This document shows positions 1 through 64,000 of a stretch of DNA of 64,000 bases, piece after piece. Positions within the stretch are counted from its first letter, which is position 1; each line of letters opens with the position of its first letter. Under the pieces are notes generated by a model. It was not told the origin of the DNA. It ran no database searches and saw nothing but the letters and a program-made list of their open reading frames with translations. The position numbers and the translations under genes are program-made. Source of the stretch: Polynucleobacter sp. AP-Jannik-300A-C4 (lineage in GTDB: Bacteria > Pseudomonadota > Gammaproteobacteria > Burkholderiales > Burkholderiaceae); assembly GCF_018688335.1 (NCBI RefSeq), contig NZ_CP061316.1, positions 496,001 to 560,000 on the forward strand. The letters are read 5' to 3'.

Positions 1-3000
1 TCTTTGTGTGCCATCGGCAATCTGGTGGCGACAGCTTGTCCCATCTGCAACCACCCAGCTATCTGGTGCCTTCCGTATTGCTGGTAAGAGGCTAGCTTCT
101 GCCATTTGCTTTGAGACCTCAATATGCTCAACTTCATAACCAAAGCTACCTGCCATGCCGCAGCAGGATGATTCAATCAGCTTGGGTTCAGCATTCGGGA
201 TTAACTTCAAGAGCTCCATCGCCGGTGTTACAGCAGCAAATGATTTCTGATGGCAATGACCATGAAATAACACCGGGCGCGAGGCTGGCTTTAACTGAAG
301 TCGCAGTTTTCCACTCTTTGCTTCTTGAGCTAAAAATTCTTCTAAGAGCTGTACATACTTACTTACTGTCACCGCACGCTCACCAAAGCCCATGACTAAA
401 GCTTCATCCTTTAAGGTAAACAGGCAAGAAGGTTCTAGACCAATGATAGGAATATTCTTTTCTGCAAATGGCGCAAGATGATTTACCAACTCATCCAAAC
501 TGGCTTTGGCTTTATCCACCATACCAGCAGCTAAATAGGTACGGCCACAACAAAATTCCTTGGAACACGTATTTGGTGTGGAGTCTGCTTTTTCCTTAGC
601 CAAGCTCTTCTGTGGAATATGGACACGATATCCAGCAGCCTTCAGTACCGCAAGTGCTGCTTGTAAATTCTCATCTTCAAAGTAGGCATTGAAGGTATCT
701 GCCAACAGTACAACGCCTTTATTGCCATTGGCATCATCTTGACTGAGTTCGGCTGGGGTAAATTGATAATGTGCAATTGCATTCAGATTGTTCCAGAATG
801 TTTTTGCTTTCCAGATTGGTAGACTTCTTTGTGCAGAGATGCCCATGATCCATTCTTGTAATTTGGCAATCGGCGCAATATGGTTGCGTAGATTGAGTAG
901 CGCAGGCAAACCAGGGATGCTGCTAATGATCGGCGCATATTTCGGTAGATAGGCAACGGCTAGATCTCGTAATGAGTACCCAACCCGTTTTTTGTAGGCC
1001 GACAAAAACTCAATCTTCATCTTCGCCATATCGACGCCAGTAGGGCATTCACGGCGGCAGGCCTTACAGCTGACACAGAGTTCCATCACTTCCTTAATGG
1101 CGTCGATACCAAGGGGTGAACTTTCATCTTTAATATCCAATTGATTAGAGAGTGCAAGACGTAAAGTATTGGCGCGACCACGGGTGAGGTGCTTTTCATC
1201 GCGAGTCACGCGGTAACTTGGGCACATCACTTCCGCATCAAATTTACGACAGTGACCATTGTTGTTGCACATCTCCACTGCTTTGGCTAAGCCCATTGCC
1301 GGGTCGCCGCCAGTACCCGGTGCGCTGGTCTCTTCAGTGACAGGATTATTTTGTACGTTCCAGGCAGACCAATCTAAAGCGGGCTGAAGTGGAATGACCT
1401 TATAACTTGGTGGGAAGCGGAAATTACTCGCATCATCCATTTTCGGTGGATCAATAATCTTGCCGGGATTAAATAATCCATTCGGATCAAATTCATGCTT
1501 AATTTCTGCAAGTGCTTCAGTAATCTTGGGGCCAAATTGCCAAGAGATCCATTCGCCACGGCAAAGTCCATCGCCATGCTCGCCACTATAGGCGCCTTTA
1601 TATTTGCGAACCAATGCAGATGCCTCTTCAGCAACGGCACGCATTTTTTGTGCGCCATCGCGGCGCATATCTAATATTGGGCGTACATGGAGGGTACCTA
1701 CAGAAGCATGTGCATACCAAGTGCCTCGTGAACCATACTTAGAAAATACATCTGTGAGTGCTTGGGTATATTCAGCAAGACTCTCGAGCGGGACTGCGCA
1801 ATCTTCAATGAAGCTCACTGGCTTGCCGTCACCTTTAAGGCTCATCATGATATTTAAGCCGGCCTTACGTACTTCCCATAAATTCTTTTGCAAACCAGCA
1901 TCAGGCATAGCTACTACTGAGCCTGGCAGACCTAGGTCACCCATAAGGCCCTGTAAAGACTTTAGTTTCTCGAGCAAGGGTGCGTGCGCTTCACCGGAGA
2001 ACTCCACCAAGAGAATTGCTTCAGGAGTGGGGCCGCTAGCATCAATGAGGGCAGTCTCAATAGTTTTCTTAAAGCTGGGGTTGTGACGCGCTAAATCAAT
2101 CATAGTGCGATCGACTAATTCAACTGCAGTGGGCCCAAGCTTGACGATATGCTGCGCGCTATCCATTGCTTTGAAGAAACTTGCAAAGTTCACCACTCCA
2201 AGCACTTTGTGTTGTGGCAAGGGCGCCAATTTCAACTCAAGCGATTTGAAATACGCCAAAGTACCTTCACTGCCTACCAACAGGTGCGCCAAATTCACAC
2301 TGCCATCTTGTGTATACGGGCGCTCACTTTGTGGATGAAAGACATCCAAGTTGTATCCAGCAACACGACGCAACACTTTGGGAAAGTGCGCTTCGATTTC
2401 AGGCTGGAGGCTATTGGCTAAACCTTTTACAAAGTCACCGAGTTGTTTTGCAGCGCCAGAGCTATTAGCGTAATTTCCAAAGCTAGCTACTTGCCCAGAG
2501 GCTAGCCAGGCATCAATCCCTAAAACGTTGTGCACCATGTTTCCATAGGCGATAGAGCGACTGCCGCAAGAGTTATTGCCTGCCATGCCGCCTATGGTTG
2601 CTTGACCAGCAGTAGAGACATCTACCGGGTACCAGAGTCCATGAGGCTTAAGTGCAGCATTGAGGTGATCCAAAACAATTCCAGGTTCAACAACTGCAGT
2701 TGCTTTTTCTGGATCCGCATGTAGAAGCTTACGGAAATATTTTGTGTTGTCGATGACGAGTGCAGTACCGGTGGTTTGACCGCACTGACTGGTGCCCCCT
2801 CCGCGAGGCAAAACTGGGACACCCAAATCAGCTGCAATCTGAATAGCTGTTGCAATATCCTCGGCTGTTTTGGGAACAAAGACAGCAACTGGCATGGCTT
2901 GATAAATTGAAGCATCTGTTGCATAACGTCCGCGACTAGCCATATCGGTCATTACTTCACCAGAGGTTTCTTGCCTGAGGCGCTTAGCTAACTCTGCCTT

Positions 3001-3045
3001 GTTGGCAACAAATTCTGGAAGAGGAAAATCGAGTGGCTTGTTCAT
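1..3045 (-). CDS. FAD-linked oxidase / Fe-S oxidoreductase, YdiJ-like (3' end off window)
   Basis: The frame is open from ATG at 3045 to the left edge (1015 codons), so only the last few residues are missing if it matches the ~1,018-residue E. coli YdiJ. The N-terminal half is a VAO-type FAD domain (PRGGGTSQCGQTTG near residue 77; SGEHGDGLCRGEW near 490). Next come two [4Fe-4S] ligand sets: C593/C599/C608 and C657/C660/C663/C667 (CxxCxxCxxxCP). The C-terminal part has two CCG modules (KEFCCGRTY; SSCCGMAGSFGYE), as in GlcF-type subunits. The family oxidises D-2-hydroxyacids and passes electrons to a membrane or soluble acceptor; YdiJ is reported as a D-2-hydroxyglutarate dehydrogenase. The neighbours (GlcC-like GntR, glyoxylate aminotransferase, GlcG) make glycolate or a related 2-hydroxyacid a likely substrate, which is inference. 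The start overlaps the GntR stop (ATGA), so the two are co-transcribed. Confidence 0.9.
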   Translation of the reverse strand, partial: MNKPLDFPLPEFVANKAELAKRLRQETSGEVMTDMASRGRYATDASIYQAMPVAVFVPKTAEDIATAIQIAADLGVPVLPRGGGTSQCGQTTGTALVIDNTKYFRKLLHADPEKATAVVEPGIVLDHLNAALKPHGLWYPVDVSTAGQATIGGMAGNNSCGSRSIAYGNMVHNVLGIDAWLASGQVASFGNYANSSGAAKQLGDFVKGLANSLQPEIEAHFPKVLRRVAGYNLDVFHPQSERPYTQDGSVNLAHLLVGSEGTLAYFKSLELKLAPLPQHKVLGVVNFASFFKAMDSAQHIVKLGPTAVELVDRTMIDLARHNPSFKKTIETALIDASGPTPEAILLVEFSGEAHAPLLEKLKSLQGLMGDLGLPGSVVAMPDAGLQKNLWEVRKAGLNIMMSLKGDGKPVSFIEDCAVPLESLAEYTQALTDVFSKYGSRGTWYAHASVGTLHVRPILDMRRDGAQKMRAVAEEASALVRKYKGAYSGEHGDGLCRGEWISWQFGPKITEALAEIKHEFDPNGLFNPGKIIDPPKMDDASNFRFPPSYKVIPLQPALDWSAWNVQNNPVTEETSAPGTGGDPAMGLAKAVEMCNNNGHCRKFDAEVMCPSYRVTRDEKHLTRGRANTLRLALSNQLDIKDESSPLGIDAIKEVMELCVSCKACRRECPTGVDMAKMKIEFLSAYKKRVGYSLRDLAVAYLPKYAPIISSIPGLPALLNLRNHIAPIAKLQEWIMGISAQRSLPIWKAKTFWNNLNAIAHYQFTPAELSQDDANGNKGVVLLADTFNAYFEDENLQAALAVLKAAGYRVHIPQKSLAKEKADSTPNTCSKEFCCGRTYLAAGMVDKAKASLDELVNHLAPFAEKNIPIIGLEPSCLFTLKDEALVMGFGERAVTVSKYVQLLEEFLAQEAKSGKLRLQLKPASRPVLFHGHCHQKSFAAVTPAMELLKLIPNAEPKLIESSCCGMAGSFGYEVEHIEVSKQMAEASLLPAIRKAPDSWVVADGTSCRHQIADGTQR

Positions 3046-3725
3046 GCTGTAACTTTCTGTTTGGATTCTGAGTCAACTAATTGGATCACTACATCACGTT
3101 TATTCATGACGTGCTGCATCATGACTTTGCGCATGCGCACGCTGTCACGTGCTTTTAATGCATCGAGCATTTCTTGATGTTCTCCCACTGCCTTCTCCCA
3201 CTTCACGCCATCTTGGTTGGAGCGAAAGCGTAGTGCCTCAATACGGGCATTGACTTGGGTAAAGAGCTGGCTTAAGACAGGATTGTTTGCCGCTTGATTA
3301 ATAGCCTGATGAATCTTGAGATTGAGTTGGTAGTAGCTCGAGAGATCTCTGCGAGCATATGAGGCCATCATTTCATATTGAAGTGCTTCCAGTTCAATTA
3401 GAGCTTGATTGCTAATGTTTTGCGCTGCTAGTTCTCCGGAGTAGCCTTCTAAGTTCGCAATCACATCAAAGGTGTGAAGGATGTCATCCCGCGTGAGTTG
3501 TACTGCAATCGCTCCGCGGTTGGCAATCAGCTCAACTAGGCCGGCGGCAGCCAAACGTCGAATTGCCTCACGAATAGGGGTGCGTGACACATTGAGCTGT
3601 TCTGCTAATTCACGTTCATTTAACTTGCTACCCGGTGTAATGGCACCCTCTACCAATAAAGCTCGCAGCTTTTGGAAGGTGACCTCGTGTAGGTTTTGGG
3701 TATTTGGTGGTGCGGTGAGCATCAT
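3042..3725 (-). CDS. GntR-family regulator, FCD (FadR/GlcC) subfamily
   Basis: This is a ligand-responsive DNA-binding repressor or activator of 227 residues. The N-terminal winged helix is clear (ITPGSKLNERELAEQLNVSR, then TPIREAIRRLAAAGLVE) and is followed by an all-helical FCD ligand domain. The frame is open to 3770, but I choose ATG 3725 because AAGG lies 8 nt upstream (3734-3737). That start also leaves the TGTATACA palindrome at 3743-3750 in non-coding DNA. The gene is translationally coupled (ATGA) to the FAD/Fe-S dehydrogenase and divergent from the aminotransferase, the usual layout for a local regulator of both arms. GlcC, which controls the glycolate operon in E. coli, is of this subfamily. 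The effector cannot be read from the sequence; glycolate, glyoxylate or another 2-hydroxyacid is the natural guess. Confidence 0.88.
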   Translation of the reverse strand: MMLTAPPNTQNLHEVTFQKLRALLVEGAITPGSKLNERELAEQLNVSRTPIREAIRRLAAAGLVELIANRGAIAVQLTRDDILHTFDVIANLEGYSGELAAQNISNQALIELEALQYEMMASYARRDLSSYYQLNLKIHQAINQAANNPVLSQLFTQVNARIEALRFRSNQDGVKWEKAVGEHQEMLDALKARDSVRMRKVMMQHVMNKRDVVIQLVDSESKQKVTA

Positions 3726-3740
3726 ATGAAATGCCTTAAT

Positions 3741-3752
3741 TTTGTATACATA
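3741..3752. promoter_or_regulatory. Putative GntR operator 1
   Basis: TTTGTATACATA contains the perfect palindrome TGTATACA (3743-3750). TGTATACA-like sites are typical of FCD-GntR proteins. It lies 18 bp upstream of the chosen GntR start, where binding would autoregulate the gntR-dehydrogenase operon. A near copy occurs at 3822-3835. Confidence 0.5.
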
Positions 3753-3821
3753 TTTACTATAACCTATCAATAGCCTTAAATAACGCTATAAATTGCTTAT
3801 TTTTTACTTATTTGGGAAATA

Positions 3822-3835
3822 TTTTGCATACAAAA
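3822..3835. promoter_or_regulatory. Putative GntR operator 2
   Basis: TTTTGCATACAAAA is a near-palindrome differing by one base from the TGTATACA core of the 3743-3750 site. It abuts the predicted -35 box of the aminotransferase promoter (3836-3841). The pair of similar sites, one per divergent arm, supports joint control by the adjacent GntR protein. Confidence 0.5.
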
Positions 3836-3864
3836 TTGTAAATTACTAAAAAGTACCTTACACT
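3836..3864 (+). promoter_or_regulatory. Predicted sigma70 promoter of the aminotransferase gene
   Basis: A -35 box TTGTAA (3836-3841) and a -10 box TACACT (3859-3864) are separated by 17 bp, with the aminotransferase ATG about 40 bp further on. The position directly downstream of the second GntR-like site supports the call. It is a prediction from sequence only. Confidence 0.5.
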
Positions 3865-3904
3865 GGCCAGCAAGATTAACAACAAAAACCAAGCGAGACT
3901 CAGC

Positions 3905-5089
3905 ATGCTAAAACTAGATAACCACCTCTCAGGGCGTCATTTTTTACATATTCCTGGCCCAAGCCCAGTGCCATCCCGCATCCTGCGGGCAATCAGCTAT
4001 CAAACGATTGATCACCGTGGACCTGAATTTGGTCAGTTTGGCCTCAAGGTTTTGGATGGCATTAAAAAGATCTTTAAAACTGAGCAACCAGTCATTGTTT
4101 ACTCAGCCTCTGGAACGGGTTCATGGGAGGGGGCTTTGGTTAACGTCCTCAATCCTGGCGACAAGGTGCTCTTTTATGAAACCGGTCAGTTTGCTAATTT
4201 GTGGCGCGCTTTGGGTAAGCGTCTTGGTTTGGATGTTGAGGTGGTGACTAAGCCTGGTCAAGATACTTGGCGGTGGGGTGTTGATGCATCTGTCATTGAA
4301 GAGCGCTTACGCAAGGACACTGGTCATGAAATCAAGGCGGTCTGTGTAGTTCATAACGAAACCTCCACGGGCGTAACTTCGAACATTGCCGCAGTTCGCA
4401 AGGCAATTGATTCTCTCAAGCATCCAGCACTGCTGTTGGTTGATAGCGTTTCTGGTTTGGGTTCTGCAGACTACGAGCACGACAAATGGGGTGCCGACGT
4501 CACTGTATCGGGCTCACAAAAAGGATTAATGCTGCCTCCAGGCATTGGTTTTAATGCCTTGTCAGCACGCGCAATTGAAGTTAGTAAAACGAACAAGATG
4601 TCTAAGGCCTATTGGGCTTGGGATGAGATCTTGGAGTCCAATAAATCAGGCTACTGGCCAACTACGCCTAGTACCAATTTGATGTATGGCTTACATGAGG
4701 CTTTGGATATGATGATGGCTGAAGGCTTAGACAATATCTTTGCTCGTCACCAACGTCTTGCAGCTGCTTGCCGTGAAGCGGTGAATGCTTGGGGCTTAGA
4801 AATCCAGTGCCAAGATAAAGATTGTTACTCGCCAGTACTCACTTGTATTGCTACACCAGAAGGTATGGATGCAGATGTATTACGTAAGCATGCTCTGGAG
4901 AAGTTCAATTTATCCCTGGGTACAGGCCTTGGAAAAATTAAAGGTAAGGCCTTCCGTATTGGCCATTTGGGTGATTGCAATGAGCTCAGTCTGATGGCTG
5001 CACTAAGTGGGGTAGAGATGAGTTTGGGCGCGATGGGCTACAAGCCTAAGGCAAGCGGTGTTGTTGCTGCCCAAGAATTTCTAAAATAA
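3905..5089 (+). CDS. Class V aminotransferase, serine-glyoxylate / alanine-glyoxylate type
   Basis: A 394-residue PLP enzyme of fold type I, class V. The N-terminus FLHIPGPSPVPSRIL is the family's substrate and phosphate loop. S69-A-S-G-T-G-S-W-E binds the cofactor phosphate, D180 (LLLVDSVSGLGS) contacts the pyridine nitrogen, and K206 in SGSQKGLMLPPG is the Schiff-base lysine. The family transfers the amino group of serine or alanine to glyoxylate, giving glycine plus hydroxypyruvate or pyruvate. It would consume glyoxylate made by the divergent 2-hydroxyacid dehydrogenase. A promoter with a GntR-like site lies upstream; the Shine-Dalgarno is weak (GAGAC). Serine versus alanine as donor cannot be decided here. 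Confidence 0.9.
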   Translation: MLKLDNHLSGRHFLHIPGPSPVPSRILRAISYQTIDHRGPEFGQFGLKVLDGIKKIFKTEQPVIVYSASGTGSWEGALVNVLNPGDKVLFYETGQFANLWRALGKRLGLDVEVVTKPGQDTWRWGVDASVIEERLRKDTGHEIKAVCVVHNETSTGVTSNIAAVRKAIDSLKHPALLLVDSVSGLGSADYEHDKWGADVTVSGSQKGLMLPPGIGFNALSARAIEVSKTNKMSKAYWAWDEILESNKSGYWPTTPSTNLMYGLHEALDMMMAEGLDNIFARHQRLAAACREAVNAWGLEIQCQDKDCYSPVLTCIATPEGMDADVLRKHALEKFNLSLGTGLGKIKGKAFRIGHLGDCNELSLMAALSGVEMSLGAMGYKPKASGVVAAQEFLK

Positions 5090-5109
5090 TCAGTAAGTTG
5101 GGTGTAAAT

Positions 5110-5145
5110 GGGGTGTCAGCTGGTGAATCTATCGGCCAACACCCC
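5110..5145 (+). terminator. Possible hairpin downstream of the aminotransferase gene
   Basis: GGGGTGT (5110-5116) pairs with ACACCCC (5139-5145). The stem can be extended by TGG/CCA across a 4-nt bulge. No proper T-run follows (TTATAATT), so this may be an attenuator or mRNA-stabilising hairpin rather than a strong terminator. Confidence 0.3.
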
Positions 5146-5154
5146 TTATAATTC

Positions 5155-5177
5155 AAGTACTTATATAGATAGTACTT
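5155..5177. repeat. Inverted repeat upstream of the glcG-like gene
   Basis: AAGTACT (5155-5161) and AGTACTT (5171-5177) form perfect 7-bp arms around a 9-bp AT-rich spacer. It lies about 40 bp before the glcG-like ATG. It could be an operator or an mRNA hairpin; it does not match the TGTATACA sites. Confidence 0.35.
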
Positions 5178-5215
5178 TCATCAAATAAAACATATTCGAG
5201 ACAGAAAGATTTCAC

Positions 5216-5623
5216 ATGTTGGCAACTAAACCATATTTAACCCAGGCTGATGTTCAGAAGATTTTGGATGCAGCAGATAAGCATGCTGCAGCAAATAACT
5301 GGGCAGTGACTATCTGTGTCTGTGATGATGGCGGGCATGTATTGGGATTAACGCGTCGTGATGGTTGTGCTCCTGTCTCTGCGTACATCGCTCAAGAAAA
5401 AGCGCGTACTGCTGCAATGGGTAAACGTGAGAGCCGTGTTTACGAAGAAATTATTAATAACGGACGCATTTCCTTTTTATCTGCCCCACATATTTCGGGC
5501 ATGTTGGAAGGTGGCGTCAATATCGAGGTAAATGGGTTTACCATCGGCGCAGTCGGTGTTTCCGGCGTTAAATCGACTGAGGATGCCGAAACCGCAAAGG
5601 CCGGCATTGCAGCCATTCTGTAA
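5216..5623 (+). CDS. GlcG/HbpS-family protein
   Basis: A 135-residue single-domain protein of the haem-degrading/HbpS (GlcG, DUF336) family. Features visible are the A-A-A-N-N-W-A-V-T-I-C-V-C-D-D-G-G-H start, RRDGCAPVSAYIAQEKARTAA, and the glycine-rich end GGVNIEVNGFTIGAVGVSG. No signal peptide is seen, so it is probably cytoplasmic. Family members bind haem or small ligands, and the role of GlcG in glycolate operons is still unclear. It lies 126 bp after the aminotransferase and just before rhlE. Its linkage to a 2-hydroxyacid dehydrogenase, an FCD-GntR and a glyoxylate aminotransferase is what ties it to glycolate metabolism. Confidence 0.8.
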   Translation: MLATKPYLTQADVQKILDAADKHAAANNWAVTICVCDDGGHVLGLTRRDGCAPVSAYIAQEKARTAAMGKRESRVYEEIINNGRISFLSAPHISGMLEGGVNIEVNGFTIGAVGVSGVKSTEDAETAKAGIAAIL

Positions 5624-5629
5624 GTTACC

Positions 5630-7048
5630 TTGACAAATACTGTTCCTGAAATAAATTCCCCTACCGGCGCTACTGAGAGTAGCGCCACCCCAGCAACAAT
5701 TACCTTTGCTGACTTTGGCTTAGATCCAAAGATTCAAAAAGCGGTATCTGAGCAGGGTTACAACACCCCAACTCCGATTCAAGCGCAATCTATTCCGCAC
5801 GTTTTGGCTGGAAGTGATTTGATGGGCGCTGCCCAGACTGGTACCGGTAAGACGGCTGCTTTTGTATTGCCAATTATTCAAAAGATCCTGCGTCATGCAA
5901 GTAGTAGTGCTTCGCCAGCTCGTCACCCAATTCGCGCCTTGGTACTAACGCCGACACGTGAGTTAGCTGTGCAAGTTGCCGAGAATGCAGCAAGCTATTC
6001 CAAGCACACTGATTTGCGTGCTGCCGTGGTGTACGGCGGCGTGGATATGAAAGAGCAAGTTGCTACATTGCGTGGTGGTGTAGAGATTTTGATTGCTACC
6101 CCAGGGCGCTTGTTAGATCACATTGGTTCTAAAGTTGCCAATCTCTCCCAAGTAGAAATTTTGGTTTTAGATGAAGCGGATCGTATGTTGGATATGGGCT
6201 TCCTGCCCGACTTGCAGCGCATCATTGATTTGATTCCCGCGCAGCGCCAAACACTCTTGTTCTCAGCAACATTCTCACCAGAGATTAAAAAATTAGCGCA
6301 AAGTTATTTGCGCACACCGGTTACTGTTGAAGTAGCACGCCAAAATGCTGCAGCCGATACTGTCAAGCAAGTAGTGCATATGGTAGCCAGCGAAGACAAA
6401 CAGCGTGCGATTGTGAAGGTCCTTGAAGCGCGCACTCGTCAAGGTTTATCTCGTCAGTGCATCATCTTTACTAACAGTCGTTTAGGTTGTGCTCGATTAG
6501 CGCGTTCATTAGAGCGTGATGGTATTAAAGCGGGCGCGATTCATGGTGATAAGAGTCAGGGCGAGCGTACTCTCACTTTAGATGCATTTAAATCTGGCGC
6601 GATCGAGGCTCTGGTAGCAACTGACGTAGCTGCACGTGGTTTGGATATTCCATCGATGCCTTGCGTGATTAATCATGAGTTGCCATTTAATGCGGAAGAC
6701 TTTATTCACCGTATCGGCCGTACGGGTCGCGCAGGCAGCAAAGGTGATGCGATTGCATTGGTCGATGCTAGTGAAAAACGTTTACTCGACGATATTGAAA
6801 AGTTGATGAAACGCAAGTTGGATATCCAGCCGCTACCCGAAGGTAATCCTAGCTACGCTCCTAGCAGAAGCTCAACTAGATCAGATGCGCCGGCCAAAAT
6901 GTCGGATCCTTTTTTCTATAAGCCTTATGAGCCTAGCGCTGTCAACAAGTCATCATCAGAGACTAGTAATCCTGAAGAGAAAAAAGTGGGCATTACGCCT
7001 GCAAGACCGGCTGTTGGTGCTCTGCTCGGTGGCTTTAAGAAGAAGTAA
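5630..7048 (+). CDS. rhlE: DEAD-box ATP-dependent RNA helicase, RhlE-like
   Basis: A 472-residue helicase acting on structured RNA (ribosome assembly, mRNA turnover). The motifs appear in order: F-aromatic Q motif FADFGL...GYNTPTPIQ, motif I AQTGTGKT (68-75), PTRELA, TPGRLLDH, DEAD (181-184), SAT, ATDVAARGLDIP, and HRIGRTGRAG. A low-complexity Ser/Pro/Lys-rich tail ends in GALLGGFKKK. The only usable start is TTG at 5630: an in-frame stop lies at 5621-5623 and no ATG precedes the Q motif. This places the start 6 bp after the glcG-like stop, implying translational coupling. Its 3' end overlaps the convergent gluQ gene by 14 bp. RhlE versus another DEAD subfamily is assigned from the overall motif context. 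Confidence 0.9.
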   Translation: MTNTVPEINSPTGATESSATPATITFADFGLDPKIQKAVSEQGYNTPTPIQAQSIPHVLAGSDLMGAAQTGTGKTAAFVLPIIQKILRHASSSASPARHPIRALVLTPTRELAVQVAENAASYSKHTDLRAAVVYGGVDMKEQVATLRGGVEILIATPGRLLDHIGSKVANLSQVEILVLDEADRMLDMGFLPDLQRIIDLIPAQRQTLLFSATFSPEIKKLAQSYLRTPVTVEVARQNAAADTVKQVVHMVASEDKQRAIVKVLEARTRQGLSRQCIIFTNSRLGCARLARSLERDGIKAGAIHGDKSQGERTLTLDAFKSGAIEALVATDVAARGLDIPSMPCVINHELPFNAEDFIHRIGRTGRAGSKGDAIALVDASEKRLLDDIEKLMKRKLDIQPLPEGNPSYAPSRSSTRSDAPAKMSDPFFYKPYEPSAVNKSSSETSNPEEKKVGITPARPAVGALLGGFKKK

Positions 7049-7988
7049 TTTTTCTATTCCAAGCTTGGGTGGCAGCTAAGAGCCACTCAGCAATCGAAGT
7101 ATCTTTTCCATCTGGAAGATCTTTCAATCCCAAGTGCTTTGCGGCTTTACGTAATTCTTGTAAAGCCTGTTGTGCATTTTCTGTATGAATAGCGTTCGCC
7201 AAAGTTTGCTTGCTGAGTTTTTCACCATGCGCATCGAGCACTAGTGGTAGATGCAAGTAGCTTGGTATTGGATATCCCAATATACTTTGTAGATGTATTT
7301 GTCGTGCTGTGTTGTTCAGTAAATCTGCACCACGCACAATATGAGTGATGCCTTGTTCGGCATCATCTACCACTACGGCAAGCTGATAGGTGAATATGCC
7401 ATCCCGACGACGCAATACAAAATCGCCCACTTCTTGATTCAGGTTTTGACTTTGCTTCCCTAGGGCTAAATCTTCAAAATGAATACTGAGATCTGGGGGC
7501 AGGGCAAGCCTCCAGGCCGCTTCAACCTTAAAGATGTTTTCATCCTCATACAGGGGTATTTGTTGGGGGCGGCAGCTACCTGGGTAGACCATTTCTTGAT
7601 TGCGAGGTGTGACTACACCACGAGCCTCTAGAGCGCCTGCAATGCTTTGCCTGGAACAGGTGCAGGGATAGATGGTTTGGAGCTCATTTAAGCGCTTTAG
7701 AGCCTTTTTATAGCGATCTTGGTGCTTGGATTGCCAGGTTAGCTCCCCGTCCCAGCTAAGCCCGCAGGCAAGCAACTGGCGTAGGATTTCTTGATCCGCC
7801 CCCGGAATGCAGCGGGGGGTATCTAAATCCTCGATTCTGATTAGCCATTTCCCTTGATTTTGTCGGGCATCCAACCAGCTTCCTAGGGCGGCAACCAAGG
7901 ATCCCGCATGAAGCGGGCCAGTAGGCGAGGGGGCAAAGCGCCCGCGATAGCCGTCGGCTGGGGGTGAGGGGTTTTTGAGGTTCGGCAC
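7035..7988 (-). CDS. gluQ: Glutamyl-Q tRNA(Asp) synthetase
   Basis: A 317-residue paralogue of the glutamyl-tRNA synthetase catalytic core that glutamylates queuosine at position 34 of tRNA-Asp. GRFAPSPTGPLHAGSLVAAL carries the HIGH-like motif (HAGS). RIEDLDTPR, a zinc site CTCSRQ...YPGSC, and the KMSKS-like EKLSKQT follow. The anticodon-binding domain of true GltX (about 470 residues) is absent, as expected. It is convergent with rhlE and head-to-head with dnaE, with only 15 bp between the two starts. Confidence 0.92.
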   Translation of the reverse strand: MPNLKNPSPPADGYRGRFAPSPTGPLHAGSLVAALGSWLDARQNQGKWLIRIEDLDTPRCIPGADQEILRQLLACGLSWDGELTWQSKHQDRYKKALKRLNELQTIYPCTCSRQSIAGALEARGVVTPRNQEMVYPGSCRPQQIPLYEDENIFKVEAAWRLALPPDLSIHFEDLALGKQSQNLNQEVGDFVLRRRDGIFTYQLAVVVDDAEQGITHIVRGADLLNNTARQIHLQSILGYPIPSYLHLPLVLDAHGEKLSKQTLANAIHTENAQQALQELRKAAKHLGLKDLPDGKDTSIAEWLLAATQAWNRKITSS

Positions 7989-8003
7989 AGCTAAAATGAT
8001 CTC

Positions 8004-11000
8004 ATGGCTTCACCCCGTTTTGTTCATCTGCGCGTCCATTCCGAGTTTTCAATTACGGATGGTGTCGTTCGTATTGATGATGCGGTAGCTGCAGCCGAAA
8101 AAGACGGCATGGGAGCCTTGGCGCTCACTGATTTGAGTAATTTATTTGGCTTAGTCCGTTTTTATAGTGCTGCACGCTCAAACGGAGTTAAGCCAATTGC
8201 AGGTGCTGATGTTTGGATTAGCAACCCCCAAGACCCAGATCAACCCCATCGTTTATTGCTCCTGGTACAAAACCACTCTGGCTACCTCAATTTATGTCAG
8301 CTATTAAGCAAAGCCTCCCTGGAGAATCAATCTCGTGGTCGGGCAGAGGTAGATCCCAAGTGGTTTAGTGAGCCCGCTTCTAAAGCTGAAGATAAAGCTG
8401 CAAAAAGAACGCTGGCATATGGATTGATTGCGCTCTCGAGTGGACGCTGGGGTGATGTGGGTAGCGCGCTCTTAGCTGGCCAAGAAGATCAAGCTAAAGA
8501 TGCTGCTAAACATTGGGCAAAGTTATTCCCAAATACTTTTTACATTGAAGTGCAGCGTGGCGGCCATCCTCAAGATGAAAAGCAACTTCAGCTAGCCTGC
8601 CATCTCGCAAGTGAATTAGATCTACCTATAGTTGCTACGCACCCAGTGCAATTTATGCAAAGAAGTGATTTCACGGCCCATGAGGCGCGGGTTTGTATTG
8701 CTGAAGGAGAGCTCTTAGGCAATCCTCGTCGCACCAAGAAATTTAATGAAGAGCAGTATTTCTTATCTCAAGAGGAGATGGAAAAGCGTTTTGTAGATTT
8801 GCCTGTTGCATTGGCTAATTCGGTGGAGATTGCCAAGCGTTGCAATCTCTCTTTAACTTTAGGTCAGCCACGCTTACCGGATTTTCCAACGCCTCCTGGT
8901 ATTACGCTCGACGATTATTTATTGCAGCAATCGGAGATTGGTTTGAAGCGCCATATGGAGCGCAATTTCCCAGATCCAGAAGAGCGTGCAAAGGAAGAGG
9001 CTCGTTATCACGAGCGACTAGTCTTCGAGGTGAAGACCATTTCTCAAATGGGTTTCCCAGGTTACTTCTTGATTGTTGCGGACTTTATCAATTGGGCAAA
9101 AAACAATGGTGTACCAGTCGGCCCAGGTCGTGGATCTGGTGCCGGCTCATTAGTTGCTTACTCACTTGGTATTACGGATCTTGATCCACTGCGTTACAAC
9201 CTCCTCTTTGAGCGCTTCTTAAATCCTGAGCGGGTATCGATGCCCGACTTCGATATTGACTTCTGCCAGCATGGGCGCGATCGCGTTATTCAGTACGTAA
9301 AAGATAAGTACGGCAAAGATGCGGTCAGTCAAATTGCGACCTTTGGAACGATGGCTGCCAGAGCGGCGATTCGTGACGTGGGTCGTGTGCTGGAGCAAGG
9401 TTATAACTTCGTTGACGGTATCGCCAAGTTGATTCCGAATAAGCCAGGTCAGTACATGACTATCGAAATGGCTAAGAAGGAAGAGAAGCAATTAGGCGAG
9501 CGCGAAAAGAATGAAGATGAAGTGCGCCAGCTCTTATCTCTTGCACAGCAGCTTGAAGGCATGACCCGTAACGTCGGTATGCATGCGGGTGGCGTATTGA
9601 TTGCCCCTGGTCGTTTGACCGATTTTTGTCCGCTTTATACACAAGAGGCAAAAGATTCTAAAGATCAAGAGAGCGGCTCCGTCATTAGTCAGTTTGACAA
9701 AGATGACGTAGAAGCTATTGGCTTAGTGAAGTTCGATTTCTTGGGTTTAACGACGCTGACTATTTTGGCGGCTGCTGAGAAGTGGATTAAGACGCTGCAT
9801 GCTGATCGTAAAGATTGGAATATTGGTGAAATCCCACTCGATGATGAAAAGGCCTTTGAAGTTTTAAAGAATGCCAATACGGTCGCAGTCTTCCAGCTAG
9901 AAAGTCGCGGCATGCAAGGCATGCTTCGTGAAGCCAAGCCTGACCGCTTTGAAGACATTATTGCGCTCGTCGCACTCTATCGCCCAGGTCCAATGGATTT
10001 GATTCCGGACTTTATTGAGCGTAAGCATGGTCGTCAAAAAGTAGAGTATCCAGATCCGCGTATTGAGCCCGTTCTGCAAGAAACCTACGGCATCATGGTC
10101 TATCAAGAGCAGGTGATGCAGATGGCCCAGATGATTGGTGGCTACTCACTTGGTGGTGCCGATATGTTGCGTCGTGCCATGGGTAAAAAGAAGCCTGAAG
10201 AGATGGCACAGCATCGCAAGATCTTTAGTGATGGTGCAAAAGCCGGCGGTATTACTGAAGGCAAGGCCAACGAGATTTATGACTTGATGGAGCGCTTTGC
10301 AGGGTATGGATTTAATAAATCCCATGCTGCTGCTTATGCACTCTTGGCATATCAAACTGCCTGGCTTAAGGCTTACTACCCTGCTGAATTTATGGCGGCC
10401 AACTTATCGCTCGCGATGGATGACACCGATAAGGTGAAGATTCTGTACGACGATTGTTTGGCAAACAATATTCGGGTGTTCTCGCCAGATATTAATACTG
10501 GCGTTTATGTGTTCACACCATTACGTGCCCCAGATGCTGCTCCAGATTCTCCGATCAGTCATATTCGCTATGGCTTGGGCGCAGTGAGAGGTACCGGTGA
10601 GGCTGCAATTGAAGTGATTGTGAAGGCGCGTGAAGCTGGCGGACCTTTCAAAGATTTATTTGATTTCTGCGCACGCGTTGATCGTAGGCAAGTCAACCGT
10701 CGAGCAATTGAAGCTTTGATGCGTGCTGGCGCCTTTGATAGTTTGTATAAGGACTCTATTCCTGCCGGCGGTAATCCTTACGATATTCGCTCCACTTTAT
10801 TGGCTTCTTTAGCGCGTGCAATCGAGGCGGCAGAACAAGCGGAAGCTTCAATCAACCAAGTCAGTTTGTTTGAGGTAGCAGGGGAAGAGGATCGCCACCT
10901 GCCTGAATTGGTGCGCGAACCAGTCTGGTCTGAAAAGAAACGCCTTCAAGATGAGAAGAGCGCCTTAGGACTTTGCCTAACGGGCCACATGTTTGACGCC

Positions 11001-11630
11001 TATCGCGACGAGACGGCGCATTTCATTCGTCAACCATTGGCTAAAGTGACGGAGGGTAAAGATCAGTTGATCGCCGGCATTATTACTTCTGCCCGCATGC
11101 TGACGGGTCAGCGTGGCCGTATGATGATTGCAACAATTGATGATGGCACCGCTGCAATAGAAGTGACCCTCTATAGCGAGGTATATGAACCAAATCGCTC
11201 TTGGCTCAAAGAAGATGAGTTATTAGTAGCGAAAGTGAACGTTACACCCGACAAGTTTTCTGGCGGAATGCGGATCGTATCAGAGGCGGTGATGGACATT
11301 ACGGGTGCGCGCATGCGTTTTGCTCGCAATATCCATTTATCGATTGATTCAGCGATTGATCTTAAATCCTTACGTAGCCAAATTGGGCCTTACTTGATGA
11401 GTAATCGAGTGCGAGATCCCAAGTTGGGCCCCGCAGCAGCCGCTATGCCAAGTGCTAGCGAAGGCTTAAAGGGTTTAATGCTCACGGCTGCAGTCACTAC
11501 TAGTGGCGGAGCTTGCTTGATGCAATTCCCAGAAGAGTTGCGCATCTATCCTGATGATGCCTGCTTGCATAGTCTGAATCAAATATTGGCGGCCAAGCAA
11601 TCTAATACAGTTCAGGTTCAGTACCTCTAA
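8004..11630 (+). CDS. dnaE: DNA polymerase III alpha subunit
   Basis: The replicative polymerase, 1,208 residues, slightly longer than E. coli DnaE (1,160). An N-terminal PHP domain (FVHLRVHSEFSITDG) leads into the C-family polymerase core. PGRGSGAGSLVAYSLGITD and the catalytic PDFDIDF pair (D417, D419) are intact. The thumb/fingers motif GYGFNKSHAAAYALLAYQTAWLKAYYP is followed by a helix-hairpin-helix region. The beta-clamp-binding peptide QVSLF starts at Q952, and an OB-fold (GRMMIATIDDGTAAIEVTLYSE) comes next. It is divergent from gluQ with 15 bp between starts, so its promoter must lie inside gluQ. Confidence 0.97.
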   Translation: MASPRFVHLRVHSEFSITDGVVRIDDAVAAAEKDGMGALALTDLSNLFGLVRFYSAARSNGVKPIAGADVWISNPQDPDQPHRLLLLVQNHSGYLNLCQLLSKASLENQSRGRAEVDPKWFSEPASKAEDKAAKRTLAYGLIALSSGRWGDVGSALLAGQEDQAKDAAKHWAKLFPNTFYIEVQRGGHPQDEKQLQLACHLASELDLPIVATHPVQFMQRSDFTAHEARVCIAEGELLGNPRRTKKFNEEQYFLSQEEMEKRFVDLPVALANSVEIAKRCNLSLTLGQPRLPDFPTPPGITLDDYLLQQSEIGLKRHMERNFPDPEERAKEEARYHERLVFEVKTISQMGFPGYFLIVADFINWAKNNGVPVGPGRGSGAGSLVAYSLGITDLDPLRYNLLFERFLNPERVSMPDFDIDFCQHGRDRVIQYVKDKYGKDAVSQIATFGTMAARAAIRDVGRVLEQGYNFVDGIAKLIPNKPGQYMTIEMAKKEEKQLGEREKNEDEVRQLLSLAQQLEGMTRNVGMHAGGVLIAPGRLTDFCPLYTQEAKDSKDQESGSVISQFDKDDVEAIGLVKFDFLGLTTLTILAAAEKWIKTLHADRKDWNIGEIPLDDEKAFEVLKNANTVAVFQLESRGMQGMLREAKPDRFEDIIALVALYRPGPMDLIPDFIERKHGRQKVEYPDPRIEPVLQETYGIMVYQEQVMQMAQMIGGYSLGGADMLRRAMGKKKPEEMAQHRKIFSDGAKAGGITEGKANEIYDLMERFAGYGFNKSHAAAYALLAYQTAWLKAYYPAEFMAANLSLAMDDTDKVKILYDDCLANNIRVFSPDINTGVYVFTPLRAPDAAPDSPISHIRYGLGAVRGTGEAAIEVIVKAREAGGPFKDLFDFCARVDRRQVNRRAIEALMRAGAFDSLYKDSIPAGGNPYDIRSTLLASLARAIEAAEQAEASINQVSLFEVAGEEDRHLPELVREPVWSEKKRLQDEKSALGLCLTGHMFDAYRDETAHFIRQPLAKVTEGKDQLIAGIITSARMLTGQRGRMMIATIDDGTAAIEVTLYSEVYEPNRSWLKEDELLVAKVNVTPDKFSGGMRIVSEAVMDITGARMRFARNIHLSIDSAIDLKSLRSQIGPYLMSNRVRDPKLGPAAAAMPSASEGLKGLMLTAAVTTSGGACLMQFPEELRIYPDDACLHSLNQILAAKQSNTVQVQYL

Positions 11631-11660
11631 ATCAGCAGCACCAAAACCACTCAGAGTGAT

Positions 11661-12818
11661 TTATTGATTTGTGGCGTCTTGAAGCGCTGCAATCACCTGA
11701 TTGGGTTCTAAGAGATCCAAGCATTCGCTACGACTATTTGCACGATCTTCACAGCCTGCTTTGCGACAGGGGACGCATTCACCGGGTCCTTGCAGGATCG
11801 TGACATGACCAACTGTCTGCGAGCGAGCTCTTAATTGATAGGGCTGCTCACCAATAAAACTATTAGGCCATGGCCCAAAGTTGGTGGGTGGCGTTGGACC
11901 AAATAAGGCAATGGTCGGTGTATTACATGCTGCCGCTAGGTGTGTGATGGATGTATCTACCCCGATATAGGCAATTGCACCGCGAATCAGTGTTCCCGCT
12001 TGCGGGATAGTAAGTAGGCCTGCTGTATCAACAACATGACTGCGGGTTTCTTCATCAAGCAATGACAGAATATCTTTGTTTAGCTGTAGATCTTGCTTGG
12101 CGGGTGATGCGCTCAATACAACTTGCCAACCTTGTTTTGTAATCCATGCCAGCAATATTTGCCAATAGGCAAGCGGCCAACGCTTATAGGCAGTCAAGGG
12201 TCCTGGATGCACCACAACGTAAGGTGCGTGAAGTTGACCAGCAATGCTTGGGGTAATGGGGTCGCCAGCAGGTGGAGTGACTGAAATAGGTTTGTTAAAT
12301 AAATCCTGCGGCTTCTTGTAAAAGATCTCAAGTAGGCGAAGCTTTTCAGTAATGACATGCTGGGCAAAATAATCCACATCAACTGTATGTAGGCTGATAG
12401 CCTTTTTCCAGGCGTTTTGCTTATCGCTTTTACTTTTCTTGGCTTTATCTTGATCTGTGAGACCTTGAGGGTGACCGCCTAGTACGCCAACGCGGTGATG
12501 GGCAGCTACTAGACCATAAAAATAGGCGCGATCACTAGGTTGCGTAACGACAGCCAAGTCGTAACGCTGAAATAGTTTAAAAAATAAGGAGAGATACTCT
12601 TTGAATTTGGGACGATCGGAAGTTTCGATGATCTGGACAATATCGGGATTACCTTTGAGCATCTCGAGCTTGCCGCGATAACCTAAAAAATGAAACTCAG
12701 CATCAGGCCATAATTCGCGCGCTTGAGAGATGAGCGGCGTAGTGACAAGGACATCTCCAATCTGACGAGTCGCAATAAATAAAACTTTTTTAGGCTTTAG
12801 TGCTGAGAATGCAGTCAT
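11661..12818 (-). CDS. Glycosyltransferase family 9 (heptosyltransferase-like)
   Basis: A 385-residue GT-B enzyme of the ADP-heptose:LPS heptosyltransferase family, acting at the inner membrane on the LPS core. The N-terminus has KVLFIATRQIGDVLVTTPLI. The C-terminal donor site shows VVVHPGPLTAYKRWP and the family signature YIGVDTSITHLAAACNTPTIALFGPTPP. The C-terminus is cysteine-rich (CVPCRKAGCEDR...C), as in WaaQ-type members. It is last in a leftward run with two GT2 genes (20-bp gap) and close to msbA. WaaQ is the best guess among family members, but the acceptor sugar cannot be read. Confidence 0.85.
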   Translation of the reverse strand: MTAFSALKPKKVLFIATRQIGDVLVTTPLISQARELWPDAEFHFLGYRGKLEMLKGNPDIVQIIETSDRPKFKEYLSLFFKLFQRYDLAVVTQPSDRAYFYGLVAAHHRVGVLGGHPQGLTDQDKAKKSKSDKQNAWKKAISLHTVDVDYFAQHVITEKLRLLEIFYKKPQDLFNKPISVTPPAGDPITPSIAGQLHAPYVVVHPGPLTAYKRWPLAYWQILLAWITKQGWQVVLSASPAKQDLQLNKDILSLLDEETRSHVVDTAGLLTIPQAGTLIRGAIAYIGVDTSITHLAAACNTPTIALFGPTPPTNFGPWPNSFIGEQPYQLRARSQTVGHVTILQGPGECVPCRKAGCEDRANSRSECLDLLEPNQVIAALQDATNQ

Positions 12819-12838
12819 AGGGCTAATTTAACTGAATC

Positions 12839-13618
12839 CTACTGAGCTTTAGCCAGAATTTTTTCACGGACGCGACGTGCATTTTCTGCGGCATTGGATT
12901 GATCGTTGATACGGTGGTAGAGATGCAGCACTTCAGTCGACCAGGAGCCGGATTTACGAATCAAACCCCTGTTCTGCAGTCTGAAAACAAAATCCGCATC
13001 CTCGTGCCCCCAGCCCGTCATGGTTTCATCAAAGCCGCCAATGGCTTTGGCGTCGGCTTTCCAACAGGCCATATTGCAACCCTTAATACGACGCCATACG
13101 AATTTCTTATAGTTGCGCCAGGCACCATCCCCCAGCTTCATTTTGAGGGGCCAGTATTTGTTGACGCCACCAGAGAGTCGATAGCTCAACAGTTTGTCGA
13201 TAAATTTTTTGAAATCCCAGTGCTGCCATGATAGTAATTGTTTGCTGAGTTCGGCATTCAGCAAGACGCGACTGCCTGTAACTAGGTGGTTGGTCTGAGA
13301 TAGGATTCGATGCTGGGCAATAAAGTCTGGTTGTACAAGGCAGTCGCCATCTAAAAATACGAGATAGTCACTGTGTGCTGCCTCGATTGCTTGATTAAGA
13401 ATGCGGGTCTTGCGAAAGCCTTGATCTTCTTGCCAAAGATGGGTAATTTTTACTGGAAAATTTTTCTGGATGACCTCTATCAAGCTCTTAGTTTCTAATG
13501 TAGAGCCGTCATCAGCAATGATGATTTCAAAATCTAAATCAGTTTGAGTGCCAAGTGACTCAAGACAGAGCTTGAGAGCCTGTGGCCAGTTATAGGTCGC
13601 TAAAAGTACGGAGATCAT
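12839..13618 (-). CDS. Glycosyltransferase family 2 with galactosyltransferase-type C-terminus
   Basis: A 259-residue GT-A enzyme. ISVLLATYNWPQAL, the nucleotide-sugar/metal motif IIIADDGS, LVFLDGDC (DxD-like) and the C-terminal GWGHEDADFVFRLQNRG are visible; the last is typical of the Glyco_transf_7C module. It overlaps the upstream glycosyltransferase by 4 bp (ATGA), so the two are translationally coupled. Context (a second GT2, a heptosyltransferase-like GT9, msbA) points to LPS core or outer-chain sugar addition. Donor and acceptor are unknown. Confidence 0.82.
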   Translation of the reverse strand: MISVLLATYNWPQALKLCLESLGTQTDLDFEIIIADDGSTLETKSLIEVIQKNFPVKITHLWQEDQGFRKTRILNQAIEAAHSDYLVFLDGDCLVQPDFIAQHRILSQTNHLVTGSRVLLNAELSKQLLSWQHWDFKKFIDKLLSYRLSGGVNKYWPLKMKLGDGAWRNYKKFVWRRIKGCNMACWKADAKAIGGFDETMTGWGHEDADFVFRLQNRGLIRKSGSWSTEVLHLYHRINDQSNAAENARRVREKILAKAQ

Positions 13619-14394
13619 TTGCCGTGATGTGGATTATTCGCAGCTTCTTGATGCAATTGCCATAACTTCATATAGCGGTAGTAGGTACCTTGCCCGTTGG
13701 AGATCGCTAAGGCAAAGCCCTGAGGACCATCTAGGAATCCAAGTCTTATGAAGTAGGTTCGAGTAAAGGCCCAGATGCCATGAAGCACGGCCTTTAATGG
13801 ACTACTCTTTTTCCCTTTGGCAAATGCCTGCTCTGCAGAAGCTGTTGAATAGCGATCTAACTTTTGAAGCACTTGTGAATAGTTCATGAAGCTATAGTGC
13901 AGCATGGGATTCTCAAGCTTTGCTACTTGCCCACTCGGAATGAGTCGCTCATGAACGAGGTCATCTGAGAAACGAGCCGTCCCACGTTTAAACAATCTAT
14001 CCACATAATCCGGATTCCAGCCAGAGTGGCGGATAAAGCGACCGCAATACCAAGAAAGGCGTGGAATCGAGAAGCAGTCGACATGTGCCGAGTGATGAAT
14101 GGCAGTGAGAATTTCACTTCTAAGGGCAGGAGTGAGGCGCTCATCAGCATCCAGGGATAGGACCCATTCACATGTTGCCAAGTCCAAGGCGCGGTTCTTT
14201 TGGGGTCCAAATCCTGGCCAATCCGCTGGCTGGCTAATGAGGGCCCCATGGCTTCTGGCGATTTCTAGGGTGCTATCGATGCTATTGGTGTCGACCACCA
14301 CGATTTGCTGGGCAATCCCCTCTAGGGAGGCCAAGCAATCGGCCAAATTGGCCTCTTCATTGCGAGTGATGAGTATGACTGATAAGGTGGGCAT
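13615..14394 (-). CDS. Glycosyltransferase family 2, WaaE/KdtX-like
   Basis: A 259-residue GT-A enzyme. LSVILITRNEEANLADCLASL, VVVDTNSIDSTLEIA, DWPGFGPQKNRALDLA and WVLSLDADERLT match the WaaE/KdtX group, which adds glucose to the first heptose of the LPS core. No membrane segment is obvious, so it is likely peripheral. It is first of three leftward glycosyltransferase genes and is head-to-head with msbA, with 10 bp between start codons. Confidence 0.85.
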   Translation of the reverse strand: MPTLSVILITRNEEANLADCLASLEGIAQQIVVVDTNSIDSTLEIARSHGALISQPADWPGFGPQKNRALDLATCEWVLSLDADERLTPALRSEILTAIHHSAHVDCFSIPRLSWYCGRFIRHSGWNPDYVDRLFKRGTARFSDDLVHERLIPSGQVAKLENPMLHYSFMNYSQVLQKLDRYSTASAEQAFAKGKKSSPLKAVLHGIWAFTRTYFIRLGFLDGPQGFALAISNGQGTYYRYMKLWQLHQEAANNPHHGK

Positions 14395-14404
14395 AATTCA
14401 TTAT

Positions 14405-16168
14405 ATGAATGCTCAAGACCGCACCTCCCTAAATCGCTTAATTCAGTACCTGAAGCCCCATATCTGGACGATTATTGGGTCTTTATTGGCTATGGCGCTT
14501 GTTGCTGGCGCTGAAACCTCTATTCCGGCGCTGATGAAGCCTTTGCTTGACCGGGGGTTCACTGGTCAGATGGATAACAAGCTGTGGCAGGTGCCGGTTT
14601 TCTTGGTGGGTTTGGCTTTTGTGCGGGGAATGTCGCAATTTCTATCTAGTTACCTTTTAAATCGCGTTATCAATGCTGTTTTGCTCAAGATGCGTATGCA
14701 GATGTTTAAGGCATTACTGCATTCAAGCACTACCTTCTTCCAAAAGAATTCTGCATCCAACTTAATTAATGCGGTAGTTTTTGAAGTGAATAATGCCCTT
14801 TCGATTATGGGTGGCATGTTGATTAGTTTGGTGCGAGATTCCCTTACGGTGATTGGATTAATTGGCTACCTGATTTACCTAAACTGGCAACTTACATTGG
14901 TGGTGCTTATGATTTTCCCAATCATTGCTCTAATCATCGGCAGAATTAATAAACGCTTACGCTCACTCAATCGTGAGCAGCAGACAATGACAAGTGATCT
15001 CGCTTACATCGTTGAGGAATCTGCTGCTGGGTACAAGATCGTGAAAGTACATGGTGCTGAAGAGTATGAGATGAGTCGCTTTATGGAAAAAGCTGACCGC
15101 CTCCGCAAATTCGCTATGAAGTCAGCGGTGGCTGGAGGTCTGAATCAGCCGATTACTCAACTGATTGCTTCCATGGCGCTATCGATTGTACTGGTGATTG
15201 CTTTAATGCAGTCATCCTCCGAAGGTGTTACGGTAGGTGGCTTTGCGTCTTTTATTACTGCGATGATGTTGGTGATCTCGCCGATCAAGCACCTGGCCGA
15301 TATTAATCAACCCTTGCAACGCGGCTTAACTGCAGCGGAAATGATCTTCTCCCTCATGGATCAACCTTTTGAAGAGGATGAGTCCCGAAAAGGAAATATG
15401 AAATCCTTGGATAAGACTAAGGGTGGAATTCGTTTTGAGAATGTAGGCTTCTATTATCAGCAAGAAGCCGGGCGTAAAGATGCTCTCACTGGTGTGAATT
15501 TAAATATCAAGCCTGGCGAAGTCGTTGCCTTCGTTGGCCCATCTGGCGGAGGTAAATCTACGCTAGTGAATTTATTGCCACGATTCTTTAAGCCGACAAG
15601 TGGACAAATTTTCTTGGACGATATTCCGCTTGAGGATATTGTTCTTGCAGATGTTCGTAAGCAAATTGCTTTTGTGAGTCAGGATGTGATTTTATTTAAT
15701 GACAGCATTGCGGCAAACGTAGCCTATGGTGCTGTTGGTCCAGTAGGCATTGATCGTGGGCGCGTGATAGAGGCGCTGGAGGCGGCTAACTTATCTGCAC
15801 TCATGAAAGAAATGCCTGAAGGAATCGATACTCAAATTGGGGATAACGGCAATCGCTTATCTGGTGGTCAGCGTCAGCGTCTAGCTATTGCGAGAGCCAT
15901 TTATAAAGATGCGCCCATCCTTATTTTGGATGAGGCTACTTCAGCGCTCGATTCTGAATCCGAACGTCAGGTACAGGATGCTCTAGAGCGCTTGATGGCA
16001 GGTAGGACCACTCTGGTAATTGCGCATCGCCTATCGACTATTGAGCATGCCGATCGGATTGTGGTCCTAGAGCATGGTCATGTGATTGAGAATGGCTCAC
16101 ACGAAGAGTTGATTGCTAAGGATGGCATGTATGCCAACTTACATCGTATCCAGTTTTCAAATGCTTAA
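14405..16168 (+). CDS. msbA: Lipid A export ABC transporter MsbA
   Basis: A 587-residue half-transporter fusing six membrane helices to an ATPase, flipping lipid A-core across the inner membrane as a homodimer. The ATPase carries Walker A GPSGGGKST (378-386), Q-loop AFVSQD, signature LSGGQRQR, Walker B ILILDEATSALD and H-loop IAHRLST. The frame is open further upstream, but those residues would lie antisense inside the divergent GT2 gene and are unlike the family. ATG 14405 gives MNAQDRTSLNRLIQYL, a normal MsbA N-terminus. No convincing Shine-Dalgarno precedes it. The promoter must lie within the divergent glycosyltransferase coding region. Confidence 0.93.
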   Translation: MNAQDRTSLNRLIQYLKPHIWTIIGSLLAMALVAGAETSIPALMKPLLDRGFTGQMDNKLWQVPVFLVGLAFVRGMSQFLSSYLLNRVINAVLLKMRMQMFKALLHSSTTFFQKNSASNLINAVVFEVNNALSIMGGMLISLVRDSLTVIGLIGYLIYLNWQLTLVVLMIFPIIALIIGRINKRLRSLNREQQTMTSDLAYIVEESAAGYKIVKVHGAEEYEMSRFMEKADRLRKFAMKSAVAGGLNQPITQLIASMALSIVLVIALMQSSSEGVTVGGFASFITAMMLVISPIKHLADINQPLQRGLTAAEMIFSLMDQPFEEDESRKGNMKSLDKTKGGIRFENVGFYYQQEAGRKDALTGVNLNIKPGEVVAFVGPSGGGKSTLVNLLPRFFKPTSGQIFLDDIPLEDIVLADVRKQIAFVSQDVILFNDSIAANVAYGAVGPVGIDRGRVIEALEAANLSALMKEMPEGIDTQIGDNGNRLSGGQRQRLAIARAIYKDAPILILDEATSALDSESERQVQDALERLMAGRTTLVIAHRLSTIEHADRIVVLEHGHVIENGSHEELIAKDGMYANLHRIQFSNA

Positions 16169-16175
16169 TTAATGA

Positions 16176-17639
16176 TTAACTGAGAACGATGTCGTACTGC
16201 TCTTGGCGGAAGCTACCTTCTGCCTGAAGTTTGATGGGCTTACTGATGAAATCGCCAAGCTGCGCCAAAAATTGATTTTCTTCTTCAAGGAACAGGTCAA
16301 TGACATCAGGCGCCGCAACAATTCTAAATTCTCGAGGATTAAATTGGCGATGCTCACGAACAATCTCGCGCAAAATCTCGTAACAAATAGTTTGTGCTGT
16401 TTTGACTTCACCCTTGCCTTGGCAGGTAGCGCAGGGCTCGCATGTAATGTGGGCAAGGGATTCTCGAGTGCGTTTGCGTGTCATCTCTACCAGGCCTAGC
16501 GAGGAAAAGTCGCTCACTGAAGTACGAGCGTGATCACGATCTAAATTGCGATTGAGTTCATGTAAAACTGACTCTTGATGGTCTTTGCTCAACATATCAA
16601 TAAAGTCAATGATGATGATCCCACCAAGATTGCGTAAACGGAGTTGACGAGCGATAGCCTGAGCAGCTTCAAGATTGGTTTTGAAGACGGTGTCATCAAG
16701 ATTGCGTGCACCCACATAACTACCTGTGTTGACATCAATCGTAGTCATTGACTCTGTTTGATCAATCATCAGATAGCCGCCTGACTTGAGATCAACTCTT
16801 CGACCTAAGGCCTTATTAATTTCAGCATCTACATCAAATAAATCAAAGAGGGCGCGCTCGCCGCGATGCAGGGTAAGCTTATCCAAGAGGTTAGGCATGT
16901 ATAAGGTAGCGAATCCTTTGAGCTTTTCAAAGTTCTCTGCAGAGTCAACCCGAATTTTTATAGTTTCTTCACCAGCAACATCGCGCAATACACGTTCAGC
17001 CAAGCTAAGGTCCTGATAAAGCAGGCTGGGGGCAGCCTTATGGTTCACAGCTTCTCGGATCCTCTCCCAGGTCGTGCGTAGGTAATGCATGTCGTTCTCA
17101 AGCTCGGTATCGCTGGCATCTTGTGCGCTGGTGCGCACGATAATTCCACCTTTTTCATCTGCGGGCATGAGTCCTGCAAGGCGTGACTTGATAGCCTCAC
17201 GTTCCTCGGGCTGATCAATTCGTTGGGATACGCCAATATATTTTTCTGTGGCTGCATCTGTACCGGCGGGGGGCAGGTAAACCAGATTACGCCCAGCAAT
17301 ACTGAGTTGGGTCGTGAGGCGCGCACCTTTAGTGCCCAAGGGATCTTTGAGAACTTGCACTAAAACATTTTGACCCTCAAAGAGCAACTTTTCAATTTGT
17401 GCTTGCGGGTTGTTTTGCGTGATATCAGCGACGTGCATAAATGCAGTGCGCTCTAAACCAATTTCAATAAAAGCAGATTGCATACCCGGTAGCACACGTA
17501 CTACTTTGGCTAAATAAATATTGCCAACGATACCGCGTTGACGGGTACGCTCAATTTGCAGTTCTTGAACAGCACCTTGCTGAATTAATGCCACCCGTGT
17601 TTCCTGTGGGGTGATGTTGATCAGAATTTCTTCATTCAT
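16176..17639 (-). CDS. rng: Ribonuclease G
   Basis: A 487-residue endoribonuclease of the RNase E/G family that matures the 16S rRNA 5' end and initiates some mRNA decay. It starts with MNEEILINITPQETRVAL. An S1 domain follows (GNIYLAKVVRVLPGMQSAFIEIG). The DNase I-like catalytic region contains TTIDVNTGSYVG and IIIIDFIDM, the two metal-binding aspartate motifs. The zinc-link is CEPCATCQGKGEV. The long RNase E scaffold domain is absent, which separates it from Rne. It overlaps maf by 4 bp (ATGA) and ends the leftward yebC operon. Confidence 0.95.
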   Translation of the reverse strand: MNEEILINITPQETRVALIQQGAVQELQIERTRQRGIVGNIYLAKVVRVLPGMQSAFIEIGLERTAFMHVADITQNNPQAQIEKLLFEGQNVLVQVLKDPLGTKGARLTTQLSIAGRNLVYLPPAGTDAATEKYIGVSQRIDQPEEREAIKSRLAGLMPADEKGGIIVRTSAQDASDTELENDMHYLRTTWERIREAVNHKAAPSLLYQDLSLAERVLRDVAGEETIKIRVDSAENFEKLKGFATLYMPNLLDKLTLHRGERALFDLFDVDAEINKALGRRVDLKSGGYLMIDQTESMTTIDVNTGSYVGARNLDDTVFKTNLEAAQAIARQLRLRNLGGIIIIDFIDMLSKDHQESVLHELNRNLDRDHARTSVSDFSSLGLVEMTRKRTRESLAHITCEPCATCQGKGEVKTAQTICYEILREIVREHRQFNPREFRIVAAPDVIDLFLEEENQFLAQLGDFISKPIKLQAEGSFRQEQYDIVLS

Positions 17640-18259
17640 ATGCGGGCAACTTTAGCGAAATCCAATAATTGGTTAACTTCAAAAATAGGTAATCCCATGA
17701 TACCGCTATAGCTGCCTTTAATTGAAGGAATAAAAGCCCCTCCCGAACCTTGAATACCATACGCCCCGGCCTTACCGAAGGGCTCCCCGCTCTCAATATA
17801 GCTGTCAATTTGTCCTTGAGTTAAATGGGCAAACTCCACTTCGGAGACTTGCACTAGACAAAGGGGTTTGGTTAGAGGGTCGATCATGAGAACAACCGAA
17901 GTGAGTACCTCATGCACACGGCCGCTGAGCATTTTTAGAATGCGTTCAGCATCGGCGGCATCGTTCGGTTTTCCCAGAATTTCGCCGGCAGGATTGCCAG
18001 GCAAGCTGACGGTGGTATCTGCACACAGAATGGGTGCCCAAGGTTTTCCACTACTTTGCCACCTCGCTAATGCAATAGCACTTTTGGCGAAGGTGACTCG
18101 CTCAACATAATCACGTGCCTTTTCATTGGGGAGAGGAACTTCAAGAGTCTCTGTATCTTCACCCGGTCCTGCAACCAGCATTTCGAATTGGACGCCAATC
18201 TGTTTGAGTAACTCTTGGCGACGTGGACTTTGTGAGGCAAGATAAATATAAGAAAACAT
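17636..18259 (-). CDS. maf: Maf-family nucleoside triphosphate pyrophosphatase
   Basis: A 207-residue protein that hydrolyses non-canonical or surplus NTPs to NMP plus pyrophosphate. IYLASQSPRRQELLKQIG is the Maf signature (SxSPRR). CADTTVSL supplies the catalytic aspartate, and GEILGKPNDAADAERILKMLSG and SGEPFGKAGAYGIQGSG are standard family blocks. I take ATG 18259 rather than the upstream frame extension because the signature then starts at residue 5, as in the family. Subfamily (YhdE, dTTP/UTP, versus YceF, m7GTP) is not settled. It is coupled to rng by an ATGA overlap. Confidence 0.92.
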   Translation of the reverse strand: MFSYIYLASQSPRRQELLKQIGVQFEMLVAGPGEDTETLEVPLPNEKARDYVERVTFAKSAIALARWQSSGKPWAPILCADTTVSLPGNPAGEILGKPNDAADAERILKMLSGRVHEVLTSVVLMIDPLTKPLCLVQVSEVEFAHLTQGQIDSYIESGEPFGKAGAYGIQGSGGAFIPSIKGSYSGIMGLPIFEVNQLLDFAKVARI

Positions 18260-18266
18260 GAATGAC

Positions 18267-18710
18267 TTACTCACGGTGATAGGGGTGACCCTGCAAAATA
18301 GTCCAAGCTCGATAGAGCTGCTCAACTAATAAGACTCTTGCCATTGCATGAGGCAATGTCAGGCTTGAGAGGCGCCACATCGCTTGTGCACCCTCCTTGA
18401 GGCTGGGATCGAGTCCATCGGCACCACCAATCAAAAAGGTGATGTCAAAACCTTCTTGTCTCCAGTTTGCCAGTTGCGTAGCTAGATTTTGAGTGGTCTG
18501 ATCTTTGCCGCGCTCATCCAGCGCAATGACACGAGAGCCTTTTGGAATAGCTGCTGCAATTTTGATAGCCTCTTTAGCTGGGGTGAGATCGGGCTTAATC
18601 TCTTTGATTTCGATGCTGCAGTCTGCAGGCATGCGCTTAATGTAATCATGGGTTGCAGTTGCAACCCATTCAGGCATTTTGTGACCAACAGAAACAATTG
18701 TTAAACGCAT
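18267..18710 (-). CDS. rlmH: 23S rRNA pseudouridine1915 N3-methyltransferase
   Basis: A 147-residue SPOUT methyltransferase modifying pseudouridine 1915 in helix 69 of 23S r[19 protein letters not shown], the SAM-binding knot [11 protein letters not shown], and the C-terminus [18 protein letters not shown]...GHPYHRE are diagnostic. It lies between rsfS and maf, with 7-10 bp gaps, in the leftward housekeeping operon. Confidence 0.95.
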
Positions 18711-18720
18711 TACTAAAGCA

Positions 18721-19110
18721 TTAATCTTCGTCGTCAGGTTCGCTTGCTTTCACAAGACCTTTGTCTGCTGCTAATTTGACGCGCACTGGCTTGGCACCCC
18801 ACATACCTTCAAGTTGGTAGTAAGCGCGCAATGCGGGTTGCAGAATATGAACCACGATGTCGCCACAGTCGACGAGCACCCATTCACCAGTCTCCAGGCC
18901 TTCGACGGAAATGACTTCGCCGCCCTTTGCATTAACCGCTTCTTTAACTGACATGGCCAATGATCTAGTCTGGCGATTAGATGTACCGGTTGCGATGATG
19001 ACGCGATCAAACAGTTCGCTGAGTTTGGTGGTGTCGTAAACGCGAATATCTTGAGCCTTGACATCTTCTAGGGCATCGATCACGACACGTTGTAATTTAG
19101 TTAAGTCCAT
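18721..19110 (-). CDS. rsfS: Ribosomal silencing factor RsfS
   Basis: A 129-residue protein that binds uL14 and blocks joining of the 30S and 50S subunits in stationary phase. [27 protein letters not shown] and [16 protein letters not shown] are the family core. A charged, acidic tail (KASEPDDED) follows. It is in the usual nadD-rsfS-rlmH order. Confidence 0.95.
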
Positions 19111-19165
19111 AGTTTCTTTAATATTTTTTCTGAGATTTTTGTATATAAGGGTGATCTTAGCCTGA

Positions 19166-19870
19166 TTACTTATACAGACCCAGATTTGTGATGATTTCTA
19201 AAGCGTGTGATGGAATGTGCTCGGAGGCAATGGCACTACGGGAAGTGCTTTTAAGTTGATTCCGCAATTCGGTTGATGAAAGGTCTACTGAAAGACTGTT
19301 ATCTAGGTAGATGCGGCCAAATGGGCTTTTTTCAAGGGTATCTGGGTCATTACATTGATGATTTGCCAATAAAGCCTTAATTTCAGGGCTCATCTCCCCG
19401 GAAAGTTCATGGTGAGGCCTGCTGGCTACTGCGAAATTTACAAAACCTAACAATTGATCCCAGGAGTTCCAGGAGGGAAGGTTCAGAAGAGAGTCGGCCC
19501 CCATTAACCAAGTCAGGCTAACTTGAGAGCCAAAACGCTCCCTGAGGACTTTTGCGGTATCAATGGCATAGCTCGGGCCTGCACGATCAATTTCAATGCG
19601 ATCAACGCCAATTTGAGTCGGTATTTTTAAGTACAGAAATGCACGAGCCAGATCAATGCCTGCTGCTTCAGTCAGTTTCAGACGTAACTCAGCAGGCGTG
19701 ATGTTAGAGTCTTTTTGCCAAGGTTCGCCGCTGGGGACTAGCAACAAGGCATCGAGATGCAAAACCTTTGCAAAATGCGTAGCCAGTTTAAGGTGGCCAA
19801 GGTGTGGTGGGTCAAACGTACCACCCAGAATACCAATTTTTTTTGGGGTATCCAAATGCGCTGAGCTCAA
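19166..19870 (-). CDS. nadD: Nicotinate-nucleotide adenylyltransferase
   Basis: A 234-residue enzyme converting nicotinate mononucleotide plus ATP to deamido-NAD. The nucleotidyltransferase motif GILGGTFDPPHLGHLKLA (HxGH) and WLMGADSLLNLPSW are visible. The C-terminal signature is SLSVDLSSTELRNQL, a variant of the ISSTxIR motif. The start is TTG at 19870; no ATG is available before the GTFDPxH motif. It begins 1 bp after the hemF stop, so it is translationally coupled. Confidence 0.93.
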   Translation of the reverse strand: MSSAHLDTPKKIGILGGTFDPPHLGHLKLATHFAKVLHLDALLLVPSGEPWQKDSNITPAELRLKLTEAAGIDLARAFLYLKIPTQIGVDRIEIDRAGPSYAIDTAKVLRERFGSQVSLTWLMGADSLLNLPSWNSWDQLLGFVNFAVASRPHHELSGEMSPEIKALLANHQCNDPDTLEKSPFGRIYLDNSLSVDLSSTELRNQLKSTSRSAIASEHIPSHALEIITNLGLYK

Positions 19871-19871
19871 C

Positions 19872-20807
19872 TTAGGCCAGCCAGTTACGCGACTTGAGGT
19901 AGTAGTCGTAGAGCTTGGCTTCTGGTGTGCCAGGTTTTGGCTGCCAGTTGTACCACCACTGAACTACTGGTGGCATAGACATTAAAATAGATTCTGTACG
20001 TCCACCAGAATGCAGACCAAAAATAGTGCCACGATCAAATATCAAGTTGTATTCCACATAACGACCGCGACGGTATTCTTGAAACGCTTTTTCTTCGGCG
20101 GTAAAGCTGTCTTTATAGCGACGCTCCACAATCGGCAGATAAGCATCAATAAAAGCATCGCCAACAGCGCGCGTCATGGCAAAGCTCTTCTCAAACCCAA
20201 GCTCATTAAAGTCATCAAAGAAAACACCACCAATACCGCGTGGCTCTTCACGATGTTTTAAGTAAAAATATTCATCACACCATTTTTTAAATCGCGGATA
20301 GAGCTCCTCACCAAATGGATCTAAAGCATCCTTAGCTGTTTGATGGAAGTGTTTGCAATCTTCATCAACGCCATAGTAGGGCGTGAGATCAAAGCCGCCA
20401 CCAAACCACCAAACAGGTTCTTTGTCTGGAGCTTGCGCAATAAAGCAGCGCACATTCATATGGGTGGTCGGTACCTTAGGATTGTTCGGATGAAAGACCA
20501 GTGAAACGCCCATGGCTTCAAAGCTACGCCCCGCAACCTCTGGGCGATGGTGTGATGCAGATGGTGGCATTTGGTCGCCACGGACATGTGAGAAGCCCAC
20601 GCCACCTTTTTCTAGAATATTACCGCCATCCAAAATACAGGTGCGTCCATAACCTTTTAATTTGCTATCTTCCGGTTTTTCCCAGGCATCCACCATGAAA
20701 GCTTTGCCATCGAGCTCACTCATTGCGGTCGTGATGCGATCTTGCAGTCCTAAAAAGTAATTTTTTAATTCTGCAATATTGATTTGAGTTTGTTCGGCTG
20801 ATGACAA
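19872..20807 (-). CDS. hemF: Oxygen-dependent coproporphyrinogen III oxidase
   Basis: A 311-residue enzyme making protoporphyrinogen IX from coproporphyrinogen III with O2. Conserved blocks include [56 protein letters not shown], and [31 protein letters not shown]. The start is TTG at 20807. An internal ATG would delete the first helix, which aligns with the N-terminus of E. coli HemF. The oxygen-dependent form indicates at least partly aerobic life. Confidence 0.95.
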
Positions 20808-20848
20808 GGTTTAAAGGTCGCTATATTGAGATGGATAAATGGATTGAA

Positions 20849-22126
20849 TTACTTCACTGCGCGATAGCCAATATCTTTGCGATATTGCATGCCATCAAAT
20901 TGAATTTTAGAAATGGCCTCATACGCTTTTTGCTGAGCGCCACGAACGGTATCTGATAGACCCACTACGCACATCACTCGACCACCTGAGGTGAGAAGTT
21001 TGCCATCCTGTAGCTTAGTACCAGCATGAAAGGTCAATTGATCTTCAGTATCAGCTGGTACCCCAGTGATGACATCGCCGTTGCGCGGTGTATCTGGATA
21101 GTTATGGGCTGCGAGCACTACACCTAATGCGGTGCGGCGATCCCAGTCTAATTCCACTTCGTTTAGAGTTCCGTCAACTGCATGATCTAAGGCATTCACT
21201 AAATCACTACGTAGGCGCGCCATGATGGGTTGTGTTTCTGGGTCACCCATGCGGCAATTAAATTCCAATGTCTTGATCTTGCCATCAGGAGAAATCATCA
21301 GGCCTGCATAGAGAAAGCCAGTGTAAGGAATACCATCAGACTCCATACCTTTGACTGTAGGCATGATGACTTCTCGTAAGGCGCGTGCATGAATTTCTGG
21401 GGTAACAACTGGGGCTGGAGAGTACGCACCCATGCCGCCTGTGTTGGGGCCCTGATCAGCATCGAGTAGACGTTTGTGATCTTGACTGGTGGCTAAGGCT
21501 AAAACATGCTTGCCATCCACGAGCACGATGAAGCTGGCTTCTTCGCCAGTTAAAAATTCTTCAATGACTACGCGTGCACCGGCATTGCCCAGTTTGTTAT
21601 CGGCGAGCATCATATCGACAGCCGCATGAGCTTCTGCTAGATCCATTGCCACAACAACGCCTTTGCCTGCGGCTAGACCATCGGCTTTGATCACAATAGG
21701 CGCACCCTTAGCATCAATATAAGCATGCGCCTCTAATGCGTTCGAAAAAGTCTGGTACTCAGCCGTTGGAATCCCATGGCGCTTCATGAAGGCTTTAGAG
21801 AAATCTTTCGAGGACTCTAATTGGGCGGCAAGTTGGGTTGGGCCAAAAATGCGCAAGCCATTATTGCGAAACACATCTACGATACCGGCAGCCAATGGGG
21901 CCTCTGGACCAACAACGGTTAGATGAATTTTTTCTCGCTTAGCAAAGTCTGCCAACTCTTGAAGGTCAGAGATAGGGAGGTTTTCAATTCCGGCTGCAGC
22001 TTGTTTTGCAGTTGCGGTACCACCATTACCTGGTGCTACATATACGGTTTGAACTTGTGGGGATTGGGCCAGCTTCCATGCCAATGCATGCTCACGACCG
22101 CCGGATCCAACTAAAAGAATTTTCAT
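20849..22126 (-). CDS. purD: Phosphoribosylamine-glycine ligase
   Basis: A 425-residue ATP-grasp enzyme for the second step of de novo purine synthesis. MKILLVGSGGREHALAWKLA opens the protein. KADGLAAGKGVVVA and the signature EFNCRMGDPETQPIM lie in the ATP-grasp core, and the C-terminal domain ends with a normal family tail. It lies between yebC (62-bp gap) and hemF (41-bp gap), all leftward. Confidence 0.96.
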   Translation of the reverse strand: MKILLVGSGGREHALAWKLAQSPQVQTVYVAPGNGGTATAKQAAAGIENLPISDLQELADFAKREKIHLTVVGPEAPLAAGIVDVFRNNGLRIFGPTQLAAQLESSKDFSKAFMKRHGIPTAEYQTFSNALEAHAYIDAKGAPIVIKADGLAAGKGVVVAMDLAEAHAAVDMMLADNKLGNAGARVVIEEFLTGEEASFIVLVDGKHVLALATSQDHKRLLDADQGPNTGGMGAYSPAPVVTPEIHARALREVIMPTVKGMESDGIPYTGFLYAGLMISPDGKIKTLEFNCRMGDPETQPIMARLRSDLVNALDHAVDGTLNEVELDWDRRTALGVVLAAHNYPDTPRNGDVITGVPADTEDQLTFHAGTKLQDGKLLTSGGRVMCVVGLSDTVRGAQQKAYEAISKIQFDGMQYRKDIGYRAVK

Positions 22127-22187
22127 AAAGAGCTAAAAGAGATATTGATGAATAGTATTGAATGAATTGAACGAACAAATTAACTGG

Positions 22188-22907
22188 TTACAAAGAAGCA
22201 TTCGTAAATACTTCTTGCACATCATCTAGGTTCTCAAGGGCATCTAATAGTTTTTGCATGCTTTCAGCTTGGTCACCTTCGAACTCAGTCTCTGTTTCTG
22301 GGCGCATTGTTACGGTGGCTATTTCTGCTTTTAAGCCTGCCTGAGTGAGTGCATCCTGAACTCTCGGAAAATCGGGAACTGGTGTGAGCACTTCAAGTGA
22401 TCCATCTTCATGGGTAATCACATCCTCAGCGCCTGCATCTAGTGCAATTTCCATGAGTTGATCTTCATTGGTTCCAGGAGCAAATAACATCTGACCGCAG
22501 TGTTTAAACATAAAGGCAACAGATCCCTCTGCACCCATATTCCCACCATTTTTTGCAAATGCATGGCGTACTTCAGCAACAGTACGAGTGCGGTTATCGG
22601 TTAGACAATCCACGATGATGGCTGCTCCATTAAGACCATAACCCTCATAACGAATTTCTTCGTAGTTCACACCTTCTAGTGAGCCTGTACCACGCTGAAT
22701 TGCACGCTGTACGTTGTCATTAGGCATATTGGCATCTTTGGCCTTATCAATAGCGAGGCGTAAACGGGGGTTCGTAGCAATATCGCCGCCGCCTAATTTA
22801 GCTGCAACCGTGATTTCTTTAATGAGTTTGGTCCAAATCTTGCCGCGCTTTTCGTCTTGACGTCCTTTGCGGTGCTGAATATTGGCCCATTTCGAATGGC
22901 CGGCCAT
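22188..22907 (-). CDS. yebC: YebC/PmpR/TACO1-family protein
   Basis: A 239-residue protein starting [23 protein letters not shown], the family hallmark. Members act as DNA-binding regulators or help ribosomes through difficult sequences; which applies here cannot be told. [20 protein letters not shown] and [13 protein letters not shown] are conserved blocks. An AAGGA Shine-Dalgarno lies 9 nt upstream. It is first gene of the leftward yebC-purD-hemF-nadD-rsfS-rlmH-maf-rng run and divergent from tRNA-Leu. Confidence 0.94.
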
Positions 22908-23049
22908 ACGGGTAAGTCCTTTTGAATAATGTGGCTTGAAGTCGTCATTTTAAGGGCTTCTGTACCCAAGAATGGGGGCGATGCAACTTTTTTGTTACAC
23001 TCTCACCTCTTAGTAAGCTTCAATGCAGTTTTTCCACTGCAAACACCTG

Positions 23050-23133
23050 CCCCGGTGATGGAATTGGTAGACGTGCCGGACTCAAAATCCGGTGCCGCAA
23101 GGCGTGGCGGTTCAAGTCCGCCCCGGGGCACCA
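23050..23133 (+). tRNA. tRNA-Leu (anticodon CAA)
   Basis: The acceptor stem GCCCCGG (23050-23056) pairs with CCGGGGC (23123-23129), followed by discriminator A and an encoded CCA (23131-23133). The anticodon stem CCGGA/TCCGG encloses the loop CTCAAAA, giving anticodon CAA at 23083-23085, which reads UUG. A long variable arm (GCCGCAAGGCG) and the GGTTCAAGTCC T-arm confirm a class II leucine tRNA of 84 nt. Confidence 0.97.
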
Positions 23134-23247
23134 TCCCCCTTCTTATTTTTAGCCCTGATCAATTAGGTTCACGGGTAGCCTTTGCTATGATTATTGGCAA
23201 TAAAAGCTTCTAGCAAGCATCAAAAATAAACTAAACGAGACCAAATC

Positions 23248-24147
23248 ATGAAAAAAGTAGGATTAATCGGGCTGGGCGCCATGGGCTCCGGTATGGCCTC
23301 ATCTCTCCGAAGAGCGGGTTTTGATCTGTATGTATTTGATGTACGTTTAGATCATGCCCGTCAATTTTGTGAGGCTGGTGGTACGGTCTGTAAGTCAATC
23401 GAAGAGTTAGGTTCAATCTGTGAGGTAGTTATCTCAGTCGTAGTGAATGCTGCACAGACTGAAGAGGTTTTGTTTGGCTCACCAAGTAGTCCTGGCTTAG
23501 TAGATTCATTAAAGCCCCAGAGTGTTTTCGTGATGTGCTCCACTGTCGATCCTAATATTTCGATTTCATTTGAGTCACGTCTCGCTGAAAAAGATATTCT
23601 TTATGTAGATGCCCCTATATCTGGTGGAGCTGCTAAAGCTGCCTCTGGTGAAATGACCATGATGACCTCAGCCTGCGCTGCTGCATATGAAAAGGTGAAT
23701 CCCATTCTTGATGCGATGTCAGGAACTGTTTATCGCTTAGGCGATAAGGCGGGTATCGGCAGTAAAGTGAAGGTCATTAATCAGCTACTTGCTGGTGTGC
23801 ACATTGCCGCTGCTGCAGAAGCAATGGCGCTCGGTTTGAGGGAGGGCGTAGATGCAAATGCACTCTACGAGGTGATTACTCATAGTGCTGGTAATAGCTG
23901 GATGTTTGAGAACCGCATGGCACATGTGCTTGCGGCTAACTATGAACCTCTATCTGCTGTAGATATATTCGTGAAGGACTTGGGAATAGTTTTAGATATG
24001 GCCCGTGCGAGTAAGTTTCCATTACCCCTCTCATCCACTGCACATCAAATGTTTATGCAAGCATCGACTGCTGGTTTTGCTAAGGAAGACGATAGCGCTG
24101 TCATTAAAATTTTTCCTGGTATCGAGTTGCCGAAAGCAGTCAAGTGA
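23248..24147 (+). CDS. ltnD: L-threonate dehydrogenase (beta-hydroxyacid dehydrogenase family)
   Basis: A 299-residue NAD-dependent enzyme predicted to oxidise L-threonate to 2-oxo-tetronate. The Rossmann motif GLIGLGAMGSGMA begins at residue 5. The substrate loop is DAPISGGAAKAASGEM (121-136), and the catalytic lysine is K175 in GSKVKVINQLLAG. The family also contains tartronate semialdehyde reductases and 3-hydroxyisobutyrate dehydrogenases. The substrate call rests on tight coupling to otnK and otnC: the ltnD stop overlaps the otnK GTG. Confidence 0.85.
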   Translation: MKKVGLIGLGAMGSGMASSLRRAGFDLYVFDVRLDHARQFCEAGGTVCKSIEELGSICEVVISVVVNAAQTEEVLFGSPSSPGLVDSLKPQSVFVMCSTVDPNISISFESRLAEKDILYVDAPISGGAAKAASGEMTMMTSACAAAYEKVNPILDAMSGTVYRLGDKAGIGSKVKVINQLLAGVHIAAAAEAMALGLREGVDANALYEVITHSAGNSWMFENRMAHVLAANYEPLSAVDIFVKDLGIVLDMARASKFPLPLSSTAHQMFMQASTAGFAKEDDSAVIKIFPGIELPKAVK

Positions 24148-25406
24148 GTATTCTTTTAGGTTGTATTGCAGATGACTTTACAGGCGCTACTGACCTGGCG
24201 AATAACCTGGTTCGCAATGGCATGCGCGTTGCGCAAACTATTGGTATCCCACAGCACGCATTGAATACTGAGTTGGATGCTGTCGTAGTGGCACTGAAGT
24301 CCAGAAATATTGAGCCTGAGGCTGCAATAGCGCAGTCATTAGAGGCTTTAGAGTATCTTCTCGCGCAAGGAGCGCAACAGATCTTCTTTAAATATTGCTC
24401 TACCTTTGACAGCACCCCTAAAGGGAATATTGGCCCGGTTACAGAGGCGCTGATGGCAGCCTTGGGGGCTGACTTTACTATTGCAACCCCTGCTTTTCCG
24501 GATAATGGGCGGAGTGTATTTAAGGGATATTTATTTGTCGGCGATCAATTGTTGAGCGAGTCTGGCATGCGTGATCACCCCTTAACCCCAATGACTGATG
24601 CAAATCTTGTGAGAGTAATGCAGGCTCAATGCCAAAATCAGGTGGGATTGATTGAGTACCAAACTATTCTTGCCGGTGCTGATGCAATCTCCTCAAGAAT
24701 CGCCGACTTAAAAGCATCCAATGCAAAAATTGCCATTGTTGATGCAGTGACTAAGGATGACTTGTATCGTATCGCACCAGCATTAAAAGATCTCCCTCTA
24801 ATTACTGGAGGCTCCGGTATTGCTATTGGACTGCCTTCTAACTTTGGTCTGCAAGCGCATCCAACGTCTAGCCAGCTTCCACCTGCTAGCGGATATCGCG
24901 CCATTGTTTCGGGCAGTTGTTCTCAGGCCACTAACCTCCAAGTTGAGCGCTTTAAAAGTTTAGGTGGTGAAATGTATGTCGTGAATCCACTTGAATTAAA
25001 TGAGAAATCTACAGAGCAAATGTTGCAGGAGATCTTAACTTGGGCAAAGCCTCGACTCCCACATGGCTCAGTCTTGATTTACTCATCAGCAAGCCCTGAT
25101 CAGGTAAAAGAAGTGCAATCACAGCTTGGTGTTCAGGCTGCTGGTAGCGCAATTGAAAACCTTTTAGGCTCGGTTGCCAAAGGCCTTGTTGCTCTTGGAG
25201 TTGGGCAGTTATTGGTAGCTGGCGGAGAGACCTCCGGTGCATGCGTGAAAGCTTTGGGTATTGATCAAATGCAGATTGGTCAGCAAATTGACCCAGGCGT
25301 ACCTTGGTGTTATGCAAAGGTTCAGAATAAGCCTCTACATCTTGCGTTAAAGTCTGGGAACTTTGGCGCAGCAGATTTTTTTACAAGTGCCTTCTCAAAA
25401 CTGTGA
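24144..25406 (+). CDS. otnK: 3-oxo-tetronate 4-kinase (DUF1537 four-carbon sugar acid kinase)
   Basis: A 420-residue two-domain kinase phosphorylating the 4-hydroxyl of 3-oxo-tetronate with ATP. The N-terminal sugar-acid domain opens with LLGCIADDFTGATDLANNL. KYCSTFDSTPKGNIGP and PAFPDNGR are family motifs. The C-terminal nucleotide domain shows GVGQLLVAGGETSGACVKAL. The start is GTG at 24144, overlapping the ltnD stop (GTGA). A second GTGA joins it to otnC. Confidence 0.88.
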   Translation: MSILLGCIADDFTGATDLANNLVRNGMRVAQTIGIPQHALNTELDAVVVALKSRNIEPEAAIAQSLEALEYLLAQGAQQIFFKYCSTFDSTPKGNIGPVTEALMAALGADFTIATPAFPDNGRSVFKGYLFVGDQLLSESGMRDHPLTPMTDANLVRVMQAQCQNQVGLIEYQTILAGADAISSRIADLKASNAKIAIVDAVTKDDLYRIAPALKDLPLITGGSGIAIGLPSNFGLQAHPTSSQLPPASGYRAIVSGSCSQATNLQVERFKSLGGEMYVVNPLELNEKSTEQMLQEILTWAKPRLPHGSVLIYSSASPDQVKEVQSQLGVQAAGSAIENLLGSVAKGLVALGVGQLLVAGGETSGACVKALGIDQMQIGQQIDPGVPWCYAKVQNKPLHLALKSGNFGAADFFTSAFSKL

Positions 25407-26098
25407 GCAAAAAGATGAATGAGCAATTAGCAAGAGAAGAGATTTGCCGGATTGGAAAAAGTTTGTTTGATCGATCCTATGTCCATGCAACTGCGGGCAA
25501 TATTAGCGTTCGTATTGAGGATGGTTTTTTAATTACACCCACAGATGCCTGTCTCGGATTCCTTGATCCTGATCGATTGGCTAAGATTGACATTCATGGT
25601 CAGCAACTTAGCGGTGATAAAGCTAGTAAAACAATGGCCTTGCATGCTGCCATTTACAACAAAGCAAGACAATTTGATCAAGATACCTCTTGCATTATTC
25701 ATACTCACAGCACTCACTGCGTAGCCTTGACTCTGGAATCCAATCCATTTACGGACGATGGAGTTTTGCCTGAATTATTACCTGCAATCACGCCATATTT
25801 TGTGATGAAGGTTGGTCATGTCCCAACAATTCCCTATGCAAGCCCTGGCTCTGTAAAAACTATTGGATTTGTAGAGAAGGCAATCGAAGCTTATGGAAGG
25901 GCAGGAATACCTTTGCGAGCTTGCATGCTGTCACGCCTAGGGCCATATGTTTGGAACAACTCACCCAGTTCAGCAATGGCTACCCTAGAGGAGTTGGAAG
26001 AAACGGCAAAACTGTTTTACCTCAAAAATGTGCCGATCAATTCGCTTACGGATGCACAGTTAAATGAACTGCGGACTGCATTTGCAGTCCGCTGGTAG
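25403..26098 (+). CDS. otnC: 3-oxo-tetronate 4-phosphate decarboxylase (class II aldolase family)
   Basis: A 231-residue zinc-dependent enzyme of the aldolase II/adducin fold. It is predicted to decarboxylate 3-oxo-tetronate 4-phosphate to dihydroxyacetone phosphate, delivering the carbon to glycolysis. SYVHATAGNISVRIEDGFLITPT binds the phosphate, and the metal histidines lie in IIHTHSTHCVAL. I use the GTG at 25403 (GTGA coupling with otnK); ATG 25415 is an alternative. The isomerase OtnI, usual partner in this pathway, is not in the window. Confidence 0.87.
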   Translation: MSKKMNEQLAREEICRIGKSLFDRSYVHATAGNISVRIEDGFLITPTDACLGFLDPDRLAKIDIHGQQLSGDKASKTMALHAAIYNKARQFDQDTSCIIHTHSTHCVALTLESNPFTDDGVLPELLPAITPYFVMKVGHVPTIPYASPGSVKTIGFVEKAIEAYGRAGIPLRACMLSRLGPYVWNNSPSSAMATLEELEETAKLFYLKNVPINSLTDAQLNELRTAFAVRW

Positions 26099-26117
26099 TT
26101 ACTGAGCGTAAATTGAA

Positions 26118-27095
26118 TTAATCTAATTCGATTTTGGCGTAATCAACTACCTTTTTCCATCTTTGTGCATCGGCCTTAATAAATTCAGCTGACTTGCTGG
26201 CATTCATAAAATCTACAGTAGCACCCAGTTTAGTCAGTGAGTCAGCCACTTCCTTTTGAGCCACTGTCTTTTGAATACTGTTTTGTAATTTCAAAGCAAT
26301 ATCTGCTGGTAAACCTTTTGGTGCAGCAATACCGAAATAAGCTGTAACCTGAAAGTTCGGAAAGCCTGCTTCTTGCATTGTTGGGACCTGGGGAAGCGCA
26401 GGATTTCTAATGGTGCTGGTAACAGCAAGTGCTTTCAACTTGCCGCTTTTAATTAAGCCAAGCGCAGAGGGAAGGTTGTCAAACATAAAATCGATATCTT
26501 TAGATACTAGAGCTACATTCGCTAAGGATGAACCTCTGTATGGAATGTGAACTACAAAAATGCCGGCTTGACTTTTCAGCATCTCGGCACTGAGGTTCAA
26601 TGAGGTGCCATTGCCGTTGGAGCCATAGTTCATCTTGCCTGGAGACTGTTTTGCGCGTTTTACTAATTCAGCAACTGAATTAATTCCGGAGTCAGGATTG
26701 ACTAAAAGCACATTCGGCAACTGCCCAAAAATGGCAATTGGTTCAATGTTGCTGGGGCTGTAAGGCAGTGTTTTATAAATTGCTGGACTAATAGAGAGTG
26801 GCGGGGATGCCATGAGAAGCGTATATCCATCGGGGCTTGCTTTTGCAACCTCTGCGGCACCTAAATTACCGCCTGCACCAGGCTTGTTTTCTACAACAAT
26901 AGCTTGCCCAAGATCTGTTGAAAGCGCTGGAGTAATGAGGCGGGCAACATTATCGATCAGTCCGCCAGGAGGAAATGGCACTACCAGCTTGACGGGCTTA
27001 TTTGGATAGGTGGTTTGCGCAAATGCAACTCCCGAGCTGGCCAGCATCAGAAAAACTGCACATTGTTTAAATAGGGATATCAGATGATTTTTCAT
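26118..27095 (-). CDS. Bug-family (TctC) periplasmic solute-binding protein
   Basis: A 325-residue exported protein. A signal peptide is clear: a basic start, a hydrophobic core (AVFLMLASSGVAFA) and cleavage near AFA-QTTYP. The mature protein has the Bug signature YPNKPVKLVVPFPPGG and GAGGNLGAAEVAKASPDGYT. Bug proteins capture carboxylates for the TctAB permease or for sensing. No tctA or tctB is nearby, so it would share a permease encoded elsewhere. It is convergent with the threonate operon (19-bp gap), hinting at, but not proving, a tetronate ligand. Confidence 0.85.
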   Translation of the reverse strand: MKNHLISLFKQCAVFLMLASSGVAFAQTTYPNKPVKLVVPFPPGGLIDNVARLITPALSTDLGQAIVVENKPGAGGNLGAAEVAKASPDGYTLLMASPPLSISPAIYKTLPYSPSNIEPIAIFGQLPNVLLVNPDSGINSVAELVKRAKQSPGKMNYGSNGNGTSLNLSAEMLKSQAGIFVVHIPYRGSSLANVALVSKDIDFMFDNLPSALGLIKSGKLKALAVTSTIRNPALPQVPTMQEAGFPNFQVTAYFGIAAPKGLPADIALKLQNSIQKTVAQKEVADSLTKLGATVDFMNASKSAEFIKADAQRWKKVVDYAKIELD

Positions 27096-27175
27096 AAAAG
27101 ATAAATTTTTTGTTGTAAGGAAATATAAAGTCTCGTTGCAAAGATTAGCACGAAGTGGTGTGCTCGGCTTTTGGC

Positions 27176-28117
27176 TTAAATTTCATAGGTTTCTGACTCG
27201 CTATTCATCGCTTGCTCCACAATTTTCTTGGTGAGGGTTGGTGAGAATAGTTCAATGAAGGTGTATACAAAAGAGCGAAGATAAGCTCCTTGCTTAACAC
27301 CTAAGTGCGTCACATTGTTTCCAAACAAGTGGCCAACTGGAATGACTCTGAGATTGCGATCTCGATCTGCGTCATAAGCTAAGCCAGCAACAATCCCGAC
27401 ACCCATTCCGGTTTCAACATAGGTTTTGATCACATCTGCATCAATTGCTTCCAAAATAATGTCTGGACTCAGATTGCGTTGCGCAAATGCGGCATCAATC
27501 TTGCTGCGCCCTGCAAATGCTCTGTCGTAAGTGATGAGCGGATACTTTGCAATTTCTTCCAGGGTGATGGTTGACTGATTGAGAAGCGGGTGGCTTAGCG
27601 GCACCATAACGACGTGTTGCCATTGGTAACCCGGAAGCGCAAGGACGCCAGGCGTGTTGGCGATACCTTCGGTTGCTATTGCAATGTCAGCCCGATCATG
27701 AATGAGTAGCTCTGCAATTTGACCGGGGCTTCCCTGTTGAATGCTGACCCGCACCTTTGGAAAGCGTTTAGTAAATTCAGTCAGTACTTTAGGTAGGGCA
27801 TAGCGGGCTTGTGTATGTGTAGTGGCAATCACAAAGCTACCCTGATCTTGGCTAGCAAAGTCTTTTCCAACTCTTCTTAATGTTTCCACCTCGTCCAAAA
27901 TGCGCTCAATTGAGGCAAGAATTCTTTTGCCCGGCTCGGTCAGTGAGCGGATCCTCTTGCCGTGGCGTCGGAAGATTTCTACACCGAGCTCATCTTCCAA
28001 CTCAATAATGGCCTTAGAGACTCCAGGCTGAGAGGTAAAAAGTGCTTTAGCTGCCGAGGTCAGATTGAAGTTCTGTCTTACAGCTTCACGTACAAAGCGA
28101 AATTGGTGCAAATTCAT
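27176..28117 (-). CDS. cysB: CysB-family LysR-type transcriptional regulator
   Basis: A 313-residue regulator. The N-terminal winged helix is MNLHQFRFVREAVRQNFNLT...TSQPGVSKAIIELEDELG. The effector domain carries T100-H-T102-Q-A-R-Y, the residues that bind sulfate or acetylserine in CysB. CysB proteins activate sulfate assimilation genes; the related Cbl and SsuR control organosulfur use. No sulfur gene is in this window, so its regulon is elsewhere unless it controls the adjacent Bug gene. CysB versus Cbl/SsuR remains open. Confidence 0.8.
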   Translation of the reverse strand: MNLHQFRFVREAVRQNFNLTSAAKALFTSQPGVSKAIIELEDELGVEIFRRHGKRIRSLTEPGKRILASIERILDEVETLRRVGKDFASQDQGSFVIATTHTQARYALPKVLTEFTKRFPKVRVSIQQGSPGQIAELLIHDRADIAIATEGIANTPGVLALPGYQWQHVVMVPLSHPLLNQSTITLEEIAKYPLITYDRAFAGRSKIDAAFAQRNLSPDIILEAIDADVIKTYVETGMGVGIVAGLAYDADRDRNLRVIPVGHLFGNNVTHLGVKQGAYLRSFVYTFIELFSPTLTKKIVEQAMNSESETYEI

Positions 28118-28179
28118 AAGGATCCCATTCTTTATATCAACTGAGATATAGGAATAAAATTCTATATGATTTTCAGGTA

Positions 28180-29334
28180 TTAAGCTCTAGATACCCAACG
28201 TAAACCTGCAATTGCCAAAATGAAATAGAGCAATGGAGGTGTTAGGGCGGTCAGCAGTGCGGGCCACGACCCCAAAAGACCAACGTTCGAGAAGAGTGAG
28301 TTAAAAAGCTGAAAGCTCATTCCCAGCATAATGCCGCCGAATACCTTGATGCCAACGCTACCAGCGCGTACCTTGAGATAGGCAAATGGTAGCGCCAATG
28401 TCAGCATGACAAAGATCGTAAATGGGTAGATTACTTTCTTCCAAAATGCTATGGCATGGCGGTGTGCATCTTGTTTGTTATCTCTTAGATGAGAAATAAA
28501 GCGACCTAAATTAAAAATCGACATTTTTTCTGGACTCACCAAGAGTACGCTCAGAATTTGTGGGGTGACTTCAGATTCCAGGCTCACGATTGGATGGGCA
28601 AAAGTTTGCGCTGAATAGACTGGGTTGAGTGGGTCAGCCTGTTTAGTTTCTTTAAAGCGAGTTTCTATAACGTCATCCAGTATCCAGGTGCCTGTTTGGT
28701 CAAAGCGCCCCGAAGCTGCACTTCGAATGGAGAGCAAGCGGTACGCATCATCAAATTCATACATGCGAATATTTTTGATTTCGTTGTCATGTTCAATTTT
28801 GCCAACGTTGACATAGCGGACTCCAGGCCTAACAGGACCGCTGCCATCTTCATCGCGTAAGCGATCTTTCACCCAGATACCAGTTTTAAATTGAGAGCTG
28901 TAGGATGAGCCTAAAGCCTTCATTCGAATTTGATCTGATAGCTTTTCGGTGTAGGGCCCTAACCATTCACTCATCACAAGCGTGACAATCACGAGTGGTA
29001 ACGAAATCTTGGCCAAGGTACTTAAACCTCTGCGTATATCTAATCCAGCAATACGTAAGATCGTGAATTCTGACTGGCTGGCCAACATAGCAAAAACATA
29101 AATACTTCCGATGAGGCCTGCAATAGGAATGATCTCGGAAATCCGACTTGGCGCTTTCAAAATAACATGTAGAAGGGCTAGTGGCAGGGTGTACTGCCCT
29201 TTTACAGATCCAAGCTCACTCAGAATGTCAAAGAATAAAAACAGTGCCACCAAAGCAAACAGAATGAAACCAAAGGCAGCATATATCTGCTTGGCTAAGT
29301 AGCGTTCAAAGATATAGGGGAATAGATATTTCAT
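28180..29334 (-). CDS. lptG: LPS export permease LptG
   Basis: A 384-residue inner-membrane subunit of the LptB2FG complex, which extracts LPS from the inner membrane. FERYLAKQIYAAFGFILFALVALFL is the first membrane helix. A periplasmic jellyroll domain lies roughly between residues 120 and 265, and three more helices lie near the C-terminus. It overlaps lptF by 4 bp (ATGA). Confidence 0.92.
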   Translation of the reverse strand: MKYLFPYIFERYLAKQIYAAFGFILFALVALFLFFDILSELGSVKGQYTLPLALLHVILKAPSRISEIIPIAGLIGSIYVFAMLASQSEFTILRIAGLDIRRGLSTLAKISLPLVIVTLVMSEWLGPYTEKLSDQIRMKALGSSYSSQFKTGIWVKDRLRDEDGSGPVRPGVRYVNVGKIEHDNEIKNIRMYEFDDAYRLLSIRSAASGRFDQTGTWILDDVIETRFKETKQADPLNPVYSAQTFAHPIVSLESEVTPQILSVLLVSPEKMSIFNLGRFISHLRDNKQDAHRHAIAFWKKVIYPFTIFVMLTLALPFAYLKVRAGSVGIKVFGGIMLGMSFQLFNSLFSNVGLLGSWPALLTALTPPLLYFILAIAGLRWVSRA

Positions 29335-30446
29335 CTACTAGCCAAGAAGGAGGGGAGTTGGCGGCGCCACCATTTCAAGGATGGGTTGATGCGGTTGCGG
29401 ATCAGTAGGAAGGCAATGCCAAACGCTAGGGCATGTATCGGCCAAGCTGCTACAAAAACATTTACCTTGCCTTGTGAAACGAAGTTTTGAGTAAGGTTCA
29501 ACAGATTGCTATAGATTAGGTAAATCAGCACGGCATAAAACATCGCAGTGTAGTTGCCCAGCCTTGGGTTGACGTAGGCAAGCGGAATAGCAATGAGCAC
29601 TAAACCCAAGGCCATGAAAGGCAGGCCCAAGCGCCAGAGTAGCTCTGCATAATTTGGGTTAATGGCAGCTGGATTAGGATCGTTTAACAGCTCCATGACT
29701 GTTTTTTCACGATCGCGTGGCGCTGGATCAAGTGCATTTTTGCTGTGAATTTGGGTGCTGTACTCAGCAAATTCTAAAATCCTGAAATCCGGTTGCGTTG
29801 GGAGTCCTTCGTAACGACGGCCATTATTTAGCACAATCGATTTTCCGCCTCCCTCTGCATTCTCCATGAATCCAGTGGCTGCAACTGCAACACTGAGCCG
29901 CCCATTTTTAGTTTCTGCGGCAAAGATATTTTTTACTTCACTTTTATCGACATCCAACTCTTCAATAAAAAATACCCGCTCCGCTTTGGCTGATTCTCTA
30001 AATTGACCTGCGGCAACCATGGAGACATCACTGCGTTGCTGAAAGCGTTGGCTGATGATGGTGGATTCACGATTGGCCCAAGGCCAAACAAAAAGGGCCA
30101 ATAGGGCAATGATGACAATGAGTGGCGCCGCAAAGCGCAGAATTGGTCGAATGAGACTAGAGATGCTCAGACCGCTAGCAAACCAAACAATCATTTCTGA
30201 ATCTTTGTACCAGCGCACTAGTACTATTAACACGGCTACAAACAGGGAGACTGTGAGAAGAACGGCCATATAGCCGAGCGTGGCCAACGCAATTAAAACA
30301 AGGGCATCTTCTGGATTTACAGCGCCATTAGCGGCAAAGCCCAAAATTCGAATGACTAGGGTGGTAATCATGATGGTGACCAAAACCAGGAAAACGCCAC
30401 CAGTTGTAAAACTGAGTTCGCGGCGAAGGGCTTGGTGAAAAATCAT
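29331..30446 (-). CDS. lptF: LPS export permease LptF
   Basis: A 371-residue partner of LptG. It begins MIFHQALRRELSFTTGGVFLVLV, the standard LptF N-terminus, with several membrane helices before and after a periplasmic beta domain. SLPL-type and NPRLGNY motifs occur near the C-terminal helices. It is divergent from pepA (118 bp), the common proteobacterial arrangement. Confidence 0.92.
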   Translation of the reverse strand: MIFHQALRRELSFTTGGVFLVLVTIMITTLVIRILGFAANGAVNPEDALVLIALATLGYMAVLLTVSLFVAVLIVLVRWYKDSEMIVWFASGLSISSLIRPILRFAAPLIVIIALLALFVWPWANRESTIISQRFQQRSDVSMVAAGQFRESAKAERVFFIEELDVDKSEVKNIFAAETKNGRLSVAVAATGFMENAEGGGKSIVLNNGRRYEGLPTQPDFRILEFAEYSTQIHSKNALDPAPRDREKTVMELLNDPNPAAINPNYAELLWRLGLPFMALGLVLIAIPLAYVNPRLGNYTAMFYAVLIYLIYSNLLNLTQNFVSQGKVNVFVAAWPIHALAFGIAFLLIRNRINPSLKWWRRQLPSFLASR

Positions 30447-30564
30447 GAGTAGATAATAAGTTGGCTGTTATTGGCTCACTCAAGATGTGAACCTGCATCT
30501 CGGAGGATAATGGATAAACACCCATTTTTTTCCTTGAATTGACTTAAAAATACTTCTAGACATC

Positions 30565-32166
30565 ATGACTATTCAATTTAGCACCAAGATTTTCGCGCAA
30601 GCCGATCTCAATAATCCGAAGCAACTCAAAGCAAGTCTAGCCACTTTATTGGCGCAGAGCTCTGATTGCTTAGTTTTAGCCTACTCAAAGGCTGATTTAG
30701 ATGCCTTGGGGGGCGGTAAATCTAAGTCTGGGCTATTAATGGAATTGGATCGATTGCTTGGGGGCTCTGTCACCCATGCCAATCTTGTTGGTGATTTGGA
30801 TGCTCAGCAAGCATCTACTTGCGTCATTCGAGCTGAAAAATCTTGGGCAGGCTTGGGAGTCAAGGTTAAACGTATTCTTTTGGTATCTCTGGGTGATATC
30901 ACTCCCGCTAGCGCACGCAGTCTGAGTTCTTTCTCCAAAATTGCTCGTGCAGCATTAAAGCAATTAAGCGGCGGTGCCATCCAAAACGCTTTGTGGTTTA
31001 TTCCGAGCTTTGCCTTGGGACATCGCGCTGAGTTCATTGCTGAAGAAGTACGCTTGACCATTCAATATGCAGGCGATCAAGCATATCGTTTTGGCGTTCG
31101 TCAGCCAGCCATGAAATTCAAGGCCAAAGATAAAGCAGATACTTTTACTCACCTCATCTTTGCGGGTAATGACGCTTGCGCCAAAGAGCTCAAGGCCTCA
31201 GTACCAGAAGGTGCTGCGATGGTTGAGGGTATGAATTTGGCTAAAGATTTGGGTAATTTACCTCCGAATATCTGTACGCCAACTTACTTGGGTAAAGCAG
31301 CGCAGGGCTTAAGCAAGAAGACTGGCCTCAAGGTGGAGGTATTGGGCCGCAAGCAAATTGAAGCTTTGGGCATGGGCTCTTTTTTATCAGTAGCCCAAGG
31401 TTCAGATACGCCGCCACAATTTATTGTGATGCGTCACCAAGGTGGTAAAGCTGGCGAGGCTCCGATTGTGTTGGTGGGTAAAGGCATCACCTTTGATACC
31501 GGCGGTATTTCCTTAAAGCCTGGCGAAGCCATGGATGAGATGAAGTACGACATGTGCGGTGCTGCCTCTGTGATTGGCACGATGTATGCCACAGCATTAA
31601 TGAAGTTGAAGAAGAATGTCATCGGCGTAATTCCGACTTGTGAAAATATGCCTTCCGGCAATGCCACACGCCCCGGCGATATTGTGAAGAGTATGTCTGG
31701 TCAAACGATTGAGATTCTCAATACCGATGCAGAAGGTCGACTGATTTTGTGCGATGCCTTGACTTACGTTGAGCGTTTCAAGCCCAAGGCTGTGATTGAT
31801 GTAGCCACTTTAACTGGGGCCTGCATCATTGCATTGGGTCATGTGCATAGTGGCGTGTTTTCAGATGATGAGGGTTTAGTGAACTCTCTTACTAAAGCGG
31901 GGCACGCCTCTTTGGATACCGTATGGCGTTTGCCTTTAGATGCGGCTTACCATGAACAACTCAAATCGAATTTTGCGGATGTTGCCAATATTGGTGGACG
32001 CCCGGCTGGTAGCGTGACTGCCGCTTGTTTCCTATCGCGCTTCACTGAAAAATATAAATGGGCTCATTTGGATATTGCTGGAACCGCTTGGAAGAGTGGT
32101 GCTGCTAAAGGTGCAACGGGACGCCCAGTACCTTTGCTTGTGAATTACTTGTTAGATCAAAAATAA
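30565..32166 (+). CDS. pepA: Leucyl aminopeptidase (M17)
   Basis: A 533-residue cytosolic di-metal aminopeptidase; PepA also acts as a DNA-binding protein in E. coli. The catalytic domain shows VGKGITFDTGGISLKPG, the signature NTDAEGRLILCDAL, and VDVATLTGAC-like residues. It is slightly longer than E. coli PepA (503), mostly in the N-terminal domain. It is followed after 16 bp by holC, a conserved pairing. No good Shine-Dalgarno precedes the ATG. Confidence 0.95.
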   Translation: MTIQFSTKIFAQADLNNPKQLKASLATLLAQSSDCLVLAYSKADLDALGGGKSKSGLLMELDRLLGGSVTHANLVGDLDAQQASTCVIRAEKSWAGLGVKVKRILLVSLGDITPASARSLSSFSKIARAALKQLSGGAIQNALWFIPSFALGHRAEFIAEEVRLTIQYAGDQAYRFGVRQPAMKFKAKDKADTFTHLIFAGNDACAKELKASVPEGAAMVEGMNLAKDLGNLPPNICTPTYLGKAAQGLSKKTGLKVEVLGRKQIEALGMGSFLSVAQGSDTPPQFIVMRHQGGKAGEAPIVLVGKGITFDTGGISLKPGEAMDEMKYDMCGAASVIGTMYATALMKLKKNVIGVIPTCENMPSGNATRPGDIVKSMSGQTIEILNTDAEGRLILCDALTYVERFKPKAVIDVATLTGACIIALGHVHSGVFSDDEGLVNSLTKAGHASLDTVWRLPLDAAYHEQLKSNFADVANIGGRPAGSVTAACFLSRFTEKYKWAHLDIAGTAWKSGAAKGATGRPVPLLVNYLLDQK

Positions 32167-32182
32167 GCGCAGAAAGTCATTC

Positions 32183-32647
32183 ATGGCTCGTATTGATTTT
32201 CATAGCAACGTTAGCGATAAGCTGGAATACGCTTGTCGCTTAACGCGCAAGATCTGGAGCGCCACACCTACTGGTGAGTCCGTGCGCAATATTGTGATGG
32301 TGGGCGAGAAGGCAGACCTCAAAAAATTGGATGAACTGCTATGGACATTTAGTGCAACAGATTTCCTGCCACATTGCTTTATTGAAGATGAAGCAGCGAT
32401 AGATACACCCATCTTGCTGACAGATCATTTTTTGTCACCGGCATTAGCTCAGTTGCCTCATGCGGATGTATTAATTCATTTGGGTATGAAAATGCCATCA
32501 GATGTTCCAGCATTGCTTGCTCGCTTCCCTCGTATTGTTGAGGTTGTCACAATCAACGAAGCAGAACGTCTTGCGGGTCGCGAGCGATATAAGGCTTATC
32601 GTGACTTAGGTCATGAGTTGCACAATTTTGATCAATCCAAATCGTGA
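32183..32647 (+). CDS. holC: DNA polymerase III chi subunit
   Basis: A 154-residue accessory subunit linking the clamp loader to SSB. MARIDFHSNVSDKLEYACRL and the C-terminal RYKAYRDLGHELHNFD are recognisable. The position directly after pepA is the standard one for holC. Confidence 0.9.
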   Translation: MARIDFHSNVSDKLEYACRLTRKIWSATPTGESVRNIVMVGEKADLKKLDELLWTFSATDFLPHCFIEDEAAIDTPILLTDHFLSPALAQLPHADVLIHLGMKMPSDVPALLARFPRIVEVVTINEAERLAGRERYKAYRDLGHELHNFDQSKS

Positions 32648-32663
32648 TTGCTAAACACTCAAT

Positions 32664-33461
32664 ATGTTGATTCATCCAGAATTTGATCCTGCTGTAATTA
32701 GGATAGGCGCATTTGCCATTCATTGGTATGGGCTAATGTATCTATTGGCATTCGCTCAATTTTTATTATTAGGTCGTCTGCGCATCCGCACTCCGCGATA
32801 TCAATCTTTGGGTTGGACATATAAAGACCTTGAGGATCTTTTATTTGCTGGCGTTTTAGGTGTGGTGCTGGGCGGGCGTTTAGGCTACACCTTGTTTTAT
32901 ATGCCCGGCTACTACCTTGCAAATCCTCTCAGTATCTTCAAGATATGGGAGGGTGGCATGTCTTTTCATGGCGGCCTGCTAGGAGTCTTATTGGCCTTGC
33001 TCTGGTTTGCCTATCGCCGCAAGGTTTCCTTCTTTGTTGTGAGTGACTTAGTTGCGCCACTTGTTCCATTTGGTTTGGCATTTGGCCGCTTAGGTAATTT
33101 TATTAATGGCGAGTTATGGGGGAGGCCAACAGACCTACCATGGGCTATGGTGTTCCCAATGGTGGACTCCATTCCGCGCCACCCCTCCCAGATTTATCAA
33201 TTCTTGGGTGAAGGTATTTGCCTGGGGATTGTGCTTTGGATATATTCCAGTAAACCGCGCAGGGTAGGGCAGATTTCTGGCTTATTTTTATTGGGTTATG
33301 GCATTTGCCGTTTCTTGGCGGAATTTGCTCGCGAGCCTGATGCCTTTTTGGGTCTTTTGGGCCTAGGTTTATCTATGGGGCAGTGGCTTTCTATACCCAT
33401 GATTCTTTTTGGAATTTACCTTATAGTGAAGGTGAATACGAAAAACGGCAGTTATCAGTAG
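32664..33461 (+). CDS. lgt: Phosphatidylglycerol-prolipoprotein diacylglyceryl transferase
   Basis: A 265-residue polytopic inner-membrane enzyme adding diacylglycerol to the lipobox cysteine. [24 protein letters not shown] is the typical N-terminus. The Lgt signature is [22 protein letters not shown], and [12 protein letters not shown] is the next conserved block. Several hydrophobic segments are visible. It lies 16 bp after holC. Confidence 0.95.
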
Positions 33462-33590
33462 TTAAAAATCGAGTTTTCTAGGTCTTTTGTAGTCAATTTC
33501 TTAAATTTGACTAAATTACCTGGTGATGCATTGGTTTTTTACGAAAATTGCCTATTTTCTGAGCATATTTACTTAAACTGAAAGATATCC

Positions 33591-34895
33591 ATGCTGGAGA
33601 AGTTAACCAAAGCTCGCAATTTATCTAAGGCAAATAACGCCATCAAGCGTTTGATATCGGAGCGAGGTGAATCTAACGCACTCAGCATGGCTGATGATGT
33701 AGTTAATAACTACCGCAAATTAGCAAAAGATCAACACGTCTCATTTTTTACTTTTTTGTTTGAGAAGCTCAATCCCGAAGCGGACGCAGTGCTCAAGGCA
33801 GCGCAAAATTTTGTTGCTGATTCCAGTGCGCGTAATTACATCCAGCTTCAAAAGGTTTCTGAATCTCCGCGCCAAGAATTCTTTAGACGTCTCAATCGTG
33901 CTAGTCATGGGACTGCAGCTGTAGTTCAGATGCGTCGAGATCTATTGCAGTTACTAGATAAAAAACCAGAATTAGCTGCGGTGGATTTTGATATGCGCCA
34001 TTTGTTGTCATCTTGGTTTAACCCGGGCTTCTTAAAAATGCATCGGGTGGACTGGAAATCTCCAGCAGAGGTGCTGGAGAAGTTAATTCAACATGAAGCA
34101 GTTCATGCTATCGATGGTTGGGATGACTTGCGTCGTCGGCTTCAGCCAGATCGTCGTTGCTTTGCTTTCTTTCATCCGCAGTTACCAAGCGAGCCCTTGA
34201 TCTTTGTAGAAGTGGCGCTCTTGCCAGAGATCCCAACGGTGATCACACCATTGGTTGACAAAAAAGCAGAGACAGTCGATCAGGCATCCCAATATAAGGT
34301 CGCTGTTTTTTATTCCATCAGTAACTGCGAGCCTGGTCTTCGTGGCGTATCCATGGGGAACTTCCTGATTAAGCGGGTTGCGGAGCAATTGCATGCTGAA
34401 TTCCCCGGAATCAAAACTTTTGTAACCTTATCGCCCATTCCGGGATTTATGGATTGGGTGGCCGCAGGCGCGCATCTGGGTAAGGGCGTTCCTGCGGAGC
34501 GCTTGAAACCGAATTTGAAAGCGGCGCGTGATGCGGCTTTGGCGCTTCTGAGGCTCGATAGCCAGTCTTGGAGTGAACGACTGGCGGGCGGCTGGCACCC
34601 AGATTTAGCCTCTGAGAAGGAGAAGGCTGCCTTATTAAGCTTGGCAAGTATGTATTTGGGACTTGCCTCTACAGGGCGCGATGGTAATCCTGTGGCGAAA
34701 TTTCATTTGGGCAATGGTGCAAAGTTGCATTTAGTGAATTGGGCAGGGGATTTATCGCGCAAAGGATTGCGTCAATCAGCAGGGCTAATGGTGAACTATC
34801 TGTATGACTTGGGAAGTGTTGAGGATAACCATGAGCGCTTTGCTAATGGAGAAATTGTCTACTCAAGGGCAGTGGGCCGCTTGATGGCACCCTAG
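33591..34895 (+). CDS. matA: Malonyl-CoA decarboxylase
   Basis: A 434-residue enzyme converting malonyl-CoA to acetyl-CoA and CO2. It has an N-terminal helical domain and a C-terminal GNAT-fold catalytic domain. FVTLSPIPGFMDW holds the conserved serine-containing SPIPGF loop, and H372 in KFHLGNGA matches the catalytic histidine of the family. It is first gene of a decarboxylase, Bug, synthetase run, fitting malonate catabolism: MatB makes malonyl-CoA and this enzyme decarboxylates it. The upstream 129 bp hold no clear operator. No MatR-type GntR gene is adjacent. Confidence 0.92.
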   Translation: MLEKLTKARNLSKANNAIKRLISERGESNALSMADDVVNNYRKLAKDQHVSFFTFLFEKLNPEADAVLKAAQNFVADSSARNYIQLQKVSESPRQEFFRRLNRASHGTAAVVQMRRDLLQLLDKKPELAAVDFDMRHLLSSWFNPGFLKMHRVDWKSPAEVLEKLIQHEAVHAIDGWDDLRRRLQPDRRCFAFFHPQLPSEPLIFVEVALLPEIPTVITPLVDKKAETVDQASQYKVAVFYSISNCEPGLRGVSMGNFLIKRVAEQLHAEFPGIKTFVTLSPIPGFMDWVAAGAHLGKGVPAERLKPNLKAARDAALALLRLDSQSWSERLAGGWHPDLASEKEKAALLSLASMYLGLASTGRDGNPVAKFHLGNGAKLHLVNWAGDLSRKGLRQSAGLMVNYLYDLGSVEDNHERFANGEIVYSRAVGRLMAP

Positions 34896-35003
34896 TGTTT
34901 TCCCTTGTATGGACTTTTGCAGTAAGCGTTAAGTACCCTTAGAATGGGTGCTGTATTTAAAAAAACGAAGTCAATCATTAGATTGATATAAAAGGAGACA
35001 AAG

Positions 35004-36002
35004 ATGTTTAATCAAAAAAACAGGGCATCACTTTTTTCTGTAAGCACGTTGAAGAAATCACTATTTCTACTTTGTGCAGCACCGCTAGCGGTAATGGCGC
35101 AAGAATGGCCAGCTAAGCCAGTTACTTTTTTAAATCCGTTCCCAGCGGGCGGAGGAACTGATGCATTCGCAAGACCCTTGGCGGCTCAATTAACTGAGCA
35201 GTTAGGTAAGCAATTTGTTATCGATAATCGTGGTGGAGCAGGTGGCACTGTTGGTGCTTCAGTTGCGGCAAAGGCAGCTCCTGATGGCTACACTTGGTTT
35301 ATTGGTGCGACACATCACACGATTGCACCATCAATGTATAAAAACTTAGATTACGACATTGAAAAGAGTTTTATTCCTGTGGCTATGTTGGCAAACGTAC
35401 CTCAAGTTCTGGTGGTTAACCCACAGCGCGTGAGTGCTCGCAATGCTAAAGAGTTCATTGATCTTATGAAGAAGAATCCTGGTAAATATAATTTTGCTAG
35501 TGCAGGTAGTGGTACTGTTCATCACTTAGCTGGTGAGTTATTCAAGATTCAGACAGGCACCTTTATTACTCACATCCCTTATCGTGGCGCTGGTCCAGCT
35601 ATGAATGATTTGCTGGCTGGTCAAGTCGATTTGGAATTTGATGGCCTTGCTACATCTGCGCCACAAATTAACGCCGGTAAATTGGTGGCGATCGCCGTGG
35701 CTGCAAACAAGCGTTCTTCAGCAATTCCAAGTGTGCCAACATTCCAAGAGGCTGGTTTGCCTGACTATGTAGTGTCAACTTGGTACTCTATGTTTGCTCC
35801 AGCAGGCACTCCAAAACCGATCGTTGACAAGATGATTGTTGAAGTGCAGAAGGCCTTAAATTCACCAAAGCTCAAGTCAATCTGGGAGAAAAACGGCTCT
35901 GAGACGCCGAATCTCTATGGTGAAGCATTTGGTAAGCAAGTGCATGCTGACGTAGTTCGTTGGTCTAGCGTAGTCAAGAAATCTGGTGCTTCGTTAGATT
36001 AA
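35004..36002 (+). CDS. Bug-family (TctC) periplasmic solute-binding protein
   Basis: A 332-residue exported protein with a signal peptide (KKSLFLLCAAPLAVMA, cleavage before QEWPAKP). The mature domain has the Bug blocks FLNPFPAGGGTDAFARPLA, GAGGTVGASVAAKAAPDGYT and THIPYRGAGPAMNDLLAGQVD. GGAGAC precedes the ATG. It sits between the malonyl-CoA decarboxylase and synthetase genes on the same strand, so malonate or a related dicarboxylate is the likely ligand (inference). No TctAB permease is present. Confidence 0.88.
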   Translation: MFNQKNRASLFSVSTLKKSLFLLCAAPLAVMAQEWPAKPVTFLNPFPAGGGTDAFARPLAAQLTEQLGKQFVIDNRGGAGGTVGASVAAKAAPDGYTWFIGATHHTIAPSMYKNLDYDIEKSFIPVAMLANVPQVLVVNPQRVSARNAKEFIDLMKKNPGKYNFASAGSGTVHHLAGELFKIQTGTFITHIPYRGAGPAMNDLLAGQVDLEFDGLATSAPQINAGKLVAIAVAANKRSSAIPSVPTFQEAGLPDYVVSTWYSMFAPAGTPKPIVDKMIVEVQKALNSPKLKSIWEKNGSETPNLYGEAFGKQVHADVVRWSSVVKKSGASLD

Positions 36003-36036
36003 TTGAGTATTTAATGCATTGGTATTTGAGGCTCGA

Positions 36037-37560
36037 ATGAATTTATATTCCTTATTGGAAAAGGGTTTTCCAAAAGATAAGCAAGCATGTGCACTTGAAA
36101 CGCATGATGGACTTTATTACTCCTGGAGTGATCTAGAGCGTGCAACTGCCAAGATGGCAAATTTGCTTAAGAGTCTCAAATTACCTGCTGGATCAAGGGT
36201 TGCAGTACAGGTTGAAAAATCTCCTGAGGCCCTTTTTCTTTACCTTGCCACTATCAAGGCAGGCTACGTTTACCTACCTCTGAACACAGCCTATCAAGCG
36301 GCGGAAATTCAGTACTTTCTCGAGAATGCCGAGCCTGCAGTAGTAGTTTGCAGTTGCAAGAATTTCTCTTGGGTATCGAAGGTTGCTTTTAAGGCGGGCA
36401 CTAAACACGTGTTTACTTTGGATGAAGATCGCAAAGGCACTTTGCTTGAGCGTGCAGCTGACCAAAGTGATAAGTTCAAGACTGTTGCGGTAAAAGATGA
36501 TGATTTGGCTGCTATCTTGTATACCTCCGGTACAACCGGACGTAGCAAAGGCGCGATGCTGACTCACAAGAACTTGGGTAGTAATGCACAAGTGCTACAA
36601 AAGTTTTGGGGTTGGAAAAAAGGTGATGTCCTATTACATGCATTGCCAATCTTTCATGTCCACGGTCTATTTGTAGCTGCTCATGGTGCATTAATTAACG
36701 GTAGCAAAATGATTTGGTTGCCGCGTTTAGATACTGCGCAACTAATTCATCACATGCCCAATTCCACTGTAATGATGGGTGTTCCAACGTTCTATGTACG
36801 CTTGCTTGCAGATAAAAACTTTAATAAGAGCGTCACGCGCAATATGCGCTTATTTGTTTCTGGTTCAGCTCCTTTGCTCACGGAAACGTTTAATACTTTT
36901 AAAGAGGTGATTGGTCAACCGATTCTTGAGCGCTATGGCATGAGCGAGACCGTGATGTTGGTCTCCAACCCATACAAAGGAAATCGTGTAGGCGGATCAG
37001 TCGGTTTACCTTTGCCAGGTGTGAAGGTGCGCGTGGTTAATGAAAACAATAAACCTTGTGGTGTTGATGAAATCGGTAGTATCCAAGTTAAAGGCCCAAA
37101 TATATTCAAGGGCTACTGGCGCATGCCAGAGAAAACTGCAGAAGAATTTACCAAAGACGGCTGGTTTAAAACTGGTGACGTTGGTCGTTGGGGTGGCGAT
37201 GCCAATGGTGGTAAAGCACCCAAGGACTACCTTTGTATTGTTGGACGCAGCAAGGACTTAATTATTTCTGGCGGCTATAACGTTTATCCAAAAGAAATCG
37301 AAAGCTTTATCGATGACATGGATGGCGTAGATGAGAGTGCTGTGATTGGTATTCCGCATCCAGATTTTGGTGAAGCGGTAATGGCAGTGGTCGTACCCAA
37401 AGCAGGTGCCAAGCTAGATTCACAAGCTATGATTGCTACACTCAAAACGCAGATTGCAAATTTCAAGATTCCAAAGCGTTTAGAGATTGTTTCAGACTTG
37501 CCTCGCAATGCAATGGGCAAAGTCCAGAAGAATATTCTGCGTCAGCAATACACCAGCTAA
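36037..37560 (+). CDS. matB: Malonyl-CoA synthetase
   Basis: A 507-residue acyl-CoA synthetase of the ANL superfamily, making malonyl-CoA from malonate, ATP and CoA. AILYTSGTTGRSKGAML is the phosphate loop, ERYGMSET the adenine-binding block, GRSKDLIISGGYNVYPKEIE the hinge, and GKVQKNILRQQY holds the C-terminal catalytic lysine. I choose ATG 36037 over the upstream TTG because GAGG (36028-36031) is spaced 5 nt from it. Specificity for malonate is supported by the linked malonyl-CoA decarboxylase; methylmalonate is a possible secondary substrate. Confidence 0.9.
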   Translation: MNLYSLLEKGFPKDKQACALETHDGLYYSWSDLERATAKMANLLKSLKLPAGSRVAVQVEKSPEALFLYLATIKAGYVYLPLNTAYQAAEIQYFLENAEPAVVVCSCKNFSWVSKVAFKAGTKHVFTLDEDRKGTLLERAADQSDKFKTVAVKDDDLAAILYTSGTTGRSKGAMLTHKNLGSNAQVLQKFWGWKKGDVLLHALPIFHVHGLFVAAHGALINGSKMIWLPRLDTAQLIHHMPNSTVMMGVPTFYVRLLADKNFNKSVTRNMRLFVSGSAPLLTETFNTFKEVIGQPILERYGMSETVMLVSNPYKGNRVGGSVGLPLPGVKVRVVNENNKPCGVDEIGSIQVKGPNIFKGYWRMPEKTAEEFTKDGWFKTGDVGRWGGDANGGKAPKDYLCIVGRSKDLIISGGYNVYPKEIESFIDDMDGVDESAVIGIPHPDFGEAVMAVVVPKAGAKLDSQAMIATLKTQIANFKIPKRLEIVSDLPRNAMGKVQKNILRQQYTS

Positions 37561-37578
37561 TCTCAGGAAATCAGTTTT

Positions 37579-38397
37579 TTAGAAACCAAATGCCTTGCGG
37601 CTTTCATTAAACATGAAGGCTGCAAGCATAAAGAGCATCACTCCAAAGATGCGTTTGAGTTGAGCTACATTGAGCTTTCTAGCCATCTTGGCGCCCAGCG
37701 GGGCGGTAAATATACTAACCGCCACAATGCAAAGCACTGCGGGAATATAAACAAATCCAAGTGAGCCCGCAGGGAGGTTGGGGTTGCCCCAGCTTCCATA
37801 CATGTAGCCAATCGTTGCTGCAGCCGCAATCGGAAATCCTAAGCCTGAAGAACTTGCCATCGCAGTATGTGGTTTTACATTGCACCAAAGCATAAACGGC
37901 ACGGTGATAAAAGCTCCACCTGCGCCAACAAGGCTGGCAATCACACCTGTAAATGCCCCAAATGAAAAAAGACCGAGGGGGCCTGGCAATTCTCGCCCAG
38001 CCGTAGGTTTTTTATTAATAATCATTTGGATCGAGGTATACACAATAAAAATGGCGAAAAATAGAGATAGCCAAGAGGTGTCAATTGCCTCAAAGATTTC
38101 ACTACCGCCAACAAGGCTGCCAACAACTAGTCCAGGGCTCAGTGCTGCCACTAGTTTCCAGTCAATAGAGTTGTGTTTGTGGTGAGCCCAAATAGCTGAG
38201 GTGGTTGTAAAAAGAATGGTTACCATTCCAGTGGCAATTGCCATATGCACAATGACATTTTGACCAAACCCCAAATGATTAAAGACTACGATCATGAAGG
38301 GGACCAAAATCATTCCGCCACCAATACCAAGAAGCCCAGCAAGAAAGCCGGATATGCTGCCGCACAACATCAGCATGAGGATATCGGCTATCGACAT
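37579..38397 (-). CDS. TauE/SafE-family membrane permease
   Basis: A 272-residue polytopic membrane protein. The duplicated family motif appears twice: GFLAGLLGIGGGMILVPFMI near the start and GVIASLVGAGGAFITVPFML in the second half. The family exports or imports sulfite, organosulfonates and other small anions. It lies just downstream of the 6S RNA locus on the same strand and converges with matB (18-bp gap). Its substrate cannot be inferred reliably. Confidence 0.85.
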   Translation of the reverse strand: MSIADILMLMLCGSISGFLAGLLGIGGGMILVPFMIVVFNHLGFGQNVIVHMAIATGMVTILFTTTSAIWAHHKHNSIDWKLVAALSPGLVVGSLVGGSEIFEAIDTSWLSLFFAIFIVYTSIQMIINKKPTAGRELPGPLGLFSFGAFTGVIASLVGAGGAFITVPFMLWCNVKPHTAMASSSGLGFPIAAAATIGYMYGSWGNPNLPAGSLGFVYIPAVLCIVAVSIFTAPLGAKMARKLNVAQLKRIFGVMLFMLAAFMFNESRKAFGF

Positions 38398-38399
38398 GA

Positions 38400-38588
38400 A
38401 TTCCCCGCCTTGGCCGCTAGGCCGTCATCCTGAACCCTAAGGTTCAAGGTGGAACGGCTACTCTGTTTCGGGTGCATTAAGAACTCCAGGGAGTGAACAG
38501 CTCGAGGCTGCCACTGTGAAGATTCGAAACGCTCACGCCCACAGTGTAAAGATCGTTCCGGATGCTTGCGCATCGGTTCAAGGAACTA
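38400..38588 (-). ncRNA. ssrS: 6S RNA
   Basis: Read on the minus strand, the 3' portion contains CACCTTGAACC...GGGTTCAGG (38451 to 38427), closely matching the CACCUUGAACC/GGGUUCAAGG hairpin of E. coli 6S RNA. It is followed by an AC-GCCT-GCGGC stretch also found there. The 5' portion has GATGCGCAAGC (38574 to 38564), as in E. coli 6S. A closing stem CCTTG (38583-38579) with CAAGG (38412-38408) is possible. The location directly after zapA is the conserved one. 6S RNA sequesters sigma70 RNA polymerase in stationary phase. The ends are approximate, and the 5' end appears to overlap the last codons of zapA. Confidence 0.72.
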
Positions 38589-38940
38589 TTGGCCTTGGCG
38601 AACCAGGCAGGGAAAGGGTTTGCATCAGAGCATCTACTTGATCTTCCAGAGAGTGAATTTCTTTCTGGAGGCGAGCAATTTCATCTGAGTCGGAGTTTGA
38701 TGAAGTGCTCTGCACAGGCGCATTTTGGGATGCAGTTTGTAATTTAATGAGATCACCAGCAATTTTCAGCGCGGCCATCATGCTGGCACGTTCGATGCTG
38801 CGATTGCCGCCATTGATTGCCAACTGAATTTGCTCATCCACTAATGTGCAAGCTGCACGCAGCAAAGGCTCATGTTCAGCGCTCGTGGCTAAGGTGATTT
38901 TTTGACCTGCGAGGGTTACTTCAATGCGTTGTTGGCTCAT
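38578..38940 (-). CDS. zapA: Cell division protein ZapA
   Basis: A 120-residue protein that bundles FtsZ filaments. It starts MSQQRIEVTLAGQKITLAT; the core LLRAACTLVDEQIQLAIN...IERASMMAALKIAGDLI is followed by a C-terminal coiled coil (EIARLQKEIHSLEDQVDALMQ, split here by normal heptads). I use ATG 38940, with AGAGG spaced 6 nt, rather than the longer frame. It overlaps the upstream ZapB-like gene by 20 bp. Confidence 0.9.
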   Translation of the reverse strand: MSQQRIEVTLAGQKITLATSAEHEPLLRAACTLVDEQIQLAINGGNRSIERASMMAALKIAGDLIKLQTASQNAPVQSTSSNSDSDEIARLQKEIHSLEDQVDALMQTLSLPGSPRPIVP

Positions 38941-39205
38941 TGTCATCCTCTGGGTTAGGTGGCGTGACGGGTTCGCCAAGTAAGTTCAATTGACGTCCAT
39001 CACTCTGTTCCGGTAGGCGGCTCAAAATGTGCTGAATTCGCTTCTGCGCATCTTCAATCTTAGCCTCAAGCTGATTGCGGTCTTGATATAAGGCTTTTAC
39101 GGCATCGGAGATTAGCTGAATTTTGTGAGATAGCCTGTGCAATGATTCTGCTATCGAATCAGATTCAGTTGGGTCACTTGGGACATGAGGGGTGTACTCG
39201 GTCAT
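38921..39205 (-). CDS. Small coiled-coil protein, ZapB-like
   Basis: A 94-residue acidic protein with a central heptad region (residues 20-65; ALYQDRNQLEAKIEDAQKRI) and a hydrophilic tail rich in Pro, Glu and Asp. Small coiled-coil genes directly upstream of zapA in beta- and gammaproteobacteria are annotated as TIGR02449/ZapB-like. A role in stabilising the Z ring is therefore likely, but rests on position and coiled-coil form only. Confidence 0.65.
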   Translation of the reverse strand: MTEYTPHVPSDPTESDSIAESLHRLSHKIQLISDAVKALYQDRNQLEAKIEDAQKRIQHILSRLPEQSDGRQLNLLGEPVTPPNPEDDNEPTTH

Positions 39206-39256
39206 ATGGGCATTGTAGCCTTAGCAAAACGCTTTGTGAAACTCCTGGTTTTGGGC

Positions 39257-40018
39257 TTACTTGGGTAAAGCCACCCAATCATCCCCCAGCTTTTCTAGGT
39301 GAATGCGCCCATCAAATAGCTCGATTAGGGCCTGATGGGTTCTAGGGTCTTGGTTTGACCCCTGAAAATGTAGTTTGCCTTTACTCAGCATAACCAAATG
39401 GTCGGCACGGAGAGCAAAATGAATCTCATGTAATACCGTCACTAAGGTCTTGCCTTGAGTCAGTAAGTCGTCTTGCCATTTCAGAAAATCGGATTGATGA
39501 GGTGGGTCCAAATTGGCCAGGGGCTCATCCATGAGAAGGATGTCGGAGTCCACTGCAAGCATACGCGCCAATAAAACTCGCTGACGCTCTCCCCCAGATA
39601 GTTGCTGTAAGGGACGATGGCGTAAATGCCATGCGTCAGTCTGTTGCAAAGCCCTTTCGACCGAAATATGATCGGCATCGGAAGGGAGGTGCAGCCACCC
39701 CTGATGCGGAATACGTCCCAGCATGACTGTGTCATACGCACTTAAGGAATCATCAAATTCTTCTGAATTATTCGAGCCTTGATCGAGCCAAGCAATTTTC
39801 TTTGCAAGATCTTTTGGGGTAAATGCAGACAAAGGAACTTCGTCGATAGTGATGGAGCCATCCCACTTCAGTAACCCAGCCATTGCCTGTAAGAGGGAAG
39901 ATTTTCCTGCGCCATTGGGTCCAATAACGCTAGTCCATTTTCCCTGTGGAATATCAATATTGAGATCGGAGAGAATGGCGCAAGGACCTCTGTATACATT
40001 AAGTTGGCGGGCTTTCAT
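39257..40018 (-). CDS. btuD: ABC transporter ATPase, vitamin B12 type
   Basis: A 253-residue ATPase. Walker A is GPNGAGKSS, the signature LSGGERQR, and Walker B ILLMDEPLANLD. It overlaps the permease gene by 4 bp (ATGA). Assignment to cobalamin rather than iron-siderophore uptake comes from the operon btuB-btuF-btuC-btuD behind a cobalamin riboswitch. A tail of about 50 residues after the H-loop ends WVALPK. Confidence 0.88.
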   Translation of the reverse strand: MKARQLNVYRGPCAILSDLNIDIPQGKWTSVIGPNGAGKSSLLQAMAGLLKWDGSITIDEVPLSAFTPKDLAKKIAWLDQGSNNSEEFDDSLSAYDTVMLGRIPHQGWLHLPSDADHISVERALQQTDAWHLRHRPLQQLSGGERQRVLLARMLAVDSDILLMDEPLANLDPPHQSDFLKWQDDLLTQGKTLVTVLHEIHFALRADHLVMLSKGKLHFQGSNQDPRTHQALIELFDGRIHLEKLGDDWVALPK

Positions 40019-40992
40019 GAGCGCGCTCCAAGAGAGGTTCGTCTTAGCAGAATCAGCAAATAGAGACCGCCTAAGACCGCCGTCACTATGCCAACTGGAA
40101 TTTCAATTGGCGCAAAGAGGGTGCGCGCAATCAGATCGGAACTCAGTAATAAGATTCCGCCACCTAGACAGGAGAATAAAAGCTGTACTCGTTGCCGTCC
40201 GCCAGAAAACTTCCTAACTAGATGAGGTGCTGCTAGCCCAACAAAAGCAATCAAGCCAGTCTGTGCAACAGCGCATCCAGTTGCAAGAGCAAGAATGCCA
40301 ATCAATATCAGACGTAGTTGATCTAATGGCAAGCCTAAAGTGCGAGCGGTATTTTCACCAAGTGATAAAGCATCCAGAGCGGGGCTAATGATAAGAGTGA
40401 TGAGTAAGCAAATCAGCAAAGCTACTGTCATGATCTCAACGCCAAGCCAATTCAATAACGTGGTGTTGCCCAGCATAAAGGATTGAATGCTTTGAAATAG
40501 ATCAGGGCGGATAAATGTAAATAAAGAGTTTGCTGCGCCCAGGATCACGCTGATCACCACCCCAGATAATAAGAGGCGTAGGGAGCTGCGATAACCACCC
40601 GCTAACAGAAGAGAGGCCATCACTCCAAACAGCGCTCCCAGAAAGGCGCCGCCATTGAGACCAATAATTTCTAACCAAGAATTGCCAAGATAGGCAAAGC
40701 AGAGAATGCTGCCAACCCCAAGCAAGGCGCCCGATGCGCTTCCGAGTAGGTAGGGGTCAGCCAAGGGATTGCGAAATAGGCTCTGAGCAATACCGCCAGC
40801 AAGCCCTAATAAAGCTCCCGCAAGATAGGCCCCTAATGATCGTGGTAGCCGAATATCAAACAAGACAGTTTGATCAGTTTCTGACATATTCCAACTGGCA
40901 CCCGTACTTCCGAGCAGAGTACCCATTAGCACTAAAGCTGCACTAAGAATGAGCAGGGCGAATAGCTTGCCTAGAAAATGGTTAGTCTGCAT
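40015..40992 (-). CDS. btuC: ABC transporter permease, vitamin B12 type
   Basis: A 325-residue FecCD-family permease with about ten membrane helices. SLGAYLAGALLGLAGGIAQSLFRNPLADPYLLGSASGA and GLIAFVGLAAPHLVRKF are family signatures (each continuous run is a standard FecCD block). I choose ATG 40992, which overlaps the btuF stop as TAATG; the longer frame to 41025 would run into btuF. It forms the BtuC2D2 channel importing cobalamin delivered by BtuF. Confidence 0.88.
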   Translation of the reverse strand: MQTNHFLGKLFALLILSAALVLMGTLLGSTGASWNMSETDQTVLFDIRLPRSLGAYLAGALLGLAGGIAQSLFRNPLADPYLLGSASGALLGVGSILCFAYLGNSWLEIIGLNGGAFLGALFGVMASLLLAGGYRSSLRLLLSGVVISVILGAANSLFTFIRPDLFQSIQSFMLGNTTLLNWLGVEIMTVALLICLLITLIISPALDALSLGENTARTLGLPLDQLRLILIGILALATGCAVAQTGLIAFVGLAAPHLVRKFSGGRQRVQLLFSCLGGGILLLSSDLIARTLFAPIEIPVGIVTAVLGGLYLLILLRRTSLGARS

Positions 40993-41885
40993 TACCGAGA
41001 TGATGACATCTTCTCTTGGATGCATTGAGAAATAATCAACGCTGCTTCACCCATGCGTGGGCCGGGACGAACCAAAACATCATTTTGCTCGCCAGTAAAT
41101 ACGCAAATTCGATTATTGGAAACCGCTGGAATAGAGTTCCACCCTGGACGTTTCTGAATATCAGCAACAGTTGATTCAGTAAGAAGGATGACGTCTGGCT
41201 TAGCCTGAACCACAAACTCAGGATTAATCTTCGGAAAAGCCCCTAAAGATTCGGGAATGATATTGATCAAACTTAAGCGTGCAAGAATTTCACCGATAAA
41301 AGAAGTGCTACCAGCCGCAAAGGGCGCTGGATTTACTTCAAAGTACACACGAATATTGTCTGCCCTGTCTGAAAGTTGCTTGCGAGCGCGCATGATTTCT
41401 TGTTGTATCTGATTCCAAACACGAGCGCTTTCGGAGGTGCCTAGTACAAGATCTAGCTTTTGAAGGGCGCGCTCTTCATCTCCCATTGACTTGATATCCA
41501 ACGCAAAAGTCTTAATACCCAATCCATTTAACCGGGCAATAAGAGGAGACGCCTTATCAAGCAAGATAACATCCGGCTTGAGTTGCACAATACGCTCAAT
41601 ATTAATATCTCCAATGCCGCCAAGCTTGGGCAAGCCTTGAATCGATTTAGGCCAATTGGAAAAGCGATCAACACCAACCAATGCTGAACACTTTCCTAAT
41701 GCACAAACAGATTCAGTGAGGGAAGGCAGAAGACTGACAACGCGCTGAGGTGGTTTATCAAATACCATTAGAACTCCTCGGTCATCTCTAACTGTAAGAG
41801 GTTTAGCAAACACTGCCAAAGAGAATGCAAGAAAAAATAATGCAACGCCGATTGTCAGGTAATGAGTCCGAGTTGAGGGTTGCAT
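40992..41885 (-). CDS. btuF: Periplasmic cobalamin-binding protein
   Basis: A 297-residue exported protein with a signal sequence or anchor (IGVALFFLAFSLAVFA, cleavage near AKPLTV). The two-lobe fold is that of class III binding proteins, with PQRVVSLLPSLTESVCALG at the N-lobe and KPDVILLDKASP and KPDVILLTESTV as the repeated lobe motifs. It hands cobalamin to BtuCD. It lies between btuB (26-bp gap) and btuC (TAATG). Confidence 0.87.
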   Translation of the reverse strand: MQPSTRTHYLTIGVALFFLAFSLAVFAKPLTVRDDRGVLMVFDKPPQRVVSLLPSLTESVCALGKCSALVGVDRFSNWPKSIQGLPKLGGIGDINIERIVQLKPDVILLDKASPLIARLNGLGIKTFALDIKSMGDEERALQKLDLVLGTSESARVWNQIQQEIMRARKQLSDRADNIRVYFEVNPAPFAAGSTSFIGEILARLSLINIIPESLGAFPKINPEFVVQAKPDVILLTESTVADIQKRPGWNSIPAVSNNRICVFTGEQNDVLVRPGPRMGEAALIISQCIQEKMSSSR

Positions 41886-41911
41886 AAATTTATCCGTGCC
41901 AATTAACTGGA

Positions 41912-44011
41912 TTAGAAGTTGTATTTAGCACTAAGATAAATTGATCTAGGATCATTTGCGTAATAGTAGTAACTATTTCCGCTACTGTTATTTGGGAACT
42001 GAACGTAACCATAACCCCCATAAGTTGAGTACTGTGCATTACCAACATTCTTCACGGTTAAACGAGTTTCCCAATTCCCCATTCTATAGTTCGCATAAAT
42101 GTCACCTACTGCGTATGACGGCATGACGTTAAGACTGCTGTAGTAGGAGGGGGCGGCATCATAACGCTGATTGCTAACGTAATTTACTACACCACCAAGA
42201 GACCAATTATTGTTTAGTACGTAAATAGCTCTAGCATTTAGTAATAAGTTTGGTACCTGTGCAATAGCTTGATTTTGATAGGGCCCGTTAGCATAAAAAG
42301 CATTTTGTACTGTACCGCCGCCACCGATAGAAAGTTGAGAAGTCACGGGAGAGAGGAAATTTAGATTTGCACCAGTTCTATTGATGTTGTAGGGCGAATT
42401 AGAATTATTGTAGGTTGCAGGGTTGTACAAAATTTCATTTTGAGAAACTGAGCTAAAAACTGCTGCAGTCAAATTTGTTTTGAGTAGCTGCCAATTGCCA
42501 CCAAGTTCATAGGTTTGAGCAGTTTGCGGCTTTAGAATACCGCCAAATGATGGGCTTCCTCCAGCGCTAGACCAAGTCCAAAATTCATCTACATTTGGAA
42601 AGCGATAGGATTGATTCCACTTGATGTAAATCCGTTGACCCTCAAGATATTTGAAATTAAATGCGATATCTCCAGCGTTTGCTGAGTAAGTTTGATTGGG
42701 GTTGGGATTGGCTGAGCCACTCCAGATACTTAAGCCATTAGCACTAGCGCTCTGTGTTTGATATCTATAGCCTCCAGCAAAATCTATGACTCTAGTTAGC
42801 GGATTTCTTTGAATTAAATACACGGATTGGTTGTAAAGGCTTGCGTTAGCGGAGCTGGATATTGGGTTGATTACTGCGCCTTGTGCTTGGGCGGCTTGAT
42901 TCATGATGCTGCTATAGCTAGCAGCAGATGATTGACTTGCTTTGTTGAACTCGTAACCAACAATGCTCGTTCCAAATTTACCAAAGTCACCTTTTATTCG
43001 AGGGCTGAAGTTGGCTTGCCACCCCTCATATTTTGTAAAGGATGGACTTATAGTTGGAAAGGCTCCAACACCCGAAGCGGTAGTGGAGTAATAGGGCTGA
43101 GTAAAAAAGGTAGTTTTGGCGCTGTAGAAACTATCAACTTCTAAATTAAAAGTATCGCTTAATGCTTTAGCCAGACCCATTCTGATCCCAGAATTGTCGA
43201 CAGTAGTGCCCGATCCAATGTTATTAAATTTTGCAAGTTGTGGATTGCCTTGCCCTACTTGTCCAAGCGTACCTCCTGGCATTTGCTGATTGGAGTAGCT
43301 ATAAAACAGATCAGCATATACATTATCCTTACCCCCTAACGATTGCGTTACTTTGCCATCAAATGAATAAGCATTAGCAGCAGAGTTTTGACGCCAGCCA
43401 TTTGTATTGGAGGTATTGGCACTTAATTGGACAGTTGTTTGATCTATGGTGTTTCTAAAGATGGCGTTACTTACTAGGGTGTTGAAGCTGCCATAGCTGG
43501 TTGATGCTTGATTAAGAGTTTTGCTTCCACCATTTGTGATGATGTTAATGACACCTCCTAAAGCACCATTACCATATTGAACGCTGGCCCCGCCCCGCAA
43601 TATTTCAATGCGGTTAATTGAGTCGAGTGGAATTGATTCCCAAGATATGCCCGATGAATCAATGGGATTGATGCGTTGCCCATCAACTAGGATAAGAGTT
43701 GTATCTTTAGCTGTGGGACCATATCCACCCATATCCACGGTTGCGCCAAGGTTTAGCTGCCCGCCTGCAGTACTTCTTATATTCAAGCCGCCAATCTGCG
43801 ACAAAATGTCTGGAATGTTAGTCGACGTAGATTCCGCAATTTCTTCGCGGGTAATCACTTGAACATTCGCAGGTACTTCGTTTAAGTTTTCTTCAAAGCG
43901 TGAGCCAGAGACAATAACTGTTGATTGTGAGTCTTGAGCTGCCGCGTTAAATGTTGCTGCTGCGCCGCAAAGTAGGGCGATCAGCGTTTTGCTACTGAAC
44001 TGCTGTTTCAT
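41912..44011 (-). CDS. btuB: TonB-dependent vitamin B12 receptor
   Basis: A 699-residue outer-membrane transporter. A signal peptide ends near FNAAAQDSQ, followed by a TonB-box-like STVIVSGSRFEE. The plug domain has VITREEIAESTSTNIPDIL and RIEILRGGASVQYGNGALGGVINI, and a 22-strand barrel follows, ending in aromatic SIYLSAKYNF. The riboswitch directly upstream defines cobalamin as the substrate. AAGG lies before the ATG. Confidence 0.9.
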   Translation of the reverse strand: MKQQFSSKTLIALLCGAAATFNAAAQDSQSTVIVSGSRFEENLNEVPANVQVITREEIAESTSTNIPDILSQIGGLNIRSTAGGQLNLGATVDMGGYGPTAKDTTLILVDGQRINPIDSSGISWESIPLDSINRIEILRGGASVQYGNGALGGVINIITNGGSKTLNQASTSYGSFNTLVSNAIFRNTIDQTTVQLSANTSNTNGWRQNSAANAYSFDGKVTQSLGGKDNVYADLFYSYSNQQMPGGTLGQVGQGNPQLAKFNNIGSGTTVDNSGIRMGLAKALSDTFNLEVDSFYSAKTTFFTQPYYSTTASGVGAFPTISPSFTKYEGWQANFSPRIKGDFGKFGTSIVGYEFNKASQSSAASYSSIMNQAAQAQGAVINPISSSANASLYNQSVYLIQRNPLTRVIDFAGGYRYQTQSASANGLSIWSGSANPNPNQTYSANAGDIAFNFKYLEGQRIYIKWNQSYRFPNVDEFWTWSSAGGSPSFGGILKPQTAQTYELGGNWQLLKTNLTAAVFSSVSQNEILYNPATYNNSNSPYNINRTGANLNFLSPVTSQLSIGGGGTVQNAFYANGPYQNQAIAQVPNLLLNARAIYVLNNNWSLGGVVNYVSNQRYDAAPSYYSSLNVMPSYAVGDIYANYRMGNWETRLTVKNVGNAQYSTYGGYGYVQFPNNSSGNSYYYYANDPRSIYLSAKYNF

Positions 44012-44171
44012 GATGAACCTTCTGCCTTCGAATCACCTAGCTAACTTCCCCGTAAGCTGGGTCGAACAGAATTTCACTTTGTGAGAGTGTTCAGGCGTCA
44101 ATTGGACATCCCGCCTCTATGGCTTAGGATGCTTCATCGGCGCGCGAAGGATCCCCGTCCGCAAAATTCCA

Positions 44172-44372
44172 CCTGTCTTGGCCGGTATCCGGGCTAGTAA
44201 ATCTCAGAATCTGGCCTTCCCATGCAATTGACGCGCACAGTGGCTTACTCAGACTCCTGACACCTTTTCCCTGAAGTTGGGGGTGTATTTACTTACCGTT
44301 GCGGGGGCAGCACACGTTTAGTGTTTCCCGTTTAACTTTATTGCATTGCAATAAAGCACCACGACCCTGTAA
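44172..44372 (-). promoter_or_regulatory. Cobalamin riboswitch (AdoCbl, long form)
   Basis: Read on the minus strand, the element starts ACAGGGTCGTGGTGC. It then has a P2-type hairpin from 44356 to 44336 with arms CTTTATTG and CAATAAAG, followed by ACGGGAAACAC and the invariant GCCCCCGCAACGGTAA (44308-44293). It ends with the B12 box GCCCGGATACCGGCC (44194-44180). Binding of cobalamin is expected to reduce btuB expression. The expression platform lies in the 160 nt between the box and the btuB start (44011). In plus-strand DNA the P2 region is a 21-bp perfect palindrome. Confidence 0.92.
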
Positions 44373-44376
44373 TTCT

Positions 44377-44404
44377 ATCTTAGGCCGAGTATTTGTCGGC
44401 TCAA
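44377..44404 (-). promoter_or_regulatory. Predicted promoter of the riboswitch-btuBFCD transcript
   Basis: On the minus strand a -35 box TTGAGC (44404-44399) and a -10 box TAAGAT (44382-44377) are 16 bp apart. This puts the start near 44370-44371, matching the 5' end expected for the riboswitch. A TACAAT hexamer (44420-44425) in the other direction may be the -10 of the divergent regulator gene, so the two promoters overlap. Confidence 0.5.
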
Positions 44405-44448
44405 AACCCCAAAAAAGCCTACAATATAGCCTCTAGGACTAAGGATTC

Positions 44449-45066
44449 ATGACAGCATTAGACAAGCACCCCGAAAAAAATCTGATTCGATTGCAGCTGA
44501 GTCAAAACTCAGTCTTAAAAAGCTTGGATCCTGCAGCAATGGCCGATTTAGAGCGCCATTTAGTGATTTCAGACCTCAAAAAATCAGAAATCTTGCTTCA
44601 TCAAGGTGATCACCAGATGGAGCAGTACTTCGTTCTGGATGGAATCTTGAAGCGCATTGTTTCTAGTGCGGACGCAAAAGAAATGATTCTGCGTTTTGCC
44701 ATTGAAAAAGATATTGAGACTAGCTATGCGGCTTGGCGCCTCAAAACGGCAGCCCCTTACAGCATTGCTTCAGTTACGAAAGCACGCGTAGCCCGTATGC
44801 CTCTGAAGAAATGGGCTGAATTTTTGGATGCACACAAGCCTCTGAAGGAGAGCTTTGAGTTCGAAGTCATGCGCCTGATGAGTGAGATCATGGCCCATAC
44901 GATTACCCTCCATATGCTCGATGCCCCGGGCCGTGTAGAGCGGTTTTTACGTAAATACGAAGACCTATTTGAGCTTCTCCCTAAAAAAGAGCTGGCTGCT
45001 TACCTTAACCTCTCTCCAGAGACTTTAAGTCGCCTCAAAACAAAGCATAAAGAGCTCTTTGTTTAG
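44449..45066 (+). CDS. Crp/Fnr-family transcriptional regulator, cysteine-free
   Basis: A 205-residue protein. The N-terminal cyclic-nucleotide-binding-type barrel (residues 25-120) includes SEILLHQGDHQMEQYFVLDG. A dimerisation helix follows (about 130-160). The C-terminal helix-turn-helix is ELAAYLNLSPETLSRL, whose E191-T-L-S194-R195 matches the ExxSR recognition residues of FNR, which read TTGA half-sites. There is no cysteine at all, so no FNR-type iron-sulfur cluster. The typical cAMP-binding RxS block is not evident either. It is divergent from the btu operon and 211 bp upstream of oxc. An FNR-type palindrome follows 36 bp after its stop, making oxc a probable target. Confidence 0.85.
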   Translation: MTALDKHPEKNLIRLQLSQNSVLKSLDPAAMADLERHLVISDLKKSEILLHQGDHQMEQYFVLDGILKRIVSSADAKEMILRFAIEKDIETSYAAWRLKTAAPYSIASVTKARVARMPLKKWAEFLDAHKPLKESFEFEVMRLMSEIMAHTITLHMLDAPGRVERFLRKYEDLFELLPKKELAAYLNLSPETLSRLKTKHKELFV

Positions 45067-45102
45067 TCAGAAATCCTAATTGTTTCTAGATTTCAGGGGA
45101 AA

Positions 45103-45144
45103 TTGACCGAAGTCAATGATGATCCCTATCCCCAAGCCTAATAT
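45103..45144 (+). promoter_or_regulatory. FNR-type operator and class II promoter of oxc
   Basis: TTGACCGAAGTCAA (45103-45116) is a perfect 5-4-5 palindrome close to the FNR consensus TTGATnnnnATCAA. A -10 box TAATAT lies at 45139-45144, implying a start at about 45151. The palindrome centre (45109.5) then falls exactly at -41.5, the classic class II position for Crp/Fnr activators. No good -35 box is needed or seen. The regulator gene just upstream has a recognition helix of the TTGA-reading type. Confidence 0.6.
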
Positions 45145-45224
45145 TCATCTCAGCCTCAACGGGAATGCTTTTGATTACCCGTGGCACTACTAATAACTAA
45201 ATTGGAGACAGTTGGCGAAAGCTA

Positions 45225-45263
45225 AATTGCACTGAACAAGCGATATGTTCGGGCAGTGTAATT
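45225..45263 (+). other. Hairpin in the oxc leader
   Basis: AATTGCACTG (45225-45234) pairs with CAGTGTAATT (45254-45263) with one G-U. The stem is extended by AAC/GTT (45235-45237 and 45247-45249) across a 4-nt CGGG bulge. It ends 14 nt before the oxc ATG. No Shine-Dalgarno is visible between hairpin and start, so it may affect translation or mRNA stability, or be a DNA operator. Confidence 0.4.
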
Positions 45264-45277
45264 AACTATAAATTTCT

Positions 45278-46987
45278 ATGACAACAGATAATCAAAATAC
45301 CCAAGTCACTGATGGCTTTCATCTCGTCATTGATGCTTTAAAAGCAAATGACTTAGATACTATTTTTGGTCTCGTTGGTATTCCGATTACCGACTTGTGC
45401 CGTTTAGCTCAAGCTGAAGGAATGCGTTTCATCGGCTTCCGTCACGAGCAGCATGCCGGTAATGCTGCAGCGATTGCAGGTTACATGACTCAAAAGCCTG
45501 GCATCTGTATGACTGTGTCAGCACCAGGTTTCTTGAACGGTTTAACAGCCTTGGCTAACGCCACTGTGAACTGTTTCCCAATGATTTTGATTTCTGGTTC
45601 AAGTGAGCGTGAAATCGTTGACTTGCAGCAGGGTGATTACGAAGAGATGGATCAGCTCAATGCTGCTAAGCCATACTGTAAAGCTGCATATCGTATTAAC
45701 CACATCGAAGATATCGGCATTGGTTTTGCTCGTGCAATTCGTGCAGCTGTATCTGGTCGTCCAGGCGGTGTTTATTTGGACTTGCCCGCACAACTATTGG
45801 CTCAAACAATGCCAGTGGAAGAGGCTAAGAAATCGATCTTCAAAGTAATCGATCCAATTCCACGTCAAATCCCTGCAGCTGATGCTGTTGAGCGCGCATT
45901 GAATGTATTGAAAGGCGCTAAGCGTCCATTGATTCTCTTGGGTAAAGGTGCTGCTTATGCTCAAGCTGATGCTGATATTCGTGCATTGATTGAGAAGTCT
46001 GGTATCCCTTACTTGCCAATGTCGATGGCTAAAGGCTTGTTGCCAGACAATCACCCACAATCTGCTTCTGCAGCACGTTCATTTGTATTGGCTGAAGCTG
46101 ATGCAGTGATGTTGGTTGGTGCTCGTTTGAACTGGTTGCTTGCCCACGGTAAAGGCAAGACATGGGGCAAAGATCCTAAGAAATTTATCCAAATCGATAT
46201 TCAAGCAAATGAAGTGGATAGCAACGTACAAATTGATGCTCCTTTGATTGGTGACATTGGTTCTGTAGTTGGTGAGCTTCTCAAAGGAATTGCCTCGGTT
46301 CCAAAACCGCCTGCCGAGTGGATCAGCGCGATCAACGAGAAAAAAGATAAGAACATGGCGAAGATGGCTGAAACATTAGCCAAAGAAGCCTCGCCAATGA
46401 ACTTCCATGGTGCTTTGCGTGCCATCCGTGATGTGATCAAGCAAAACCCAGATGTGAACTTGGTAAACGAAGGTGCAAACACACTCGACTACTGTCGTGC
46501 GATTGTGGATATGTATAAACCACGGAAGCGCTTTGATTCTGGAACATGGGGAATCATGGGTATTGGTATGGGTTATGCCATCGGTGCTGCGGTAACAAGT
46601 GGTTTACCTACAGTTGCAGTTGAGGGTGATAGTGCATTTGGATTTAGTGGCATGGAATTAGAAACCATTTGCCGCTACAACCTTCCAATCACTACCGTGG
46701 TTTTCAACAACAATGGTGTTTACCGTGGTACTGACGTAAATCCAACTGGTGGCGCTGATGTTGCTCCAACAGTATTCGTGAAAGATGCGCGTTACGACAA
46801 GATGATTGAGGCATTTGGTGGTGTTGGTTATTACGTAACTACCCCTGCCGAATTAGAAGCGGCTTTGACTAAAGCGATTGCTGAACGTAAGCCAGCCTTA
46901 ATTAATGCAGTGATTGACGAGACAGCTGGTACAGAGAGTGGACGTTTAACAAACCTGAATCCATCAACAGCTGCTGGTAAGAAGTAA
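45278..46987 (+). CDS. oxc: Oxalyl-CoA decarboxylase
   Basis: A 569-residue thiamine diphosphate enzyme converting oxalyl-CoA to formyl-CoA and CO2. The N-terminal Pyr domain has [18 protein letters not shown] with E57, the glutamate that activates the cofactor. [22 protein letters not shown] is specific to the family. The C-terminal PP domain has the metal motif G450-D-S-A-F-G-F...NNNG. Length matches the Oxalobacter enzyme (568). It works with formyl-CoA transferase (72 bp downstream) in a cycle: formyl-CoA plus oxalate gives oxalyl-CoA plus formate. The upstream leader has an FNR-type box and a hairpin but no evident Shine-Dalgarno. Confidence 0.95.
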
Positions 46988-47059
46988 TACGTAATAAACA
47001 CGTAATTTTTTAAGAACGAACTTAGCAACAAATAAGAAACACTTTAAGGAGAATCAAAC

Positions 47060-48310
47060 ATGACAAAACCATTAGACGGTATTCGTATTATTGACTTCAC
47101 ACACGTACAGGCAGGTCCTGCATGTACTCAGCTATTGGCTTGGTACGGTGCGGATGTGATCAAAGTAGAGCGCCCAGGTTCTGGTGACGTAACTCGTAGC
47201 CAGTTGCGTGATATCCCAGGTGCGGATGCCTTGTATTTCACGATGTTGAACGGCAATAAGCGTTCATTGACATTGGATACTAAGACACAAGAAGGTAAAG
47301 AAGTTTTAGAGAAGATGATTAAAACATCTGACGTGATGGTTGAGAACTTCGGTCCAGGCGCTTTGGATCGTATGGGTTTTAGCTGGGCACGTATTCAGGA
47401 ATTGAATCCAAAAATGATCATGGCTTCTGTTAAAGGCTTTAGCGATGGCCATTCATACGAAGACTTAAAGGTATATGAGAACGTTGCTCAGTGTGCTGGT
47501 GGTGCAGCATCGACAACTGGTTTCTGGGATGGTCCTCCAACTGTTTCTGCTGCTGCTTTGGGCGATAGCAACACTGGTATGCATTTGGCTATCGGTATCT
47601 TGACTGCATTGATGCAGCGTCAAAAAACTGGCAAAGGTCAAAAAGTATCTTGCTCAATGCAGGATGCGGTATTGAACTTGTGCCGTGTGAAGTTGCGCGA
47701 TCAACAACGTCTGGATAAAGTTGGCTATCTCGAAGAGTACCCACAGTATCCACACGGAACATTCTCCGACGTAGTTCCACGCGGCGGTAACGCTGGTGGT
47801 GGTGGTCAGCCAGGATGGGTATTGAAGTGTAAGGGCTGGGAAACAGATCCAAACGCCTACATCTATTTCACTATTCAAGGTCACGCTTGGGAGCCAATTA
47901 CTAAAGCTTTGGGCAAACCAGAGTGGGCAACTGATCCAGCGTACATGACTGCAGAAGCGCGTCAAGATAAGATTTTTGATATCTTCGCAACGATTGAAGA
48001 GTGGCTCAAGGACAAGACTAAGTACGAAGCTGTGGACATCCTCCGCAAGTTCGATATTCCTTGCGCACCAGTTCTCTCAATGAAAGAATTGGCTGCTTCA
48101 CCTGATTTGCGTAAGAGCGGCTCTATTGTTGAAGTTGACCACAAGGTTCGTGGTAAGTACTTAACAATCGGTAGCCCAATCAAGTTCTCTGATTTGAAGA
48201 TCGACGTTGGTCCATCACCAGTATTGGGTGAGCACACCGATGAAGTATTGAAAGATCTTGGCTATAACGCTGATGATATTGCTAAGTTGCATGCAGCTAA
48301 AGCGGTTTAA
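47060..48310 (+). CDS. frc: Formyl-CoA:oxalate CoA-transferase
   Basis: A 416-residue family III CoA-transferase. [28 protein letters not shown] is the conserved N-terminal region; D169 in LGDSNTGMH is the catalytic aspartate and has the same number as in the Oxalobacter enzyme. The glycine loop over the active site is present as GGGGQPGW. It has a strong AAGGAG Shine-Dalgarno. It is in the same orientation as oxc and is followed by a clear terminator, so oxc-frc forms one transcription unit. Confidence 0.95.
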
Positions 48311-48340
48311 TAACAATAAGTAATTTTGTTTTGATCTTAA

Positions 48341-48367
48341 AGGCGCTCTTGTGAGCGCCTTTTTTTA
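48341..48367 (+). terminator. Rho-independent terminator after frc
   Basis: AGGCGCTC (48341-48348) pairs perfectly with GAGCGCCT (48353-48360) around a TTGT loop, followed by seven T residues. It ends the oxc-frc unit, so the PAS gene and second frc need their own promoters. Confidence 0.9.
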
Positions 48368-48404
48368 TTCACCCGAATGGTGTAAAAGTCTTTAGATAGG
48401 CATC

Positions 48405-48824
48405 ATGAAAACAAATGTAGATTTATCCCAATTGATCGACTGCATTGGCGATGCAGTGATTGTTGCTGATGCTCATGAAAAAATTGTTCTTTGGAACGCA
48501 GCTGCAAGCAGAATTTTTGGTTACTCAGAAGAAGAAGCGCTTGGAAACACTTTAGATTTGATTGTTCCTGAACGTCAGCGCCAGCGACACAACGAGGGCT
48601 ACAGCAAATCCATGGAGACAGGTACTACCCGTTATGGCACTTCATTGCTAAAGGTGCCGGCAAAGCACAAAGATGGCCATACTTTATCAATCGCTTTTAC
48701 CGTGGGCATGTTGTTTGATGCAAATAATCAAGCTTATGGCGTAGTCGCAGTGATTCGGGATGAGACCCAAGGTTTTGCAGAAGAAAGGGCACTAAAAAAG
48801 CGACTTTCGGATCTCGAAAGCTGA
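48405..48824 (+). CDS. Orphan PAS-domain protein
   Basis: A 139-residue protein that is almost entirely one PAS domain: LIDCIGDAVIVADAHEKIVLWNAAASRIFGYSEEEALG at the start, GVVAVIRDETQGFAEERALKK at the end. There is no kinase, cyclase, DNA-binding or membrane segment. H62 in ERQRQRHNEGYSKSMETG aligns with the haem-ligating histidine region of FixL and DosP PAS domains. Many non-haem PAS domains share that motif, so haem binding is only possible. The last 12 residues look like a short amphipathic helix. It sits between the two frc genes, between the oxc-frc terminator and the second frc promoter. A sensor or adaptor role is inference. Confidence 0.8.
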   Translation: MKTNVDLSQLIDCIGDAVIVADAHEKIVLWNAAASRIFGYSEEEALGNTLDLIVPERQRQRHNEGYSKSMETGTTRYGTSLLKVPAKHKDGHTLSIAFTVGMLFDANNQAYGVVAVIRDETQGFAEERALKKRLSDLES

Positions 48825-48870
48825 ATATTTCACAGCAAAATCCCCCAATATGAGGTATCTAGGCTGGTTT

Positions 48871-48889
48871 GTGCCTAATAAATAGGCAC
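48871..48889. repeat. Inverted repeat upstream of the second frc promoter
   Basis: GTGCCTA (48871-48877) and TAGGCAC (48883-48889) are perfect arms with a 5-bp AT spacer. It lies just upstream of the predicted -35 box of the second frc, centred about 50 bp before the predicted start. That position suits an activator site; as RNA it could also be a short hairpin, but no T-run follows. Confidence 0.45.
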
Positions 48890-48895
48890 GCCATG

Positions 48896-48923
48896 TTGCA
48901 CCGCAATCCGTCGCTGGTAAAAT
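48896..48923 (+). promoter_or_regulatory. Predicted promoter of the second frc gene
   Basis: A -35 box TTGCAC (48896-48901) and a -10 box TAAAAT (48918-48923) are 16 bp apart. The -10 is preceded by TGG, giving an extended -10. Start near 48930 leaves a leader of about 34 nt. Confidence 0.55.
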
Positions 48924-48963
48924 TGGCTTAATTCAAAATTTCAATCTTATTAGGACTTTAATC

Positions 48964-50211
48964 ATGGCAAAAGCATTAGAAGGGGTCAAAATTCTTGACT
49001 TCACACACGTTCAATCTGGCCCAACATGTACTCAGTTGCTTGCTTGGTTTGGTGCAGACGTAATCAAAGTAGAAAAATCAGGTGAAGGCGATGCCACTCG
49101 TGGTCAATTGCGCGATATCCCTGATGCAGATAGTTTGTATTTCACCATGTTGAACCACAACAAGCGTTCAATCACTGTCAATACGAAAACTCCAAAGGGT
49201 AAGGAAATTCTGGAGCGTTTGATTAAGGAGTGTGATGTTCTTGTTGAGAACTTCGCTCCTGGCGCACTAGACCGTATGGGTTTTTCTTGGGAGCGTATTC
49301 AAGAGCTCAATCCTATGATGATCATGGCTTCAGTAAAAGGCTTTGGCCCTGGTCCTTACGAGGATTGCAAAGTTTATGAAAACGTTGCTCAATGTGCTGG
49401 CGGTTCAGCGTCAACAACTGGTTTTGATGATGGCCCTCCTATGGTGACTGGTGCGCAGATTGGTGACAGTGGTACTGGCCTGCATTTAGCATTAGGAATT
49501 GTGACTGCACTGTATCAACGCACTCACTCTGGTCGTGGTCAAAAAGTATTGGCAGCAATGCAAGATGCGGTATTGAATTTGTGCCGCGTGAAGTTGCGCG
49601 ATCAACAGCGCTTAGAGCGCGTTGGTTTGATGCAAGAGTACCCGCAGTTCCCTAATGGAGAGTTCGGTGATTCAGTGCCTCGTGCAGGTAATGCTTCAGG
49701 CGGTGGTCAGCCTGGTTGGATTGTGAAATGCAAAGGCTGGGAAACAGATCCAAATTCCTACATGTATGTCATCGTACAAGCCCCTGTTTGGGAGGCGATT
49801 TGCAAGGTAATCGACCGAGAAGATTGGATTACGGATGTGCGATTTGCATCCCCAATGGCGCGCTTGCCACATTTGATGGAAATTTTCGGTGAAATCGAAA
49901 AATGGACAATGACAAAGACGAAGTTCGAAGTCATGGATATCTTGAACAAATACGATATTCCTTGTGGTCCAATTTTGTCGATGAAAGAGATCGCAGAAGA
50001 GCCGGCATTGCGCGCTACTGGAACTGTTGTTGAAGTGGATCACCCAATTCGCGGCAAATACCTCACTGTTGGTAACCCAATCAAGATGTCTGATAGCCCA
50101 ACGGATGTAACTCGTTCGCCGCTACTCGGTGAGCATACCGATGAGATCCTTCACGAACTCGGCTATTCAACGGATGAGTTGATTAGTCTTCGTCACGATA
50201 AGGTTATCTAA
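48964..50211 (+). CDS. Second formyl-CoA transferase-like family III CoA-transferase
   Basis: A 415-residue paralogue of the first frc product, strongly similar along its length ([50 protein letters not shown] shared almost exactly). The catalytic aspartate is D168 in IGDSGTGLH. The glycine loop reads ASGGGQPGW instead of AGGGGQPGW, and the region at 125-135 is one residue shorter. It has its own predicted promoter and is followed after 1 bp by the formyltransferase-like gene. It may be a second oxalate transferase, or use another CoA donor or acceptor (for example acetyl-CoA or succinyl-CoA with oxalate). Confidence 0.85.
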
Positions 50212-50212
50212 G

Positions 50213-51145
50213 ATGCGTGTTGCGCTGATTGGAAGTGCGGATTTTGGTAAGGCGGCATTAGAGGCTTTTTTGGATCGTGGTGACGAAGTCGTTGCCGTTT
50301 TTTGTCCGCCGGATAATCCAAAATCTAGCAAACCTGAGGCGCTGAAAGAGGCGGCTATTGCAAGAGGCTTAAGCCCCTTGCAATTTGCCTCTCTCAAGGG
50401 CCCTGAAGCAGCGCAAGCAATGATTGATAGCCAGGCGGATATCTGTGTGATGGCCTATGTGCTTCAGTTTGTGCCGCAAGAGCTTTGCAAAATTCCTAAG
50501 CATGGCACGATTCAATATCACCCTTCCTTATTGCCCAAGTACCGTGGTCCTAGTGCCATTAATTGGGCAATTGCATTAGGTGAAGAAAAAACAGGCCTGA
50601 CAATCTTCCGTCCATCTGATGGTTTGGATGAGGGTGAAATCATTTTGCAAAAAGAAGTTGCTATTGGACCTGACGATACATTGGGTAAAGTCTACTTTGA
50701 TCACTTATTTCCAGTTGGAGTGAAAGCACTTCTTGAGGCTGCTGATCTAGTGCTTGCAAATAAGCATCAAGAAGTTGTTCAAGATGAATCGCAGGCGAAT
50801 TACGAAGGCTGGTTTGATGCAAATGCTGCTCAAATCCACTGGGCCACTCACATTACTCAAATTTATAACTTAATACGTGCATGCAATCCTGCACCGGGTG
50901 CTTGGACTAAGTTTGGCGAGCAAAAAGTACAGATCTACGATTGCCACAAGCATGTAGCAGCTACCTTTGGATCCGTTAAAGGCAAGCCAGGTGAAATCAC
51001 TCAAATAAATTTGGATTCATTCTTTGTCGCCTGCCATGGTGGGCAGATCGAAGTCCTTAAGGCAAAAGGCGCTGCTGGAAAAGTAACGGGTGCTGAATTA
51101 GCTAAAGAGTTGAGTTTAGAGATCGGGCACTTCTTCGCACTATAA
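50213..51145 (+). CDS. Formyltransferase-fold protein like the 10-formyl-THF hydrolase domain
   Basis: A 310-residue protein with an N-terminal formyltransferase domain (1-200) and a C-terminal Fmt-like domain. HGTIQYHPSLLPKYRGPSAINW, then FRPSDGLDEGEIILQKEV and YFDHLFPVGVKAL, resemble the hydrolase domain of 10-formyl-THF dehydrogenase (ALDH1L) more than methionyl-tRNA formyltransferase. H103 and D139 fit the catalytic His/Asp. The position two before the histidine, Asn in Fmt, is Gln101. It begins 1 bp after the second frc gene, so it is co-transcribed with it. I infer it moves or hydrolyses formyl groups derived from formyl-CoA or 10-formyl-THF. The true fmt is expected elsewhere. Confidence 0.75.
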   Translation: MRVALIGSADFGKAALEAFLDRGDEVVAVFCPPDNPKSSKPEALKEAAIARGLSPLQFASLKGPEAAQAMIDSQADICVMAYVLQFVPQELCKIPKHGTIQYHPSLLPKYRGPSAINWAIALGEEKTGLTIFRPSDGLDEGEIILQKEVAIGPDDTLGKVYFDHLFPVGVKALLEAADLVLANKHQEVVQDESQANYEGWFDANAAQIHWATHITQIYNLIRACNPAPGAWTKFGEQKVQIYDCHKHVAATFGSVKGKPGEITQINLDSFFVACHGGQIEVLKAKGAAGKVTGAELAKELSLEIGHFFAL

Positions 51146-51153
51146 GCCACAAC

Positions 51154-52885
<1,732 letters not shown>

Positions 52886-52893
<8 letters not shown>

Positions 52894-53074
52894 TCGAGTA
52901 GACGTAAGCGCGCTGCTTTAATTTGGCTGCTTTAGCGCGACGTTGATCTTCAGTAGTTAAAGGTTCCTTATCCCAGAGGAGGGCGCGACCAGCTTGTTGA
53001 CCTGCCTCGAGGTGCGGTTTCTCAGATTTAAGTTCATTTAAGAACTGGGTGAATTCGGATGTATACCTAGCCAT
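52886..53074 (-). CDS. DUF3460-family small protein
   Basis: A 62-residue hydrophilic protein, MARYTSEFTQFLNELKSEKP through a basic QRRAKAAKLKQRAYVY tail. I recognise it as DUF3460, a betaproteobacterial family with no known function. ATG 53074 has AGGA 6 nt upstream; ATG 53077 is also possible. It is the first gene of a run with scpA and panC. Confidence 0.8.
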
Positions 53075-53224
53075 CATATTTCCTAAAATTCTCAATTAAT
53101 TCAATAACTTGCAAAAATTACCATGCAGCAACTGACTGCTTAGCCCATCATTATTAACGATTTTCCCTACAAACCTGCCGACTTTTTGGCTAATTCCTAG
53201 AAATTCGCCATTTTGAGGCTGTTT

Positions 53225-54895
53225 TTATAGGTTTGCAGCCAATAAAGCCTCGATTTGAGGCGCCTCGACACGGCTCATGAGGTGTTTGTAGGCTTTGATT
53301 GGATTTTGGCTGGAGAGCGGCGTTTTAAGGTCATTCCAGGTCATGGTGGGGACCGAGAGGAAGTCCTCAACTCCCGCTGTGACTTGAGGCAAGATCGGCT
53401 TGAGATAGAGACTTAATAGGCGGAATGCCTCCAAGGTCACACTGCAGACTCCTTGCAAGTCAGATTCTCGGCCCGGATCTTTGGCGATTTCCCAAGGCTT
53501 GTTTTCATCAACGAAGGCGTTGACCTTATCTGCCAGCTCCATGATGGTACGTAGTGCTTTGGCATATTCACGAGCTTCATATAGCTCAGCAATTTTTTCA
53601 CTGGCGGATCTAATATCAGCAAGCAATGCATTGTCCATTGCTGCATCAGAAACCACGCCGCCAAAACGCTTCACCAAGAAGCCAGCGCTACGACTTGCGA
53701 TGTTGATGTACTTGCCCAATAGATCGCTATTGACTCGCGCAACAAAGTCTTGGAGGTTTAAATCCAAATCTTCCATGCTGTCATTTAGTTTGGTCGCAAA
53801 GTAATAGCGGAACCACTCAGGATTAAAACCAGATTCAATTACGCTATGCGCAGAAATCAATGTGCCACGCGACTTACTCATTTTCTCGCCATCGACAGTG
53901 AGGAAGCCATGAGCAAATACATTGGTTGGTGTGCGGTAGCCTGCGAAGTGCAGAGTTGCTGGCCAAAAGAGTGTGTGGAAATACAGAATGTCTTTGCCAA
54001 TAAAGTGGTACTGCTCGGTTGTTGTATCGGGCTTAACCCATTCCTCAAAGTTCAAGTCTTTGCTCTGGCAGTAGTTGAGGAAGCTAGCGTAGTAGCCGAT
54101 CGGCGCATCAAGCCAAACATAGAAATACTTGCCAGGCGCATCAGGGATTTCAAAGCCAAAGTAGGGGGCATCACGGGAGATGTCCCAGTCACCAAGCTTG
54201 CTATCTCCTGGCTGGCCAACCCATTCCTTCATTTTGTTGCGAGCTTCAGGTTGTAAGGGAGTTTTTACTTGAGTCCACTCACGCAAGAAAGTTTCACAGC
54301 GAGGATCGGATAGTTTGAAGAAGTAATGATCGGAAACCTTTTTAATCGGTGTTGCACCACTCACTACAGAGAACGGGTTTTTTAAATCTGTTGGGGAGTA
54401 GGTTGCTCCGCACTTTTCACAAGAATCGCCATACTGATCTTTAGCACCACACTTAGGGCATTCGCCTTTAATAAAGCGATCCGGCAAGAACATCTCTTTA
54501 ACGGGGTCATACGCTTGCTCAATCGAGCGCATTTCAATCAAGCCAGCATCGCGTAACTTGAGATAAATGCTTTGAGATAGCTTTTCATTCTCGGGACTAT
54601 CTGTCGTGTAATAGTTATCGAAAGAAATTAAGAAATCATCAAAGTCACGCTTATGTTCTTTCCAAACATTGGCGATAAGTGCTTTTGGAGTAAGACCCTC
54701 TTTTTCGGCACGCAACATGATTGGAGTGCCGTGGGTGTCATCAGCGCCAACATAGTGGACTTCGTGACCACGCATTCTCTGAAAGCGCACCCAAATATCC
54801 GTCTGGATATATTCCACCAAATGCCCAATGTGAATCTGGCCATTGGCGTAAGGCAAGGCGGATGTAACTAGCAGGCGACGTTTGGGGCTACTCAT
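53225..54895 (-). CDS. metG: Methionyl-tRNA synthetase, short form
   Basis: A 556-residue class I synthetase. [19 protein letters not shown] holds the HIGH motif. The zinc knuckle is [18 protein letters not shown], and GEKMSKSRG is the KMSKS motif. The helical anticodon domain is complete, ending [11 protein letters not shown]. The C-terminal tRNA-binding/dimerisation domain of E. coli MetG (about 120 further residues) is absent, and the 130 bp downstream cannot encode it. It is divergent from fdhD. Confidence 0.95.
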
Positions 54896-55023
54896 GCGGG
54901 CTTAAAAGAAATAAATTCAACAAATGGGAATACAAGATTATGGGGCTTGAGCCCTCACTTCAGCACTAATTTTAGTCTGCGGTTAAAGTTAATACCGATT
55001 TGAACCTATTTAAGAGGCGTTTT

Positions 55024-55872
55024 ATGGCTTTGCCCCACAACATTCAGATGTCTAACGCTTCCGTGCCCTTGGTGCACGAGGTGCAGATCATGGATGAGGC
55101 AGGCCGCATTAAGACCACCCATATTCCTGGAGAGCGCCCTTTAACCATTTACTTGGATAAGCGAGAGGTCGTCACCTTGATGACCTTAGGGAGCGCCCCT
55201 GAAGCCCTCGTATTGGGATATTTGCGTAATCAGCGCCTAGTAGAGTCCCCAGACGATATTGCTAGTATTCAGGTGGACTGGGAGACGGATTCAGCTGCCG
55301 TTAAAACCCATCGCAGCACGGTGGACATTGATGCTCTTACCAGTAAGCGCGTGGTGACTACGGGTTGCGGGCAGGGCACGATGTTTGGCGGCTTGATTGA
55401 GGAGATGGCAGAAATTAGATTGCCAGACGGCCCTCAATTAACCCAAGAGGCAATTGTGGCCCTCATCGACAGCATTCGAGTTCATGACACCATCTATAAG
55501 AAATCGGGTTCGGTTCATGCCTGCGCTGTTTTTGAGCGTGATGGCAACAATAATGTCCGCCTTCTGCATTTCATCGAAGATGTTGGGCGGCATAACGCCG
55601 TAGATTCAATCTCGGGCCTGATGTGGCTGGCAGATAAGCAGGGCAAAGACCTAATCTTTTTCACTACCGGGCGCCTCACCTCGGAGATGGTCATTAAAGG
55701 GGCTCAGATGGGCATTCCTTTCTTGTTGACCCGCTCTGGCGTGACCTTAATGGGTTTGGAGCTTGCCCGCAAAACCAATCTCACACTTTTATCCCGCTGC
55801 TCTGGCAAGCATTTTGAGATCTTCAACGCCCCAGAGAGGGTGATTTTTACCTCCTTGCCTGCTACCTTGTAA
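55024..55872 (+). CDS. fdhD: Formate dehydrogenase accessory sulfurtransferase
   Basis: A 282-residue protein that transfers sulfur to the molybdenum cofactor of formate dehydrogenase. ERPLTIYLDKREVVTLMTLG, VHACAVFERDG, EDVGRHNAVDSISG, and FFTTGRLTSEMVIKGAQMG are family blocks. The cysteine loop reads TTGCGQGTMFGG, with one cysteine instead of the CxxC of E. coli FdhD. I use ATG 55024 (AAGAGG, 6-nt spacing) rather than the upstream TTG. It implies an Mo-dependent formate dehydrogenase elsewhere, which would oxidise formate released by the oxalate genes. Confidence 0.9.
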   Translation: MALPHNIQMSNASVPLVHEVQIMDEAGRIKTTHIPGERPLTIYLDKREVVTLMTLGSAPEALVLGYLRNQRLVESPDDIASIQVDWETDSAAVKTHRSTVDIDALTSKRVVTTGCGQGTMFGGLIEEMAEIRLPDGPQLTQEAIVALIDSIRVHDTIYKKSGSVHACAVFERDGNNNVRLLHFIEDVGRHNAVDSISGLMWLADKQGKDLIFFTTGRLTSEMVIKGAQMGIPFLLTRSGVTLMGLELARKTNLTLLSRCSGKHFEIFNAPERVIFTSLPATL

Positions 55873-55913
55873 ATTCGTGGTCATAGGCCCTGCGATGGTT
55901 TTACAATTCGGCC

Positions 55914-56480
55914 ATGACTATTAAATCTGACCACTGGATCCGCCGTATGGGCGAGCAAGGCATGATCAGCCCATTTGAACCAGGGCAGGTCCGCCAAGAT
56001 GCCGCCGGGCAAAAAATCGTGAGCTATGGCACTTCAAGCTATGGCTATGACATTCGTTGCGCTGATGAGTTCAAGATTTTCACGAACATCAATAGCACTA
56101 TCGTTGATCCCAAGAATTTCGACGAGCAATCCTTTGTAGATTTCAAGGGACCAGTTTGTATCATCCCTCCTAATTCTTTTGCCTTGGCAAGAACCGTTGA
56201 GTACTTCAAGATACCGCGCAGTGTATTAACAGTGTGCGTTGGTAAGAGTACTTATGCGCGTTGCGGAATTATTGTGAACGTCACTCCATTTGAGCCGGAG
56301 TGGGAAGGTTACGTCACACTCGAGTTTTCTAATACGACTCCATTACCTGCAAAAATTTATGCCGGTGAGGGATGTGCACAAGTTTTGTTCTTTGAAAGCG
56401 ATGAAGTGTGCGGCACATCGTACAAAGATCGTGGCGGTAAGTATCAAGGCCAAGTCGGCGTAACTTTGCCGAAGACTTAA
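55914..56480 (+). CDS. dcd: dCTP deaminase
   Basis: A 188-residue homotrimeric enzyme making dUTP from d[23 protein letters not shown] is the N-terminus. [26 protein letters not shown] and [26 protein letters not shown] (its blocks in order) hold the nucleotide site and the catalytic glutamate. It is co-oriented with fdhD and the decarboxylase gene, with about 40-bp gaps. Confidence 0.95.
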
Positions 56481-56519
56481 TCTATTTAATCGCCGTATTG
56501 GCGAATTTAAAGGCTACTC

Positions 56520-58787
56520 ATGAAATTTCGTTTTCCAATCATCATTATTGATGAGGACTTTCGTTCTGAAAATATTTCAGGTTCGGGTATTCGCGACTTA
56601 GCGGAAGCCATTGAAAACGAAGGTATGGAGGTGATTGGCTTAACTAGCTATGGAGACCTCACATCCTTTGCGCAGCAGGCATCCCGCGCCTCTAGCTTTA
56701 TTGTGTCTATTGATGATGAAGAGTTTGTTTCTGACTCTGAAGACCATGACTTGCCAGCATTAAATAACTTGCGCGCCTTTATTACTGAAGTACGTAAGCG
56801 TAATGAAGATATTCCAATCTTCTTATATGGTGAGACTCGTACTTCACGTCATATGCCAAATGACATCTTGCGCGAGTTACATGGTTTCATTCATATGAAT
56901 GAAGATACGCCAGAGTTTGTGGCGCGTCATATTATTCGTGAGGCGAAGGTGTACCTAGACTCATTAGCGCCGCCATTCTTCCGCGCGCTGACTAATTACG
57001 CATCTGAAGGCTCTTACTCTTGGCATTGCCCGGGCCACTCTGGTGGTGTCGCTTTCTTGAAGAGCCCAGTGGGTCGCATGTTCCATCAATTCTTTGGCGA
57101 GAACATGCTCCGCGCTGACGTTTGTAATGCGGTGGAAGAACTGGGTCAGCTGTTGGATCACACTGGTCCTGTATTGCAAAGTGAGCGCAACGCTGCGCGT
57201 ATCTTTAATACTGATCATTTGTTCTTTGTAACCAATGGCACATCCACATCAAACAAAATTGTTTGGCACTCTACTGTTGCCCCTGGTGATGTGGTGCTGG
57301 TGGACCGTAATTGTCACAAGTCAGTGATTCATTCGATTACGATGATGGGCGCGATTCCTATCTTCTTGATGCCAACCCGTAATCATCTGGGCATTATTGG
57401 TCCGATTCCAAAAGAAGAGTTTGAATGGAAGAACATCAAGAAGAAAATTGATGCCAACCCATTCATTAAAGATAAGAACGTAGTGCCACGCGTCATGACG
57501 CTCACTCAAAGTACTTATGACGGTATTGTCTATAACGTCGAGATGATTAAAGAGATGCTTGATGGAAAAGTAGACTCATTGCATTTTGATGAAGCTTGGT
57601 TGCCGCACGCTGCATTCCACCCTTTTTATAAGGATATGCATGCTATCGGCGCAGATCGCAAGCGCACCAAAAAGAGTTTGATGTTTGCTACCCAATCAAC
57701 TCATAAGTTATTGGCCGGCCTCTCTCAAGCTTCGCAAGTATTGGTGCAGGATGCAGAAGAGCACAAGCTCGATCGCGACTGCTTCAATGAAGCCTACTTA
57801 ATGCATACCTCGACCAGCCCGCAGTACGCCATCATTGCCTCTTGCGATGTATCTGCTGCCATGATGGAAGCTCCTGGGGGTACAACATTAGTGGAAGAAT
57901 CCATCGCAGAGGCAATGGATTTTCGTCGCGCAATGCGCGAAGTGGATGATAAGTTTGGTGCAGACTGGTGGTTTAAGGTCTGGGGCCCAGATCATTTAAC
58001 TGAAGAAGGCATTGGCGAGCGTTCAGATTGGATTCTGGAGCCAAATGCAAGCTGGCATGATTTTGGTAATGTTGCCAAAGATTTCAATATGCTTGACCCC
58101 ATCAAGGCGACTGTAGTGACGCCTGGTTTGGATGTTGAGGGCAACTTTGGTTCAATGGGTATCCCAGCAAGTATTGTTACTAAGTACTTGGCTGAGCACG
58201 GCGTGATCGTAGAGAAGTGCGGCTTGTACTCCTTCTTCATCATGTTCACCATTGGTATTACTAAAGGCCGTTGGAATACTTTGGTGACCGAACTACAGCA
58301 ATTTAAAGATCACTTTGATAAGAATGCCCCATTGTGGAAAGTACTCCCAGAGTTTGTGGCTAAACATCCTCGCTATGAGCGGGTTGGTCTTAAAGACATC
58401 TGCCAGCAAATTCATGAGTTCTACAAGAGTCGTAATGTAGCTCGCATGACGACTGAGATGTACACCTCAGACATGGTGCCCGCAATGATGCCTTCAGAAG
58501 CTTGGGCGAAGATGGCGCATAAAAAAGTAGATCGTGTTCCCTTGGATCAATTAGAAGATCGGATTACCGCAATGCTGGTAACTCCATATCCTCCAGGCAT
58601 TCCACTTCTCATCCCGGGCGAGCGCTTCAATAAACGCATCATTGACTATCTCTACTTTGCTCGTGACTTCAATGAGCGCTTCCCAGGCTTTGAGACCGAT
58701 ATTCACGGTCTGGTTAAAGGAGATATCGATGGACGAAGTGAGTACTACGTTGATTGTGTAAGGCAGGAGCCGGATATTACTTTGTAA
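56520..58787 (+). CDS. Arginine/lysine/ornithine decarboxylase, fold type I
   Basis: A 755-residue PLP enzyme. The N-terminal wing is a receiver-like domain (FPIIIIDEDFRSENISGSGI). The aminotransferase-fold core has SWHCPGHSGGVAF, NGTSTSNKIV, HFDEAWLPHAAF, and the Schiff-base lysine K396 in STHKLLAGLSQ. A large C-terminal domain completes the length typical of AdiA/CadA/SpeC (715-755). Betaproteobacterial members are usually annotated as arginine or biodegradative lysine/ornithine decarboxylases. The specific substrate cannot be fixed here; it could serve polyamine synthesis or acid tolerance. It ends in a shared terminator. Confidence 0.9.
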   Translation: MKFRFPIIIIDEDFRSENISGSGIRDLAEAIENEGMEVIGLTSYGDLTSFAQQASRASSFIVSIDDEEFVSDSEDHDLPALNNLRAFITEVRKRNEDIPIFLYGETRTSRHMPNDILRELHGFIHMNEDTPEFVARHIIREAKVYLDSLAPPFFRALTNYASEGSYSWHCPGHSGGVAFLKSPVGRMFHQFFGENMLRADVCNAVEELGQLLDHTGPVLQSERNAARIFNTDHLFFVTNGTSTSNKIVWHSTVAPGDVVLVDRNCHKSVIHSITMMGAIPIFLMPTRNHLGIIGPIPKEEFEWKNIKKKIDANPFIKDKNVVPRVMTLTQSTYDGIVYNVEMIKEMLDGKVDSLHFDEAWLPHAAFHPFYKDMHAIGADRKRTKKSLMFATQSTHKLLAGLSQASQVLVQDAEEHKLDRDCFNEAYLMHTSTSPQYAIIASCDVSAAMMEAPGGTTLVEESIAEAMDFRRAMREVDDKFGADWWFKVWGPDHLTEEGIGERSDWILEPNASWHDFGNVAKDFNMLDPIKATVVTPGLDVEGNFGSMGIPASIVTKYLAEHGVIVEKCGLYSFFIMFTIGITKGRWNTLVTELQQFKDHFDKNAPLWKVLPEFVAKHPRYERVGLKDICQQIHEFYKSRNVARMTTEMYTSDMVPAMMPSEAWAKMAHKKVDRVPLDQLEDRITAMLVTPYPPGIPLLIPGERFNKRIIDYLYFARDFNERFPGFETDIHGLVKGDIDGRSEYYVDCVRQEPDITL

Positions 58788-58811
58788 AGTACGTCTGCAT
58801 GCCTGCTAAAT

Positions 58812-58835
58812 AAAAACCACCTGTAGGTGGTTTTT
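58812..58835. terminator. Bidirectional Rho-independent terminator
   Basis: AAAAACCACC (58812-58821) and GGTGGTTTTT (58826-58835) enclose a TGTA loop, with A-runs and T-runs on both sides. It serves both the decarboxylase gene and the convergent TRAP permease gene, whose stop codon (58834-58836) lies at its edge. Confidence 0.85.
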
Positions 58836-60366
58836 ATTTGCCTTGCTTATCCAGTTGAAATAATACTGGCGCATCTTCATCTGCCTTGTTTGGTGATGTA
58901 TCTGATTCAGCCTCACCACTTCCAGTGAAGTTAAATTCTTGACTCTGGACCACTGCTGCAGGCTTATCCATGAAGGTGGTGACTAGTGCTGGGAATGCCG
59001 CTACAACAATTACCATAATCAGTTGTAGGGCAACCCAAGGTAATGCGCCCCAATAGATGTCACTGCTCTTCACTTCTTTCGGTGCTACCCCACGAAGATA
59101 GAACAGCGCAAATCCAAACGGTGGATGCATAAATGAGGTTTGCATGTTCACGCACAGCATGACGCCAAACCATACCAGTGCAGCACTGGCTGCGGCCTGG
59201 GGATTGCCATTCATGGAGGCAAGTAGAACCGGTGCAAGTAGTTTGACTGCGACTGGTGCTAATAAAGGCACAACGATGAAGGCGATTTCAAAGAAGTCCA
59301 AGAAGAAAGCCAAAAAGAATACAAATAGATTCACAAGCACTAAGAAGCCAACCCATCCCCCCGGCAGATTAGAAAACAATTCTTCAATCCAGTGGCCGCC
59401 ATCAATGCCCTGGAAGACAACCGAGAAGCAAGTGGAGCCAATCAAGATGAAGACCACCATGGCAGTAATGCGCATCGTGTTTTGATAAGCCTCTTGAATC
59501 AATCCTTTGAGATTGGGGATGCTGGCTCTGCGTATCCAGGCTAAAAGCAATGCACCCATCGCACCCATGGCGCCTGACTCGGTTGGAGTGGCAATGCCAG
59601 TCATGATGGTTCCCAGTACCAAGAAAATCAGTACTGCCGAGGGAATGATTCCCAAGAGGCATTTTTTCCAGAGTGCCCAGCCTGTGAGGGTGAGTTCGTT
59701 ATCAGGGGCGGCGGGTAGATAGTCGGGTCTAAAGCGAGCAAGGAAGAATGTGTAAAGAGCAAAAAGAGCAATTTGTAAAAGAGATGGACCCCAGGCGCCT
59801 AGGTACATGCTCCCCACATCAGCACTACCACTCTGAGTTTTGAGTTGGTCAGCCAGGACAATCAGCACTAAAGATGGTGGAACTAGTTGGGTAATGGTTC
59901 CAGAAGCCGCTAAAACGCCCGTAGCGTAGCGCATGTTATATCCATAACGCATCATCACAGGCAGGGAGATCATCGCCATGGCGATCACCTGAGCGGCCAC
60001 AGTACCGGTTATCGCCCCGAGAATGAATCCGACAATAATGACTGAGTAACCCAGACCCCCGCGAATGCGCCCAAAGAGCTGACCCATGGAGTCCAGCATT
60101 TCTTCTGCAAGACCGCAGCGCTCTAGAATGGCGCCCATAAAAGTAAAAAAAGGAATTGCTAGTAGTAGGTCGTTAGCAAGGACGCTGCCAAATATACGCT
60201 GAGGAATGGCCTGCAAAAAAGGCATGCCAAAGAAATTCTCAGTAATCGCTATGCAAGCAAAAAACAATCCCGCAGCCATTAAAGAAAAGGCTACTGGAAA
60301 GCCGATCAACATAAACACAATCAATCCACCAAACATCAGTGGCGGCATCCATTCAAGCGGAATCAT
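58834..60366 (-). CDS. TRAP transporter large permease (DctM)
   Basis: A 510-residue membrane protein with about twelve hydrophobic segments. PPLMFGGLIVFMLIGFPVAF and the GAITGTVAAQVIAMAMISLPVMMRYGY region match DctM; LFYLRGVAP is near the end. It is 60-80 residues longer than typical DctM because of a hydrophilic C-terminal tail (about 45 residues, rich in Asp, Glu and Ser). It couples Na+ entry to uptake of a carboxylate or similar solute. It overlaps the DctQ gene by 4 bp. No DctP binding protein is in the window. Confidence 0.88.
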   Translation of the reverse strand: MIPLEWMPPLMFGGLIVFMLIGFPVAFSLMAAGLFFACIAITENFFGMPFLQAIPQRIFGSVLANDLLLAIPFFTFMGAILERCGLAEEMLDSMGQLFGRIRGGLGYSVIIVGFILGAITGTVAAQVIAMAMISLPVMMRYGYNMRYATGVLAASGTITQLVPPSLVLIVLADQLKTQSGSADVGSMYLGAWGPSLLQIALFALYTFFLARFRPDYLPAAPDNELTLTGWALWKKCLLGIIPSAVLIFLVLGTIMTGIATPTESGAMGAMGALLLAWIRRASIPNLKGLIQEAYQNTMRITAMVVFILIGSTCFSVVFQGIDGGHWIEELFSNLPGGWVGFLVLVNLFVFFLAFFLDFFEIAFIVVPLLAPVAVKLLAPVLLASMNGNPQAAASAALVWFGVMLCVNMQTSFMHPPFGFALFYLRGVAPKEVKSSDIYWGALPWVALQLIMVIVVAAFPALVTTFMDKPAAVVQSQEFNFTGSGEAESDTSPNKADEDAPVLFQLDKQGK

Positions 60367-60914
60367 TGCATGGGCTTTTCATAATGGAGATCGGCTACAG
60401 GCAATGTTTCTTTACCTTGGAGTGCGCCAATGCGTTTAATGATTTCCGATAAGCCTTGCAGACTCAACATAAAAAAACCAAATGGCACAACCAATTTAAT
60501 CGGGTAGCGTAATAATCCGCCTGCATTGAGCGAATGCTCTGAGACTAACCATGAGGGATAAAACAAAGTGGTCCACGATAGCCAAGTAAACAGAATGCAG
60601 GCCGGCATTAAAAAGACAATCAAACCAAAGAGGTCAATATAAATACGTCCGCGATCAGAAACCTGCGAGTAAATTAAATCGACTCGAACATGTTCATTGC
60701 GTTTGAGGGTATATGCGGCACCCAGCATTACGGCAGCAGCAAAGAGGTACCACTGCAATTCTAGCGGCCAGTTGTTACTAATATCCAGGCTATAGCGGAG
60801 TAGTGCATTGAGAGCTGATACTACGCAAGACAGCAAGATCATGATGCTGGCTGCTTTGCCCAAGAATTGATTTAGACGGTCAATTCCTGTTGAGAGCGTT
60901 CCCCAAAAGCCCAT
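60363..60914 (-). CDS. TRAP transporter small permease (DctQ)
   Basis: A 183-residue protein with four membrane helices, including RYSLDISNNWPLELQWYLFA and AAAVMLGAAYTLKRNEHVRVD, a typical DctQ signature. It precedes dctM with an ATGA overlap and follows argH by 5 bp on the same strand, so transcription from argH is likely. The family type resembles the mannitol/chloroaromatic group, which is a low-confidence guess. Confidence 0.85.
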   Translation of the reverse strand: MGFWGTLSTGIDRLNQFLGKAASIMILLSCVVSALNALLRYSLDISNNWPLELQWYLFAAAVMLGAAYTLKRNEHVRVDLIYSQVSDRGRIYIDLFGLIVFLMPACILFTWLSWTTLFYPSWLVSEHSLNAGGLLRYPIKLVVPFGFFMLSLQGLSEIIKRIGALQGKETLPVADLHYEKPMQ

Positions 60915-60919
60915 GCAGT

Positions 60920-62338
60920 TTAGAGATCTGCACGACCCCGTTTAATTGCAGCAAGCACTTGCGCTGGAGCAGTACCGCCAGCATGTTGACGAGAATTTAC
61001 AGAGCCATCTACCGTTAAGAGGGCAAAGACATCATCACCCATGAGTTCAGGGCGATTATCTAAGCCGCAGGCAAAGCGTAATTCAGACAGAGTGAGATCG
61101 GTAAGCATGCAGTTACGACCAACGCAGGCCTTAACGGCATGGGCTACGGCCTCATGCGCATCGCGGAAGGCTAAACCTTTTTTAACCAAGTAATCAGCCA
61201 AATCAGTTGCGGTGGCGAAGCCTTCTTCAGCAGCAGCCTTCATCACATCGGCTTTCACCTGAATATGTGGGACCATATCAGCGAAGATACGCAATGTATC
61301 TTGCACGGTATCAACAGCATCAAACAGAGGCTCTTTATCTTCCTGGTTATCTTTGTTGTATGCCAGCGGCTGACTCTTCATCAAGGTTAATAAAGAGATT
61401 AAGTCGCCGTATACACGACCTGTTTTGCCGCGCGCCAATTCCGGTACATCTGGATTCTTTTTCTGCGGCATGATGGAACTGCCAGTGCAGAAGCGATCCG
61501 GTAAATCAATAAAGCCAAAGCGTGGGCTGAGCCAAAGCACAAGCTCTTCAGATAGGCGAGAAACGTGCATCATCAAGATGGAAGCAAAGGCGCAGAACTC
61601 AATCGCAAAGTCGCGATCAGATACTGCATCAAGCGAGTTATTGCAGATGCCATCAAAACCAAGAGTCTTGGCAACTTGCTCGCGATCAATTGGGTAGGTG
61701 GTTCCGGCTAATGCAGCAGCACCAAGCGGCAGACGATTAAAGCGAGCACGAAGATCAGCCAAACGGCTAGCATCACGGCTAAACATTTCGTAATAAGCCA
61801 TTAAGTGATGGCCAAAAGTAATGGGCTGCGCTACTTGCAGGTGAGTGTGGCCAGGCATGATCGTGGCAGAGTGGGTCTCCGCAAGATCCAGCAAAGCAAT
61901 ACGCAAGGTTTTGAGGGTGGCTGCAATTTGATCCACGCTACCACGCAACCACAGACGTAAATCCGTGGCGACTTGGTCATTACGTGAACGACCAGTGTGA
62001 AGACGCTTTCCGGCATCGCCGACTAATTCCGTTAGGCGAGCTTCAATATTCAGATGGACATCTTCCAGAGCGAGTTGCCAGTTAAATTCACCAGCCTCAA
62101 TTTCACCCTTAATCTGAGCCATACCCTTTTGAATATCCGCTAAATCTTGCGCGCTAATAATCTTTTGGGTAGCCAGCATTTCAGCGTGAGCCAAAGATCC
62201 AGCAATGTCGACTAAGGCAAAACGTTGATCAAAGCCAATGGAGGCGGTATAACGCTGAACTAGTTCGTCAACGGGTTCGTTAAAACGGGCCGACCAAGCT
62301 TGGGCTTTGTTGGCAAGGGAATTTTTTGATGAGCTCAT
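60920..62338 (-). CDS. argH: Argininosuccinate lyase
   Basis: A 472-residue enzyme for the last step of arginine synthesis, releasing fumarate. [38 protein letters not shown] and the fumarase/lyase signature [20 protein letters not shown] are intact. I take ATG 62338 ([15 protein letters not shown]) rather than the longer frame, which would run through the intergenic region and into hemC's leader. It is head-to-head with hemC (43 bp), a conserved Burkholderiales pairing. Confidence 0.95.
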
Positions 62339-62381
62339 AAACGCAGTATATTGGTGTAGGTCTTTGATTATTTTAAATGTT

Positions 62382-63362
62382 ATGTCCCAAACCCCTATTT
62401 CTAGCTCCACTTCCCCTGTATCTGGCACACCTCAGCGCCTGGTAATTGCCTCCCGTGAGAGTCGCCTCGCCATGTGGCAGGCGGAACACGTCCGAGATTG
62501 CCTTAAAAAGCTCTATCCAGCGTGCGACGTGCAGATTCTGGGTATGACTACCCGGGGAGACCAAATACTGGATAAGGCCCTCTCTAAAGTGGGTGGTAAG
62601 GGCTTATTTGTGAAAGAGCTCGAAACTGCCTTGGAAGACGGCCGGGCTGATTTGGCTGTGCACTCCCTTAAAGATGTGCCTATGGTCATGCCTAAGGGTT
62701 TTGATTTGTCCTGCGTGATGGCTCGGGAAGATGCGCATGATGCATTTGTCTCTAATGATTACGCCAGCCTAGAGGATTTACCAAATGGCGCGGTGGTAGG
62801 CACTTCTAGCTTGCGCCGTGAGTCGGTCCTAAGATCCAAGTTCCCACATTTAGTGATTCAACCTTTGCGTGGCAATTTAGATACCCGTATGGGCAAGCTC
62901 GATCGTGGTGAGTATCAAGCCATTATTTTGGCTGCTGCCGGTCTCAAGCGACTAGGTTTGGAAAGTCGTATTCGTGCACTGTTACCGATTGATCCATACA
63001 CCCCAGCTGCTGGACAGGGTGCGCTCGGTATCGAAACTTTGAGCAAGCATCCCAATATTCAAGAGTGGTTAGCCCCCCTGAATGATTTGCCAACCCTTTA
63101 TGCGGTCACTGCTGAGCGTATGGTGTCGCGTCAACTCGGTGGTTCTTGTGAGGTACCTTTAGCGGCTTATGCCACATGGGATCAAGATCATATGAATATC
63201 CGCTCTTTTGTCGCCAGTGTCGATGGCACTGCAAGTTGCTTGGCTAGTGCTCAAGGCGCTGTAAAAAGTGTAGAAGATGCGGAAGCACTTGGACTCTCGG
63301 TTGCACGAGATCTGATTGCTCAGGGTGCAGAGCGTTTATTGCCAAACGGTCTACCTAAGTAA
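62382..63362 (+). CDS. hemC: Porphobilinogen deaminase
   Basis: A 326-residue enzyme building hydroxymethylbilane from four porphobilinogens. [43 protein letters not shown] and [11 protein letters not shown] are conserved. C256 in [13 protein letters not shown] holds the dipyrromethane cofactor. ATG 62382 is chosen over an upstream in-frame start because the latter would overlap argH. It is followed after 6 bp by hemD. Confidence 0.95.
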
Positions 63363-63368
63363 AACCCA

Positions 63369-64000
63369 ATGAGCAACAAGACTATTGTCATTACCCGTCC
63401 CAGCGGACAGGCACGTCAATTGTCGGAAGCCTTACAAGCAAGTTTAGTAGATAGCGGGTTTACGAAAGACACAGTCCCCCAGATTATTTCTTTGCCACTA
63501 CTGACAATTGTCCCGAAGGGTGATGATGTTTTAGCAGGGCGGATCACTGCAGCACTCAAGTCTGCAGACCTAGCAATTTTTGTTAGCCCCAATGCAATTG
63601 AATGCACGATGCGTTTGCTGGAAAGGTCTTGGCAAGAGGTGTCTGATCGGCCATTACCAATAGGTGTGATGGGAGGAAGTAGTTTGGCAGCCCTCAATAA
63701 TCACGGTATTGGTCTCGAGGGCAATGCGACAAAAATTATTCTTCCTCAGAGTAATGCACAGTGGGATTCCGAAAGTCTTTGGTCTGAATTGCAGGCCCTG
63801 AACTGGGAATGGTCGACCAAGAAAGTCATCATCTTTAAGGGCGAGGGTGGGCGCGACTGGTTGGCTGAAACTTTAAAACAGGCTGGGGCGCAAGTTGAGG
63901 CTTTCTCTGTTTATACCCGCGTACCATTAGATCTCAACAGTTCCGCTTGGAATGATGTCCATGAGATGGATTTTGCAAAATCACTTTGGTTGCTTACCTC
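63369..64000 (+). CDS. hemD: Uroporphyrinogen-III synthase (3' end off window)
   Basis: The frame is open from ATG 63369 to the right edge (210 codons). It begins MSNKTIVITRPSGQARQLSE, typical of HemD (ITRPxxQ). LAIFVSPNAIECTMRLL and VIIFKGEGGRDWLAETL, then VEAFSVYTRVP, match the two-domain fold (RGxGGR-like motif). It cyclises hydroxymethylbilane made by HemC. The close spacing indicates a hemCD operon. Confidence 0.9.
   Translation, partial: MSNKTIVITRPSGQARQLSEALQASLVDSGFTKDTVPQIISLPLLTIVPKGDDVLAGRITAALKSADLAIFVSPNAIECTMRLLERSWQEVSDRPLPIGVMGGSSLAALNNHGIGLEGNATKIILPQSNAQWDSESLWSELQALNWEWSTKKVIIFKGEGGRDWLAETLKQAGAQVEAFSVYTRVPLDLNSSAWNDVHEMDFAKSLWLLT

Follow-up and report, generated by a model that had tools for sequence, protein, structure and literature searches.

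A predicted formyl-CoA:tetrahydrofolate formyltransferase encoded beside oxalate catabolism genes in Polynucleobacter and other bacteria

The oxalate gene run and its closing gene

The window, which is the whole stretch of 64,000 nucleotides analysed here, comes from a Polynucleobacter genome consisting of a single 2.0-Mb contig and contains an operon-like run in which a Crp-like regulator, oxc, frc, a PAS-domain ORF, and a second frc are closed by a gene of the formyltransferase fold (Table 1). This last gene, referred to below as the FDH-like gene, begins 1 bp after the second frc (stop codon TAA up to 50211, ATG from 50213), as a preliminary description of the locus had stated, and is followed by a gene on the opposite strand. 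The profile scores of oxc and of both frc copies likewise bear out the oxalate/formyl-CoA neighbours named in that description, to which the PAS-domain ORF and the Crp-like regulator are additions. A relative of the Crp-like regulator (cluster c3) lies near oxc in 21 of 32 Burkholderiales loci, and the cluster of the PAS protein covers 43 of the 81 loci of one survey. The window operon has two frc paralogs, and two frc matches per genome were also found in all four of the other Polynucleobacter genomes searched; a malonyl-CoA synthase-like gene is located approximately 7 kb upstream of the Crp-like regulator.

Table 1. Features of the window and the loci with an alternative TPP enzyme
Feature	Position or loci	Strand	Basis
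Malonyl-CoA synthase-like gene	36019-37560		NF005702
Crp-like regulator, cNMP-binding fold	44449..45066	+	PF00027
oxc, oxalyl-CoA decarboxylase, formyl-CoA source	45278..46987	+	TIGR03254 989 bits, cut-off 739
First frc, formyl-CoA:oxalate CoA-transferase	47060..48310	+	TIGR03253 729 bits
139-aa protein with one PAS domain, flanked by the frc copies	48405..48824	+	TIGR00229, PF00989
Second frc, formyl-CoA:oxalate CoA-transferase	48964..50211	+	TIGR03253 734 bits, cut-off 504
FDH-like gene, predicted formyl-CoA:THF formyltransferase, stand-alone, FDH-hydrolase-like, 310 aa	50213..51145	+	ATG start, ORF translation
Gene after the FDH-like gene	51164-52015	-	
HACL-like loci, oxc replaced near frc and the FDH-like gene	L128-L133, L135-L137, L106, L169, L172, L175, L177, L183, L185		

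The FDH-like ORF is a real gene, its Pfam scores (Formyl_trans_N, PF00551, 104.7 bits; Formyl_trans_C, PF02911, 61.2 bits; only these two domains) and AlphaFold confidence (mean pLDDT 95.5) being well above chance. The translation contains both HPSLLPKYRGPSAINW and DGLDEGEIILQKE, blocks that had been compared with the hydrolase domain of ALDH1L-type 10-formyl-THF dehydrogenase (FDH) in preference to methionyl-tRNA formyltransferase (Fmt), and the comparison holds: the best PDB sequence matches are ALDH1L1/FDH hydrolase domains (E 5e-48 to 2e-43, 152-185 bits), with Fmt behind them (best E 8.5e-37, 100-130 bits). The replacement of the Fmt asparagine by Gln101, also pointed out earlier, extends through the family (the 41 aligned relatives of the gene), in which this alignment column holds Gln in 36 rows and Cys in five, as against Asn in 14/14 Fmt and 4/4 ArnA rows and Ile in 3/3 FDH rows. 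By mapping onto FDH, H103, S105, and D139 are the presumed catalytic residues, and F86, G137, L138, and Y197, whose equivalents line the folate site in FDH, are kept as well.

Housekeeping Fmt was considered as an identity for the FDH-like gene and rejected. The host genome has five Formyl_trans_N genes, which are read, from their own sequences and a PDB match for one, as purN, fmt, purU, an ArnA-N-like gene, and the FDH-like gene; the host fmt adjoins a gene read as def, so that another fmt, the lack of which the preliminary description would have counted against its reading, exists in this genome. The FDH-like protein misses the TIGR00460 (Fmt) cut-off of 201.5 bits, scoring 159 bits, and in all 12 carrier genomes tested the ortholog (133-182 bits) is additional to a separate Fmt above that cut-off. 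The catalytic Asn of Fmt, which precedes the histidine of HxSLLP by two positions, occurs in 0/41 family rows. The AGRG loop of Fmt, which has a role in tRNA binding, is found in 0/41 family rows as against 13/15 Fmt rows. The tree agrees with the expectation that the gene falls outside ordinary Fmt, since a 100/99 branch has Fmt and ArnA on one side and the FDH-like gene on the other; for the family itself as one side of a branch, apart from FDH, support is 75/22 when HypX and one long Fmt row are included and 51/12 with both left out. PurU fits no better, as TIGR00655 gives 20 bits (cut-off 286) and Pfam finds no match to an N-terminal ACT domain.

In each of two database searches, the 120 matches listed are called methionyl-tRNA formyltransferase wherever their name specifies a function, and in one search at least 4385 of 8000 candidates had E <= 1e-70. 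If the predicted activity is true, annotation as Fmt would be a large misannotation to correct, with thousands of proteins in need of renaming.

Co-occurrence with frc and the TPP-enzyme partners

Co-occurrence of the FDH-like gene with frc is near-obligate. Among 300 Burkholderiales genomes, in which orthologs were counted at >=309 bits (n=58; not counted were the next 12 matches, which score 140-157 bits and come from 10 additional genomes and two carriers), frc (TIGR03253) is present in 64, comprising all 58 carriers and six genomes with frc only; no carrier is without frc, and 236 genomes have neither. In a second class (that of genome G562; 289 genomes), there are 20 carriers and 23 genomes with frc, of which 17 have both, while three have only the FDH-like gene and six only frc. 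The frc linkage thus extends well beyond the strain in which it was first noted. Fisher p values for co-occurrence are 1e-55 (Burkholderiales) and 9e-20 (second class), both of which ignore kinship; because carriers share kinship, the survey counts are non-independent. In a genome-contig scan, all genus-naming records at >=85% identity to the FDH-like gene are Polynucleobacter.

Physical distances are mostly short. In 53 of the 58 Burkholderiales carriers the FDH-like gene lies within 253 bp of frc and in two within 3.3 kb; frc is more than 100 kb away in two and on another contig in one, and in these three carriers oxc is beside the FDH-like gene instead (approximately 100 bp in G042 and G087, approximately 260 bp in G230). 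Nine of the 20 second-class carriers have frc within 190 bp, in a tenth (G827) the neighbour is a partial frc where the contig ends, and seven have frc elsewhere. As a control, the real Fmt gene was located in the 12 carrier genomes tested, and there it shares no contig with frc or is separated from it by more than 800 kb. Unlinked copies have their own surroundings: in G638 (L142) the FDH-like gene follows accA, and its contig carries two frc genes at a distance of approximately 166 kb, and in G729 (L167) no neighbour matched the references. Downstream of the gene, several GC-rich Burkholderiales loci (L114:9297-15814 etc.) encode a CHASE2-Ser/Thr kinase, a PP2C phosphatase, an FHA protein, and a CHASE2-adenylate cyclase.

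It is highly improbable that the protein is an N-formyltransferase of another kind (a second Fmt, or an enzyme acting on a sugar or small amine) that lies beside frc by chance: its Fmt-type fold and domain content and the database name among the matches listed are in keeping with such an enzyme, but the loss of the catalytic Asn in 41/41 rows, the missing AGRG loop, the separate Fmt of the carriers tested, and the presence of frc in 58/58 carriers argue against it. A formyl-CoA hydrolase (a thioesterase on the formyltransferase fold) would suit a gene found nearly always in genomes that make formyl-CoA, and mostly beside the genes for doing so; nevertheless, such an enzyme would dissipate the thioester on which Frc depends for oxalate activation, and the residues that line the folate site in FDH are retained, making this option very unlikely. 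The preliminary description had offered either formyl-CoA hydrolysis or formyl exchange between CoA and THF. Exchange is much the better supported of these two predicted roles, because the nearest relatives are described as carrying out transfer of this kind, ALDH1L1 between 10-formyl-THF and a phosphopantetheine thiol and HypX between 10-formyl-THF and CoA.

The TPP enzymes of these neighbourhoods are of two kinds. In 121 loci (L006, L037-L116, L128-L147, and L167-L186, about half of them closely related and Polynucleobacter-type, with many contigs ending nearby), Oxc and Frc both lie within 500 bp in 57 and a HACL-like enzyme and Frc within 500 bp in 16; Frc is within 500 bp with no TPP enzyme matched in the DNA examined in 18, Oxc is present with Frc further off in 11 and without Frc in three, and neither was seen in 16. 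The HACL-like enzyme scores 448-518 bits against NF004516 (cut-off 587) and 321-378 against NF058623 (cut-off 600) in the 10 of its 16 loci that were scanned, and 216-244 bits against TIGR03254 (cut-off 739) in four; this HACL/PRK05858-like enzyme shares 26% identity with Oxc (two pairs compared) and lacks the YE motif of Oxc. Among solved structures, the copy in L129 comes closest to 2-hydroxyacyl-CoA lyases. The HACL-like enzyme may represent a second formyl-CoA-releasing pathway, with oxalyl-CoA or a 2-hydroxyacyl-CoA as possible substrate. Because the nearest TPP enzyme is HACL-like in 16/121 loci, the earlier label of an oxalate/formyl-CoA locus stands for its formyl-CoA part and is too narrow in its oxalate part. 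On the best tree of the FDH-like gene, the partner type changes at least five times over 27 labelled rows (mean of 7.8 with shuffled labels). The GGGQ motif of Frc is kept in both the Oxc and the HACL-like settings (it is not shown in three truncated copies), and formyl-CoA is therefore taken as the constant chemistry. A TctCBA-HACL-frc-FDH-like gene cluster in two AT-rich 1.4-Mb genomes (L183 and L185, locus GC of 34-35%) places formyl-CoA metabolism in streamlined genomes.

Predicted reaction and its physiological direction

The product of the FDH-like gene is predicted to be a reversible formyl-CoA:tetrahydrofolate formyltransferase, a proposal to which we assign a probability of roughly 0.72 and which rests on the gene, the operon, the co-occurrence with frc, the non-Fmt motifs, and the retention of FDH-type catalytic residues. 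In the proposed scheme, Frc would make oxalyl-CoA, formyl-CoA would be released by Oxc or the HACL-like TPP enzyme, and His103 and Asp139 would serve to exchange the formyl group between the thiol of CoA and the N10 position of THF. The net flux during oxalate turnover would be formyl-CoA + THF -> 10-formyl-THF + CoA, bringing oxalate carbon into the folate pool at no ATP cost; run backward, 10-formyl-THF + CoA would yield starter formyl-CoA for Frc. Sequence does not discriminate between these two directions in the cell.

Genomic context bears on both. Formate-THF ligase (Fhs) has no match in the host genome or in four other Polynucleobacter genomes, which fits the assimilation direction; the host genome does have a formate dehydrogenase alpha subunit above cut-off. 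Elsewhere, fhs directly adjoins the FDH-like gene in 7/20 second-class carriers, several operons end with fhs, and plasmid pLA6_002 has the order oxc-frc-FDH-like gene-fhs. Fhs is present in 50/58 Burkholderiales carriers (within 15 kb of the FDH-like gene in 25 of the 50) and in 2/6 frc-only Burkholderiales genomes. Locus L169 continues from the FDH-like gene with fhs, a NuoF-like subunit, and a 1063-aa ORF, the last two of which are read as a formate dehydrogenase module.

Exchange between formyl-CoA and 10-formyl-THF has its equilibrium on the 10-formyl-THF side. This, together with the missing Fhs match in Polynucleobacter, weighs against priming as the physiological role, in which 10-formyl-THF supplied by Fhs or derived from serine would formylate CoA and start Frc on the first oxalate. 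Priming is nevertheless a possibility that we hold tentatively, as one direction of the main proposal and compatible with it: it could explain the frequent fhs neighbours, it matches the folate-to-thiol direction in which both characterised relatives, FDH and HypX, are described as running, and a passage of PMC3720670 states that the Frc cycle needs priming. That the enzyme instead serves as a 10-formyl-THF hydrolase, releasing formate and THF and balancing the folate pool under a high formyl load, is unlikely. The nearest sequence is indeed the FDH "hydrolase" domain, and the FDH N-domain alone is described as hydrolysing 10-formyl-THF in vitro; however, the host already has a gene read as purU, an adjacent fhs would create a futile cycle, and the link to frc would be left unexplained. 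Moreover, passages of PMC8748788 state that the FDH domain requires non-physiological thiols for free hydrolysis, and the earlier name of a 10-formyl-THF hydrolase-like protein, although apt as to FDH-domain likeness, accordingly understates transfer.

Polynucleobacter species are described as not assimilating oxalate (PMC5018217; PMC3308952). Three of the species to which this description applies carry the FDH-like gene (P. yangtzensis MWH-JaK3, P. sinensis MWH-HuW1, and P. duraquae). A role for the predicted formyltransferase in providing an auxiliary source of energy and C1 units, or a detoxifying one, would fit these descriptions better than growth on oxalate alone.

On balance, we favour the broader view that a widespread class of formyl-CoA:THF formyltransferases joins the CoA-thioester and folate C1 pools in bacteria; together with Frc and Oxc or a HACL-like lyase, formyl-CoA would be a branch point at which oxalate, and perhaps another 2-hydroxy acid, feeds the folate pool or is primed by it, with no additional ATP spent. 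If true, such an enzyme would close a gap between oxalate catabolism (oxalyl-CoA, formyl-CoA) and the C1-folate pool. It would also explain either the use of oxalate-derived formyl groups without formate-THF ligase or the start of the Frc cycle. Formyl-CoA is an intermediate in synthetic C1 assimilation according to a passage of PMC11961710; a formyl-CoA:THF transferase found in nature would be a valuable component of such pathways.

Comparison with known systems

The role had previously been called undescribed, in agreement with the open-licence literature searched, where no stand-alone bacterial enzyme of this kind was found for oxalate/formyl-CoA metabolism. By sequence, the N-domain of ALDH1L1 (FDH) is the closest characterised relative, sharing HPSLLP, W118, F132, Y161, E198, and the H/S/D catalytic residues with the FDH-like protein. 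As described in passages of PMC8748788, ALDH1L1 transfers formyl from 10-formyl-THF to a 4'-phosphopantetheine thiol. The FDH-like protein, in contrast, is bacterial, stands alone at 310 aa without the 4'-PP carrier and ALDH domains of the whole enzyme, and is encoded beside frc/oxc, with CoA as the presumed partner; it also has Gln/Cys in place of Ile104, a residue whose change to Asn is stated in an excerpt of PMC4388273 to leave hydrolase activity below 10%.

HypX, which has the same fold and formylates CoA according to a passage of PMC12134894, is matched by the FDH-like protein in its N-domain fold at an identity of only approximately 20%. HypX, however, is fused to an enoyl-CoA-hydratase-like decarbonylase, makes CO, and belongs to a hydrogenase context, whereas Pfam finds no such hydratase-like domain in the FDH-like protein. 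The acetyl-CoA:oxalate CoA-transferase YfdE of E. coli, proposed as a primer of the formyl-CoA cycle (PMC3720670, in part), is likewise encoded by an accessory gene beside oxc/frc, but is a class III CoA-transferase unrelated in fold and chemistry. Precedents thus exist for the fold and chemistry, and the predicted stand-alone bacterial role in oxalate/formyl-CoA metabolism would be the new part.
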